A DNA stretch of 64,000 nucleotides from Paguma larvata (taxonomy: Eukaryota > Chordata > Mammalia > Carnivora > Viverridae). Under the pieces are notes generated by a model that was given only the letters and a program-made list of their open reading frames with translations, made no database searches and was not told the origin of the DNA. The stretch lies in the NCBI GenBank assembly GCA_030068075.1, contig CM057843.1, positions 10,062,001 through 10,126,000 on the forward strand. Reading direction: 5' to 3'. The translations under genes and the position numbers were made by a program. This document shows, piece after piece, positions 1-64,000 of this stretch; the stretch's first letter is position 1; each line of letters opens with the position of its first letter.

Positions 1-760
1 GCCAACAAAACTACAATGAGAGCATGACATGCTTTACTAGAATGGCTAAAATTCTAAAGACTAGAAATACCAAATGTTGGCAAGGATCTGAAACAACTGG
101 AATTCTCAGGCATAGCTAGTGAGAGTAAAACGTGGTACAATCACTTTGGAAAATAGTTTGGTAGTTTCTTTGAAGTTAGCAACATACTTAATCATATGAC
201 TGAGCAATTCTACTTCTAGCTATTTACCCGCAGAGAAATGAAAACATATGTCCACAAAACGACTTGTGCATTAATGTTCACGGCATCTTTATTCATAACA
301 GCCAAAAAATAAAAACTCAAATATGTCCAAGCCAAAAGTGAACGAATACACAGAATGTGATATATCCATATAATAGACTACTACTCATCAATAAAGGGAA
401 TGAATCGCTGGATGAATCTCACAGATATCATGCTGAGTGAGTGAAAGAACAACGACATAAAAGCATACACTCTATGATTCCACTTATATGAAATTCTAAA
501 ATAGGCAAAACTAATCTTTAATAAGAATAATTAGATCAGAGATTACCTGGAATGGGGAGTGGGACTGAGGAAATTTACTGGAAAGGGGCACTTATGAACA
601 TTCTGGGGGATGGAGACATTCTCTATCTTGATTAGGGTGGCCATTACACAGGGATATATATACTATCGATACATTCAAATGGATGATTTTATTGCATGCA
701 AAGTATATATCAATTAATAAAACTAAAGGTATTAACTATAAACAAGGATTACTTTTTTCG
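1..760 (+). mobile_element. L1 3' end, ancient (L1M type)
   Basis: A degraded L1 ORF2 tail and 3' UTR. Hallmark phrases occur in L1 order: aatggctaaaatt, accaaatgttggcaagga, tttggaaaatagtttgg, gaaatgaaaacatatgtcc and tttattcataacagcc. They are followed by the UTR with a tatcttgatt block and an A-rich end near 720-760. The left edge is cut by the window. Confidence 0.85.
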
Positions 761-999
761 GATATCTAAAATTATGAAGTAAAAATAGAATATTGTTTTG
801 CATATATGAGAATTACATTAAAGAAAATTAAGGGTGGGACAGGAAGCATGGAGGCAGAAGTTCACGTCAATAGTGAAGTCCTCTCTCTAGGTATCATGCT
901 TTTTCCTCTTACCCGTTTCAGATTTATTTTTTATTATGGCTCATATTCATTAAGTCTTGAGCCAAAGATGGTTTGTATGTATGTATATAGATAGGTAGG

Positions 1000-1611
1000 C
1001 AAACTTCCACCGCTGACCTTCAGGTTTTCACGCATCAGTTACCCCCATCGGCCAATTCCATGAGTCCCTGTCCATCTATAAACAATCCTGGCTGCAATGT
1101 TTGGAGCCCAGGGCATTGTGCCAATTTTTTGGTCCTTACAAGTTGCACTATCACTACTCTTGGGTTTTTTTGCCCTCGGACACACTTCCAAAACGATGTA
1201 GATCATCCTGTGCATATATTCCGTCCCTCTTAGATAACTCTCAAGGGTTTGCCAAAAATAAATCAGGTTCTCTCTCCGAAGACTCATACTCTAGACACTC
1301 GGGTACCTTTGGACGCTAGGGCATTCCGAGATTTGAAGAACATCCAACGCAGAGAGAAAGAAGCAGGTAGATAAATTCAATCTGAGCATCCATTGTCCTC
1401 ATAAGAACGATTCCTTCTTTGTTTATTCTCAAGAACTATTATGGGAGATCAGATAATATCCCTAAACCAGGTCAAGAATTCCCAAGCTCATGGTTGAGAA
1501 GTCGAGCTCCCAGTGAAAATAAAAAAACTGTCAAAGTTATGAAGAGAACTGAAGGTACGAAGAACTGTTTGTTCAACCACTGTACTACTGCATTTTTATT
1601 CAATTAAGAGT
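1000..1611. other. Unassigned intron sequence
   Basis: I recognise no gene or repeat here. Short open frames exist on both strands but none resembles a known protein. Confidence 0.5.
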
Positions 1612-1790
1612 GTGTGCTCTAAACCTGACTTGCTTGGATTTGATTCTTTCGTTCTTACCTGTGTCACCCTGGGCAAGTTCTTTCATAAAGTTCAAATTCC
1701 CATGGGGCTTTTGTGACATTTAAATGAGATAATGTAAAGCATGAAAACAGTACCTAGCACATGAGAGACACTTACTACAAGTCAGATGGT
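1612..1790 (+). repeat. MIR SINE fragment
   Basis: Matches the MIR core and 3' part: a cctgtgtcaccctgggcaag block, then aaatgagataatgtaaagc and gtacctagcaca. Heavily diverged. Confidence 0.75.
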
Positions 1791-2075
1791 TCCCTCAAGG
1801 TCCTCTTGGGAAAAGAGATCCAGACATGTGACTCTTCATATACACTCAGGAAAAACATAGTTATAGCATTCTGAATATAACTACTTTCTGAAGAGCTCAG
1901 AAAGCTGTCTGGCAACATGGGGGCAAAGAGTTACCAAACTCTTAGGTAATATGCCCTACGTTCCAAAGTTAAAGACAGAATGAGGAAAACTAGAACAGAA
2001 ATCTTTATTGTTTTTATCTGGGCCCAAATCTTTGCCTGATAACTACAACCCTGGAAGCTACCAAATTCCTAAAAC

Positions 2076-2264
2076 CAGTGGTTCTCTAAGTGTGGAAGCC
2101 AAACTACTGGCATCACCTGGGAACTTGTCAGAAATGCAATTTTCCTTCTTTTTTCCTCCTGAACAATCATAAAACACTGGGGGTTGGGTCCAGCAATGGG
2201 GTGTTTTAACAAGCCCTTCAGGTGATTGTGATGAATGTTAAAGTTTGAGAATTACTAGAACAAA
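2076..2264 (+). mobile_element. MER5A (hAT-Charlie DNA transposon, non-autonomous)
   Basis: Both ends are visible: it starts agtggttctctaagtgtgg and ends taaagtttgagaattact. The interior includes catcacctgggaacttgtc and gttttaacaagccc. A small T/C-rich insertion lies near 2140-2160. It is a near full-length ancient element. Confidence 0.9.
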
Positions 2265-2989
2265 AAGAACACCCACTCATCGACCTATCCACAGCATGAG
2301 TGTAAGACAGCTGAGTTCAAGAGGGCCCATTTGGGGAATAAGATTTGTAATTTGTAAATTAGGCAGTAACTGATAAATCTGAAAGTATTGGAGTAAATGG
2401 AAGTAGTAATCAGTAATTCTATAAACTTATAAGCAATTAGTAAAGAACTGAGAGAGACCACAAAAAAGGTGAGGGAGGGCAACAATGAGGTAGGCAGAGA
2501 TACACGCAATGCAAATGGTCAGTGCCAAGGGGCCACTGGTGGAATGAATCATCAAACAAAGCAGCCCATCAAGGTATTTACTGCACTTACAGTGAGAAAG
2601 GGAAAAAGGTTTACAACATTTACAAAATTTGCTAGAGAGAAATCAGAGGACTCAAAACACTACACAATTTTACTAAGTTTATACCCATACCAAGGGCTCC
2701 TTCAATTAAACAGGCAAAACAGAAAGGGAAATGATACAGTTCATGGTTTATTCTAAATATCTGGCTGGGCATGATTCTTCTTTAGATAACTATGGACTGA
2801 GAGGGAAGTATGAGGAGGAGAAACTGACTCAAAGGATGAAAACAGACAAAAGATCTTATCTACCATGGTGTGACAAAGGGACATCCATGTTCTTATTACC
2901 TAAAAAAGAGAATGTTGTACCTCTCCAAATTTCCAAAAGTTCTCATCTCATTCAGTATAAAGAGGAAACACCTCCTATACAAGGGTGAC
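2265..2989. other. Unassigned intron sequence
   Basis: A-rich unique-looking sequence. Two overlapping frames of 85-95 codons (2469-2756 and 2731-2988, plus strand) show no recognisable domain, and I do not regard them as genes. Confidence 0.5.
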
Positions 2990-3830
2990 CAAATAAAGTT
3001 CAAAAGTTATTCATAAATAGCTACTGCAAAACAGTAAGAAAAAAATGGATGAGTATTCTAATAGTAAAATGGGCAAAGAACACAAAGCAGTTCAAAAGAA
3101 ATATAATACCAATCACATAACCAATCAGCTTAATACTTGTAGTAATGAACCCTATTGGTAATCAAAGATGGAACATCAACATTGTTTTTTTGCCCATCTC
3201 TGGCAAAGTCAGGAAAAATTAAACCATTCAACCTTGATGAGGAAGCTAGAAAATAAATAACTGTACTCTTATATTCTGCAGTTTACATGGTGTACAACCT
3301 TTTTTGGGAGGGCGATGTGGCATTATCTATCGAAAGTCTTAAAAATCTGCATACCCTCCTTGACCTAGTAATTGCACTTCAAAAATGAACTAACAAAAGG
3401 TGTATGTAAAGATTTCTGCCCAAGAAGACATCATTTAGGAAGTCAGTAACTTCCTAAAATGTCTAATGGTTGAAGACTCAGCAAATATTATGGTATGGCC
3501 ACACAAGTGAATATAATGCGGCCATTAAAATCCATGCTACAGGTGAACATGGAAATATATGCAGAATCTACTGAACAGAAAATATACAGAATATAGTGAA
3601 CAAAGTAGATTACAAAACAAGTACATATATGGTTTGATTCTATTTCTGTTAAAAAGCAAAAAGATTTCACGTATGCCTGTGTGTCCATCTATTCAACCAG
3701 GACAGAAGGATCACAGAATCTTTTCTTTCCCTTATTGATAATCTTGATTTTTCTAGTATTCTTAAAATGAACACCTATTTTATAATACAAAGAAAGGTTA
3801 TTTTTGTAAAAAACAAAACACTTAAAAAGT
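2990..3830 (+). mobile_element. Ancient L1/HAL1 3' fragment
   Basis: A very diverged L1-type 3' region. It contains an ORF2-tail-like part (gggcaaagaacacaaagcagtt), the tggccattaaaatccatgc-like block and an A-rich end near 3790-3830. Confidence 0.6.
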
Positions 3831-4202
3831 ACAGACGTCAGAGTTAAATAATTCTACTTCCAATATCTCGAAATGAAGTGACCAAATTGAATACACAGAA
3901 TATATCCCCCATGCCCTGTGATCCGTCCTTTGTCTACTGTTTCACCACTATGGTTGTGGTATCCAGAATAGTGCCTGATGCGTAGCAGACAGTCAATAGC
4001 TCTTTAAATGAGAAAATGCCATCCATCTCCCATAAATCCTGAAGAGTTACTGCCAGATAGATAGAGGACAGCTGGAAGCAGGTCATTAAGAACTAACTGA
4101 CAGCTTTCATTCCTAACAAATCCACTTTTATTTTCTACTTTATAAGAAATCAACTTAAAAAAATTTCATTTGATGTTAGTACGTAGATACGGAATTGATT
4201 TT

Positions 4203-4404
4203 AATTGTTTGTTTAGAGAGCGTGTGCACATGTGCATGTGAGCAGGGGAGGGGCAGAGAGAGACATAGAGAGAGAATCCCAAGCAGGCTCCATGTTGTCA
4301 GCAGGCAGTCTCACTTGAGGCTTGATCTCAGGAACCATGAGACCATGACTGGAGCCAAAATCAAAAGGTGGACGCTTAACTGAGTGAGCCTCTCACGCGC
4401 CGCT
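4203..4404 (-). mobile_element. Felid CanSINE, minus strand
   Basis: An old CanSINE in reverse orientation: the GA-rich block is at 4236-4275 and the damaged tRNA head is at the right end. It is flanked by a 12-bp direct repeat ggaattgatttt (4191-4202 and 4405-4416), which is its target-site duplication. Confidence 0.85.
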
Positions 4405-4839
4405 GGAATTGATTTTTGTATACTGACTTTATATCAAACGACTTTGCTAAATTCAGGCATTAATTCTATTAATTTATCCTTATTTTCTAATTATATATCA
4501 CATTATTTGAACATAAAGATAGCTTATTTTTTCCCCTTTCCAATCACCTTTGTAATACTTTCCTTTTCTTGTCTTCCTGTACTGGTTAGGACCTCCAAAA
4601 TAAACCAAGGTGGAACTGATAATTACTACCCTTGTGTTGTCCTATTTCCTGACCTGCTTGGAGGTTATACGGCTCCTCACTTTGTGACGATTCTTTTGTT
4701 TAATGTATTTCCACATGTACATTTCATAATTAAAAAGGCTAAAAAAGAAAAAGACAGTAGCAGGAGAAGTAAACAATGAACAGCCTGGCAAAATTCTCCA
4801 GTATGGAAGGGTCTGCGATATAATGTATTACCCTACGGT

Positions 4840-5285
4840 TCTAAAGGTCAGAGATCCTAACATCAAGGTGTTCACAGGGTGTTATCACTTTTGTCAGTCA
4901 ACAACAGTGTTCTTTCTGGAGGCTCTGTGGGAGAACATGCTTCCCTACGTTTTCTAGCATCTAGAGGCCACGTGCATTCCTTGGCTCCTGGACCCTTCCC
5001 CCATGTTCAAGGCCAGCAGTATACTATCTCCAAATCCCTCTCTCTGATGCCTCCAAGGTCCATCATCACATCTCCTTTTTCTGACTCTTGACACTCCTGC
5101 CTCTTTATAAGGACCTTATGATTACATTAATCAACCTGGGAAACCTGGGATCGTCTCCCCATCTCAAGATCCTTACCTAATCATATCTGCAAAGGCATTT
5201 TTGCCTTGTAAGGTAACATTTAACAGGTTTCAAGAATTAAGACGTGGAGCATCTTTAAGGGGTCATTATTCTGTCTACCACAAAG
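4840..5285 (-). mobile_element. MaLR-like LTR fragment (family uncertain)
   Basis: On the minus strand it opens with tggtagacagaataatg, then ttaccttacaaggcaaaaat, tttgcagatatgatta and cttgagatgggga, a pattern known from old mammalian apparent-LTR elements. No protein-coding part is present. The exact family would need a repeat library. Confidence 0.55.
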
Positions 5286-5839
5286 TTGTGAGGACATGAG
5301 GGCAGAGGCAGAATACCACTTGGAAGTTTTTCATCACTACAAATCAGTACCACTCACAATCAGCAGTTCAGACAGGCCCAAGGTAAACTACCATACTAAA
5401 CAGGAAGTGACCAGACAGTAGAATTTCTTCTTGACACGGTTGGCTACAGCTCCAGGGAGGTCAGAAACTGCCATATCATTTATGTGAAACAGAGATCAGA
5501 CACAGGAAACTAGCTCTGGTGTAGTAGCTCCACTATATATTGAATAGAAAATGAAGAAAATAAATTCATTTGTTAAGATTGCATACCACCTGACCTCCTC
5601 CCTACTCTCTTTAGGGTGGTGACTTGGTAATACAAATTTCTATCAACCAGTTGTAGACTTGAGACGGAGATTCTAAAGAGTATTTGTAGATAAAGAAAGA
5701 ATCCCATAAGAATCTGCATAACCTATTTTGGAGCAAATATCAGACCTGAAGAAACCTTTCTTTGTTCAAAGAAATATAAATGGCCAGAATCAGATTGTAG
5801 AAATCCAAGTTGGGGCCTATGAAAAGAGTCTACAACATA
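5286..5839. other. Unassigned intron sequence
   Basis: Nothing recognisable was found in this stretch. Confidence 0.4.
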
Positions 5840-6332
5840 AAAAAGGGAGAACATAGCACACAAAGAGACAGAGAAACAAAGCACAGTTTGTGGGAGGAAA
5901 TTTCAAATGAAGAAAAAGATATTCTTACATCTGATTTTTAAAATCACAGACACTGTGAAGTATGATAAAAGAAAAACGACAAAATAAAGGCAGATAAAAG
6001 GGACCTGGAGAAAAGGCAGGCAAAAATATAAAGGTTATAGGATAAGACAGGGAAATAACGTAAGAGAACATTCAATGCAACAGCAGCCTTAAAGACTGAA
6101 TTAGAAGCAGTGAAAAGTAGAATCAGCATTATAAAACTCCAAATCAATTACAGAAAGGATAAACTTGAGAAGCTCTTTGGGGATGCAGAGGCAAAGCGAA
6201 ATGAGATTAAAATGATGACAGAAAAACAGAAGTAGAAGACAATGAAGAAAAGAATAGAATAAACAGAACATAAACAAGGACATAAGAAATGAAAACTTTC
6301 CTAGTCTAAAGACAGAACTGGATCTGGTTACT
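5840..6332 (+). mobile_element. Possible HAL1/L1 ORF1-region relic
   Basis: A-rich, stop-ridden sequence with phrases typical of the coiled-coil region of L1 ORF1/HAL1 (gaattagaagcagtgaaaa, attacagaaaggataaac). It ends at the target-site duplication of the next SINE. Assignment is by style only. Confidence 0.35.
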
Positions 6333-6346
6333 AAAAAGCTCATTTT

Positions 6347-6605
6347 GGGGGCGCCTGGGTGGCTCAGTTGGTTAAGCGGCCGACTTCAGCTCAGGTCATG
6401 ATCTCACAGTCTGTGAGATCTCTCACAGTCTGAGAGTCTCATGATCTGTGAGTCTGTGACTTCGAGCCCCATGTCGGGCTCTGTGCTGACGGCTCATCAG
6501 AGCCTGGAGCCTGCTTCAGATTCTGTCTCCCTCTCTCTCTGCCCTTCCCCTGCTCACTCTATGTCTCTTAAAAATAAATAAATGTTAAAAAAATTAAAAA
6601 AAAAA
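6347..6605 (+). mobile_element. Felid CanSINE
   Basis: The head gggcgcctgggtggctcag, the TC-rich stretch and an A-rich tail are all present. An internal partial duplication of the ctcacagtctgtgag block lies at 6400-6450. Target-site duplication aaaaagctc(a/g)tttt is at 6333-6346 and 6606-6619. Confidence 0.97.
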
Positions 6606-6619
6606 AAAAAGCTCGTTTT

Positions 6620-6850
6620 GGGGGAACCTAGGTGGCTCAGTTGGTTAAGCATCCAACTCCTGATATCAGCTCAGGTCATGATCTCAAGGTCGTGAGATCG
6701 AGCCCCACCTAGGGCTCCCATGCTGAGCATGAAGCCTGCTTGGGATTCTCTCTCTCCCTCTTTCCCTCTCTCTCTCTCTCTCTCTGCCCCTCCCCCACTT
6801 ACACATGCTCTCTCTCTCCCCCTCAAAATAAAAAAAATAAGCTTAAAAAG
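6620..6850 (+). mobile_element. Felid CanSINE
   Basis: It follows the previous SINE directly, beginning just after its right-hand target repeat. It has the head aacctaggtggctcagttgg, a long (TC)n block at 6750-6785 and an A-rich tail. Confidence 0.95.
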
Positions 6851-6916
6851 GTAAATATCAAATTTTTAACAGCAGTTATCCCTGGAGCGTAGTCTTTGAC
6901 TTTAAATATTTTTGTG

Positions 6917-7121
6917 GGGCGCCTGGGTCGCTCAGTCGGTTGAGTGGCCAACTTCAGCTCAGGTCATGATCTCACGGTCTGTGAGCTCGACCCCGCGTTG
7001 GGTTCTGTGCTGATGGCTCAGAGCCTGGAGCCTGCTTCAGATTCTGTGTCTGCCTCTCTCTCTATGCCCTTCCCCTGCTTGCGCTGTCTCTCAAAAGTAA
7101 ATAAATGTTAAAAAAAAAAAA
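6917..7121 (+). mobile_element. Felid CanSINE
   Basis: A complete element with a perfect 15-bp target-site duplication ttaaatatttttgtg at 6902-6916 and 7122-7136. Confidence 0.98.
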
Positions 7122-7265
7122 TTAAATATTTTTGTGACTCATTTGATTCTTTGGCGTATGCATGTTACTACTACATTTTATAAAAGTCACCTTAATTTTT
7201 AAAAGGTATCCATGTCATCTTTGATGAAAATATTCCTCAGTGTTACATTTGAGTAACAGATGAAT

Positions 7266-7479
7266 TGGGGTGCCTGGGTGGCTCAGTTGGATAGGCATCT
7301 GACTTCGGCTCAGGTCATGATCTCACAGTTTATGAGTTTGAGCCCCACATTGGGCTCTGTGCTGACAGCTTAGAGCCTGGAGTCTGCTTCAGATTCTGTG
7401 TCTCCCCCTCTCTCTGCCCTTCCTCTGTTCACATTCTGTCTCTCTCTCTCTCAAAAATAAACCATTAAAAAAAAAAAAG
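7266..7479 (+). mobile_element. Felid CanSINE
   Basis: The head tgcctgggtggctcagttgg and an A tail are present. A 14-bp target repeat a(g/a)taacagatgaat is at 7252-7265 and 7480-7493. It is the fourth same-orientation copy within 1.2 kb. Confidence 0.96.
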
Positions 7480-7739
7480 AATAACAGATGAATCAAAGAA
7501 CAGAGTAAAAATGGGAAAGCCATAGAGTAAAGGGACTGATGGTGAGCACTGAAAACACTTAATATAAAATTAATTCTCAATAATTATTGCAAATTTAGAA
7601 ACAAAATGCAATTGTGCGGGAAAAAAATACATATTTGTAAGCAGTCCTAATTTCTACATTTTAAATATGGGTCAGCAGTTTTGGCTTTTTAAAAAATTCC
7701 TTATGTTGATACTTTGAAAATCAAGTATGCTTTTCAATA

Positions 7740-8130
7740 ATTAGTGACTGGTAGCACTTAAAATAAATATTTTCCAGACAACCAAACAACAAAGGCAGTA
7801 TTTTCCCCCAAAACTATGTATGTGTATGTGTGTGTGTGGGTGTGTGTGTGTATACATGTTTACACACGTGCATGTACACAAAGAGTATATAAAAAAGAAC
7901 AAAGCGTATACCATACAGTCCCAATTTTATGAAAAGCAAAGAATAAATATAGACATATAAGCACAAGGGGGAAAAAGACTGGAAAGATATAAACTAAACT
8001 ATTAACACTGTTTAATTTTTGGTGGTAGTTTGCAGGTGATTTTTACTCTGTTGTGCTCTTCTATAATTTCCGTTTCAAACATTTTGGGATAATTATGTAT
8101 GCAACGAACATCACTCTAAAAATGTCACTT
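7740..8130 (+). mobile_element. Ancient L1 3' UTR fragment
   Basis: An L1M-like terminal region: tcccaattttatgaaaagc, a tggtggtagtttgcaggtga block and attatgtatgcaac. It contains the GT microsatellite at 7815-7855. Confidence 0.55.
7815..7855 (+). repeat. (GT)n microsatellite
   Basis: An imperfect run of TG dinucleotides, interrupted once by GGG. Confidence 0.9.
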
Positions 8131-8649
8131 AACAAATAAACAAGCAGACAAGAGCCAGCAGTTCCAAAAGCTGGACAATTTAAGCCGCATCTTTAATCTC
8201 AACAACCTATTTTACGAATGATGAAGTTTCCTAGGATCCTACGTCCAAAAAGAAAGCAAAGATGCCCGTAAGAATGAATGGGATGTGACGTGAGACTTAA
8301 AACACTGATTTTATAATGTGTCTTCCCCAGTCAAGCCAGAGTGGCTCCAGTGGTAGCTTGTTGAAAAGTTTTTCAGTTAGTTCTTGGTCAGACAATATGG
8401 GGACGAAGACAAAGAAGACCACAAAGCTTAATCTGTCTGGGGATGCTAGAATAAGCACTGTTCACATCTACTTATGACCTAAGTGCATTGGTACCATTAC
8501 TAACTAGAGCTTTAGGAAAGCTCTGAGAGTCTAAGGAAAGAGAGGGCCTGTCACTAAATAGATCCTTGGTTAGTATTACCTAGAGCTAGGCAGTCACACA
8601 TACGTATTTTGAAGATTATGATTAAGCTTTTTTTACACTAAGACACAAC
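8131..8649. other. Unassigned intron sequence
   Basis: No gene, RNA or repeat recognised. Confidence 0.4.
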
Positions 8650-8815
8650 ATGAACTCAACATCTTTCTCCTAAAACAGTTTCCTTTTCAACATTTCTCCA
8701 ATCTGCCTATAGGGTTATTGGGGTTTCGATGAGACAATGCATGTAGAGAGCTTAGCACAGTGCCTGGAACATGATTAGTGCCTGCAAGAGCTTAACTTCA
8801 TTATTATTACAGTTT
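8650..8815 (+). repeat. MIR SINE fragment
   Basis: The 3' part of MIR: agggttattggggtttcgat, then agcttagcacagtgcctgga and attattattacag. Confidence 0.8.
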
Positions 8816-9044
8816 AGTTACTTTTCTAATTACTTATGCACTATAACGAGGGAGAAAGGACAGAGGATTTTGTTTTGCTTCCTTCAGGATGGCTATTTAT
8901 TACTTTTAATCACAAGTTATTATGGAAAATTTCATACATAAACAAAAGTAAAATACTATAATGAACTCAATGCATCCATTATTCATATTCATATTTAATA
9001 ATCAATATTTGGCCTCTTTTTTCATTTATACTTCGATCCACGAT

Positions 9045-9228
9045 TATTTTATTTATTTTTTATTTTTATTTTTAGAGAGAGAGAAAGGGAGAGAGACAGA
9101 GAGTATCTTAAGCAGATTCTTCGATCAGCAAGGAGCCTGACACAAGGCTCGGTCCCACGACCTTAGGCTCATGACCTGAGCCGAAATCAACAATTGGACA
9201 CACAATCAACTGAGCCACCCAGGTGCCC
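9045..9228 (-). mobile_element. Felid CanSINE, minus strand
   Basis: Old, reverse orientation: a GAGA block at 9075-9105, then ctcatgacctgagccgaaat and the head complement ctgagccacccaggtgccc. Confidence 0.9.
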
Positions 9229-9288
9229 TTATCCACAAAGTATTCTGAAGCAAATCTTAAACATCAAATCATTCATTAGAGCATGAGG

Positions 9289-9600
9289 GTTTTTTTTTAT
9301 TTATTTATTTTAATTCCGTTTTCTTTTCTTTTCTTTTTTTTTAAGTTTATTTATTTATTTTGAGAGGGAGGGTGGTCAGTGTTAGTCAGAAGACACTGTC
9401 AGCGTGGAGCCCAAACTCACAAACCATGAGATCATGACCTGAGTTGAAATCAAGAATTGGATGCTTAACTTACTGAGCTACCCAGGCACTTCTTTAAATT
9501 TATTTTTCTTAAGTAAACCCTATGCCTGACATGAGATTCAAACTCACAACCCTGAGGTCAAGAGTCGCATACTCTACCAACTGAGCCAGCCAGGCACCCC
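9289..9600 (-). mobile_element. Old CanSINE interrupted by a second CanSINE
   Basis: The outer element keeps its T-rich tail at the left and its head region at 9493-9600 (ctgagccagccaggcacccc). Outer target repeats aga(g/a)catgagg are at 9278-9288 and 9601-9611, so everything between them arrived in, or was later added to, a single insertion. Confidence 0.75.
9341..9492 (-). mobile_element. CanSINE nested in an older CanSINE
   Basis: A second reverse-oriented copy with its own tail (aagtttatttatttattttg) and head complement (actgagctacccaggcac), lying inside 9289-9600. Confidence 0.8.
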
Positions 9601-9619
9601 AGAACATGAGGTCTTAAAG

Positions 9620-9710
9620 TTCTACAGAGAAGGAAGGGCTCTAATCCTACACTACTTTACTAGCTCCATGACTCTGGGTAAATAAATTACTTAACCTTCT
9701 GAATTTAGGC
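9620..9710 (+). repeat. MIR core fragment
   Basis: The MIR core tactttactagctccatgac followed by tctgggtaaataaattactt. Confidence 0.7.
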
Positions 9711-10639
9711 GCCTAGGAGCCACACAAGGTGATCTAAGACCACTTTCTTTGCCCACCATGGTTGGCTCTATTTGGTTTCAATCTCTGATGTTTCTCTCAA
9801 AATGTAGCCAGCTCTACTCTACTGCTTTGACCCTCATCTGTACTCTTTATTTTACTTCTGGATAATCTCGATAGCAACTGTCTTCTTACCTCGCGCTCAT
9901 CCCACACCCAGGTTTTTTACCTTTTTTTTTTTTTTTTAAATGGCCGAATACTGAATATATCCTGTAAGATGTTCAATAAATCAAAAAAGATTAAGGGTGA
10001 AGAAAGTTTGGGAAAGACTGTAAAGGCTATTCACACGGTGTACACTATATTACAAGCTCTAATAAGTCTTGCAGTAGTAGATTCTAACATTCCTTTACCA
10101 TAACTTAAATGATGATGAACCTCTTTTTCTTTTACCTGACAACTAAGAACCTATAAAACTAGAGTTCCACAGAATGCGCTTAGGAAATACAGTGATACCT
10201 TAATGCTAAATCAGCGCTCCTGAAGCAATGTCTTCACTGGAATGCTACCAGCTCAACAAAATTTCAAGAGTTCCTCTTTAATTACAGTGTTCAAATTAGC
10301 GTATGTTGCTTCCTCACGTCTTCGTACATGCCACAAACTGCCTCTGAAACTAGGATGTTTGCCTTACAAGTCTGGATCTCTCTTGTTGTGTGTGCAAGAT
10401 GGTGTAATACAGACATGCTGCTCAGTAAGTATCTGGGCATCAAGGCAGGACCAAACATGTGACCAATACAGACCAGCAATGAAATTGCATATGCTGACAA
10501 GTCCTTGAGATGTTTTATGTTTCTTAGTATTGACCACTAGAAGCTGAGGAAAATCTCTTTCTTTTTAAGGTTTCTAAAGGGTCAAAGTTCCTAAAGATTT
10601 TCTCTGACACATCCATATACTAATATTCTAGTATATGGA
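9711..10639. other. Unassigned intron sequence with a poly-T run
   Basis: Apart from a T run near 9920-9937, nothing was recognised. The short frames at 10242-10508 (+) and 10291-10500 (-) have no known relatives that I can see. Confidence 0.4.
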
Positions 10640-10825
10640 GATGGCTCGTATGAGTTTATCACCATTTTTCACTCTTCTCTTGAGCCTCAGTCATCTCTTT
10701 TAAAAAAAATCAAAGGAGGTAATACCCACTTGGCAGGCTTGTTGTGAGAACTTCATGAAATACTGTATAGAAGTACCTAGTCTAGGGATCAATACGTGCT
10801 AGATATCCAAGAGTTATTATTTTTC
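10640..10825 (+). repeat. MIR SINE fragment
   Basis: The MIR 3' half: gagcctcagtcatctctttt, ggtaatacccacttggcagg, ttgttgtgagaacttcatg and agttattattt. Confidence 0.8.
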
Positions 10826-10954
10826 CCTGCAATGGAGAACGAGGCAGAGTAAAAAGTAAAAAAAGAAAAGGAAGGGAATACCTTATACAAAGTAGCTACG
10901 GAAGACCCCTCTAACAAGGTGACATTTAGAAGGGAGTGGAAGAGCCACACGGCT

Positions 10955-11585
10955 CTCTGGGGACACAGTGTTACAGGTTTAGAGGAAAGCAAGTGCAAAG
11001 ACCCGGAGACGTGAGTGCTTGGCTTGCGTGAGCAACAGCAAGGATGACAACGTGACTAGTGCGTATCGGGTAGGAGGAGAGCAGTAGGAGCTGAGGTCAG
11101 AGTTAAGGGGGATGGAGTTGGTCTCAGATCACTGAGAGTGTTGCAAGATGTTGTTAACGCTTTGGTTTTTACTCTCAGTGAGAGCAGCAGCCATCAGAAG
11201 GTTTTAAACAAAGAAGTGACATGATCTTACTGAAGTTTTAAAAAGATCATTCCAGTTGTGGTGCTGAAAACAGACTGGGGAGCAGGAGGAAGGGAGGAAC
11301 AAGAGAAATCAGTCAGAAGGCATTGCAATGAGTTGACCTAGAGTGTGGTGGTAAGAAAGAGTTGTATCTGTATTTATTTTGAAGGTAAAGAAGACATGAA
11401 CTGCTGATGAATTAGATATGGAGGTGTGAGAAAAAGACAGTAGTCGAGAATAATCCCAAGAATTTTGACACAAGCAACCCAAAAGTCAAAGCTGCCATTT
11501 ACCAAGATGAGAATAATAAAGAAAGACCAGATATAGGGGAGAGTATGGACTTGGAGATGTCATGTTTGACATACCTATTTCACAG
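10955..11585 (-). mobile_element. L2 LINE fragment, minus strand
   Basis: A reverse-oriented piece of the L2 ORF2 C-terminus and adjoining 3' region. Diagnostic phrases in L2 order are agcagtaggagctgaggtca, gaagtgacatgatcttactg, atattttgaaggt-like and ttggagatgtcatgtttgac. It is coding-dead. Confidence 0.8.
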
Positions 11586-12169
11586 TCCTTGAGGCGGAGA
11601 CTACCTTAGTCTTGAGCTGCCATGAACTGAGACTACCCTGGGGTAGCCTGTAAACCACCACTACAGGCTGAGGGCATGGACTGCTAGTTCTGTAGTCTTC
11701 TCTGGCCAGATCATACACTTATCATATACTGCATTATATCATATGCTGTATCATATACTGACATTACCACTGCGAGAGTTGATGAGAAGATAGGGGTTAG
11801 GACTCCTGCCTTGATCTCCACCGAAAGACAGCTAACCCAACAGCTGACTCCCAAAAGTACCCTCCAGAGTCCAGCTCACCTTGTGATCATGGAAGAGCAG
11901 TACCAGGATCCCACGGGCCAAGCCATGCTTACCCCGTTTCTCTTCCAACTGACCGTCTTCCACGAAGTGTAAACATTGTGTTAGCTGTCCTCAGCCTGAC
12001 ACACTACAGCTCCCCATCATTACCCACTTCTGAAACCAAAAGAGGAGGATTTCACTCCAACTTTTCATTGGAAAACCAGAAAACAAGTATTCCTCTTGGG
12101 AAAGAGAGGCTCCTACATTCCCAAGATCCCTATCAGTCATTCAACACATCCAAAGTATGGGTTTTTGAT
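11586..12169. other. Unassigned intron sequence
   Basis: It contains a small direct repeat of atcatatactg/atcatatgctg near 11710-11760. A 102-codon frame (11978-12286, plus) has no recognisable relative. Confidence 0.4.
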
Positions 12170-12830
12170 CAATCAAAATATTTAACCAAAGGGAATCTAT
12201 GCAAAAATTCCGGAACCACGTCACTGTTTACAGCAGACCAGAAATTGAGAACAGTCCCTTGGTTCAATATTGCAAAGACCAGTTAAAGAAATCTTGGCAT
12301 ATAAAGGAATACTAAGTGATCATCAAAAATGATTCCATATAAGAATACATTAAAAAATATTAAGTGAAAAAAACACATCACAGGGGCACCTGGGTGGCTC
12401 AGTCGGTTAAGCATCCGACTTCAGCTCAGGTGATGCTCTCACGGCTTGTGAGTTCGAGCCCCAGTCAGTCTCTGTGCTGACAGTTCAGAGACTGGAGATT
12501 GCTTCGGATTCTGTATCTCCCATCTCTCTCTGTCCCTCCCCCCTCTCTCCGTCCCTCCCCCACTTGCACTCTGTCTCTCTCAAAAATAAACATACATTAA
12601 AAAAAAAGGAAAAAAGAAAAAATCGGATTACAAACAGTATCTATAATGACCCCTAGTTTTGTACCAAAAAAAGTGTGTGTGTGTACAATAGAAGTTAAAT
12701 ATGATTATGATTAGCAAAAGCAACAGTGATGTTACCACTGGGTAAAAGGACTGCAGATAAATTTTCCTTCTTTTTATTTTTTTATTTGTCTACAATGAAC
12801 ACATACTCTTTTCTACTAAGTACATGTTTA
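12170..12830 (+). mobile_element. Ancient L1 3' end split by a SINE
   Basis: L1/HAL1-like 3' sequence occurs on both sides of the CanSINE at 12383-12608: left, aaaaatgattccatataaga; right, an accactgggtaaaagg-like block and ttatttgtctacaatgaaca. Confidence 0.55.
12383..12608 (+). mobile_element. Felid CanSINE
   Basis: The head ggggcacctgggtggctcag, the CT-rich stretch and the tail aaaaataaacatacattaaa. It interrupts an older L1 end. Confidence 0.95.
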
Positions 12831-12846
12831 AACTTCTTAAATATTC

Positions 12847-13302
12847 TGGGGCACCTGGGTGGCTCAGTCGGTTAAGCGGCCGACTTCGGCTCAGGTCATA
12901 ATCTCACAGTCTATGAGTTCGAGCCCTGCGTCAGGCTCTGTGCTGACGGCTCAGAGCCCGCAGCCTGCTTCAGATTCTGTGTCTCCCTCGCTCTCTGCCC
13001 CTCCCCCACTCATGCTCTGTCTCTCTCTGTCTCAAAAATAAATAAACATTGGGGCGCCTGGGTGGCTCAGTCGGTTAAGCAGCCCGGCCGACTTCAGCTC
13101 AGGTCATGATCTCGTGGTTCATGAGTTTGAGCCCCGCGTCGGGCTCTGTGCTGACAGCTCAGAGCCTGGAGCCTGCTTCAGATTCTGTATCGCCCTCTCT
13201 CTCTGCCCTTCCCCTGTTCATGCTCTGTCTCTCAAAAATAAATAAATGTTAAAAAAATTAAAAAAAAAAATAAACATTAAAAAATAATAATAATAAAAAA
13301 AT
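12847..13302 (+). mobile_element. Felid CanSINE (outer copy of a nest)
   Basis: The body spans 12847-13050; the tail resumes at 13268-13302 after a nested SINE. A perfect 17-bp target-site duplication aaacttcttaaatattc is at 12830-12846 and 13303-13319. Confidence 0.96.
13051..13267 (+). mobile_element. Felid CanSINE nested in the tail of another
   Basis: A complete copy placed in the A-rich tail of the outer SINE. The short target repeat aataaacatt borders it on both sides (13041-13050 and again near 13269-13278). Confidence 0.95.
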
Positions 13303-13319
13303 AAACTTCTTAAATATTC

Positions 13320-14020
13320 AATATAGCAATATTTTATATTCAATACAATATCCCTCATATTCACAGTTTATGGCTGGGATTTAGTTTTTATGGCCTGACA
13401 TTTTCTGAGAAAACACTTACCTATGTCTCTAATACTTCATCTAGGTCAGAAGGCTTCCACCTAAGAAGCCATTTGAGGACTCTTCTCCAAGGCCTCTCCC
13501 CCAGGGGATGTGATAAGGTCAGACCCAGGGTTCCCCGGCTCAGCACAGGGGACTCTGCTCCCAGGGTGGGTGGGTGCGACTCCCCCAGCCTGGCAACTGC
13601 TACGTGGGAATGTGAAGCAGAGCAGACTGCCCTACTCTCCACACCTGGCCAAAGCCCCAACTGTTAAGCAGCAGTCCCCACCAGGGCAACAGGCAACGAG
13701 CTTTGTTTTCTATAAACAGACCAGAAAAAAGTTCAGGTTAAAACACAGTCTTTAGAGGAAGAAAAATAGAAACCAGGCAGCGGGGAATGCTTCATATTCC
13801 TAAAAGCTTTTTTTGTAAGTTAACACATGGTGTCTGCTTCTCTCTAGTCACCTATTTATCACTCTCCTCCTCAGAGAAGGGAAAAAGCCCTGGCTGTTTT
13901 CCTAGTGCAGAGTTTTGTGGCTGGGGGGAAGGAGGAGAGGGGGGAGGAAGGAGGGTGCTTTAAGCATGATGCAAACCATTTGGAGCTGAGTGAGAGCACT
14001 GCCAACACAAGCTGCACTAT
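13320..14020. other. Unassigned intron sequence
   Basis: Moderately GC-rich unique sequence just downstream of the third SMG6 exon. No repeats or coding similarity. Confidence 0.5.
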
Positions 14021-14272
14021 TTAAACAAGTGAGGAAATGATCGTATATACAACATGCCAGCGAGCACACACACACACCAAAGGAAGTCGAGAGGGCTTTT
14101 TTTTCAGGACACAGAGCTGGATGTCAGCGGCTAAAAGGTCGATATTTTCCCTTAACACCCTTCTCAATGACTTAATCATGTTCCGTTTGCACAGAAAACT
14201 TCCCAAGAATAAAAAAGTCTGGAGAATTAAGAGGAGGGGTGAATGGGGAGGGATGTTTGGCCTGGGGCTGAC

Positions 14273-14474
14273 CTTATCCGAGGTTTTCTCCACGTAGCAG
14301 GGGTCCTGAGGGGCAGCCAGCAAGGGGACAAAGCCCGAGAGAAGCCGATCCTCTTCCAGGATAAGAAGGGTGAGGTCATCGTCCGGGTCCTTGTACAGTG
14401 GCACCTCAGACTGATTCACTGCAGTCAATATGTTACAGAAATCAGCCAGCATCGACCACACATCCATAGCAACC
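14273..14474 (-). CDS. SMG6: SMG6 internal exon (third)
   Basis: The third SMG6 exon on the minus strand. The first G completes CA|G (Gln). The exon then reads VAMDVWSMLADFCNILTA, NQSEVPLYKDPDDDLTLLI, EEDRLLSGFVPLLAA and PQDPCYVEKTSDK. This is the last helical part of SMG6 before the acidic linker and the C-terminal PIN nuclease domain. The acceptor is strong (a long pyrimidine run ending tttctcacag). The donor is AAG|gtcagc, with an unusual C at +3. The exon is 202 bp and ends on a codon boundary. The intron before it (14475-26412) is 11,938 bp. An open frame continues past the donor to 14021 but loses SMG6 similarity there, so I end the exon at 14273. The following exon is not in the window. 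Confidence 0.95.
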
Positions 14475-15019
14475 CTGTGAGAAATAAGGTAAGAAAAGAA
14501 GAACAGCTCTAAAGAGGAACCAGTTAAAGTATTTTAAGCACTTTTGAGAACCGAGGTACTGGTGGCAAATGCTGTCTATGGCTGGCATTTGCCAGGAAAT
14601 CTTACCCAAAAAGCTAGGGTACAAAATTGTATCCATGGCAGCAATCTGGCGGGCAAGTGTCCATCTATTTCAATCAAAGTTGAAATTGATTAGGGGGAGT
14701 TTTAAAATCCTAACCAGGGAGGAAAAAGAATTTAGACAATCGGTTGCCTAATGCAGGTCCTGTCACCTTTCCAGACAGTGTGCCTGAGACACTTACTCAA
14801 ACACTCTAGACACCCAGGGCCTGAGGCAGCTCCCAGAATTCCCCCACTTCTGTCCAGCCAAGTATATGCCACAAGACAGTAACAGAACGCCAATCTTCCC
14901 CCCTCCCATACAGCCACAGGGGCCAGTCACACCATGGAAAGTCACGTGGGTTTTCCATCTTATAATGCTTTAGAAATCTCTCCCTATATATAAGCACGAA
15001 AATAGACAAATAAACCAAC

Positions 15020-15155
15020 AAACACAAATAGGTGAAGGGGATTAGGAGTACATTTATCTTGATGAGAGCACTGTATACAATACAATTAGTGAATCACTAC
15101 ACTATATACCTGAAACTAATATTACACTGTATATTAATTACACTAGAATTAAACA
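15020..15155 (+). mobile_element. Carnivore L1 3' terminus
   Basis: The last approximately 130 bp of an L1: atacctgaaactaatattac then actgtatattaattacac, a characteristic carnivore L1 end. It runs into the (CA)n at 15153-15174. Confidence 0.8.
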
Positions 15156-15174
15156 CACACACACACACACACAC
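15153..15174 (+). repeat. (CA)n microsatellite
   Basis: About eleven CA units attached to the L1 end. Confidence 0.95.
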
Positions 15175-15179
15175 CACCC

Positions 15180-18100
15180 AACAAAAACCTCATTCCTGGC
15201 CTGCCAAGAGCATCCCAGGACAGTGAAGCTTCCCTTGCATCTCAGCAGACGAACCAGTATCAGTGCTGTCTTGGCCTTCCCCTCTCTTCTCCCTTATTTG
15301 TGGAAGGTTAGACACAGGATGACCAACCATTCTGGTTTGCCTGGGACTGTCCCAGTTTTCACACCCTGTGGATGCTAAGTTGTACTTCAAAAGGAGTGAG
15401 TTGCATAGGAGAATTACAAAGAAAAAGCTTTACAATTAGGGTCAAGAGGTGGAGTGGCAAGAGGCAAGAAGCAAAAAGAGCTACGAATGAGCTACATCCT
15501 GGAATCTTCCCAGAGAAGTTACTGCGCATGAGCCAAATCTGCCAGGGAGGGGCCTCAGCCTTAAGCAATTTGTTTCTCCTGCAGTCTAGGAGCCTTTGGG
15601 AGATGGCAGAAAAGAGGGCATGCAAGGGACATGCCACTGAAGGTGATGCTGGGGGAGAAAGTGGAGTAGGGTGTGGGGACTCCCTGACTGGCTCCAGGTG
15701 GAAGGAGCCTGCACTGGTTTATTTACTGTAATCACTGCACTAGGAAAAGGCAATGAAATGAAACATCTTGTTTTCAAGAGTGTCCTGGGAACCAGGCGGA
15801 ACACAGCCCCATTAATCACACAACGGCACATAATCAACACACGTGTACTGCAGAAGTAACTTGCTTCACAGGCTTTGCCTAGGAAAAAGAACATGCTTGG
15901 GAAGAATCACCGGAGGGACGAGAGTTTTCTAAAGCCTTCTCTCTGCACAGACACTGACAACCAGACTCATTCACAAAGCTCCATCTTTTGGCTCAGCTGA
16001 GTTTGGCTGTCAGAAATGTTTAAATATGGAAAAAAATAAACAGTTGCAACACGTTTCTGTGCAGAGATCTGCCTGAGCCCCTTTGTGATGTAATGGGAAA
16101 CGCGGCATTGAGGCTACCAGCTGTAGAATAAACAGAACTTGGAGGGTTAAAAGGAACTGAACTCTCCACGACCCCATCTGCAGAGAAGAAAATAATAAGA
16201 GGAATGATGCACTGCCCCACAGCTCTGATAGTTTATCCTCCGGTCCCGGCTGCAGAGACAAGCACCGGATGTGATAGGGCTGCTCAGGGCCGCCTCCGAG
16301 GTTAGTGCTGCCCATGGGAGACGCACAGGGAGGCTCTTCCAGCTCCCCACTTCCTCCCCCAGTGCCCTGCTGGCCACTTGAGCCCACTGCCTGAGTCCAA
16401 TCCCACAGCGCTCGTGAGCTCTGGCCAACAGGCACTGCTCGGCTGCAGAGCAGCAATTTGGAAAATAAACAGGAAAGACGACAGCGAGAAGGAAGAAGGT
16501 GAAAAGTCTCCCAGCTGAATTCTCGGCTTGGGGGCCTTGGTTGGTGCTGTGCAGGTCAAGGACCTGACTGCTTCAGGACGTAGTTGGGGGTGGGGACGTG
16601 TGGGCAGCAGCATCCCCGGTCAGGGAGAAGCAGCAGAAAATTACCCACGGCTGCCACAGTGGGAGGCCCCACATCCCTCTCTCATCCTCCCACCCCTACC
16701 ATCTTGGATCCAAGACGAAGAAATATGTGGTACCATGTGGTTCTCATTACCATGCTCCCCTGTCCCCTAAGGCTCAGATAAACCAAAACTGACTCCTCCC
16801 AGAGACTGCTGGCCACCACCAGGGACCCCTGCCCACGGCTGCCTTTTGCCCATTACCACCCACCTTGTGCCAGCAGGCTCACTGCAAAAATGAAGTGGAG
16901 GAGAGTACCTACCCAGTGCTGGTTTGTAAGATAGCAGCTGGTGCCAAAAGGCATAGGAAGTGTCCTGAGTTCCCAACTCAGAACGAAAAAGGGGCCCTAG
17001 GGCCACGCTAGACTAAGCAGAACCGAGGGAATACACAAAATGCTTCAATGAAAGGTCATTTCTGTCCCGATCCATCGAGACTGGTCTTGTGTTTGGACTC
17101 TGATTCTGAGTGGCTGCTTTCTTCTGGTATCTCAGTGAGATTGCCCGAGATCACTCCACATTTCATCACCGGTTATCTCCTCTCTCACTGAGCACCATGG
17201 ACATGAACACACTGACTAGGCACCCATGCACCATCCGGTGACTCTCCACAGAGGGAGGGGAAGGGAAGTGGCAGGAAACTAGTTCTAAAAAGAAGAGGTA
17301 CTTAGAAAAACTAGGTGAGATGCCTGAACTCAAAAGCAAAGATATTTGCAAAAGGATGAGGTAATTCCTGGAACCTGGGCATCATCACCTCAGCTTACCC
17401 TCAACCAGGCCTCTAGGCTAAGAGGTCAGTTCTGTGGGTGAACATAAGGTTTCCTGTCCAAATAGAAGGGGAAAAGCTTAGCTTTTTCCTGCTCTAGTTA
17501 GGAGTGCCTCCCAACCTTCACCCCTTGGATTCTGAGGGTTCGAGGTTAGCCTGGGCCGAGAAGCCCAAAGTCAAACTCTGGTGGCTACGAAGAGTTTTTT
17601 TCCCAATCTTCTAGAAACACAGGGGAAATGACTCTCCAAAAGGTTTTTCAGACAATCTCAAATAACCTTTGATTTTAAACGGACCCTCCCTCTAGAATGC
17701 TGTGAGCCGTGGGCAAGTGCCTCTGGCTTGTTCTGGTCCCAACTCATATTTTGGGGAAGCTCCCAGAGCCCACAAAATCCCACGAAAGTTAGGATGCATT
17801 CTTTACCAGGCAGACACAACGCAGCCAGAGAATATGAAACTGTGTCCAACAAGTCCGTTTATGGCTCTCAGAATGGTGACAAGGGAACCTCTCAAGCAGC
17901 TGTAATGTGATTAGTGAGCAAGGATCAGCAGTTGCTGGGTGACCCACTGGCCCAACCCCACAGAAACACCACACACCAGGAAAGCAGACCCCTGGCTGGA
18001 GTCTGAACACCAGACCCTAGCTTGGGACAGACCAGCAGTGGCTAGTTAGAGGTACGTACTCAGGACCAAGGCTCACTCGCTTCCCTACAGACATGCATTC

Positions 18101-21100
18101 ACTTACTCCACCAGGAAAGGAAAAAAATAAGAGTTAATTTACTTTTTATTGCCTCAGAATTCCAAGGTTTAATGTAGCTGTCAGTTTGAGTGCAGTGCAG
18201 CTGCTGGCCGATACAATGCAGCCCAGGCCAGTCCAGGTGACTGGGGAAACACATTTCACAGAAATGAACCAACACACACTCTTGGCTGGTTGTTTGGGGG
18301 ATATTGACTTGGGGAATCAGATTAACCCTTCAGGCTGGAGTTGTTTCTGCATACAGCCCTAGGAAAGCAGCTTTAGTCCAAAGAACCGAGAAACCCTGGT
18401 GTCAGATAGACTAATAGGTTTGTGTTCCTGTGCTTTTGGAGTTTTCTCACACGAGGTGTCATTCAACACCTGAAAGGTTAAGGTACGAGATAGGTGAGCA
18501 AGTTATACCACGATATATCTCCTTCCTAGAACTCAGAAAGAAAGGCAGATCTGCCAGCTTTATAGGGAAGAGGTCAGGTAAGAACTTTTTTGCAAGTTCC
18601 ATCTGGGGCGGGGCCAAGGGAGAGAGACAGTTTGGTGAGTGGAGTGCTAAGGTCCAACCAGGGCTCAGGCCATCCTTCTGGCAAGTCTAAGGAGGATGGA
18701 GCCCTCACACACCTCTTCATATTTTTACTGGGGGAACAGGCTGACTGGTGATTAATATCAAGTACAATGACCCCATGTTACAAGCCTGCAGGGGCCTGTG
18801 GAGGTGGCCATTTCCTGTGTAATACCAGCTTGTTTAAACACTAACATTCAAACTCCACAGCTGCAGAACAAACCCGGAAAGAGTTGAGTGAGAAGAAGCC
18901 CTGCATTGTGTTTCGGAGCTATGGAAGATCAGAGTGGTAGTACAGATGGGAAACAAGTTGGGTCTTTTGGTTCCTGGGATGAGGAGCTCTGGAAATGTAG
19001 CCACAGAAACTAGACACAAGGAAGCTGAAAAAGACAAAGTCCGTGGCCTATAGAGATAAAGGGGAAAGCCAAAGGGCCACAACAGGAGAAATGCTCTTAA
19101 GATATGCAATATGCATCTTTAAAAACTTGTTTGCCTATGGACCATTATATTCCAGCCCACAACTCTCCACATGGGGTTCAGTGGCCAACATGAGACCACT
19201 GTAGCCCCCAGGACTTCCCACCCGACTGGAGAAAACTGCAGGCGGTGAGCAGCTGATAACAGAAATGGACCGGAATGAATCCAACAGGACTGGCAGAATC
19301 AAAAGAACAGAACCTGGGCTTAATAGATGTCAAGCCAACTCTGTTTCCAGTGGGCTGAGGATCTGGTCTGGAATCAATACTAGGTAGCCCAACGGGCTCA
19401 GGGATGAGGTGGAGGTGAGGGTGGCGGGAATCTATGCAGCTCTGAGATTAGAACTACAGTGTATTTTCCAGATGCCACCACGATATGAAGAAGAGACAAG
19501 GTGTCAGAGATCACTGTTTTAGCAGTAAAAACATGGAGAGCAAGATATCACCCTCCCAAGAGTAATAGCTGCTTATTAGGTGACCACCAAAGAACATAAG
19601 GCTCAGTAAAAGATAATCCCTTCTGCCTTTCTAGTTTATACAAACAAGTCGACTTGGGCCCTTGGGAGAGTGTCCAGTTTAAGTGAATTCTGCCCAACAG
19701 GGCAAATTGAATTCTGAAGCCCAGTCACCCTGTACTACTCCAAGAATATAAACTTCTTCATGTTCTAAGCAGTGCAGCTGGAGCCCTATGGCCAACGACA
19801 GGTCACGGTAACCTCAGTCCAGGATTTCTCAAGTACCTCTACTGTGCCTCCCTCAACCTCTATCTAGGTCAGTGCCTTATTTGATTGCAGTTTTCCCAAG
19901 CTACGTTCAACATGGATAGCCTCTGTTGTATCACCATGGTGTGTTAAACCCATCAGCACTGTGTGTTTGGGAAAGAGCAGCCCCTGGGGGACCTCCACAT
20001 CTCCACGGCATGAGTGGAGCCCTCGCTGGCCTCCCTGGTGCGGATTCTCACGGTTCCTGCCTCTCTAAATTTTTAGCTGTAACCACTCCAACACGTCTTC
20101 TTAGTTTAGCACACACTGGACCCAAATAACCTCAGCCCAGAGCTGGAAAGTACTCTCCCTGGGGTCAGCTGCTGTACCCTGTTGGGGTCAGACTGGAGCC
20201 TTAGGCCAACACCCCTTCCTCTCACAAGTCCTATGAGAGGAGTTGGGAGGGGAGAGAGGCTCCTGTCGTGGGAGAGATCACGTGTGTCTCACACTCAGCA
20301 CTTGGAGGAAGAGGAACCCCCTGGTGCCAGGCTGTAGTGCTGACGCCCCAACCCGGAGCCAGGGAGACTGGGTGGGGAGCCAGGGTAGCAAAGGGGCTTC
20401 CCACAGTCACCACCACTTCCTTCAGGGAAGTGCTGATGGACTATTACTTAGTGACCTCCTAAAATGCCCTTTTGGGAAGACGTATTTAGCGTCCTTGAAG
20501 GGGTGCCGATTAGACTTGGGATTAGTTCTTATTTCAGACCTGCCCTGTGAGGGTGAGTGAACTAGCAGTTTTTTAACTCAAGAATTTCTATCTCATCTAC
20601 AGGGTCAACACATGTAGGCTCCCTGAGCAAATCAGCTTACTGCATACTCCCTACACATCCCTACATCTCCCTATGTGATAGCACTCACAGGGCTCCCTAC
20701 AAGCCTTTTCCAGCATGCTCTGTAGACTATACAAGACAAGCCATGGAAAGTAGCAAGTCCAGGAATTTCTGGAGTTTTTTTTTTTTTTTTTTTCCTTTTA
20801 ACAGTACTCCAATCCAACAGTGTGATAAATGCATCGGAGCTACAATTAGGAAGATATATAGCATCAGAATGCGAAGGTCTGGGCAGCCTGGTGAAACGCG
20901 GGCTCTCCAGAGCCCCAGCTATGTTTCCCATTATGTAACCCTGGTCATGGGCAGACAGCCAGACTCCAAATGAAAAAGAGACTCTGGCTTGGCACTGGTT
21001 CTATTTTCCTATCCTCATTCGGGGTCAGCGCAGTGTCATACAGCTGCAGAGAAAGCTCTGGGGATTAAACCTGGGAAAGCCTCCAAGACCAGGACCTGGG

Positions 21101-24055
21101 TTCAAGTACCAGCTGAAAGCAATAAACCAACTGCCACAGCTGGGCTAGGTTTGGATGTTCTCAAAGTCCCCTGACTCTTTCACTTACTGAGAACTAGAGA
21201 TCAAGATGAGGGAAGATTTGGCTTCGGCAGAGACTATGAAATGAGGTAGGCTGTCCCGCTGCCCTAGCTTGCCAAAGGTCTTGGGATGTGAGGGGTCACT
21301 ATGCTTAGGCTCTCAAAAGCCTGTTGCTCTGCTCTTCTCCATCACCTGACAGTCATGGCTTACTTCGTGCTCACGTGGTAAAGTGGGGAGCAGCTACCTC
21401 TCCCTGCTAACGAGAGGCCTAGTGCAAAAACCACGGTCCCCACTCCTCCCCCACACCCCACAAGTAGATGGTCCCTCCAAACACTGTGGTCTGTTCTAAA
21501 TAGACCAAAGCACACTACACTGTCTTTTACAGCAACCCAAGGCAACTTTCCGCACTCTGCTACAATCCTCTTCACCAAAATCTCTTGGGATATAAAGCCA
21601 CATCCTATCACAACTCCTAACAGGTACAAATGGGAAGTCAACCTACCTACAGGCTGACTCCAACACACACACACCTACTAGTACCACTGTGTGGGAAGCA
21701 CAAGTGGCCCTGAAATCGTGCCCTTATCACTCTGCAGTGTCGTCACCATCCTATGTGTTCCATATGTGCTAGGTGGCTACTGCCTACGGAAAGTAGATTT
21801 GACTGGAAAGAAGAGGAATATGGGCAAAAAAGGAGAGAACCAAGGAGACCAATGATGAGCTGTGGAATTCCCCTAAGAAAGCTTTGGAATGATTCCCTAA
21901 CCATACAAGGGAGAAAGGTAACAAAAAGAAAGACAGGGAGGGAACAAAGGGAGCTAGATTAATTAAGGGTTCAAGTGGGTCTGGGAGACAATCTGGGAGT
22001 GAGGGTCTGGAGGAGAGGCAAAATGAAATGTAGGCTATCTGATCACCTTATGTTAGGATCAAGGATGGATTTGTCTTTGCAGAGAACAAATGCAGGCAAA
22101 AACCAATGAAAACATGCAAAGGAGAGAGGTCAGGCAGAAGCCATTTCCTTCCTTGCTCTTGATGAGCATTCCTAAAACCTCCAAAATGAAGGTCAGCACA
22201 CGAACCTTAAGAGTGTCACAGGGATTACTGTTCTGACATCTGTAGAACTATCTGGAGTGTGTTATTCCCTAAGGCCTTACAAGAAAAGGTTCCAGAGTAT
22301 GAAAGATCAGTGAGCATAAGAGAACCACCAAACCTTGCCAATCTCTCCGCCGCAGTATTTACTCAGTAAGTGTTAGGCAGCTATAGGAGAAACTGGAAAG
22401 GAGGGAAGTAAATTCTCGTTCCACTTTTCCAGCACCTGACAGCCATGAGGTGGGACTACCCTCAGTGGTGGGCAGGCCAGGTTTGCTCTGTCCAACAGAG
22501 GCCCCAGCCCTCAAACTACCATGCCTTGTGGCCAGGCCCCAGGACAGTAGAGCTCTTCCTTTATGCTTAAACTTGCATTCCAGAGACAACCAGCTGCTGA
22601 TCCTGACTGCAGAGGCAGAAGGGACTCCATTCTCTACCACACTGGCTGCTCCAGCCTAGACTGGATTCATCCGTGTTGCCCACTACTACAGGAACTTGTT
22701 TACTAGGCAATCAGATTCAATATATTATTTGGTCAAATTTGCTCTCTCTGCGAAGAACGGTCTGAAAAGAAAAAGCAAATTTGTTCAAGTGTCCCAACCC
22801 CCTCTGCCTCTCCGTGGCCTTGGAGGGGAAGCCTAGCTGGGGACGGCTGTAGTTTGGACCACGTGCCCAGCTGCAGATTGAGCCCTTGCCCAAAGATGGG
22901 CAGCAGCTTGCATATGCCGGCAACGGGCCATTTGCTACAACATTCAAAGAGAAAACAGACTCGGCACCTCAAGCAAATGAGGCCCAGCACTTCCTGCGTG
23001 AGCTTTCTATTTCCTCAGCCAAACAAAAGCCAAAGGGAGTGAGAGAGGGAGGAGGGATAAAGGGAGACGGGTCACAGAAGAGCATTAACAGGACTGATGG
23101 CCGGGATATGGATAAACAGGGGCTGGGTGGACCATATCTAGGGGACCTGTGGTTGCGAGATGAGGTGACCCAGGGAAGGCCCATGCTCCAGGGACAGACG
23201 GTCTGCCTCCCCACCCGACCCTCCCCCCACCCCCACCCACCCCTGCCCAGAGGAAGGGAGGAGCACTCTGTGACCCCTGTGCATGCTCAGAAGCAGTGGC
23301 TTCAGATACTTGGAGAGCTGAGCCCTTCCTTGTCAGTTTCTTTCCAAAACTGCAAATTGCCTAGTCGGCATTATAGATTAACAGCCTGAAAAGTCTGAGG
23401 CTGTACATGTTAACTCTTTAGGGAACACTGCTGGGAAACAGCTGCCTCTGGCCAGCAGATCAGGCCATTCCTTTGTGTGGCCCCAGCTGCCCAACTCAGG
23501 GCTCAACCCTGACTCAGAAGGCCTCAGCCTGGGATGCATTTTGGGAACCTAGGAAGATTCACAGGAGAATGCAGAGAACTGTCTGATGCTGTGAGCATCA
23601 CCCACACAGTTACAGAGCTAGAGCTGGAAGGGAACTGGAGAGAGAGGGCCTGACAGCCCAGGGGTGCTTCCTGGCATGACGAACAGGGAAGAAATTTGAG
23701 GAAGAAAAGGAGGGAAAGAGGCAGACAGTCCACACAGAAAGGTCAATCACTACTGGCCAGAAACCTCTGCTGTAGCCTTCCCTCTGTGGGTCACCCATGA
23801 GTCTAGGGGACTCACATGGGCAGCCCCAGCCCAGAGAAGCGCCCCTCCGCACTCTCAGAAGTGCCATCGGCAGCAGCCTAGGTCTCCATACTCTATCCTC
23901 CAGTGTGCCCCCCTCCCAGAGAAGAGCAGTGGAGGAGAACGATGGTGCGCTGGCTAAGGATGCTCGCTCTCAAACACACACCCTCCCCAGCACAGCGCCC
24001 GGAGCTCTGGGTACACCACATCTGCCGGAGACCACAAGACAGAGCACAGGGCAAG
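15180..24055. other. Long repeat-poor intron segment
   Basis: About 9 kb of the SMG6 intron without a single SINE, L1 or MIR copy that I could recognise; only a 19-base T run (20775-20793) and a C-rich run near 23219-23250 stand out. Many overlapping short frames occur because the sequence is GC-rich. None matches a known protein or continues through plausible splice sites. Confidence 0.6.
20775..20793 (+). repeat. (T)19 homopolymer
   Basis: An uninterrupted T run. No SINE or L1 body adjoins it. Confidence 0.9.
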
Positions 24056-24140
24056 GGGGTGAGAGAAAGAGAGAGGAAAAGGAGAAACAGAGAGGCAGAG
24101 ACAGGAAGAGAGAAAGAGAAAGGTGGAGGAAGAGAGATGG
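24056..24140 (+). repeat. (GA)-rich tract
   Basis: A purine-only stretch, mostly GAGA and GGAA motifs, just left of a CanSINE. Confidence 0.85.
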
Positions 24141-24200
24141 ACAATCAACAGAGCTGACCAGAAATGGGCACCAATATGCACACACATTAAGAAACTAGTG

Positions 24201-24424
24201 GGGCGCCTGGGTGGCTCAGTTGGTTAAGCATCCGACTTCAGCTCACGTCATGATCTCACAGTCTGTGAGTTCGAGCCCCACGTGGGGCTCTGTGCCGACA
24301 GCTCGGAACCTGGAGCCTGCTTCGGATTCTGCATCTCCCTCTCTCTCTGCCCCTCCTCTGCTTGTGCTCTGTCTCTGTCTCTCTCTCTCATAAATAAACA
24401 TTTAAAAAACAAAGAAAAAAAAGA
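24201..24424 (+). mobile_element. Felid CanSINE
   Basis: A full-length copy with head gggcgcctgggtggctcagt. Target repeat aagaaacta(g/c)tg is at 24189-24200 and 24425-24436 with one mismatch. Confidence 0.97.
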
Positions 24425-24499
24425 AAGAAACTACTGTGCAAACATGAACACACAAAGTGACGCTAACACAGGAAAAAGAATGAGAACATAGATATAGAC

Positions 24500-24775
24500 C
24501 AAGAGCCGGCAAACTTTCTGTAAAGGGCTAGAGTGAACACTTTAGGCTTTGCAGACCATAACGTCTCTGCTGTAACTCCTCAGCTCTCCTGCTGCAGTGT
24601 GAAAGCACCCAAAGACAAAATGTAAACAAACAAGCATGGCTGTGTCCCAGTACAACTTCATGGACATGGAGATTTGACTTTCCTAATAATTTTCACAAGT
24701 CATGAAATAGTATTCTTTTGATTTTTTTCCCGCCATTTAAAAATGTAAACCATTCTTAGCTTATGGGCCCCTCAT
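24500..24775 (+). mobile_element. hAT-Charlie-like DNA transposon fragment
   Basis: It starts gccggcaaactttctgtaaa, then ttaggctttgcagaccata and aaaatgtaaacaaacaagc, the well-known pattern of a mammalian hAT family. The exact family name is uncertain. Confidence 0.6.
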
Positions 24776-25215
24776 ATAGACACACGCAAACACCAGAGGC
24801 AGATAAACAGAGGCAAGCAGGCAGGAACAAGCCAAGACAAGCAGAGACAGGCAGGCAATAGGTGAAGCAGGCAGGGAGATGCAGGCGACGCAGGCAGAGG
24901 CAGGTAGATATAGGTAGACCCACATATACAGAAATTCGCCTTCCGACAGACGCGGAAGACCTACACACAGAGACACGGTCATGGATCAGCACAGACACAC
25001 GCAGTCTTGAACACAGATATACAGGAACATACACGCACACTTCCACAGGACATAGTCACACACATAGAGACATGGACAGGACTACAGCACACATGAACTG
25101 ACACTGACCTAGAATCAGGGACAGACAGACGTGGAGATGGACAGAAACACACACTGAAACAGACTCTTCATGGAGACACATGAGCCCTTCAAAGAGACCC
25201 CTTCACCCAAGAATA

Positions 25216-25430
25216 ATTTTTTTTTAACGTTTATTTATTTTTGAGAGATACAGAGACATAGCGTGAGCGGGGGAAGAGCAGAGAGAGAGGGAGATACAGA
25301 ATCCGAAACAGGCTCCAGGCTCTGAGCTGTCAGCACAGAGCCCGACGCGGGGCTCGAACTCACAGACCGTGAGATCATGACCTGAGCCGAAGTCGGCCAC
25401 TTAACCAACTGAGCCACCCAGGAGCCCCTA
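25216..25430 (-). mobile_element. Felid CanSINE, minus strand, recent
   Basis: A clean copy with a perfect 12-bp target-site duplication cacccaagaata at 25204-25215 and 25431-25442, showing insertion into the pre-existing CAGA tract. Confidence 0.98.
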
Positions 25431-25619
25431 CACCCAAGAATAGACAGAGACACAGACACAGATATGGACACAGCACACAGAAACATATGTACACATATAC
25501 ATGGACAGACATGGACAGGTACACCAAAGACCCTTAGATAGACCCTAGACAGACACAGACAGACCCCCCCAGACACACAAAGACAACTAGAGCCAAAGAG
25601 GCACACACAGAGACAGAAC

Positions 25620-25750
25620 CCACACACTGATATGGATGTAAGAAATAGCCATGCATGTAAATATAACATGCCACTGAACGGTATACTTAAAAATGATTAA
25701 GAAGACAAATTTTGTTACATATGTTTCACCACAATTTTTAAAAAGGAAAG
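25620..25750 (+). mobile_element. L1 3' terminus fragment
   Basis: The typical L1 end: cactgaacggtatacttaaa, then tgttacatatgtttcaccac and an A-rich end. Confidence 0.65.
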
Positions 25751-26412
25751 ACATCACACAAACAGATCTACACAGACACACCCAGGCAGACACACACACT
25801 CCCCAAAGCAACATACCTCACCCTGACAAATGTTTTGACAGACAGCATGCTGACACCCAGAGACAAGGAGATGGGAAGTGAAGTGAACAAAAGAGAGAGG
25901 TGTGTGCAGTCACCCTCCTCACACGTCACAACGTGTGAGAGGAAGGCCCAAGCAGCAGCGTGGGGAAGACAGCATAAGGAGCAGCGGGATGCAGCCTGAA
26001 GGACGCATGGAGACAAACTAGAAGGGAGAGTAAGAGATAAGGCCTCTCCTCACGCTACCGACGCACACCAGACTCCAGAGGCTGCTAAAGAGATGGTGGG
26101 CACAAACAACATGAAGTGAGAATGAGAGAGCAAGAGGAAGGACAGAGAATAAAACAGCAAGCTTTGGGGTGAGAGAGGAGGACAGAGTGAGCAGAGGAGG
26201 GACGGACTGGAGAACAAGGGAAAACAGCCTAAAGCATCAGGGGACAAGGAAGGTGTTCAAGGAAGGGAAAAAGCAAAGTTCAAATGAGGAGGGACAGGAG
26301 GAACAAGCAGGTGGCGGGTGAGAGGACGACACACAGAGGACCAGGAGGGGGGCCGTGGGAGCACAGGTGGGCTGAGGTCAGCAGTGCTGAAGGAGCGAGC
26401 AGGCCGACTCAC

Positions 26413-26581
26413 TGTGAGGGCAGGTCCAGGGATGTGGGCGGAGGGTTCCAGGTGTCTGGGTAGCCGAGCATCCAGTCTGACCAGACTTTCACACTGGGGA
26501 GCAGTTCCTTCAGGTCCGGGACGAAGGAAGACACCTTGATGTCATCTTGGTCATCCTCGTCCTCAGGAGAGGACAGCTGAG
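26413..26581 (-). CDS. SMG6: SMG6 internal exon (second)
   Basis: The second SMG6 exon on the minus strand. It begins with CT, completing the Ala codon left open by the upstream exon, and then reads [33 protein letters not shown] and [19 protein letters not shown]. An acidic loop is followed by a conserved Trp-rich helical segment near the C-terminal end of the SMG6 helical region. The acceptor is cctctgcag and the donor is CA|gtgagt, a perfect consensus. It is 169 bp long and ends after two bases of a codon. The intron before it (26582-28179) is 1,598 bp. There is no stop in frame. The reading frame is closed in the flanking intron, so the exon limits come from splice signals and the protein match rather than from an ORF. 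Confidence 0.95.
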
Positions 26582-26879
26582 CTGCAGAGGCAAAGGGTGA
26601 GAACTGGGCCTAGGTCTGCTGTGGCCCACGAGTGAGGCCTGGGGCGCTGGGACGGCAGCAAGCTCTTAGGGAAGGGAGACCGAGTCCACAGGAAAGCTGG
26701 GCCCAGAAGCGGAGGACAAGTGCCAGCACCTAAGAGGATTCTGAAAAGCAGGACAAAGAGAGAACCAGTGCACTGGGTCTGCCCCTGCAGACAGCTGTTT
26801 CTGCTCCACCTGCGGCCTGGCTGAAGTTGCCACTCTGGCCTCTAACCCTCCCCTTTTAGCTTTCTTTCAGCACAGCTCT

Positions 26880-27515
26880 GACATGGCACAACAGAGTTCC
26901 GGCCCAAACTGCATAACCTGAACTTGACCATGAGGAAACATCAGAGAAACCCTAACTGTGGGACATTTGACAAAGTAAGTGGCCTGCACACTTCAAAAAT
27001 GTCGAGGTCATGAAAAACAAAGAAAGACTGAGAAAGCATTAAAGAAAACATTCAATTCCAGATTGAAGGAAACTAAAATGGACACGACATCTAAACTGCA
27101 ATGTGTGATCCTAGAGTGGGTCCTACACCAGAAAATGACTTTTCTTTTTTTTGGACACTGTTATAAACTCAATACAGTCTGCAGATTCAACAACGGTACT
27201 ATATCGTTGTTGGCTTCCTGATTTTGATAACTATGCTGTCATGTAAGGGAATGTCCTTGTTATTCAGAAATATTTAGTCAAGTATTTGAGGGTCAAGGGC
27301 TAACATGTCTACAACTTACAATCAAATGGTTCAGGGCAAAAATAATAATAAGCATGTATATTTGCACGTGTATAGAAAGAGAGACAACTTAAGGCAACTA
27401 TGGTAAAATGTGAACAAATGGGGAATCTAGGTGAAGTGTACATAAGAGTTCTTTGTATTATCCTTGTGACTTCTCTATATATTTGAGATTGCTTCCAAAT
27501 AAAATGTTACCCCCG
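26880..27515 (+). mobile_element. Ancient L1 3' UTR (L1M type)
   Basis: Recognisable L1M terminal phrases: aaatggacacgacatctaaa, ttcctgattttgataacta, aagggaatgtccttgttatt, gggaatctaggtgaagtgt and ttccaaataaaatgtt. It lies in the 1.6-kb intron between the first two SMG6 exons. Confidence 0.85.
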
Positions 27516-28179
27516 ACCCTCCCTCCAAAAAACAACTGCTCCAGGGTCTGGAGGCACCCGCAAAGTTGAAGCGGCAGAGGGACAACAGCGGGGCCTCAAT
27601 AAGCACCAATACTGATCCAGGAGCTGAGAGAAAGGGGCAACCTTCAGCCCTACCTTACACGGCTCAGCAATCAGGCTTAGATTTCTACAGGCAGCCTTAA
27701 TGGATATGGGGACACTGCTCAACGCAAGGGCTAAAAATAGCCCCTGCTCTGGTTCAGTGAGTCTCACAAGGTGGCTGGTCCACCGTGGTTATAGCACTCA
27801 CCGACACCAGACAAAGAGGGACATAGAGATAGAGGGGGAAAATGAAAACATCAATTATGAACAAAAAAGGAAACGCTCTTTGCTGGTGTTCTAAAGTTGC
27901 AGGAACCCGCAGCAGCTTTTAGGTACACTGAAAATCTTAACTACTAGAGAAAGGGGGGAGGGGATAGTTCCCCTAAGGACAGAGGGCCACAGAGGTACAC
28001 AGAATGCAACAGGAGGTGGGACTAGTTAGGTGGGCGGAAGGAAGAGGGGGCACAGGGAAGAGGAAGAATGTCAAGTAGAGGGCGGAGACGCCGAGAAGGC
28101 AGCGCAGCTTCCTGAGCTTGTCTGGACAGGGCCCAGGCAGGGGAAAGGGCATCAGTCAGGGCGCCCCTCATCTCCTTAC

Positions 28180-28296
28180 CTTTGGCAGACTCCTTAAGTA
28201 AGCAGGTGCAGCGCCGCACCAGGAGAGAAAACATGGCCAGGCCCAGCGCTGCTGCTTGCTCCTGGATCACAGAGCGACACTCCTCTGAGAAGCAGT
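28180..28296 (-). CDS. SMG6: SMG6 internal exon (first of three in window)
   Basis: Internal coding exon of the SMG6/EST1A endonuclease, which cuts mRNAs near premature stop codons during nonsense-mediated decay and was also described as telomerase-associated. Read on the minus strand the exon gives (D)[13 protein letters not shown], then [14 protein letters not shown] and CLLKESAK, which I recognise as SMG6. It encodes an amphipathic helix at the end of the TPR/14-3-3-like helical region. The acceptor is cctcag with a weak pyrimidine tract; the donor is AAAG|gtaagg, close to consensus. The length is 117 bp. The exon starts with two bases of an Asp codon and ends on the first base of an Ala codon, which the next exon completes. 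The preceding exon was not found up to 64000, so the upstream intron is longer than 35 kb. Identification rests on recalled protein sequence, without alignment. Confidence 0.93.
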
Positions 28297-28369
28297 CTGA
28301 GGACATGCAAATGACACTCCATCAGTGCCCTGGGGGCCAAGGTCTACTCTTCCCTACCTTGCTAGGTGC

Positions 28370-28535
28370 ACATCCTCGGTCACGCCACTCAGCTCCCTTT
28401 CCTCATCTGAGACTAGGACCAGTAATATTTCCTCTCTCAAAGGGGAGCTGTAAGGCTAAATAAAATCATGCACATGAAGCACTTACCACAATGGCTGGTG
28501 TATGGGTAAGTACTTGACAACCTTATTATTGGGAC
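28370..28535 (+). repeat. MIR SINE fragment
   Basis: ctttcctcatctgagacta, aaggctaaataaaatcatgc and aagcacttaccacaatggct follow MIR order. Confidence 0.75.
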
Positions 28536-30714
28536 CCCCTGTGGAAACGCTGCATCACTTCCCCAAGACCAGGTGCCCCAGGGTGGACAGTCTGAGCCAG
28601 AGCTGCAGGTCTCTGTATGTAGTAGGCTACTAATAATGTGAAGTCATATTTAATTAACTCAGTCTAATGTACAAATAGAAAGAGTACAAACATCAATTAA
28701 GATCAGAAAAACACAAATTTAAATTATCTTCTTGAATCACCAATCTTTGGTTCCATCCTTACCTCCTGTTACTCCTCCACTTACAAATAACCTATTTTCA
28801 CTGACTGCGTTAATTTTACACAGCAAAATGGGCATATAATAAGCACTTAGCCAGCCGTACTTTTTTTTTCTTCCACAAATTCTTTCCCCTAAGGCTAAAA
28901 AATAAATCTGGCTTCCAATACCAGCACCTTTTCCCTCTCACTTTCTCAGCCTGGTTAACTTCCTTCTGGCTGCAGGTCAGCAAAAGGAGCCACCCTCGTG
29001 GCGGCCAGAGCCATTCTTTGGCAGAAGTGACATATGTGCTCTCAAACCACTGTCTGTACCTCTGCTTGTCAGTGGCCTGCCCTGATAGCCGCTTCACCCA
29101 GACCCGAAAGGAATCAGTGACAAACAGAAGGCAGCGGTCCAACCTGCAGCCTCAGAGGAGGAGACACCCAATACACACATGAGATGCAATCGGGTGCCCG
29201 GTCACTTGCTCTGGCAGCAACTAATCTGCTAATTTCCTCTGTAATACATGAGAACTTTCCAAATCTCCAAGTGTTAAAAGAATAATTAGCCACATGTTTG
29301 ATCTCTGTGCCTGTCTGCATTTTAATCTCAGTAGCCAGAGGAAAGCCCTCTTGACTTTCTCCTCACTGACACTAGTCTTGTCAATGGGGCCTAATTGAAG
29401 TCTTTACTCCACGAGATGCTACACAACCACAGTTATTCCAAACCGCCCTGGCCACAGGAGCAAACATGACTGGAGTATACAAAGCCACCCCCAAACCACT
29501 TTAGAGAACCCTGGGAGTGAGAAGGAACAGGCTGCTGCTCAGAAGATCCCAACATAGGAATAGCATCAGTGCAGCAAAGTATTCATCTATTGTGGCTTTC
29601 CTGCCATCCCTCCAGATGCCCACTGGTCCCAAATGTCACCTTCTAACTTTCCAACCCAACTGCGGCAGGCAGTAAGGAAGTGGTAGGAGTCCATGCAATT
29701 AGAATAGGTCACGACTCTCATTCTTCTTCTGGTAAGACCCCAAACCTCTGCTAGAGACCAAGATGCAAGCATCCAATAACCAAGGGGAGAGGGTGTAGGA
29801 ATCAGGAAAGGAGAAGATGTTGCCAACTTCTCCCCTCCGCCCCTAACTAGGGGCAATAGCACTGTCTGTACCGCCCCAGTTGAGCCCAAGCACTTGCCAA
29901 GCACTGCCAGCAGTCTGCCTCTAATTAGCAACAAGGCTGGCCCAGACTGAGGGAGTAAGTACAGAACAGGGGAAGCTAGAATAGGATAAGGGGAGGGCAC
30001 GTCCTGGTAGTTGACATTAGTGTCCCCTTATCAACTGGGCATCTTAGGCAGAAGTTACCTGCACACAGAAGGTCCTTAAACGGCATGAAAGGGGGTGTCT
30101 TAACTCAAAGAGACTGGCATTTTGAGAAGCCCAAGACTACAATAAGATACTCTCATTAGCCTGGATAAGGTTAAGATGGGCAAAGGGAGATTACTTTCAC
30201 CAAGCCCATTTTTATTTTTATGACAAATGGCAATCTCGGGGCTAGGCTATTTCTCAGAGTGCAAAGTTGGGACTAGGGCTCAACAGGGGAGAATGAACTA
30301 CTTAAAAACAATGACACTTGTGGCCCCTGGGGAGTCCAGGTTGGCTCCCTTTTTAAGCCTCCTGCAATAAGGTCACGGGACCAGGCAGGGCAGCAACAAC
30401 CGGAGCCTCTTTGCTGTAAGTGCAGAAGGGCTCAGCTACCTTTCAGAGCAGCCGCTGAAAAGGCAGCTTCATGAATGCTCTGTTCTTAGCCATGGCTATG
30501 GCACCTTAAGCCTTCACCTCTTCCTGCCTCTCCATAAAGGGCCTGTCAGTACTTCCTGCAGTGGTCTGGGGGAGGTACAAACCAGTAAGCTGTACTGCTC
30601 TGGTCAAGCAGGTGGTGGTATCACAGCTCTATGGGGGTCAGAATGCCTGGGTCTCAGTCTTCTGACCGCATCACAGAGAGGAGTTTTCGGAAGGCCTGCC
30701 CTCCTCCATGGCTC
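28536..30714. other. Unassigned intron sequence
   Basis: Mostly unique. Frames of 109 codons (28816-29142, minus) and 137 codons (29587-30000, minus) have no recognisable domain and no match to SMG6. Confidence 0.45.
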
Positions 30715-30830
30715 CGTGGTACTACGAGCACACACTGAGCATCTATGGTGAGCTTTACCCTGTGCTGGATATTGTGGCGAACACGGCTACAAATAAAACA
30801 GAATCCCTGCAATCTTTCAGTTGGGTGAAA
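30715..30830 (-). repeat. L2 fragment (weak)
   Basis: An L2 3'-like phrase: gagcatctatggtgagcttt, accctgtgctggatattgtg and ctacaaataaaacagaatcc. Confidence 0.5.
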
Positions 30831-31035
30831 AAATTGCTATTTACCTAAGTAACCATGGCAATGCAGACCCAGTGTCTCCAGTGAGAAATATATTAAATGT
30901 TATGGCATCTTCAGAGATACTCTTTGCCTTACTTAAGCTTTTGTAGGCTAAAAGCCCTAAGATGCCACTCCTTGAGAAGTACTCATTCCCATGCACTGAG
31001 TAGGGAAACAGCAGCCAGAGTCCCAGAGCCCACCA

Positions 31036-31077
31036 CTGGGGCTGGGGCTGGGGCTGGGGCTGGGGCTAGGGCTAGGG
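31036..31077 (+). repeat. (GGGGCT)n hexamer repeat with G-quadruplex potential
   Basis: Seven consecutive G3-G4 runs separated by 2-3 bases: five GGGGCT-type units, then two AGGG units. It lies on the strand opposite to SMG6 transcription. Confidence 0.95.
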
Positions 31078-32959
31078 AACTGGCCTGAGGCTGACAGATG
31101 CCCATACATATCCCCAGGGTTGGGCTGGGCCAGACCGACAAATGATGTGGGGTGGGGAAGGAAAAAGCATTGTTTGCCTTGGTATTTGCCTGGGTTCCTC
31201 TGGCTCGGTGTCAGGTAGCAGGAGCCTGACATGAGCTGAGGAACTCATTAACACTGTGAAACAGCCTTTCCCCTTCTTTCCAAAAGCAGGCTTGCTCAAG
31301 GGTTTAGGGGGATGGTTTTGGCTAAGCAATTCAGACGGAAATATTTCTTACCAAGAAAGTCACCTGAGGTCTGAACTTGATTCTGCCCCTTCCCACATGC
31401 TCTTGGATGGGCAGGTGACCATAGCTCCCACTATTCCTGTGCCCAAATACCTGCTCAGGCAGAAATATTCTTCTCACTCCTGTGTAACAGGGAGACTTTC
31501 TCATTTTTCTCAGAACATATTCATGGAAAACATAAACCAACTGTCGTCAAAGTTGTATGAAATCAGGAAATGGAGCGGCCGGGAGAAGGCTGCCATGTGG
31601 CCGGATGTTATGTATTTCTAATTAGTGCTATACATCTTTCAACAGCAAGTGTCCTTCTGCTGGGAAACACAACACACTGCCCTTGTTATTGTAACTGTCA
31701 GAGAAGTGCTTAAACAGATAATCTCCAGGAAAAGTGATAAACACGTCCCCTCTCCCACCAGTGTGTGTGCGACGGTGCTGCCAAAGCAAAGCTGTGCTTG
31801 ACGGCTCCAGGATGGCAAAGCATCCTCCTGCAGGAAATGGGAATGAGGCAGGAGGAGGGGGAGAGGGGAGGGAAGCAGGGGAGAGGCAGGCCCACCTGCC
31901 TGGACCCCCTATGCCCGGCCAAAAGACAGTGGTTCAGAATCATCACTTCTGATCAACTCCTAGGTCAGGGAGAGATCTGGAGGAAACTAGTACTGGGAGG
32001 GATGAGATTTGGCTGGTCACAGAAAAATCTGGCAGCACTGAAACAAGAAGAGTTTCCCTGATGTGCACAGCCAGCTTCCTGGCAAGAGGATGAGTGGAGA
32101 GCTGACGGGGAGGCGCAGGACGGATGACACAGGAGTCTGGTACCCTGACAGTAGTGGTCGGATTCAGCAGGCACTGGGGTCCACTAGCCATTCCAGGAGG
32201 GAGAACCAACTATTTGCTCGGCTGCTTCACTAATAGCTGGAGAAAAATGCAGGCAAGACCACTTATTCACTGACTCCCTCCCCACCGCCCCACCAGCTCC
32301 TCCCAAAGACAGGAAATGAATGGTCAGTCACCTCTAAACTACCACCACCTGGAGGCGATTTGCTGGCTCTTATCTTTCAGACATAAGGCTGCTTTTCTCA
32401 TGAGTCAGTCACCAGTCAGACACAGGGCTGGCACAGTTCCTGAGCAGCCCACCAAAACCTCCTAGCGTACAGGAAGTGGGCAGTGAGAGCATCTTTCAAC
32501 TACTGCTGTTTGGGCTACAGAGTTCCCTGTGGCAGTTGCTGACTGGGGGCTGGAGGGTGTGGGGGGTGGAAGAGGCAGCCATTGTCGAGAAACCAGATAA
32601 AATCTCAGAGCAAAAGCAGAGATGTTCATGCCATCAGGGCATCACTTTATTCCCTGGGAAGTAAAATAAACAAATTAGAAAAGTCAGGCACCAATACACC
32701 CAAGCAAATTATTCGAGCGTAATGGCAGAACACAGGCTGACTGAAGGCCGGCCACGAATGACATATCCCCAGACAGGGTAGAGCTGCGAAAAGACAGAGG
32801 AACATGGAAGCCAGCATTTCCCAAGAGCCCCTCCTGCCATGCCCGCTACTCTTTTTGGATTTTCTAGGATTGTAAAACTCTGACTTCTTTTAGTGGGTAC
32901 ATATAGGGCAAAGGAAATCCAAACCTCCTAACAAAGTGACCTCTCCCACTGGTTCCAAA
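31078..32959. other. Unassigned intron sequence
   Basis: No repeat or gene recognised. Overlapping short frames are attributed to GC-rich composition. Confidence 0.45.
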
Positions 32960-33560
32960 GTTATTTATTCATCCCAACGATGGAAGATATAAAGGAAAAT
33001 AGGATCCATCCGTAAGAAGATGATAATCTAATGAGGAAGACCGGAAGGATACACAGACCCAAATAACTATATTCAAGGAATGGAAGTAAGATGCTTTCTT
33101 TCACCAGAGGGAAAGAAAATAATTTCCAGCTAGGAAATATCAGAGAAGGCTTCATGGAAGAGAGCACTTCTGAGCAAGGCTGCAAAAAATGGACAAAGAT
33201 GAAACTGGTGGGATGAAGGAGAGACAGTGCTGCTAAGGAGGCGTGCAGATAGGGGCACGTCAGGCACACTCCCACACAGCAAGCAATGCACTAGGGTACC
33301 ACCACACTTTGTGACGGGGACCACAAAGCACAGGGCCTGAGATGCCACAGCAAGGAACACCGACCTGACTTAGCAGGCAGTGAGGAGAGCGCTCGTTCAA
33401 GGTTTCTGAATGAAGCACAGGTGAGTGTTTCATGAAGGGTAATCTAGTTAAAACATTTAGGACAGATTAGGGTAGCTGGAAAAATAGAACGGAAAGGGAG
33501 ACTGGCTGGGAAGCCAAGAGGGCATGAACTTGTTTGAACTGAGAGAAATTCTAGGTAGTG
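32960..33560 (-). mobile_element. Probable L2 fragment
   Basis: L2-like phrases in reverse order: agagaaggcttcatggaaga, gagcaaggctgcaaaaaatg. Strongly diverged. Confidence 0.45.
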
Positions 33561-34369
33561 CATTTCGTAAACTTTTTAATGCCAAGTAAACAGAACATCT
33601 TTCTTATAGGAGCTAGAAGAGGGAATGGACAGGAGTGCACGGATGCGAGAAATGCCGCAGAAAGAAAAATCAAAAGAAGGTGAAGATGATGTGTGGGAGG
33701 GAAGGGATTCACTGAACGGGCCAAGGACTCTTACTAATAATCTCGGCAGGTTCCAGAGGATCCTGAGGCCTCAAAAAGGACAACACCTACCAAAGGAGAC
33801 CCAGAAAAGGGGCAGAAGTTTGGGATTGCAGAACACCTGGAGGGAGTGAGGTATGCATCAAGGAGTTCCCAAGTTCCTGCCCACTTGGCTCCCTGCCAGT
33901 TCTGTCTTTCCAGAACAAAGACACTTCAGGGGGTCAGAAATACTTGAGGAAGACCTTGCAAAAGGAGGCCTGGGAAGTCTGAACTGGCTCTCCCTGTGGA
34001 AGCCATTAGATATTCAGCACTTCATTTGTTTCCAATTCTTGTATGAGTGCAGCTCCAGGCTGTGGGGTGAGAGGCTCCTCTCTGACGTAATCAGGAAGCA
34101 GCTGCAAAATTAAGGAATCCCTCATGACATCATAAAAAGGGTCGATGGTTTACTGGGGAAAGTATAAAAATTAATTACATATTCCCACATGAATCCCTTC
34201 CCCTAAATCTGTACACACCCCCTCCCACCCCCACACTCTCTCATCGACGACATCCCAAAGCTACCTCACTGAACAGGGTACAAAAGAGCAAAAAAAGCCC
34301 AGCAAGACAAAGTTTTCTGATGCACCCACTGTCTGCCCCATACATTTTGAACTCACAAGTGACACCTTG
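33561..34369. other. Unassigned intron sequence
   Basis: Nothing recognisable. The 74- and 86-codon frames here lack known relatives. Confidence 0.4.
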
Positions 34370-34500
34370 TCCTGGAATTTTTATACACGCAGCATGCTTC
34401 CTCACAAAATTATAAGCCCCTTGAGGACAAGAGCTATGTCAAGACTTCACATCCTTGAAAATTAGCACCATGAAGGGGTCTAAGAAATGTGTGCTGTTCA
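34370..34500 (+). repeat. L2 3' end fragment
   Basis: Contains aagccccttgaggacaagag and ctatgtcaagacttcacatc, the characteristic L2/MIR-like 3' phrase. Confidence 0.55.
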
Positions 34501-34654
34501 CAACAGTAGGTACGCTTTGCCTCTCATTTGTGAATCCTAACCATAAACTACATGATTCCACTGAAGCCTGAAATAATAACTAAGATATACTGAGACCTGT
34601 GTTTGGCATGTGTGCACACACGCGCGTATGCAAGCACACAATCTCAAAGCTTTA

Positions 34655-34800
34655 CAAAAGATTTGCACAGGAGGTATTACTTTCCCTCTGAAGGTTGAAA
34701 AAAGAGAGTCGGAGAAGTTAAATGACTTGCCCAAAGTCACAAAAAGCCAGTAAGTGTCAGAAGTGGGACTTGAATTGGAGTCTGTCTGCTCCTGTATCCA
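34655..34800 (-). repeat. MIR SINE fragment
   Basis: Reverse MIR: agttaaatgacttgcccaaa then gtcacaaaaagccagtaagt and a gggacttgaa block. Confidence 0.85.
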
Positions 34801-34929
34801 TACTGTTTCCATACCTGGTTTTCACATGCCTATGATGCAAGCTGCAAGGTTCAACTCTTCCTTTCCCCTTTCTAAGCATCTGAAAACCTCAGAGTAATCC
34901 ATAAGTTCTGCACAAAAAGCTCTGCGATA

Positions 34930-36445
34930 ACAACTATGTGGAATAAAATAAAATACACTATCCCATTTATAATAACCCCAAAGGAAACAAAATACTTAAA
35001 TATAAAATTAAATATTTTAAACATTAAATTTAACAAAGTATGTACACGGTATCTTTTGCTGAAAATTACAAAATATTGATGAAAGAATCAGAGAAGATCT
35101 AAACAACTGGAGAGATTTACCACGTTCGTAAATTGGAAGACTCGACACTGCAGAGACATCAAAGCTCCCCACTCAGATCTACTGATTTAGCGCAATTACT
35201 ATCAAAATCTCAGCAGTTTCTTGTAGACAAAGGCAAGCTCATTCCAAAATTTATATGGAAAAGCAAAGGACTTGGGATAGCTAAAGCCATCTTGAAAAAG
35301 AACAAAATGGGAGGAATCATTCTTCCCAGTGTAAAGTCAAAGAAGGCTGGCCTTTGCAACAAATGGTGCTAGACCAAATAGACATCCACAGGCCAAAAAA
35401 TGAACCCTGACCTAAGTCCCACACCTAATACAAAAAAATAGCTGAAAATGGATCAAAGACTTTTAAATGTAAGACTATAAAACTTGTAGAAAAAAAATTG
35501 AAGAAAATCTTCAGGACCCAGGACTAAGTGAAAAATTCTTGGATTTAATGCCAAAAGCACAATCTATATAAAAGGAAAATTGATATACTGAACCTCATAA
35601 AAATTAAAAACTTTTGTTCTGCAAAAAACTATAAGAGGATGAAAAGGCTAATTACAGACTGAGAAAATATATTTGCAAACTATGTATCGTACGAAGGACT
35701 GGTATCTGACTATATAAAGAACTCTCAAAACTCAACAGTAAGAAAACAAACAATCTAATTAGAAAGCGGACAAAACATACGAGCAGACATTTCACCAAAA
35801 AAGGGTATACAGACGACATATAAGCACATGAAAAGATGTTCAATATCATTAGCCATTAGGAAAATGAAACATAAAACTACAATGAGACATCACTAAACAT
35901 CGATCAGAATGGCTAAAATAAAAAACAGTAACAACACCAAAAAACTGGTGAGGATGCAGAGGAATTGGGCTCACACATTCCTAGCTGACTGGAATGTAAA
36001 ACTGGTACAGCCATTCTGGAAAATAGTTTGGCAGTTTCTTCCAAAACTAAAAATGTACTTATGATATGATCCAGCAATTATCTTGGGCATTTATAACAGA
36101 GAAATGAAAACTTATGTTTGCCCAAAAATCTGTACACAAATGTCCATAGCAGCTTTATTCATAACAGCCTAAATGTGGAAACAACCCAAATGTCCTTCAA
36201 AGGATGAACAGTGAAACAGGCTGTGGACCATCCAGAGCCCAGAATACTACTCAGCCATAAAAAGTGATGTGCACAGTAACTTAGGTAGACCATCAGGGAA
36301 GTATGTGGAGTGAAAAAAGCCAATTTCAAAAGGTTACATATGGTATGATCCCATTTATAGAATATTCTTGGAATAATGCAATTACAGAGATGGGAAAACA
36401 GGGGTTAAGATCTGGGGATGGAAGGGGACAGGAGTGTCGCTAAAG
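34930..36445 (+). mobile_element. L1 ORF2 C-terminal region and 3' part, dead
   Basis: L1 ORF2 downstream of the reverse-transcriptase domain: a frame at 35133-35372 reads IPKFIWKSKG and MGGIILPSVKSK, typical of L1. It is followed by the tggaaaatagtttggcagtt and gcagctttattcataacagc blocks. Many stops and indels; no 5' end. Confidence 0.9.
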
Positions 36446-36457
36446 AAGTAGCCTCTC

Positions 36458-36685
36458 TAAAGGAGTAAAGCAAGAGAACTTCGTCTTCAAGACTATGACT
36501 CATCAGGTCAGTAAAATCCATGTCAAGCAGCACAAAGTGAAGGTGATGAGAAAGCGAAGAAAGATGACAAGAAGAACAAACTGCAGAAGCTAAATGAGCT
36601 GTTTAAACATGTTCTTGCTGCTCAAAAAATAAGGAAAGGTATAAATCTCAAATCAGTGGTATGTGCAATCTTCAAAGGAGGACAG
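36458..36685 (+). pseudogene. ZC3H15: ZC3H15 (DFRP1) processed-pseudogene fragment
   Basis: A decayed retrocopy of ZC3H15, a CCCH zinc-finger partner of the GTPase DRG1. On the plus strand a KG.KQ..F...THQV block is recognisable. After small indels it is followed by KKDDKK-like codons, then [17 protein letters not shown] and [11 protein letters not shown]. The parent protein has LNELFKPVVAAQKISKG and SVVCAFFKQGQ at this place, just before its first zinc finger. Frame shifts and the missing rest of the coding sequence make it non-functional. It has no introns across about 75 codons and lies between two L1 fragments, which fits L1-mediated retrocopying. Downstream to about 36880 is sequence I cannot match to the coding part: possibly 3' UTR joined by a deletion, or retained intron. 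Confidence 0.75.
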
Positions 36686-36929
36686 TAGGGGGGAAAAGTT
36701 ACCTAAAATATGTTGCTTAGCACTTTTGTCTTCATAAATGAAGCTGCTGTGCATTTTCAGTGTACAATGCTCTGGACTACTTATCAGGTGGATATTAAGA
36801 AGTTTTCTTTTAATTTGCAGTATCATCTTCAATACCATGTTAAACTGTCTTTGTTAATCAATCTGTAGACCAAACCTTTAAAAAAACACTTCATCAAAAC
36901 ACACACACACACACACTCACACATGTCTT
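36686..36929. other. Unassigned segment after the ZC3H15 retrocopy, with (CA)n
   Basis: About 200 bp of unmatched sequence, then a CA microsatellite (36898-36920). It may belong to the retrocopy's non-coding tail. Confidence 0.4.
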
Positions 36930-37341
36930 CAAAAGACAAAAATGAAGAGAGAAGCCACAGAGAGAATTTTCTGACTGGGAAAAAATATTTGTAAAACACA
37001 TACCTGACAAAAGGACTCATATGTAGAAAATATAAAGAACTCTTTCCACTTAATAATAAACAAAAAATGAACAAAGAAGCAAGTTCTATGGATGGCAAAT
37101 AAGTGCATGCTCAACAGGCACTTATGATAAAATGCTCAATGTTATTATCTTTACGGAAATCAAAACCACAAATACAACTCCACAGACACCAGGATGGCTG
37201 CAAGCAAAAAGAAAATAAACAAGTGCTGGTGAGGCCATGGAGAAACTGGAACTCTCACGCACTGCTTTGGGAATATAAAATGACAGAACTGCTTTGGAAC
37301 ACAGTTGGGGAATTTCTTAGAAAGTTAAAGCAAGGGTGCCT

Positions 37342-37565
37342 GGGGGCACCTGTGTGGCTCGGTTGGTTAAATGTCTGACTTCTGCTCAGGTCATGATCTC
37401 ACGGTTCGTGGGTTTGAGTCCCATGTCAGGCACTGTTGCTGACAGCTCAGAGCCTGGAGCCTGCTTCAGATTCTTTGTCTCCCTCTCTCTCTGCCCCTCT
37501 CCCACTCATGCTCTGTCTCTCTCTCTCTCTCTCAAAAATAAATAAACATTAAAAAAATTTTTTTA
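37342..37565 (+). mobile_element. Felid CanSINE in L1
   Basis: The head ggggcacctgtgtggctcgg, the (TC)n block and the tail aaaaataaataaacattaaa. Confidence 0.95.
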
Positions 37566-37570
37566 AGACA

Positions 37571-37722
37571 GTGGCACCTGGATGGCTTAGTCGGTTAAGC
37601 ATCTGACTCTTGATTTTCTCTCAGGTCATGACCTCGCAGTCCACGGTGAAGCTTGCTTGAGATTCTCTCTCAATCTTTCTCTTTCTTTCACTCTCAAAAT
37701 AAATAAATAAGCATTTTTTAAA
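37571..37722 (+). mobile_element. Internally deleted CanSINE
   Basis: A head-like start ggcacctggatggcttagtc, but the middle is shortened: it jumps from tcgcagtccacggtgaagc to the TC-rich part. The tail is aaaataaataaataagc. Confidence 0.88.
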
Positions 37723-38449
37723 AAGTTTTAAAAAGTTAAAACACTCATTTACCAAATGACCTGGCTATACGTGGCTATACCACTCCTAGGAATTTTTTTA
37801 AGAGAAATGAAAGCATATGTCCACACAAAGATTTACACTTGAATGTCCACAGCAGTTTTATTCACAACAGCTAAAAACTGGAAAAAACCCAAATGTCCAT
37901 CCACAACCCAAATGGTGGTATATCCATACAATGGGAGGCTACTCAGCAACAACAAGGAACAAACTATTAAATCATTCCACGACATGGATAAATCTCAAAA
38001 TCATCAATGTGGAGTAAAGAAGACCGGCCAAAAGACAGAGAAAGAGAAAGAAAATACTGCTGAATTCTAGAAAGTTCAAACTAATCTACAGTGACAGAAC
38101 GCAGATCAGTGGTTGCCTGGGGATTGGGAGGAAAGGTTAGAGAAGAAATGGATTAGAAAAAGGGCACGAGGAAGCTTTTGTGAGTAAAGGATATGTTCAC
38201 CATCTTGATTGTGGTGATGATTTCGCAAATGCATACGTATCGTATCGTCAAAATCCATCACACTGTACACTCTACATATGTATAGTCTAAAATACATCAA
38301 TTAGGTCTCAATAAAACTGTTAAAAAGACTTTTTTTTTTAAACAGAGGAATGGCATTAAAAGGCCATTAGTCTGACTCATCATTTTAAGATTAGGAATTC
38401 ATAACTTAGAGGCTGATTTGATAAAGCTGGACATATATTGAGTGCCTAA

Positions 38450-38630
38450 TACATAATTTGACACTCAGAAAAACCTTCCAAACTATCATCAATATTCACA
38501 GTTTACAGACAAGGAAACTAAGCCTCAGAGAGGATAAGTTAACTTTCTTCATCAAGGCCAAACAGCTGCTAAATGGCTGAGTAGAGAATTCAGATCTTTG
38601 ATCTGGATAATTCCAAAGCTTTTTATGCCA
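38450..38630 (-). repeat. MIR SINE fragment
   Basis: Reverse MIR: tttacagacaaggaaactaa, gcctcagagaggataagtta and caaggccaaacagctgctaa. Confidence 0.88.
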
Positions 38631-39783
38631 TTACAACACAACTGCTACCTTCTGAAGGTGAGAAAATAATCTCCAGAAGTCCTGGGCCTTCTCCAGAAGA
38701 TAGGTTGGCTTACCCTCCTCCTTTATATGGAGCTCTAGGGCCAGGAAATGTCCTGGGGGCTCTATCAAAACATCTTGGCAAGACAGACAGCAAACCATTT
38801 CTACTCTCTACGAGGAAAAATGAAAACACTCCTAAATGAGAGTTTAGTTTTTCCAAAAAATACCCATGGATGTATGGATGGAAGGAGGAAGGGAAGGGAA
38901 GGGAAGGGAAGGGAAGGAGGGATGAGGGCAGAGTGAGAGTAGGAGGGAGGAAGGGTGGGAGGGCAACCAGTCAAAACACACTCTGGCCATTTCTACTTTA
39001 GTTGTGTCTCTGGATTGGTATTTTTGTCACTCAGAATTTCCTGCCTGATTCTAGGGTTGTTCAAATACATGTCTCCTCTTGGGCAAGAAGAGCTGCTGCA
39101 AGCAGAATGGCATGCTGGCACCAGCCAAGTCCCTCAGGGATGGGGCCCAGTAGAAGCGGGCCTGCCTTTCCAACATCTCATCTGGAAGAGTTACAAGTAA
39201 ATCCTGAAGGGCAGACTTTCTGTTTCTACACTGCTTACCAGAGGTTTTGCAAGCCTTGCCTCTCTCACAATATTTGGGGGGAGCAAAGGAGGAGTTTAAA
39301 AAAAAAAAAAAAAAAAAGAGCACCTTCTTAATTACATCAGGCAGGTAAGTGTCCTTATGGAATCTTACCAGGAGAACTGGGGGTGCCTTGTGTCAGAAAT
39401 TATTTAGGGTTGTGGAGGAGAAGAGAATTAAAGGAGGCTTGCTTAAAGTCATACCCATTAGTCAACCTAGAAGGAAACTTTCGCTGCAACAGTGAGAAGA
39501 CATTAACACAGCTACAAGCCTTCTGATGGAGTAGGCAGGTGTGGCAGCTGATTTAGACAAACAGCTTGAACCCTGTCTTTGCGGTATGAAGCTTCAGTAG
39601 CACTCTGAGACGAAAGTTAATGAGAGATAATGTCTGCAGACAACCTAATTCAGAGAAAGCTCCTCTGATACGGCAGGCGGAAGGGCAGAGAAGTGCTCAG
39701 CTTCTCTTTTAACAGATTAACTCACTTTCTTTTCATTTTATGGCTTCCTAAAGCATTTTTTTAAAGGACACTCTACTTTTTTA
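38631..39783. other. Unassigned intron sequence with simple repeats
   Basis: Contains the (GGGAA)n tract at 38888-38918 and a poly-A run at 39299-39317. No gene recognised. Confidence 0.45.
38888..38918 (+). repeat. (GGGAA)n microsatellite
   Basis: About six GGGAA units in a purine-only context. Confidence 0.9.
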
Positions 39784-39990
39784 AAAAATATTTTTAAAGT
39801 TTATTTATCTTGAGAGAGCATTTGTGCATGCAAGAGGGGAAAACCAGGGGGTGGGGGAGGACAGAGGATTTGAAGGGAGCTCTGTGCTGACAGCAGACAG
39901 TCTGATGTGGGACTCGAATTTATGAACCCTGAGATCATGACCTGAGCTGAAGTCAGATGCTCAACCGACTGAGCCACCGAGGCAACCCCC
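39784..39990 (-). mobile_element. Felid CanSINE, minus strand, old
   Basis: The reverse tail tttttaaagtttatttatc, then ctgagatcatgacctgagct and the head complement gactgagccaccgaggcaac. Confidence 0.9.
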
Positions 39991-41889
39991 CAAAGCATTT
40001 TTTAAAAAGTATGACGGTTTGCAAACAATGCTAAAATAAGACAATTCTGAGATAGATAGGGCACAGAGGTACCCAGGACAGGAAGGATCTCTTGGACTCC
40101 TTCTGAGAAGCTCCCAGAACACAAAGATTTGAGCCATCAAACAAACCTTGAGGAGTCAGTACTAAAAATGAGGGCAGTGATAAGATACAATTCTTGGGTG
40201 GATTCCTTGTGGATATCCCAATCAGCACATTCATCCTGCTCTGCTCCAGCAACTCACTCTTTTAAAAAGTTCCTCAAAGCTTTAAAATCCAAGATCAATG
40301 CCCAAACCAGATTGAGTAAGTCATGACTTCATCCGACCCCATCCACTGTGGATCATGTACTTTTAAAGTAGAAAGGAGGTCAGCAGAATAATAGCTAAAT
40401 AAAGCAATTATGCCAAGGAAAGATACCCCTCAATGAAGATGACCAGAAGTCCAATGTGGCATCAGCTAGACCTCTAACGTAGAGGCTCTAGACAGGACAT
40501 CCACTTTAGTAACAGCCCTTCCAAATCTGTAATCAGTTGGCCGACGGGTTAATTTGTCAACAATACAAACTAAAACCTATAAACATTATTTTAAACTAAA
40601 TTTAAATTGTTTTGTTTATACTTATTGTTTTATACGTCATTCCACAAAAGATTTGTGACAACGTAGGGCAAAATCACCTACAATTAAATAACATTAAAGT
40701 AGATGTAGAAAATTAGGACCAAGAAAAAGAAAAAATACAAATATGTCAATCATGTGCCGTGAATGAACTTTAAATTTGCCTATGATTTTCCTGGCAGCCA
40801 AAGCAAAAAGGGAAACACCAACAATTGTATAGCTGTCGTTATTGGAAAGGAATATATGTATCAGTTCCTCGGGAAAAACAAATCTTTTCTCAGCACGGAG
40901 TCCTAAAGTTATTTTTTTAACTGGACTCTATGCAAGGGATACTGTGTATAAAAATGAAGAATAATCTTGAAAGGTCCTTATAGCATTATGGCATTATACT
41001 GCATACTGTTAAAAGATACTCAAGAAAAATTACTGTGAAGTTATCTGTATGGGGAGACAAAATACATAAGTATCACAATCTAAGAATGGTTTTCCAAAAA
41101 CATAGATATAGGAATATTTTATATACTGATAGATATATAGTGCTTTAGGAAAATCTTTAAAACTAAGTTGAATTCAATTAGGAGATGATGATTCTTATTT
41201 CAAAAGAACCCATGTAGGGTTTCTCGAAGCAGAGAGACCCTGGATGTCCAATGCGTTTGTCTGCCCAGAGACTTAATGTCTCTGACAGTCAGAGAAACCC
41301 AAGTGCATATGCTATCTGATGACTAAAGACTTAAGTATTCTAAAATCTTAAAAGAAAAACCCTACGAAGGAGAAAGTGATATATGCTATAGAAGATTCTT
41401 GTTTTAAAGGACCAAATGACATACTAAAATATATGTGCTATTAAAAATAAATGTACATATAATATAAATATTAATATAAACAATTTGTAATATAAATATA
41501 TAATCATATATATACAAACTGAGATATATAGATATGAAAGGGAAATTTGTAAAATTTGATTTATGTACATTCTGGAGATATTTTCAAACCAAAAAGTTCA
41601 ACAGCATGCTATGAAGCAAAGAGATTTAAAAGCTAAACTTAATATTTGAACATTGGTACAGAGGACAAAGCTATGTAATTCTGGGATTAGTCACTCCTTG
41701 ACAAACAAACAGTTGTTAAGCACCAATTCATTCATTTTCTTGGTGAGATTTCCTACATTTGGAGGACAGAATTGACCTGTTTCTGCCTAGTTCGAAAGAC
41801 CTAACATTTATTTGTACGGCATTGCCTTATTTCTTAAGAAGGACCTACTAAAGATATGAGCATAAATAAGTGAAATAGAGAACAGAAAA
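39991..41889. other. AT-rich intron, unassigned
   Basis: From 40560 it becomes strongly AT-rich, with alternating TA tracts near 41450-41520. It could be eroded L1, but I cannot show it. Confidence 0.4.
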
Positions 41890-44435
41890 ACAGTAGAGAA
41901 GATTGCCCAAACTAAGAGTTGTTTCTCTGAAAAGATAAAATCAGCTCACTTTTCTTAGCTAGACTAACCAAAGAAGAAAGAGAAAGGATCTAAATCAACA
42001 AAATTAGAAATGAAAAAGACACACTGCAGTGAAAACACAGAAATTCAAAGGACTATAAGAGGCTACCCACCAACAATTGGACAACTTAGAAGAAATAGAA
42101 AAATTCTTAGAAACCTACAACTTACCAAGACTGAATCAGGAAGAAACAGAAAACCTGAATAGACCAATTACTAGCAAGGAGACTGAATCAGTAATCAAAA
42201 ATCTCCCAGCAAAGAAAAGCCCAGGACCACGTCACTTCACTGGTGAATTTTACCAAACATTTTTAAAGAAGAATTAACACCAATCCTTCTTCAAACTATT
42301 CCAAAAAACCAAAGAGGAGGTGACACTTCCAAACTCATTTTATAGGCCAGCATTATCCTGATAGCAAAACCAGAAAAGAACACTACTGAAAACTATAGGC
42401 CAATATCCTTAATGAATATAGATGCAAAAACTCTCAATAAAATACTAGCAAACCAAATTCAGCAGTACACTAAACAGATCATTCACCATGATCAAGTAGT
42501 ATTTATCCTCAGGATGCAGGGATGGTTCAACATATGCAAATCAATCAATCCCATATATCACATTAATAAAATGAAAGAATCATATGATTATCTCAATATA
42601 TGCAGAAAAAGCATTCAACAAAATTCAATACCCAGTCATGATAAAAATTCTTACTAATTAGGCACAGAAAGACATATCTCAACATAGTAAAGGCCGTATA
42701 TGACAAGCCCACAGCTAGTATCATACTCGGTGCTGAAAGGGTAAAAGCTCTTCCTCTAAGATCAAGAACAAAATGAGGGTGCCCACTCTCATCACTCCTA
42801 TTTAACATAATGCTGGAAATCTTAGCCAGAGAAATTAGGTAAGAAAAAGAAATAAAAGGTATCAAAATTGGAAACGAAGAAGTAAAAGTGTCTCCATTTG
42901 TAGACGACATGATTTTATATAGAGAAAATCCTAGTGACTCAATCGAAGAGCTGTTAGATCTAATTAATAAATTCAGTAAAGTTAACAAACAAAACCCAAT
43001 AGCATTTCTTTATACGAACAACAAAATTTCTGAAAAATAAAGAAATAAACTGATTCCATTTATAACAGCATGAAAAACAATAAAATACTTAGGAATAAAT
43101 TTAACTAAAGAGGCGAAAGATCTCTACACTGAAAACTTAAGAAAACGATAAAAGAAATATAAGACACAAAAAAATGGAAAATGTATCCTGTGTTCATGGA
43201 CTGGAAGAATTAATATGGTTACAAGGTCACTACTACCAAGAGTCATCTATATATATATATAATCATTATTGTACTATATACTAACTTGGATGTAAATAAA
43301 TAAAAATTTTAAAAATAGAAAAATCTTTACGACATCAGAATAAAAATAAACAAATAATAAAAAATTTAAAATGGGCAAACAACCTCAATAGACATTTCCC
43401 AAAGAAGATATAAGAAAGGCCAACAGGTCCATGAAAAGATGCTCTACAACACTAGTCTTCACGGAAATACAAATAAAACCATGATGAGATGTGACTTCAT
43501 GCCTGTTAGAATCGACAATATCCAAAAGACCAGATATAACAAATGGTGAAGAGGGGGAGATGGGGAGAAAAGGGAACCCTCGGTGCACTGTTAGTGGGAT
43601 TGTAAACTGGTGTAAACACTATGGAAGCCAGTATGGAGGAGCCTCAAAAAATGAAAAATAAACTACCATATGATCCAGCAATTCCACTTTTGGGAATATC
43701 ATAATCCAAAGGTAATGAAAACACTAACCCAAAAAGATACCTGTATCCCCATAATGTTCACAGCAGCATTATTTACAACAGTCAAGACATAGAAACAACC
43801 TAAGTGTCCATCAATAGATGAATGAATAAAGAAGTTGTGGCGCACACACACACACACACACAGGAATATTATTCAGCATAAGAAAATGGAAATAGGGAAT
43901 CCTACCACTTGCGACATGGATGGACCTAGAAAGGAATTATGCTAGATGACATAAATCAGAGAAAGACAAATACTGTACGATTTTACATATAAGTGGAATC
44001 TAAAGCAAAAACAAAAAGAAACAACAACAAAAAATGCCACAACGAGTTCATAGAAAAAAAAAGATCAGACTTGTAGTTACTCCAGGTGAGGGGCTGAGGG
44101 GTGGGGGGATTGGAGAAGGTGGTCCAAAGGTACAAACTTCCTATTGTAAGATAAGTAAGTACTAGAGAGGTTACATACAACCTGATGACTATAACTAACA
44201 CTGCTGTATGATTTACAGGAAAGTTGTTAAGAGCATAAATCCTAAGAGTTCTCATCAAAAGAATAAATTTTATTTTTCCTTAATTCTTTTCTTCTTATTG
44301 TATGTTTATGTTAGCTGAACCTACCGTAGTAATCATTTCACAATATATGTAAATCACACCATCATGCTGTACCCCTTAAACTTATACAGTAATGTATGTC
44401 AATTATTCCTCAATAAAACCAGGGCAAAAAATTAG
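41890..44435 (+). mobile_element. Carnivore L1, reverse-transcriptase region to 3' end, dead
   Basis: The longest L1 body in the window. A frame at 42077-42277 reads [14 protein letters not shown] and [15 protein letters not shown], the region at the start of the L1 reverse-transcriptase domain. A frame at 42412-42657 reads [19 protein letters not shown], also RT. Near 42895-42915 the catalytic box reads FVDDM where L1 usually has FADDM. Stops and frameshifts separate the pieces. A second, perhaps separate, L1 3' part starts near 43260 and ends in aattattcctcaataaaac at 44420. The 5' half (ORF1, endonuclease) is missing. Confidence 0.9.
43842..43862 (+). repeat. (CA)n microsatellite within L1
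   Basis: About ten CA units. Confidence 0.9.
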
Positions 44436-45639
44436 AAAGGGGGGGGGCACACCAAAAGATAGTGAATGACAAGAGCCAAGAAGAAATAAAATGGCAAACC
44501 TGCCTCTGTGGCCCCAAATGGCATTCTCCCACCCTTACTCTCCAAACCCCACCTCTTTCCTCCACGTTACCCAAGTTCTTCCTTCAAGTTCTTTCTCCCT
44601 CTCAGTCTCCTCCATCTTCTCTCCAGACGTTTTGTGTTACCACCCCTCCTCCCTCTCCCTGCAACTCCTTGCTCAGCCTTATTGTGCTCACAGCCCTGTG
44701 TTGCCTGGGGACAAGGTGAGAGACCCAATCCTTCACTGGTTCTGTCCCAAATATCATTCTGCCTTCTCAGTCCCACAGGTCCTAAAAATCAGGAACTAAA
44801 GGGGAGATTCCATGAAAAGGGAAATTCTGAAACCAAGACCCAAACTATCCAACAAGAGAGTCTCCTTCAGAGCCCAGCTGAGCTTCTGAAGACCATCGGC
44901 CGGCAGAAGGAAGGAATGGAGTTCATCTTCAACCAGGTGACACCTGGTGTTTTGAAGAAGGCCAGAGCTAATGTGGAGGGATGGACACCACTGCATCCGT
45001 CAGAGCCATGGAGCCCATCCCCAAGCCATTTCTATTTGTCTTCAGAGTGTGCAAGTGATCCCCAACCTGCCCTGACCTTCCACGAGAAGTTTTCCAGTCC
45101 ACTTATAGGACAAAGGTCCTCAATAAGCATCCTTTCAGCCTTTCCCGGTCATCCATCCCACTGTCAGCCCCTCCTGTGCCATCTCTGTTCCCTCTCACAT
45201 AGTCACCATCTTCTCTCTGCACTCCACTTATCCCTCCTTTGGGCCAAGTCAGGAGTCTAGAGAAATGCAATTCAGTTGGTTCTCAGAGTCAGAGGACATC
45301 CAGAGTCTACCTCTGAATTAGCTTCCAGTAAAGGGGTCCTGGGGCCAGTTATACGTTCTGGTGCTCCTTATACAGCTTTCTGAAAAAATAAATGCAAGAA
45401 ACCTATACTGTGCCGCCTGGTAGGGCTCCTGTTCTATCTACAACACACAGTGGGCACGTGGCTCAAAGCTGTCCTAGAACAGGATTCACAGTCCATCAAG
45501 CCTCCCTCACTAGGCTGAACATCCCACTGAGGCAGGCTACAGACGCCAGTAACTCCCAAACACTTTCCACAGGGCCTAGTCATTGAGATGATCTGTTCTG
45601 GGTGGTACTGTTCACTAAGTCCTGGATCAGTTCAATTCC
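44436..45639 (+). other. Unique segment with a 250-codon open frame
   Basis: A plus-strand frame at 44508-45260 begins MAPNGILPPLLSKPHL and is unusually long for this window. Composition is pyrimidine-rich (Pro/Ser/Leu-rich product), which lowers the chance of stops. No domain, signal peptide or family is recognisable. It runs antisense to SMG6. I do not call it a gene. Confidence 0.35.
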
Positions 45640-45790
45640 TTATTCACACAGTCATCCTTTACTAAGTGACTACTCTATGCAAGGCCCTGTATTAGGCATT
45701 CTGCTTTCAAAGATGAATCAGACATGAACTGGACCCCCAAGGAGTTGAAGTCTAACAGGATTCACACAAGTAGTTAACCATAAATCAAAA
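45640..45790 (-). repeat. L2 3' fragment
   Basis: Reverse L2 end: actaagtgactactctatgc, aaggccctgtattaggcatt and aggagttgaagtctaacag. Confidence 0.65.
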
Positions 45791-45844
45791 AACAAAGTGA
45801 AAAATATCGTAAGATGTAAAGATAACATATGAAATGATATGAAT

Positions 45845-46260
45845 GAGGAAATTCACTGCTACAGAGTTTGGACAAAAAAAGCCTGCAAATAAGCTAGATG
45901 TCCACAAATAGAGGATTTCTTAAGTAAATGACAGGACAGGGGCATGCAGGTGGCTCAGTCGGTTAAGTGTCTGACTCTTGATTTTGGCTCGGGTCATGAT
46001 CTCACAGTTCACGGGATTGAGTCCCGTACTGGGCTCTGCGTTGACAATGCGGAGCCTGTTTGCGATTCTCTCTCCCCACCTCTCTGCCCCTCCCCCGCTC
46101 ATGTGCATGCTTGCTCGCTCTCAAAATAAAAGAATAAACATTTTAAAAATTAGTTAATTAATTAATTATAGGACATACATATAATGGAAGAACCATCGAG
46201 AAGAGTGAGATAACTCTATTTGTAAAAACGCATTACACAAAAATGATATAAGAATTAATT
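45845..46260 (+). mobile_element. Ancient L1 3' fragment split by a SINE
   Basis: The left part is tagatgtccacaaatagagg and the right part ggacatacataatgg-like sequence. The two halves fit one L1M-type end. Confidence 0.45.
45939..46150 (+). mobile_element. Felid CanSINE
   Basis: The head ggggcatgcaggtggctcag, a short TC block and the tail aaaataaaagaataaacatt. Confidence 0.94.
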
Positions 46261-48400
46261 TTCCAGGAAGGGGAGGAAGTAGAAGAGCAAGAAATCTGCA
46301 GAGGGAAGCAGAGGAGAAGAAAAAGGCTTTCCTGGTTCCAACCCTTCTGGCTATATCCTTATCCTCAACTTCTTCACGATACATTTCCTTTCTTGTTTAA
46401 GCTATTTCAAGATGGTTCTTGTTATTTTCAAACACTGCTAACACACAGGGTAAAGAAGAAAAAGAATAAAAAGTGGGGTTGGCATTTGTCAAAACCCATC
46501 AAACTGAACACTTAAAATCTGGGCATTACTGTTCTGTGTGAATTACACCTCGACTTAACAGAAGCAGTGAGGCTGAGACAGCCTGGGAATATGGAGGACA
46601 CTGGGAGCAAGAACAGAAGTATCGTGCATGGGAGAACGCTTCTGGAGGGGCAGGAGATGGTTCGGTGCACTGCCCAGGACTAAAACACTTGTTCTCCCAA
46701 CTATCAGGAGAGCTGGCAGCAGATCTCAGCTGATCCCTCTCCCCAGCTTGCTCTCCGCTAAAGAAATGTGAACCCACTCCCCCTTCCCAGGGGTAACTCA
46801 TATCCATTCACTGGTTGATGGAGGAGGGTATGAACGGGCATGAAGGTCCAGCCCCTTTGGTCCAACTGGGACGACTCTGAAGAACTCCCCATGGGAAGGC
46901 CTTTGTTACAACTGCAGTGCAGTTCGACTTCCGCCTGTGCCTCATCCTGCTTCTTCCATGTTCCTGCAGGTACTGACCCTGAGAGCATTCCCCAATCAGC
47001 TTCCTGGGGATGCAAATACACACCTCAAGAGTTTGCTTCCTGGGGAAACCTGACTTGCAACTCATGAAAAACGGGATGCATAATTTTTTAATAAACTTGA
47101 GATTCCAGGTGATAATGTCCCAGAGGGTAGAAATGTGGGCTAAAGCTGAGGAAAAAGATCTGGGCAGGAAAGAGTCTTGGGAGCAATCCACTGAGAGGGG
47201 ACAGTTACAACCATGAGATTTTACAGTACACCAGTAGGGAAAAGACTGTAGAGGGGAGAGCCAAAGTGATATCTTTAGTCAGTGCTGACATCTAAGATGC
47301 TGGATGAGAAAGGAAAGACCCAAGAAACAGGTGAAGAGGAAGCGGAGAACAGAGAGAATACAGTTATGATCACTGAAAGTCTTTCTGGTAAGCCTGCAGT
47401 CAACAAAGGCAACTGCTACCGAAAAAGCTAAGAAGAATGAGACACAGAATGGATGCTTAACAAACCCTTGTTAACGGAACTGAGTGGCACATGCAGCCTG
47501 CAGGACGCTCAGCTTTTTGCTGGGTTGTCTTTGGCAGCTTCTGTCCTATGGCAGCAGGCACAGAATCTACCTGAATGTCCTGCAGCAGGCCCACTGTTAC
47601 GCTGGCAAGCAAAGGAAAGTTGAAAAGGCACAGTACATAAACCCAAGTGAGCCAATACACAGTTGAGATGCTTGAGCAATTTGGAAGAAAACCCCTTCTG
47701 AAAGGCTTTTTTCAAGAGCATTCCCAGGGATCTTCTGAACCAACAGCCAGGATCCTTGAGAAGGATCACTGTCCTTATGGACCAAATTCAAACCTCAGTC
47801 AAACCCACAGATGTTTAAATACAGAGGACTGATTCTAACTTTTTTCTTTTCTTTTTTTTTTTTTTTTGGCATTGGCCTAAAGGTATAAAAAGGGAGGAGT
47901 GATGTAATCACTTAAAGACATTAGCAACATCACCACTTTGAATACAGAACATTCTAAAGTAAATAACATACCACACAAACAGGTGTTATGTGACCTCCAG
48001 TCCTTGGCTGGAGTAATAAAAAGAAAGACTTACCTTCTATCACTAGAAGGAATTTACCTTCTGCCTCTGTGCGCAACAACACTATGCAATATTCATCAGT
48101 GACTCACTGACTTTCTCTGTTTTTCTCTGGGTGTGGCTGGGGGAACCCCACATCTACATCTCTTACCCCAGCTACTCCTGCCCCACCTGTAATGAAAGGC
48201 CATGGCACAAAGCATCACGGACTCCCCAGGAGCCAGTGTAGCTATATATCCTGCAGAGATCTATAGACCTGTTGGAGTCCCAAAAGTCAGTACCAATTTC
48301 AAATCTGATCAGCATCTCTAAAAGTCACAGTTACCACGCAGCTGAATAAAATATTTTTTCATAAATTTAACGCCAGCATGTCTGTGTTTGGAAACTCTGA
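46261..48400. other. Unassigned intron sequence
   Basis: Unique-looking. A T run sits at 47848-47867. Short frames on both strands have no known relatives. Confidence 0.4.
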
Positions 48401-51400
48401 AAATACATGTTGTATGGTTTACTGCACTGGAAAAGGTGCCAACAGACTTTCAAAGGAAGGGAAGTGTATAACTGTTTCCTTTCAAATGCATTTTCCAATG
48501 GGATCCATTCAGGGAAAAGGCTGGAACTAACTAAAACATTATTAAAAACTGTTATGGAAAGAGACAGGGAGATGGAAAAAGATAGACTCAAAAAAGTGAA
48601 CTACATAACCAAGAGTGAGACAGACATACAAGGAAAAAGAAAGGGGGTCTGGGCAGAGGCGCAGGCTGGACAGGGAAATGGGGTGAGATGGGAGTTTTGT
48701 CTGGCAGTTGCCGTCGTGGTCTCATATTGTGCAGATCAATCGATCGGGGCTGCAGTGCTGCTGGCCCAGTGGCACAAGACAAACCACAGAGTTGGCTTTC
48801 AGCTCGGCACTTGCGAACTGCTGACCTTCAGTTTTCAAACCAAAACTATTCTTTGGGAAACGGTAATACCAGGTTCAGCCCAACCAGCCAAGCAAAAACA
48901 AGGACTACTAACCTGAAGTAACACCCTATTTAGTTACATCAGGCACCAACCCTTCACAGGCATCAACCAGGAAGTCTGCAAACCTGAAACCACACCCCAC
49001 GAAACAACGAACTCCAGGTTCTGACTCAACCAACCAGGCAATGATAACCAGAACTGCTGAAACAAGTGACATGGTGTTTCAAAGTTGGCTTTACCAGGAC
49101 CTACTCGAGCAGAAGGAAGGCCAGTCCTCACTCACAGAGCCAGAGATACAGCAATTCTTTCTGAGGTCACATGTGCATGACTCCAGTGGAATCTGCATGC
49201 GATGCTTAGGGCAGGGTTTGGCACTGACTTACGATCCGTTACATTTCTAGACAAAGTCTTAACAGTTTGAAGCAAGTGAGTTATTTTGTTTGTTTGTTTT
49301 TTGCTAAATTCATCTAAGCTAGGGTGATGCTAAAATTTATCTCCTAAACTGAGATGGAAATGGTGTGCCGCTAAATAATTCCTCAACAGGGTCTATCTCT
49401 GAGCAAGCAAGGACTTACTGTCACCCTAGCCCAAACCACAGGAACTTTTTTTCTCCCCAGGTCACTGTTACAAGATTTTAGCTCACAAGAATCTTTTTAA
49501 AAAGCCAGGACTGCGCCCGATTAGTGCCAAAATACTGTCTTTCGGAGCTCCTCTAATGGAAAGGTAAACAAATCAATTAAGTAAACAGCAAAAACTAACA
49601 AGAAAGATCGAGCTGACGATCAGGATTCTGGAGAAGCTAAAAATCCCAGACGGCAGCTTCAGGGGAGGGGGATGCGCCACAGACGGAGCTGCTGGGGCTG
49701 ACCCACCGGACCGCTCAGGGCCGGGTCCTGGTGCCTCGGCCCGCTTCAAACAGCCGACGGAGGGCGGGCAGCCCCTGGTGCGAGTCTGCGGAGTTCCAGG
49801 CCATCATTCTTGAGGGTGTAATAACCATGGGCTGTAGCACACATGTTGAGGGATGAGGGGAAAAAATAAACAGAGAGACAAAAGAATGAGGATGCACTGC
49901 CAATTTCAATTGTGCAGCTTTTATTTTTAAATGCTTATCAAGCTGAGAGAGAGCAGAGTTCTTGGAAAACAAGGTTTCCTTTTTTCCAATGCCAGTGTAA
50001 AACACCCTCAAGGACGGGCACTGCACAGACTGTAACAACAAGGAACGTGGCTCTGCATCTCTCAGCAGCCAGGCCGCCACGGGTCCCACGCCGCTCTGAT
50101 TTCGGCTCAGCTGAGGACTCGAAATAACAGGCCCGCTGCCTCTGGTAAAAAGTGCTCTTTTTAAATTTTTTATTAATCTCCAAACTGGCTGTGTTAGAGT
50201 TACAGCCCATTACCTACCAACTCTCTTCACTAATAAAATAAATTTGTAAAAGGCCTAATTACTACTTTTACTGAACTACACTGCCTGGGGATCAAGTACA
50301 GGAAGCCAAGGGCTCAACTAGTTGTCAGCTAGGGGATGACAGGGAGGGGATCAGGAGAGGACCTGGAGGACCTGGAGTCACCAGGAGGAGAGAACATGAG
50401 GTCCACAGACGAGCCTCAGAACCCATGCCCAAAAAGAAACAAAAGGGCACTAACCCTGTTTTTGTTCGGAACGGCACCATGAGGATCCACGCCATCGTGG
50501 GATTTGGGGAGGCCTGTCACGAGGTACACAGGCCTATGCTGCCCACGCCCCAGCTCGGTTCAAAAAGAGAACTGCAATCCAACACAGATGGACCCTGGCC
50601 GGGCTCTCAGCAGAGAGTCTGGAGAGTCTGACCCGTAAGGAAACAAACAACCGTCCTTCCCACCTATCCATCACTCTACCCTTCCACCCCAATCCAGGCC
50701 CCCACAGAGGAAAAACAAACAAAACAACAACAACAAATGCAGGCGATTGCACAAGAGCTGTATCACGAAACGAGGCAGACTGCAGCAACTTCTGGGCTGT
50801 GCCCTGCACCTCATCCCAGAACACTGATTACAGAGCTGGAGACGTTCCTCACACGCTGAGCCAGGCAGCCCCTCTTCCAGGCTGGTGCTGAGAAGTCTCA
50901 CTAGAAGCCAGCAGTCAACGCTGACACACTCATTTATAATAAGAGGTGTGTAATAAACAGACCAGTCCAACTTCAGACAAAAAGTAAGGACAAAACGTGA
51001 CCTTCATTCTTAATTGTCCACGAAGAACCCTCCTAGGCAAATCCCATGCATGTCTTGGACTTTGATAAACGGTATTTCTCCTCCAGAGAACACTAAAAAA
51101 ATTAGCCACTGCCAAAGAATCTCTTTTTAAAAGAATCCCGATAAGGAAAGCTGCTATGGCAGGTGAGTGAAACCCGTGGCAGACAACCCTGTGGGGGATG
51201 ACCAGAAGGGAACATGGTATTTCACTGAGGCAGAGGGCTCTGCAGTTACTCTCTGCATGCCACGTGTCCAACCCTAAAGAACGGAGGAATGCTCTCAACA
51301 GGAAAAACACAGCAGCAAATGCTGTGATACCATAGCCACAACTCCATGGGCCCCTGGAGCCTCTCAAAACCTAAGCTGCCAGCTAGGGAGCTAACACTAG

Positions 51401-51540
51401 CTTTGGATAAAATGCAGCTCTGGTAGAGTAATTAATTTTTTTCTTAACTGGGATTACATTAATTTTCAAGGACTAATGGAGTCCAGCTGTAATGGGAAGA
51501 GCGGCTGCCGATGCACAAAGGCACTTGTGCGTACAACATT
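48401..51540. other. Repeat-poor intron segment with a CpG-dense patch
   Basis: No interspersed repeat recognised. Near 49685-49800 there are about 11 CpG dinucleotides in roughly 115 bases, and more near 50070-50115, a density unusual for this intron. Frames of 169 codons (48407-48916, plus) and 145 codons (50930-51367, minus) lack similarity that I can recognise. Confidence 0.45.
49685..50115. promoter_or_regulatory. Candidate intragenic CpG-rich regulatory patch
   Basis: Two short CpG-dense blocks (49685-49800 and 50070-50115) inside an otherwise CpG-poor, repeat-poor intron. This could be an enhancer or a small internal promoter. There is no TATA box or spliced first exon that I can identify, so the call is an inference from composition alone. 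Confidence 0.2.
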
Positions 51541-51979
51541 ATAAACACACACATACACACACACGCACAGACCTATAAAAAGGATCCACTATAACAGGAT
51601 ATTTTTAGTTTCTACAATGCTGCACTAAAAATATAGCCCCGGCTGATACATCATGGCAGAACTATTCTCTCTCTGTCCCTTCAGGAACAGTTTAAAACAT
51701 TTATTTTTGTTTCCTTTTGTGATGGTCAGAGTAGAGAGAAAATAGCAACTCATTGATAAGAGGAAACGAGAGAGACATGAAAAATTGAAAACTACCTAAA
51801 AACTCATGGAGAGGTTTATTTTATTAGTTCTTAATAAATATCTTGCAGATTTCCTCAGGAAATACACCAGATCACATGTAAAATAGTTTGATACTGATGT
51901 CAACTGCATCAACATATGAAGTCTATTAGGGTGAAGCCGCAGCAGGGTGATCAGCGTGCTGAAAAACTCCACAGTACTT

Positions 51980-51991
51980 GGGGGGGGGGGG
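51980..51991 (+). repeat. (G)12 homopolymer
   Basis: An uninterrupted run of twelve G. Confidence 0.9.
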
Positions 51992-52181
51992 AATCTCACG
52001 GCCTTCCAAATTCTTCGAGAGGTAAAAAAGTCAGCCAAGACGCAGAGAGAGAGAAAGAGAGAGAGAGAAAAAAAAAAAAGATCCCACATCCTGCTTTCAG
52101 CTGCCAGCAATGTGAAGTGCCCAGAGATTAATTCTACGTCTGGCCTGGAAATGTGACTTTAAAGCATGAGGGAGGGGAGCT

Positions 52182-52196
52182 GGGGGGGGGGGGGGG
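52182..52196 (+). repeat. (G)15 homopolymer
   Basis: An uninterrupted run of fifteen G in a purine-rich stretch. Length may be unreliable in assemblies. Confidence 0.9.
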
Positions 52197-52919
52197 AGGT
52201 GAGGAGGAAAGAGGAAAGAGAAGGGCAGGCTAACTGAGGCTGGCAGCAGGCCACCAACCCCCTCCCAAGCCATGTTTCAATGTAGACAGAAGTAAACCCC
52301 AACAGACAGCAGCGCCTCAGCCTGCCAGGGCCTTACACCAGCTGCAGCGCATCTCGCTCCCTCCACTCAGCCCTGAGTGCAGATGTTCCCCACAGCATCA
52401 CTTCCGTCAGACTTTCTTTTAAAGAAATAGCACACATATGTGGAGGCATTTCCACCACTTCCTAAGAGGACTCTCTTTGCCTTTAAGGGCCTCAAAGTCA
52501 GGGTGAAACTCGGACGGCAGGTAGCGGCTGACTGAACGGCTACATCTCCTCTGCAAAGGAGCCATCGGTGGCCAAAGAGCATTAATTAATTAATAGGAAT
52601 TTCTTTATCAATTTGGCTTCCTAATGTCTTCAGAGAGAGAGATTCCCATAATTTGGGGCTAGAAAAAAGGGGGGAAGTATATCACAGATTCTAATCTTGG
52701 TTTCTCAAAGCAGTCTCCTGTAGCATTACCATCTCAAAGAGTTCTCTGATGGCTTTATCGGCATGGAGCTTTGCATAAGGCAGCTTAAAAGAATGTAAAT
52801 ATAATTTCTTATACGCCTAAACTCATTATATATAAACTCATAGATACAAGTACAATTTAAATATAATTTCTTATATGCTGAAACTCATTTTTACACAACC
52901 TCAGAGCCTGATAATCAAC

Positions 52920-53045
52920 TGACTAACCATTACTGATTAAGTACCTAATTTTGTAATCTGCCTTGAACACTGTTAGGGATTTAATAAAATACCTTACAGT
53001 CTTTTGTCCTCATGGAGTACATACTCTAGTTGAGTGATCTATGCA
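52920..53045 (-). repeat. L2 3' fragment
   Basis: Reverse L2-like: actgattaagtacctaattt, tgaacactgttagggattta and tcatggagtacatactctag. Confidence 0.6.
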
Positions 53046-54823
53046 CTTTATGAAGTCAAAATAACTGCACTTTCTAGAATTAGGTGAATATTCTCTAGTT
53101 CATGTAACAGGTTGTTGGCTCCTCTGGAATGAGAGAGTTTGAAGAATTGGGAGGAATGAGAGAGTTTGAAGAATCGGGAATGTCAAAAGAAACAAAACAG
53201 TTGGTAAACCCTCAAAACCAAAGTTGCTTTGTTTGAAATTCAAAGTTCAAAAGAGAAAACAATCTCCCCTTAAGGGAGGGCAACAAATAATGGCAAATCA
53301 TTAGCAAACATACTATAGATAGCAAGAAGGTTTAATGCATTTAATACTTCTTAAACGTCTTCTATACTAGGGGTAGAAACGGATCGAGGAGTGGTTAATT
53401 TGCACAATACAGCACATAACACAATCAGAATTAGAACCTAGTTTTATCTAACTTCAAATATTTTTGTCATTACAATTTCTAAGAATATGTTTCTATTACA
53501 AAAATATTGTGATCATGAGAGAAAACTAAAACAAACAAAAAAACCAGAAAAAGCAAAAGAAAACTTAAAACACTTGTTAATTCCACCATCCTAGAGAATC
53601 ATGATTAAGTTCTGAGGTACATTCATCAGTCTTTTTAAATAAATTATGTATAATATGTATAATTTTACAAAATGTGATTAATTGCAAAGTTCATAACCAT
53701 GAGATCACATGACTTTCAGGGAAAAGAGAGATCCCATTTTTGGCAGATGACCCACACCCGAGATCTATCATCCAGAAAACACAAATGTCATGACCTGACT
53801 CTCCATACTGGGCAGCATACATCTGCTCCGCCCAATACCTCTCTCTGAATTCCTTAAGCCAAAGAAATTTCGGAAATATCTCATTATCTTCTACTCTTCT
53901 CCTGCACATCCCTGGGCCCAGGACGGTCAGGGACACTGACTCACTCGGCAGAAATGCTGCCCTAAATACACCTTCCATAATGCTTCTGAAGCCAAGACTA
54001 ACCAGTGAAAGGGCCACCAGAGATTATGGGAAACATCTGTATGCAAATGTCTCTGGCTGAGTATGGTCCCATGGGCCAGTGGGTCGAGGGCCCCGACTCG
54101 CAGAGCCTTACTCCCTTAGTACTCAGCTCAAAAGATGGTTTATTTCAAGAGTTTTTACTCCAAAAGAAAGATGTACTTCCTCAGTAGAAACAGTCTTTTA
54201 ATGCACAGATGAATTATTAGTTAGTGAAAAGTAGAAGAGCCACAAAGGGCAACAATATTCTTTCCTCCCCGAAATGGCAAGACAAGACTACTCACTGACA
54301 TACCCATGCTAACTTTCCAAGCTTAAACTATTCCCAGCTGACAAGTTTTTACCTGGTGAGGTGAGGTGCAGTAAAAGGGCTGACCCTGACGATGCAGTTC
54401 ATGATGACTCCAACCTTACCTCAAAGTAATATATACACCAGGCTGATCTGCTGGTTAGAAACTTTTATGTGATGCAAAAGATCTAGTTTCACAATGTTGC
54501 TATCACATTAGTAAGGATTCAGGATTCCTCACATCTCTTACCAACTGAATGAAATTACCTGACAAATAGTGTTAGAATTCCCTCCAGCTAATAGAAATGA
54601 AATTATATTTGCACATCTAGTTAAAAACTTCTCCAGTAGAAAGACCTTATAAAGCTTAAGAGCAATGGAATAAATTATAAAGGAAAAAGAATGGCATTTT
54701 TAACCAAATAAAAATTTAAAACTTGTACATTTAAAAAACCACAAACATACTTTAAAGAATCGCACACAAGTAAGAAAATTACCAGTGAACACAGAAAGGA
54801 CTCATTATATTTATCATCTCCAC
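53046..54823. other. Unassigned AT-rich intron sequence
   Basis: It contains a short local duplication (gaatgagagagtttgaagaa twice near 53127-53174). No gene recognised; the 108-codon minus frame at 53691-54017 has no known relative. Confidence 0.45.
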
Positions 54824-54833
54824 AGCTCAAATA

Positions 54834-55048
54834 GGGGTGTCCTGGGTGGCTCAGCTGGTTACGAGGCCAACCCTTGATTTCAGCTCAGGTCATGATCTCA
54901 GAGTCATGAGATCGAGCCCCAAGTCGGGCTCTGCCCTGACAGCGTGGAGCCTGCTTGGGATTCCCTCTCTCCCCTTCTCTCTGCCCCTCCCCTGCTCATG
55001 CTCCATCTCTCAAAAATAAATAAATAAGCATTAAAAATTTAAAAAATA
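54834..55048 (+). mobile_element. Felid CanSINE (first of a tandem pair)
   Basis: The head ggggtgtcctgggtggctca and the tail aaaaataaataaataagcat. Shared outer target repeat agctcaaata is at 54824-54833 and 55339-55348. Confidence 0.95.
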
Positions 55049-55338
55049 GGGGCGCCTGAGTGGCTCGGTCAGTTTAGCGTTCAATTCTTGATCTCAGCTC
55101 AGGTCATGATCTCGCGGTTACGAGACTGAGCCCTGCATCGAGCTCCACCTCATGAGCATGGAGCCTGCTTGGGATATTCTCTCTGTCTCTCTGTCTCTCT
55201 CTCTCAATCTCTCTCCCCCTCTGCCCCCTCCTCCACTCATGCTCTCTCTGTGTCTCTAAAATATAAATATATTCTAAATATATATTTAGAATATAAATAT
55301 ATTCTAAAATATAAATAACTTAATTAATTTAAAAGTAA
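55049..55338 (+). mobile_element. Felid CanSINE (second of a tandem pair) with AT-rich tail
   Basis: It starts in the tail of the first copy: ggggcgcctgagtggctcgg. After the TC block its tail has expanded into TATAAATATATTCTAAA-like repeats that include a perfect 28-base palindrome at 55268-55295. Confidence 0.92.
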
Positions 55339-55379
55339 AGCTCAAATAAATTGACATGAAAGATGCTAGGTTGGAATGG

Positions 55380-56255
55380 AAAGATGAGCAGAGACTACAC
55401 AGAACTATAAACAATAAAACACGGAAAAAATGCCCATTCTCACTAGTAATCAAAGAAATGCAATTTAAAACAAGATAAGTTGGAAAACAGTTTAGCAGTT
55501 TCTTACCAAACTAAACATAGCCTTACCAGATGATCTAGTAATCTCATTGTGTGGTATCTAACCAAATGAGCTGAAAACTATGTCTACATAAAAACCTGCA
55601 TACAGATGTTTATAGCAGTTTTATTCATAACTGCCAAAACTTAAGAGGAACCAAGATGTCCTTCAGTAGGCTAACTGGTAAATGAACTGTGGTATATTCA
55701 GACAATAGAGATCATTCAGTACTGAAAAGGAATGAGCTATCAAGCCATGAGAAGATGTGGAGGAACCTCGAATGTGTATCAGTAAATGAAAGAAGTCAAC
55801 TGGAAAAAGGCTACATGCCATATGATCCCAACTATAGGACAGTCTGGAAAAGGCAAAACTATGGAGACAGTAAAAAGATCAGTGGTTACCAGAAGTTAGG
55901 GAGAGGGAGAGATGAACGGGCAGAGCACAGAGGAGTGTTAGGGCAATGAACTTACTCTGTGTGATACTATAATGGTGGATACGTGTCAGTACACACTTGT
56001 CAAAATCCAAAGAATTACAAGATCAAAAGTAGACCCTTAATGTAAACTATGGGCTATAAGTGATAATGATGTATCAATACAGGTTCATCAGTTGTAACAA
56101 ATGCACCACTCTGGTTCTCAATATTGACAGTAGGGGAGATGGTGCATGTTTTGGGGGCAGGAGATATATGGGAACTCTCTGGTCTTCCCGATCAATTTTA
56201 CTATGAACCTAAAACTTCTCTAAAAAGCAAAGTCTATTTAAAAAAAAAGAAGAAA
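55380..56255 (+). mobile_element. Ancient L1 ORF2 end and 3' UTR
   Basis: L1 end blocks in order: ttggaaaacagtttagcagt, agcagttttattcataactg, catatgatcccaactatagg, then the UTR with gtaaactatgggctataagt and caccactctggttctcaata. Confidence 0.9.
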
Positions 56256-56339
56256 AGAAGTGGGTTTTATTCTTCTATCATTTACTCAACAAATACATGA
56301 ATGTTTACATTGTGCCAAGAACTATAAAGCATTAAGAAC

Positions 56340-56890
56340 ACATTCATGCCAGCAAGAGGTGGAAGCTGGGCATCTCAAACACTGCTGTTAAGGAGTGTAA
56401 GCTGGCACAACTTCCTGAAAAGTAACCCAGCATCATGTATCAAAAGCATTGAAAGACTTCAAACTCTTTAACCCCAAATCTGAGCTTCTAAAAATATATT
56501 CTAATAAAACAATATGAAATACAGGCAAAAGGTTTATGTATAAATATGTTAATTATAGCATTATTCACAATACTAGAAAAGTGGGGGGAAATGTCCAAAA
56601 ACAGGATAAGGATTAAGTGAATTTTAACCTATTCATAAGAGAATATTATTCAGCCATTAAACATAATAAAGAATTTTATAACTTTGAATACCTCTAAGTG
56701 AAAACAGTAGACTCAAACATCTTTATATGTATTTTTTCAACTATGTTAAGAAAAACTTGAATATTCATACATACATAAAGGAATGAATGTCATTGCTGGA
56801 AAATTGGTTTACAGGTAGTTTCCAGCTTTTTCCCATTTTTTTAGTACTCTCAACAAAAACGAAAATGTTAAATCTTTTTAAGAAAATATG
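56340..56890 (+). mobile_element. Ancient L1/HAL1 3' fragment
   Basis: tatagcattattcacaatac, attattcagccattaaacat and a terminal tttcccatttttttagtact block fit an old L1 end. Confidence 0.6.
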
Positions 56891-56892
56891 AA

Positions 56893-57075
56893 GGGGCGCC
56901 TAGGTGTCTCAGTCGGTTAAGCGTATTCAGCTCAGGTCATGATCTCACGGTTCGTAAGTTCAAGCCCCATGTTGGCCTCTGCGCTGACAGTGCAGAGCCT
57001 GCTTGGGATTCTCTCTCTCCCCCTCTCTTTCTGTCCCTCCCCCACTCTCTCTCTCAAAACAAATTAATTTAAAAA
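56893..57075 (+). mobile_element. CanSINE, slightly deleted
   Basis: The head ggggcgcctaggtgtctcag. A small deletion removes part of the region after gttaagcg. It ends in a TC block and an A-rich tail. Confidence 0.93.
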
Positions 57076-57484
57076 ATTAGTTTACATAAAGAGGACAAAA
57101 TTGCTCTAGTTAAGTGAGATTAAAAATACAGTAAATGAGTAAAGAAGAACTAAAAGAATATTATGTGCAGGAAGAAAGGACAGAGAATAAATGATGGAAG
57201 ATTTAGGAGATGAGAAAGGACAGAACTTCTACTGTTCTCTAAGAAATTTGCTTTCCAGAGCCCCAAAGACATAGATTCCAGGATTAATAGTAAATACCAA
57301 AACACACTAATGTATTTTAATTTAATGTTGGGATACAAAATATGTATTTGGAAATTACATTTTCTGAGAAGACAGAAAAAACAACAAAGAAAAAATAAAA
57401 GGATGACAGTAAGATTATCAACAATGACCCAAGATAACAGATGCCCCAGGCCCTGCCTTTCAATCTGCGATGCCCAGGCTGACT

Positions 57485-58110
57485 TGTTGAACACATTCAT
57501 TGAGAACTTACAGCACACCGGGCGCTGTTCTAGAGGCTCGTACTATATCAGGGAACGAAACAGGGCAAGGAGCCCTAACTGCACGGAGTGTAAGTTCTTG
57601 AGGAGTGGCAGGAGAAATAAGTAATAAACATATGCCCCAAAAATGAGTCACCTAGTACTGAGAACACAAGTTGTGAAAAAGAAAATGGAGCGGGATACAG
57701 AGGCAATCGAGGGGCGCACGGTGGGAGTGCAGCACTGTTGATAGGATGATCGGGGCGGGCCTCGCGGCGATACCGTTTCAGCAGACTTATAGGAGGTGAG
57801 GTGTCTGCCGTGCAGACGGCTGGCAGCAGAGCATTCCACCAGAGAAGACTGCTAATGCAAAGGTTCAAAGATGGGAGAATCCCTGGCTTATCGGAGGACC
57901 TGCAAGAAGGCCAGTGTGGCTGAAGCAGAGTAAGCAAGTCAGGGGAAGAACAGTAGCAGCAAATGAGGTCAGACAGGCGATGTGGGAGGGTGGGGAGGAG
58001 GGGGAGTTCTCTTGTAAAGACTGTGGCTTTGCTCTGACTGAAATGGGAAGCCAGTGGAGGATTCTGAACACAGTGACATGATCTGATGTTTTCAAACGAA
58101 TCACTGCTGT
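57485..58110 (-). mobile_element. L2 LINE: ORF2 C-terminus to 3' end
   Basis: Minus strand: a frame around 58104-57865 reads KTSDHVTVFRILHWLPISV, matching the L2 ORF2 C-terminal motif (SDHVTPLL..LQWLPI). The 3' end near 57490-57600 has the attcattgagaacttacagc and gcgctgttctagaggctcg phrases. It retains many CpGs near 57690-57780. Confidence 0.85.
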
Positions 58111-58120
58111 ATAGAGAGCA

Positions 58121-58310
58121 GTATGTGTGTGTGCGCGCGCCCGTGTGCCCGCGCATGCGTGTCAACGTGTGTGTGTGTGCGCGCGCGCCCGTGTGCCCGC
58201 GCATGCGTGTCAACGTGTGTGTGCGCGCGCGCGCCCGTGTGCCCGCGCATGCGTGTCGACGTGTGTGTGTGTGCGTGTGTGTGTGTGTGTGCGCGTGCGC
58301 GTGTGTGTGT
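58121..58310 (+). repeat. GT/GC minisatellite, three units of about 47 bp
   Basis: Alternating purine-pyrimidine tract. Three copies of a unit containing cccgtgtgcccgcgcatgcg start at 58140, 58188 and 58234, followed by pure GT/GC repeats. It gives the Cys/Arg/Val-rich shadow frames here. It is predicted to favour Z-DNA. It abuts the L2 edge. Confidence 0.95.
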
Positions 58311-58748
58311 TTAGAGGGGGATCAAGAGAGACCACTTAGGAGTTTCAAGTCTTTCTGGATTGTCTTTCCCTTCATGTTTAAAAAGAAGTTTATGGGGTAT
58401 GCAGGCCATGTTTACATAGAGGATTTTCTCTTACAACGTGGAATCTTCAATGTGTCAATGGCCTGCGATTGTATCCTTAGCAGGCATCTCAAAATAATGA
58501 TTACCAAACATTTCTCTCTACTCACTGCCCTGACACGAGTTCTGGGCATCACCCTCTCTCAGGGGAGAGGTGAAAAGAGGTTATGCAGAACAAGCAGTGA
58601 TAACAGGATGACGTCACAGGTGTGCCTCAAAGAAGCCCCCAGTGAGTTCGGCTCATAACCACTCTACAGTGATTTACTCTACCCTGCCAACGCCAGCTGC
58701 AGAAGGGATGAAGAAAGCTGACACAGCCATAAGCCTTGGGCAGGCATT

Positions 58749-58836
58749 GTAAGATCTTTCTCCCTCCAGTCCCCTGCCAGCCCCTCCCCTCTTCAACCGC
58801 TGATCCTTGCTTCAGAAGCCAAAGTGTGAACAGCAC
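58749..58836 (-). other. Source copy of the 88-bp transduced segment
   Basis: This intron segment is repeated without a mismatch at 60815-60902, inside a SINE insertion. No SINE adjoins it here: the sequence continues uninterrupted as cagcacgtgtctggatttca on the right and ggcaggcattgtaagatc on the left. It lies on the SMG6-sense strand of the intron. No exon could be supported. Confidence 0.95.
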
Positions 58837-59911
58837 GTGTCTGGATTTCAAAAACCTGCCCAGCAGTTGGAAATTCCCTACCGCGTGTCAACTGCTGCAT
58901 CTGCTGTTGGCACTTGGGGCAAGGGATCACAGGGGCATTTTCTGAAATAAGCTTCAGGATGGGAGTCCTGCATCTGAAGAGGGGCCCAAAGAAGCCAGAA
59001 AACTGCAATTACAGTAAATAAATTTCTAAATATGTGACAATCTGCCTTCTAAACTGAGACATACAAGCCAAGTAAACAGCTCTAAGAACAGTAGAAGTCA
59101 AGAACAAAAGCACAGAGCACCCTGACTAATGGAAAAGATTTTATGGGCCAACAAGGGTTCAGCAGATATGTAATGTAATGTGGCTGAAACCAGAGAGCAC
59201 TCTTTTCCAGATCTCTAGCTCAGACCCTTTTGGTAATAAACGGTTTCTATCACTTCAGCTGCAAGCCTCCCTTTACCTTTCTTCCCCACCCAAGTAGTCT
59301 TCTAAGTAGTCTACACCTTGAACACCTCTTGGAAAAATTTTAAGATGTGAACCCAGAAATACCATCTCCCATAAAATTAGACAGCTGGAAAAAGAGCTAC
59401 TCTTTGAAAAGCAGCCCACATGCCCTTGCCGCCCGGAATACAGGTGCCCCTGTCACACTGCTCCAGGCAGAGCTAACCAAATGCTCAAGTCTGATGGTAA
59501 AAAGAAAAAAGAAGTCACAGCATTTTCTCTAGTAACATGCCTGGCAGATTAGGTACCTCAATCTACTCTCCCAAGGAAACGACTAGTTATCCTGGAAAAA
59601 GTATTTTAAAAATCTTTTTAGAAAGCATACATGAGTTAGGAAAATTAAAAAGGAATCTTCTAGTCAGAGATTGAGTAAAGATGGGAAACTAGAGGTAAAA
59701 GTGTGCATGCAATATAGCCAGATGTTACCCTAAGACCCTAATGGTCTTTCCCTAAGACCATTTGCTGCCTGATGAACTTGAGCTTTGGTTTCCAAAGCTT
59801 CATGGCTACAGCTAACCTAAGAGGATGCCCAAAATCTCTGCCATTAAGCTGGGATCCTACAGCACTACATCCAAGGTATGAGGGTAAATCAGAAATAACC
59901 CTCGGCCCCAT
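58837..59911. other. Unassigned intron sequence
   Basis: No gene or clear repeat recognised. Confidence 0.4.
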
Positions 59912-60130
59912 GGGACGCCTGGGCGGCTCAGTCAGTTGGGCGTCCAACTTCGGCTCAGGTCATGATCTCGTGGTTCGTGAGTCTGATCCCCACGTCGGCC
60001 TCTGTGCTTATAACTCCAAGCCTGGAGCGTGCTCCAGATTCTGTGTCTCCCTCTCTCTCTCTGCCCCTCCCCTGCTTGTGCTCTGTCTCTCTCTCTAAAA
60101 ATAAATAAATATTAAAAAAAAAAAAAAAGA
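59912..60130 (+). mobile_element. Felid CanSINE
   Basis: The head gggacgcctgggcggctcag, a (TC)n block and a tail of aaataaataaatatt then A12 with GAAA units. Confidence 0.96.
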
Positions 60131-60320
60131 AAGAAAGAACGAACCCATGGCCCCTTGATAAGACAGTTGGAAAACTGACTATGTCGAACTCTAGGGCTGA
60201 CTAGGAGAGGAAAAATATTGCACTGAAAATATGGACCATGCACTCGCCCTCACAGGAGTGCGCAGCCTGAATTCACATTACCTGAGTGGTCTGTAAATCC
60301 TCAAGCAGATATTTAATTTA

Positions 60321-60552
60321 TTTTTTTTTAATTTTTTTTTTTTACATTTATTCATTTTTGAGAGACACAGAGAGAGAGAGACAGAGCATGAAGAGGAGAG
60401 GAGCAGAGACAGAGGGAGACACATAATTGGAAGCAGGCTCCAGGCTCCAAGCTGTCAGCACAGAGCCTGACGCGGGGCTCGAACTCACTGACTGCAAGAT
60501 CATGACCTGAGCTGAAATGGGATGCCCAACCGACTGAGCCACCCAGGCGCCC
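60321..60552 (-). mobile_element. Felid CanSINE, minus strand, recent
   Basis: The T-rich tail is on the left and the head complement gagccacccaggcgcccc on the right. Target repeat cagatatt(t)taattta is at 60306-60320 and 60553-60568, differing by one inserted T. Confidence 0.97.
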
Positions 60553-60790
60553 CAGATATTTTAATTTAGAGTGATTATTTTAGATTGGCCAAACCAGGCG
60601 GTGGACAAAAGCAAACTTGAGTCCTTTTCCCAATTTTCATCCCAGACTTCCAAGCACTCCTACTAATGAAATTCCAAAGAAAATAAGAAAAAAAAATTTA
60701 ATTGCACAAGAAACAAAGCACAACCAGCAGAAATAAGAGCTTAGCAGAAACTTATCTAAAAGGCCCCCTTATTCATAGAGTCTTAAATAA

Positions 60791-61121
60791 CCATGTTAGT
60801 ATACTTTTTTTTTTGTAAGATCTTTCTCCCTCCAGTCCCCTGCCAGCCCCTCCCCTCTTCAACCGCTGATCCTTGCTTCAGAAGCCAAAGTGTGAACAGC
60901 ACACTTAAAGTTTATTTATTTTTGAGAGACATAGAGACAGAGTATGAGCAGGGGAAGGGCAGAGAGAGAGGGAGATACAGAATCTGAAGCAGGCTCCAGG
61001 CTCCGAGCCGCCAGCACAGAGTCCGACGCGGGGCTCGAACTCACAGACCGTGAGATCATGACCTGAGCCAAAGTTGGCCGCTCAACCGAGCCACCCAGGC
61101 GCCCCCATGTTAGTATACTTT
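60791..61121 (-). mobile_element. Chimeric SINE insertion: CanSINE plus 88-bp non-SINE segment
   Basis: A single retrotransposition unit in minus orientation. From right to left: target repeat (61105-61121), SINE head to tail (61106-60903), 88 bp copied from 58836-58749 (60902-60815), a poly(A) tail seen as ten T (60805-60814), and the target repeat ccatgttagtatacttt again (60791-60807). The empty site would read cttt|aaag, a good L1-endonuclease nick. The 88 bp match their source perfectly, so the event is young. Confidence 0.93.
60903..61106 (-). mobile_element. Felid CanSINE body of the chimeric insertion
   Basis: A near-consensus felid copy with only a small deletion near the head (ccgctcaaccgagccaccca). 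Its tail reads aaataaactttaagt before the junction with the transduced piece, with no long poly(A) at that junction. Confidence 0.96.
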
Positions 61122-61392
61122 AAAGAAATAAAAGACAAGTTCACAAATATGTTCAGGGAACAAGAAACTACAAAAAAAAAAAAAAAAAAAAAAAGCAGAT
61201 ATGAACAAAACTATCTGGAAATAAAAACATATAAGTGAGGTAAAAAAACTCAATGGGACATATTTAGCAGACTAGATATAGCTAGGGAACAATTCGGTGA
61301 ACTGAAAGACACAGTTAAGGAAATTATCTGGAATGCAGAGCACAATACAAGAAGTCATAAAAGTGAAAGAGGCTTAAGAGACATTAAAGACA

Positions 61393-61622
61393 TGGGGCAC
61401 CTGGGTGGCTCAGTCAGTTAAGCATCCAACTTCAGCTCAAGTCATGATCTCACAGTTCCTGAGTTCAGGCCCCACATCAGGCTCTGTGCTGACAGCTTGG
61501 AGCATGGAGCCTGCTTCGGATTCTGTGTGTGTCTCTCTCTCTGCCCCTCTCCTGCTCATGTTCTGTCTCTCTCATTCTCTCTCTCAAAAACAAACAATAA
61601 AAAAATTTTTTTAAAAAGAAGA
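61393..61622 (+). mobile_element. Felid CanSINE
   Basis: The head ggggcacctgggtggctcag. Target repeat gagac(at/gc)taaagaca is at 61378-61392 and 61623-61637 with two mismatches. Confidence 0.95.
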
Positions 61623-62067
61623 GAGACGCTAAAGACACAGAGTAAGGTCTAACCTCTGACTAACTAAAGTCACAGAAGGAGAAGCAAAAGCATGGACAGA
61701 TGTAATATTTTTAAAAAGCAGCTAAGAATTTTCCAAAATTGCTGAAATCAACTCGCAGATACATGAAGCTCAACAAATCTCTAGCAGGAAGAATAAAAAA
61801 TAAACTCAAGCTTAGACAAATCATTAAAACTGCAAAACATCAAAGAGTTAAAAAAAAGTTTTTTTTAATTTTTAAAAGATCTGGAAAGCAATCAGAAAGA
61901 ATAGATTATTTTTAAAAGAGAAACAATTTGACTGATGGCTGACTTTTAATCAGCAATGGTGAAAGCCAGACACAATAAATTATCTTAAATGGGGACTGAA
62001 GGACAATAGCTGTTTACCTAGAATCCTATTACCAGTGAATATAGATCCTTTAGGAATAAGGAAAATA

Positions 62068-62312
62068 GGGGCGCCTAGGTGGCTCAGTTGGTTAAGCATC
62101 CAACTCTTGATTTCGGCTCAGGTCATGACCTCACCATTACTGAGTTCCAACCACACACTGTGCCACACTGTGTCAGCGTGGAGCCTGCTTGGAATTCTCT
62201 TTCTCTCTGTCTCTCTGCCGCTACCCCACCCATGCTCTCTCTCTCTGTCTCTCTCAAAATAAATAAATAAACTTAATGAAAATTTTAAATTAATAATTTA
62301 TTTTAAGAAAAC
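62068..62312 (+). mobile_element. Felid CanSINE
   Basis: The head ggggcgcctaggtggctcag, with a long AT-rich tail. Perfect target repeat ggaataaggaaaata is at 62053-62067 and 62313-62327. Confidence 0.97.
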
Positions 62313-62829
62313 GGAATAAGGAAAATAAAGCCTTTTAGACAAATAAAAACTAAAAAAATCTGTCATCAAAAGAACTTCACTAAATAATTCTAAAGAATAT
62401 ACTTGAGGCAGAAAGAAAATGATCCCAGGTGGAGGTTATGAAACACACACACACACACCAAAAAAAAGAAAGAAAGAAAAGAAAAGAAAAATAGTAAATA
62501 TGAGTGGATCTAAACAAGCATTTACTGACAACATAATAAAAACAACAACAAGGAAAAAGACAATTAAAATACATGACAAAGCAACCTATAAACTGGGGAG
62601 ATACAGTATAGGATTCAAGTATTCCATGGCCCCTGTATTACTTCAGAAGAGAGTGAAAATGCTGAATAACCTAACTTTTGGCAAGGTAAGTGTACGTGCT
62701 CTCATTCCTAGGGTAACCACTAATAAAAGAAAAGGAGACTAGTAGGGAAAGGGGAAGAAAGAGTGGGGAAAAATCCAAAAGAAAGAAGGAAGGGAAAAAG
62801 GGAACAGAACAGAAGAATGGGAAAGCATT

Positions 62830-63800
62830 AGGGGAAAATATCTGCAAAATATGTATCTGATAAGGGGCTTATATTCAGATCACAGAAATCTCTAAACTTA
62901 ACAATAAAGGCAAACAACTTGATTTTTCAATGGACAAAAAATTTAAGTAGGTACTTACCAAAGAAGATATACAGATAGTAAATAAGCACATGAAAAGTCA
63001 CTCACCACCCTCAGTCATTAGGGAAACACAAAATGAAATTAAAACCAAACTGAAATGGCACCGCATACCCACCAGAACTGCTAAAGTAAAGAAGACTGAC
63101 AATACCAAATGTTGGCAAGGATGCAAAGAAATCGGAACTCTGACACCCTGCTGCAAGGAATGTAAAACGGTTCAACTACTTTGCAAAACAATTTAGCAGT
63201 TCCTTATGTAGTTAAACATATACTTTACTGTATGACCCAGAACATCTACTCCTGGGTATTTACCCAAGGGATTAAAATACATGTTCACAAAAAGGCTTTC
63301 ATACAAACATTCGTGGCAATTTTGTTCATAATAGCCCAACAATAGAAACAACCCAAACATTTATCACAGGTACCTAGATAAAATGGTATTATACCCTCAC
63401 AGTAGAACACCATTCAGTAATACAAGGGAATGCAGTACTGATACATAGAAACAACATGAATAAATCTCAGACATGTGAAGCTGAGCAGAAGAAGCCAGAC
63501 AGGAAAGAGTACACACTGTATGGTTCCATTTATATGAAACTCTGGAAGAGACACAACCAGTGAATGGTGACAGAAAGCGGATCAGTGGTTTGCCTGGGGC
63601 CAGGGGTAGGAATGGAGGTCAACTGGCATGGGCACAAAGAAAACTTTTGGGGATGATGGAATGTTCAATATTTTGATTGTGAACATTAGGTACCCAGGTA
63701 TATAAACTGGTCAAACTCACTGAAGTGCACTCTTGAAATGGGTTCATTTTATTGTGTATATACTTAACCTCAGTAAAAGCTTATTTTTTAAAAATAAGAC
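62830..63800 (+). mobile_element. Ancient L1 ORF2 end and 3' UTR
   Basis: aatatctgcaaaatatgtat, accaaatgttggcaaggatg, tttgttcataatagcccaac, the gatcagtggtttgcctgggg block and a UTR ending near ttgtgtatatacttaacctc. A complete but heavily mutated 3' end. Confidence 0.9.
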
Positions 63801-63806
63801 AGTATA

Positions 63807-64000
63807 AGGACACCTGAGTGGCTCCGTCAGTTGGGCATCTGACTCTTGGTTTCGGCTCAGGTCATGATCTCACGGTTCGTGAATTCAAGTCCTGTGTCTG
63901 GCTCTGCACTGACAGTGTGGAGCCTGCTTAGAATTCTCTCTCCCCTCTCACATGGTGCCCCTACCCCAGTTGCGTGCTCTCTCTCTCAAAATAAATAAAC
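63807..64000 (+). mobile_element. CanSINE, cut by the window end
   Basis: The head aggacacctgagtggctccg, the TC-rich part and the tail start aaaataaataaac. It continues past position 64000. Confidence 0.93.

What the first reader, a model, noticed from the sequence alone, without database searches (positions are those of the whole stretch)
60791..61121. Young SINE insertion that carried 88 bp of neighbouring intron sequence
Seen directly: one target-site duplication (15-17 bp) encloses a poly(A) tail, an 88-bp segment identical to 58749-58836, and a full CanSINE. The implied RNA was SINE, then 88 nt, then poly(A), in that order, on the SMG6-sense strand. Mechanisms that fit are a 3' transduction by a SINE formerly located at 58836, or template switching during target-primed reverse transcription from an SMG6-intron RNA to a SINE RNA. 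Neither Pol III termination (no T4 at 58749) nor an AATAAA signal explains the 3' end. SINE 3' transductions and such switches are seldom documented in carnivores.
Basis: partly seen in the sequence, partly recalled or inferred. Interest (0 to 1): 0.75.

Follow-up and report, generated by a model that had tools for sequence, protein, structure and literature searches.

The report
SINE insertion carrying nearby intron DNA
A short mobile element in a carnivore SMG6 intron holds, between its body and its A-tail, an exact 88-base copy of intron sequence from 2 kb away, most likely picked up by a template switch while it was being copied in, though a later local DNA-repair insertion is almost as likely.

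Summary
The anatomy is real. A perfect 16-17 bp target-site duplication encloses a CanSINE, a perfect copy of 58749-58836, and a run of ten A/T. The SINE, the 88 bp and SMG6 all read on the minus strand.

The 3'-transduction reading is weak. The implied parent site has 0 of 6 matches to the L1 nick motif. The first T4 lies 173 nt past the segment, and there is no AATAAA in it or in the next 1500 nt. A random target would rarely land 2 kb from its source.

Setting aside the 90 bp leaves a normal SINE with a normal A-tail. Two readings fit. (1) During target-primed reverse transcription the enzyme switched to nearby SMG6 pre-mRNA and then to SINE RNA. (2) An ordinary SINE insertion was later interrupted in its A-tail by a locally templated DNA insertion. 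I favour (1) slightly (0.45 against 0.35, judgement). No orthologous locus or own genome could be searched, so the deciding test (SINE with tail but without the 88 bp in a relative) was not run. SINE-containing template-switch chimeras are known in mouse, so this is a variant of a known kind.

The parts
60791..60807 (+). target-site duplication, copy next to the A-tail (3' copy in SINE sense)
   Evidence: 17/17 identical to 61105-61121
60805..60814 (-). A-tail, A10 on the minus strand; 3 A shared with the TSD, up to 2 with the copied segment
   Evidence: sequence
60815..60902 (-). 88-bp copy of SMG6 intron sequence, SMG6-sense
   Evidence: 100% identical to 58749-58836
60903..60904 (-). two extra bases (GT in SINE sense) at the SINE/88 junction, present in neither neighbour
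   Evidence: junction comparison
60905..61105 (-). full-length CanSINE body with AATAAATAAA and a tail reduced to AA; one 4-bp contraction in the head
   Evidence: alignment with 10 window copies
61105..61121 (+). target-site duplication, copy at the SINE 5' end; plus-strand nick ACTTT/AAAG at 61121/61122
   Evidence: 5 of 6 to TTTT/AA
58749..58836 (-). source segment, 2.07 kb away, direct orientation
14270..14476 (-). SMG6/EST1A exon that fixes the gene's strand
   Evidence: (against 4um2_A)
26412..26591 (-). SMG6/EST1A exon upstream of the former
   Evidence: tblastn of P0017, P0022, P0023
28175..28297 (-). SMG6/EST1A exon, the most upstream one found in the window
   Evidence: tblastn of P0017, P0022, P0023

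Best explanation
One L1-driven insertion of a CanSINE in which the reverse transcriptase changed template. The plus strand was nicked at ACTTT/AAAG and cDNA synthesis began on an A-tail. The enzyme then copied 88 nt of SMG6-sense intron RNA, probably the nascent pre-mRNA tethered at the same locus, and went on to the 3' end of a SINE RNA, which it copied to its 5' end before second-strand synthesis made the TSD. Two forms fit. In the 'excursion' form the enzyme left the SINE's own A-tail and came back at the tail/body border. In the end-to-end form it ran off an oligoadenylated intron fragment and jumped to the SINE RNA. Shown: TSD, nick motif, order and orientation of parts, exact copy, strand of SMG6. 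Inferred: that the locus lies in an SMG6 intron, that the 88 bp came through RNA, that it came in the same event, and that the RNA was nascent.
For: One perfect TSD encloses SINE, 88 bp and A-tail. The nick CTTT/AA matches 5 of 6; 1.1% of window hexamers score 5 or more. The 88 bp is in SMG6-sense and in SINE-sense, as an RNA template requires. The two extra bases at the switch point are of the kind seen at reverse-transcriptase template jumps (recalled from work on R2, not tested here). The 8 comparable window SINEs have a first A-run of 6-15, while this body has only AA before the 88 bp; adding the distal A-run restores a tail in that range, as the excursion form predicts. LINE template switches that put a SINE upstream of another RNA under one TSD are published: mouse B2-U6-L1, repeats of 15 and 16 bp (PMC2104539, passages), and 452 Alu/L1 chimeras in human (PMC13174262, section 12). 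A source 2 kb away is what tethered pre-mRNA would give.
Against: No independent sign that the 88 bp passed through RNA: no splice junction, no AATAAA, no Pol III terminator at its end, no unusual fold (z 0.35). A local DNA template explains the 2-kb distance equally well, and an A-tail interrupted later looks the same. The SINE body has 4 non-CpG changes unique among 11 copies in 156 sites, two of them in the TC tract; if 1.3-2.6% of sites changed after insertion, 0/88 differences in the pair has P 0.10-0.01, and 0.0009 at 4%, a hint that the 88 bp is younger than the SINE. The extra GT with the preceding AA repeats the AAGT of the TSD (1 in 16 by chance for the two bases, my arithmetic), which a nested event would also give.
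Confidence: 0.45

Rival explanations
1. Two steps, DNA level: an ordinary CanSINE with an A-tail of about 7-12 inserted first; later a break or stalled fork in the A-tail was repaired with 88 bp copied from 2 kb away (fork template switching, MMBIR or end joining with a templated insert). The outer TSD then encloses everything although only the SINE made it.
For: Setting aside 90 bp leaves a normal SINE with a tail in the range of the other copies. Local direct-orientation source. 0/88 against several private SINE changes hints at a younger 88 bp. A 2-base AA overlap at the return junction. A GT/GC minisatellite, prone to stalling in general knowledge, lies about 440 bp from the source (58124-58310). 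The window holds another case of a later insertion inside a SINE tail under one outer TSD (12829-13319).
Against: The break must fall in a roughly 10-bp tail, a small target. The 88 bp need not have been SMG6-sense (1 in 2). No microhomology at the other junction, where two extra bases sit. The SINE's private changes may be inherited from its source copy; its non-CpG divergence from the majority (5.1%) is the third lowest of the 11 copies.
Confidence: 0.35
2. Two steps, RNA level: a second L1-mediated insertion of an oligoadenylated 88-nt SMG6 intron RNA at the 3' end of an already present SINE, with a 4-bp inner duplication AAGT (minus strand).
For: AAGT precedes the 88 bp and stands again after the A-run at the start of the outer TSD; it explains the two extra bases. 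SINE tails are L1 targets, see the nested SINE with inner duplication AAATAAACATT at 13040-13050 and 13268-13278.
Against: Needs the first SINE to have had almost no A-tail, unlike the 8 comparable copies in the window (first A-run 6-15). A 4-bp TSD is atypical: a survey found short TSDs only with 5'-truncated L1, not with sequences moved in trans (PMC2912911, abstract passage). GT matching is 1 in 16 by chance.
Confidence: 0.08
3. 3' transduction: a CanSINE once at 58836 was transcribed through 88 nt of flank and its copy landed 2 kb away; the parent is absent from this haplotype.
For: Order SINE-flank-A fits. Parents missing from a reference are common for L1 in dogs ('parentless', PMC12458276 and PMC13103737, passages). 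Many young dog CanSINEs lack a functional terminator of their own (PMC9599045, passages), so read-through into flank is plausible.
Against: Nick at the parent site would be GCAC/GT, 0 of 6 to TTTT/AA; none of the 17 other script-picked window SINE sites scores 0 (nine used: 2-6; eight less certain: 1-5), though 14% of all window hexamers do. No T4 until nt 173 past the segment and no AATAAA in or 1500 nt after it (an ATTAAA stands at nt 1423); the SINE's own AATAAATAAA ends 97 nt before the A-run, and in B2 a lengthening of about 25 nt already cut polyadenylation 2.6-fold (PMC10572872, passage). Even 10,000 such events would give 0.0175 within 2.1 kb of the parent in a 2.4-Gb genome (assumed size). 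[quoted passage not shown]
Confidence: 0.05

Closest known systems
Template-switch chimeric retrogenes of LINEs (U6/L1, mouse B2-U6-L1, fungal WEIRD/Mg-SINE/MGL; Alu/L1 in human)
   Same: Several RNAs fused head to tail in one orientation inside one TSD, SINE as the 5' part in the mouse and Alu cases, L1-type nick
   Different: Those use abundant small RNAs, L1 or other repeats; here the partner is an anonymous intron segment whose source lies 2 kb from the insertion site, and it sits between a SINE body and an A-tail
LINE-1 3' transductions, including parentless ones in dogs
   Same: Element followed by a unique segment and an A-tail inside one TSD, source present elsewhere without the element
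   Different: SINE rather than L1, local source, unsuitable nick motif at the supposed parent site, no termination or polyadenylation signal; the two dog surveys read in passages discard sources within 10 kb or 7 kb
Nested SINE in a SINE A-tail (12829-13319 in this window)
   Same: Two-part insertion enclosed by one outer TSD
   Different: Inner part is a complete SINE with a clear inner duplication of about 11 bp; the 88-bp case has at most 4 bp
Local templated insertions (fork template switching / MMBIR / end joining; named from general knowledge)
   Same: Short exact copy from a few kb away placed at a new site
   Different: Target here is the tail of a retroposon and the outer ends are retroposition scars

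Membership tests
CanSINE retroposon insertion by L1 machinery | tRNA-derived full-length body starting at GGGGCGCC and ending in TC tract and AATAAA repeats | tested here: met
   aligned with 10 window copies; the family name is recalled and fits the description in PMC9599045 (passages)
CanSINE retroposon insertion by L1 machinery | TSD and TTTT/AA-like nick | tested here: met
   17/17 TSD, CTTT/AA 5 of 6
Template-switch chimeric retrogene | two or more templates, same orientation, one TSD, A-tail | tested here: met
Template-switch chimeric retrogene | all parts arrived at the same time | not testable with these tools
   needs orthologous loci; the genome search did not complete
Template-switch chimeric retrogene | partner was an RNA | tested here: inconclusive
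   SMG6-sense orientation fits; no splice, PAS or terminator mark
SINE 3' transduction | parent element directly upstream of the source segment | tested here: not met
   none at 58836 in this haplotype; nick motif there 0 of 6
SINE 3' transduction | transcript end explained by terminator, PAS or genomic A-run | tested here: not met
Later local templated insertion | SINE present before the 88 bp | not testable with these tools
   no relatives available; private-change counts only hint

The most novel reading that the evidence does not exclude
L1 reverse transcriptase working at a fresh nick inside a transcribed gene copied the nascent pre-mRNA of that same gene into the insertion. SINE and L1 insertions would then record local transcription at the moment of integration, and a class of local, gene-sense chimeras would exist that surveys discarding sources within 7-10 kb cannot see.
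Probability: 0.3. Interest if true: 0.65.

Novelty: new variant of a known kind. Interest (0 to 1): 0.35.

Why it matters
If the single-event reading holds, target-primed reverse transcription can capture the host gene's own RNA at the integration site, so the orientation of such chimeras across a genome would show whether retroposition happens in transcribed chromatin. Two dog surveys, seen in passages, remove transduction candidates whose source lies within 10 kb (PMC12458276) or 7 kb (PMC13103737), and their transduction searches concern LINE-1, so this class would not appear in them. If the two-step reading holds, it is an ordinary case of a SINE A-tail acting as an insertion site in later repair.

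Tried and rejected
Pol III read-through ending at the segment's TCTT: TCTT is described as rudimentary in CanSINEs (PMC9599045, passages) and served to inactivate the B2 terminator (PMC10572872, passage), and the end lies past it at ACA; not pursued. A structured or snoRNA-like 88-nt RNA (it ends in ACAA): none of the 8 weak Rfam matches in 56000-64000 at E up to 5 overlaps the source or the insert, and the fold is no better than shuffles. Splicing as the cause of the SINE/88 junction: the source has no AG directly before GTGCTG. Assembly artefact: a TSD-bounded copy with an extra A-run is not what a misjoin gives; not tested with reads.

Dating by the SINE body: against the majority of 11 window copies it has 8 non-CpG and 5 CpG-type differences, of which 4 non-CpG are unique to it; a 4-bp contraction in the head also sets it apart. 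A protein-level survey of SINE reading frames (2709 hits, best 120 listed; all 120 counted) showed its odd residues in a minority (D33 in 11 of 120, A37 in 6 of 120, R39 in 22 of 120), so no young subfamily was identified; the sample is of unnamed species and proves little.

Searches for relatives of the locus: a 32-base pattern from the 88 bp found nothing in viral or genome contigs; phage and plasmid collections had no match; the reading frame across the insert had no homologue. The first four are not vertebrate collections, so these negatives say nothing about carnivores. Pfam gave no family for six window frames, the SMG6 exon frame among them. Exons above 28.3 kb: residues 1-90 of the turtle EST1A piece P0022 found no match in the window at E up to 0.01, which fits a long intron but does not prove it.

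Literature: ten searches were counted. No paper whose title or abstract start describes a SINE insertion carrying local intron sequence appeared in those listings; most subscription papers are not held, and Buzdin 2003 (PMC169886) is not in the library, known only from its citation.

Full report
What is there. Between 60791 and 61121 a 17-bp direct repeat (CCATGTTAGTATACTTT, 17/17) encloses, on the plus strand, T10, an 88-bp stretch identical to 58749-58836, the two bases AC, and a complete CanSINE in minus orientation. Read on the minus strand the order is TSD, SINE, GT, 88 bp, A10, TSD. If the SINE keeps the four G of its relatives the TSD is 16 bp, otherwise 17. Of the A10, three may belong to the TSD and up to two to the copied segment, which leaves about five to eight that neither explains.

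Chance is not an issue. Exact direct 40-mers occurring twice in the 64 kb are this pair, a shared SINE stretch (25342/61023) and a minisatellite (58133/58181); the only exact inverted ones are a SINE pair (13129/25309). A self-BLAST at 93% identity and 35 bp or more, with E up to 1e-5 and words of 16, lists this pair alone.

Setting. An exon matching EST1A/SMG6 (71 aa, E 1.9e-38, chain 4um2_A) lies on the minus strand; 30 proteins match its frame, three of them named EST1A or Smg-6. Comparing those 30 proteins with the window places three exons in order on the minus strand, at 28175-28297, 26412-26591 and 14270-14476. The insert lies 5' of all three in gene direction. Residues 1-90 of the longest piece (P0022, turtle) have no match in the window, so the next exon upstream may lie beyond it; that the insert is in an SMG6 intron is therefore likely but inferred. 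The SINE, the 88-bp copy and its source are all in SMG6 sense, and the source lies 2.07 kb downstream of the insertion in the direction of transcription.

How the SINE got there. Before insertion the plus strand read ACTTT/AAAG; CTTT/AA matches the L1 nick motif at 5 of 6 positions, a score of 5 or more being found in 1.1% of window hexamers. With the TSD this is ordinary L1-driven retroposition.

Where the 88 bp came from. Its junction with the SINE carries two bases (GT in SINE sense) that belong to neither neighbour; its junction with the A-run can share the two A of ACAA. Neither the segment nor the next 1500 nt holds AATAAA, and the first T4 comes 173 nt past its end; the SINE's own AATAAATAAA ends 97 nt before the A-run. 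In mouse B2 an extra distance of about 25 nt lowered polyadenylation 2.6-fold (PMC10572872, passage).

The tail argument. Eleven full-length copies were compared. This SINE has only AA after its body. The copy at 12848 is interrupted there by a nested SINE, and the copy at 13051 is that nested SINE, with an A7 run. The eight others have first A-runs of 6, 7, 7, 9, 12, 12, 12 and 15. If GT and the 88 bp are set aside, the SINE here has AA plus the distal A-run, 7 to 12 in all, which falls inside that range. The simplest description is a normal SINE whose A-tail is interrupted by 90 bp. This can arise by a reverse-transcriptase excursion during insertion or by a later event in the tail.

Against 3' transduction. 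A parent SINE ending at 58836 would have needed a nick at GCAC/GT, 0 of 6 to the motif. Of 19 SINE matches given to a script, 18 gave a candidate TSD. Besides the insert (score 5) I used nine, which score 2, 2, 3, 3, 4, 4, 5, 5, 6, and left out eight whose repeats were mismatched, displaced by 60 bp or more, or lay in a SINE tail; those score 1, 1, 1, 2, 3, 4, 4, 5. None of the 17 scores 0, but 14% of all window hexamers do, so this is an argument of degree. A new copy lands anywhere: even 10,000 such events would give 0.0175 within 2.1 kb in 2.4 Gb (genome size assumed). Absence of the parent alone is not an argument, since parentless L1 transductions are common in dogs.

One event or two. 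For one event: gene-sense and SINE-sense orientation, intact TSD, extra bases at a jump, and published precedents, among them two mouse B2-U6-L1 chimeras with 15- and 16-bp repeats read as double template switches (PMC2104539, passages) and 452 Alu/L1 chimeras in human (PMC13174262, section 12). For two events: the window has a clear example of a later insertion inside a SINE tail that a single outer TSD encloses, namely SINE 13051 in the tail of SINE 12848, outer repeat 12829-12846 and 13302-13319, inner repeat AAATAAACATT at 13040-13050 and 13268-13278. Also, this SINE body carries 4 non-CpG changes unique among 11 copies in 156 sites, two of them in the TC tract. If 1.3 to 2.6% of sites changed after insertion, no difference in the 88-bp pair has P 0.10 to 0.01, and at 4% it has 0.0009. 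That is a hint, not a proof, because the changes may have been in the source SINE; its non-CpG divergence from the majority, 5.1%, is the third lowest of the 11 copies. A second retroposition with AAGT as inner repeat is possible but asks for a nearly tailless SINE and a 4-bp repeat, while short TSDs were found only with 5'-truncated L1 in one survey (PMC2912911, abstract passage).

Why local. Both leading readings explain the 2 kb: nascent pre-mRNA is tethered at the locus, and repair or fork switching uses nearby templates. A GT/GC minisatellite at 58124-58310, about 440 bp from the source, could slow either polymerase; this is inference only.

Limits. The window's own genome could not be searched and the collections I could search hold no carnivore genomes as such, so presence or absence in relatives, the one decisive test, is open.

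Verdict. A genuine, well preserved composite SINE insertion; most likely a template-switch chimera with local SMG6 RNA, with later local DNA insertion a close second. It is a variant of a known kind. Its interest lies in a testable class of local chimeras: the two dog surveys seen in passages search LINE-1 transductions and discard nearby sources (10 kb and 7 kb).

Noticed in passing
window 12829-13319: Two full CanSINEs head to tail inside one 18-bp TSD; the inner one sits in the tail of the outer one with an inner duplication AAATAAACATT, a clear nested insertion.
   Followed up: yes
window 58124-58310: GT/GC minisatellite (period 46-48, about 3.3 copies, plus a GT tract), about 440 bp from the source segment; weak microRNA-family matches and long open frames on both strands overlap it.
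   Followed up: partly
window 60903-60906: The bases next to the SINE/88 junction (AAGT in SINE sense) repeat the start of the outer TSD; chance for the last two is 1 in 16.
   Followed up: partly
window 6347-6767: Cluster of three partial CanSINE matches in a row on the plus strand, not resolved into separate insertions.
   Followed up: no
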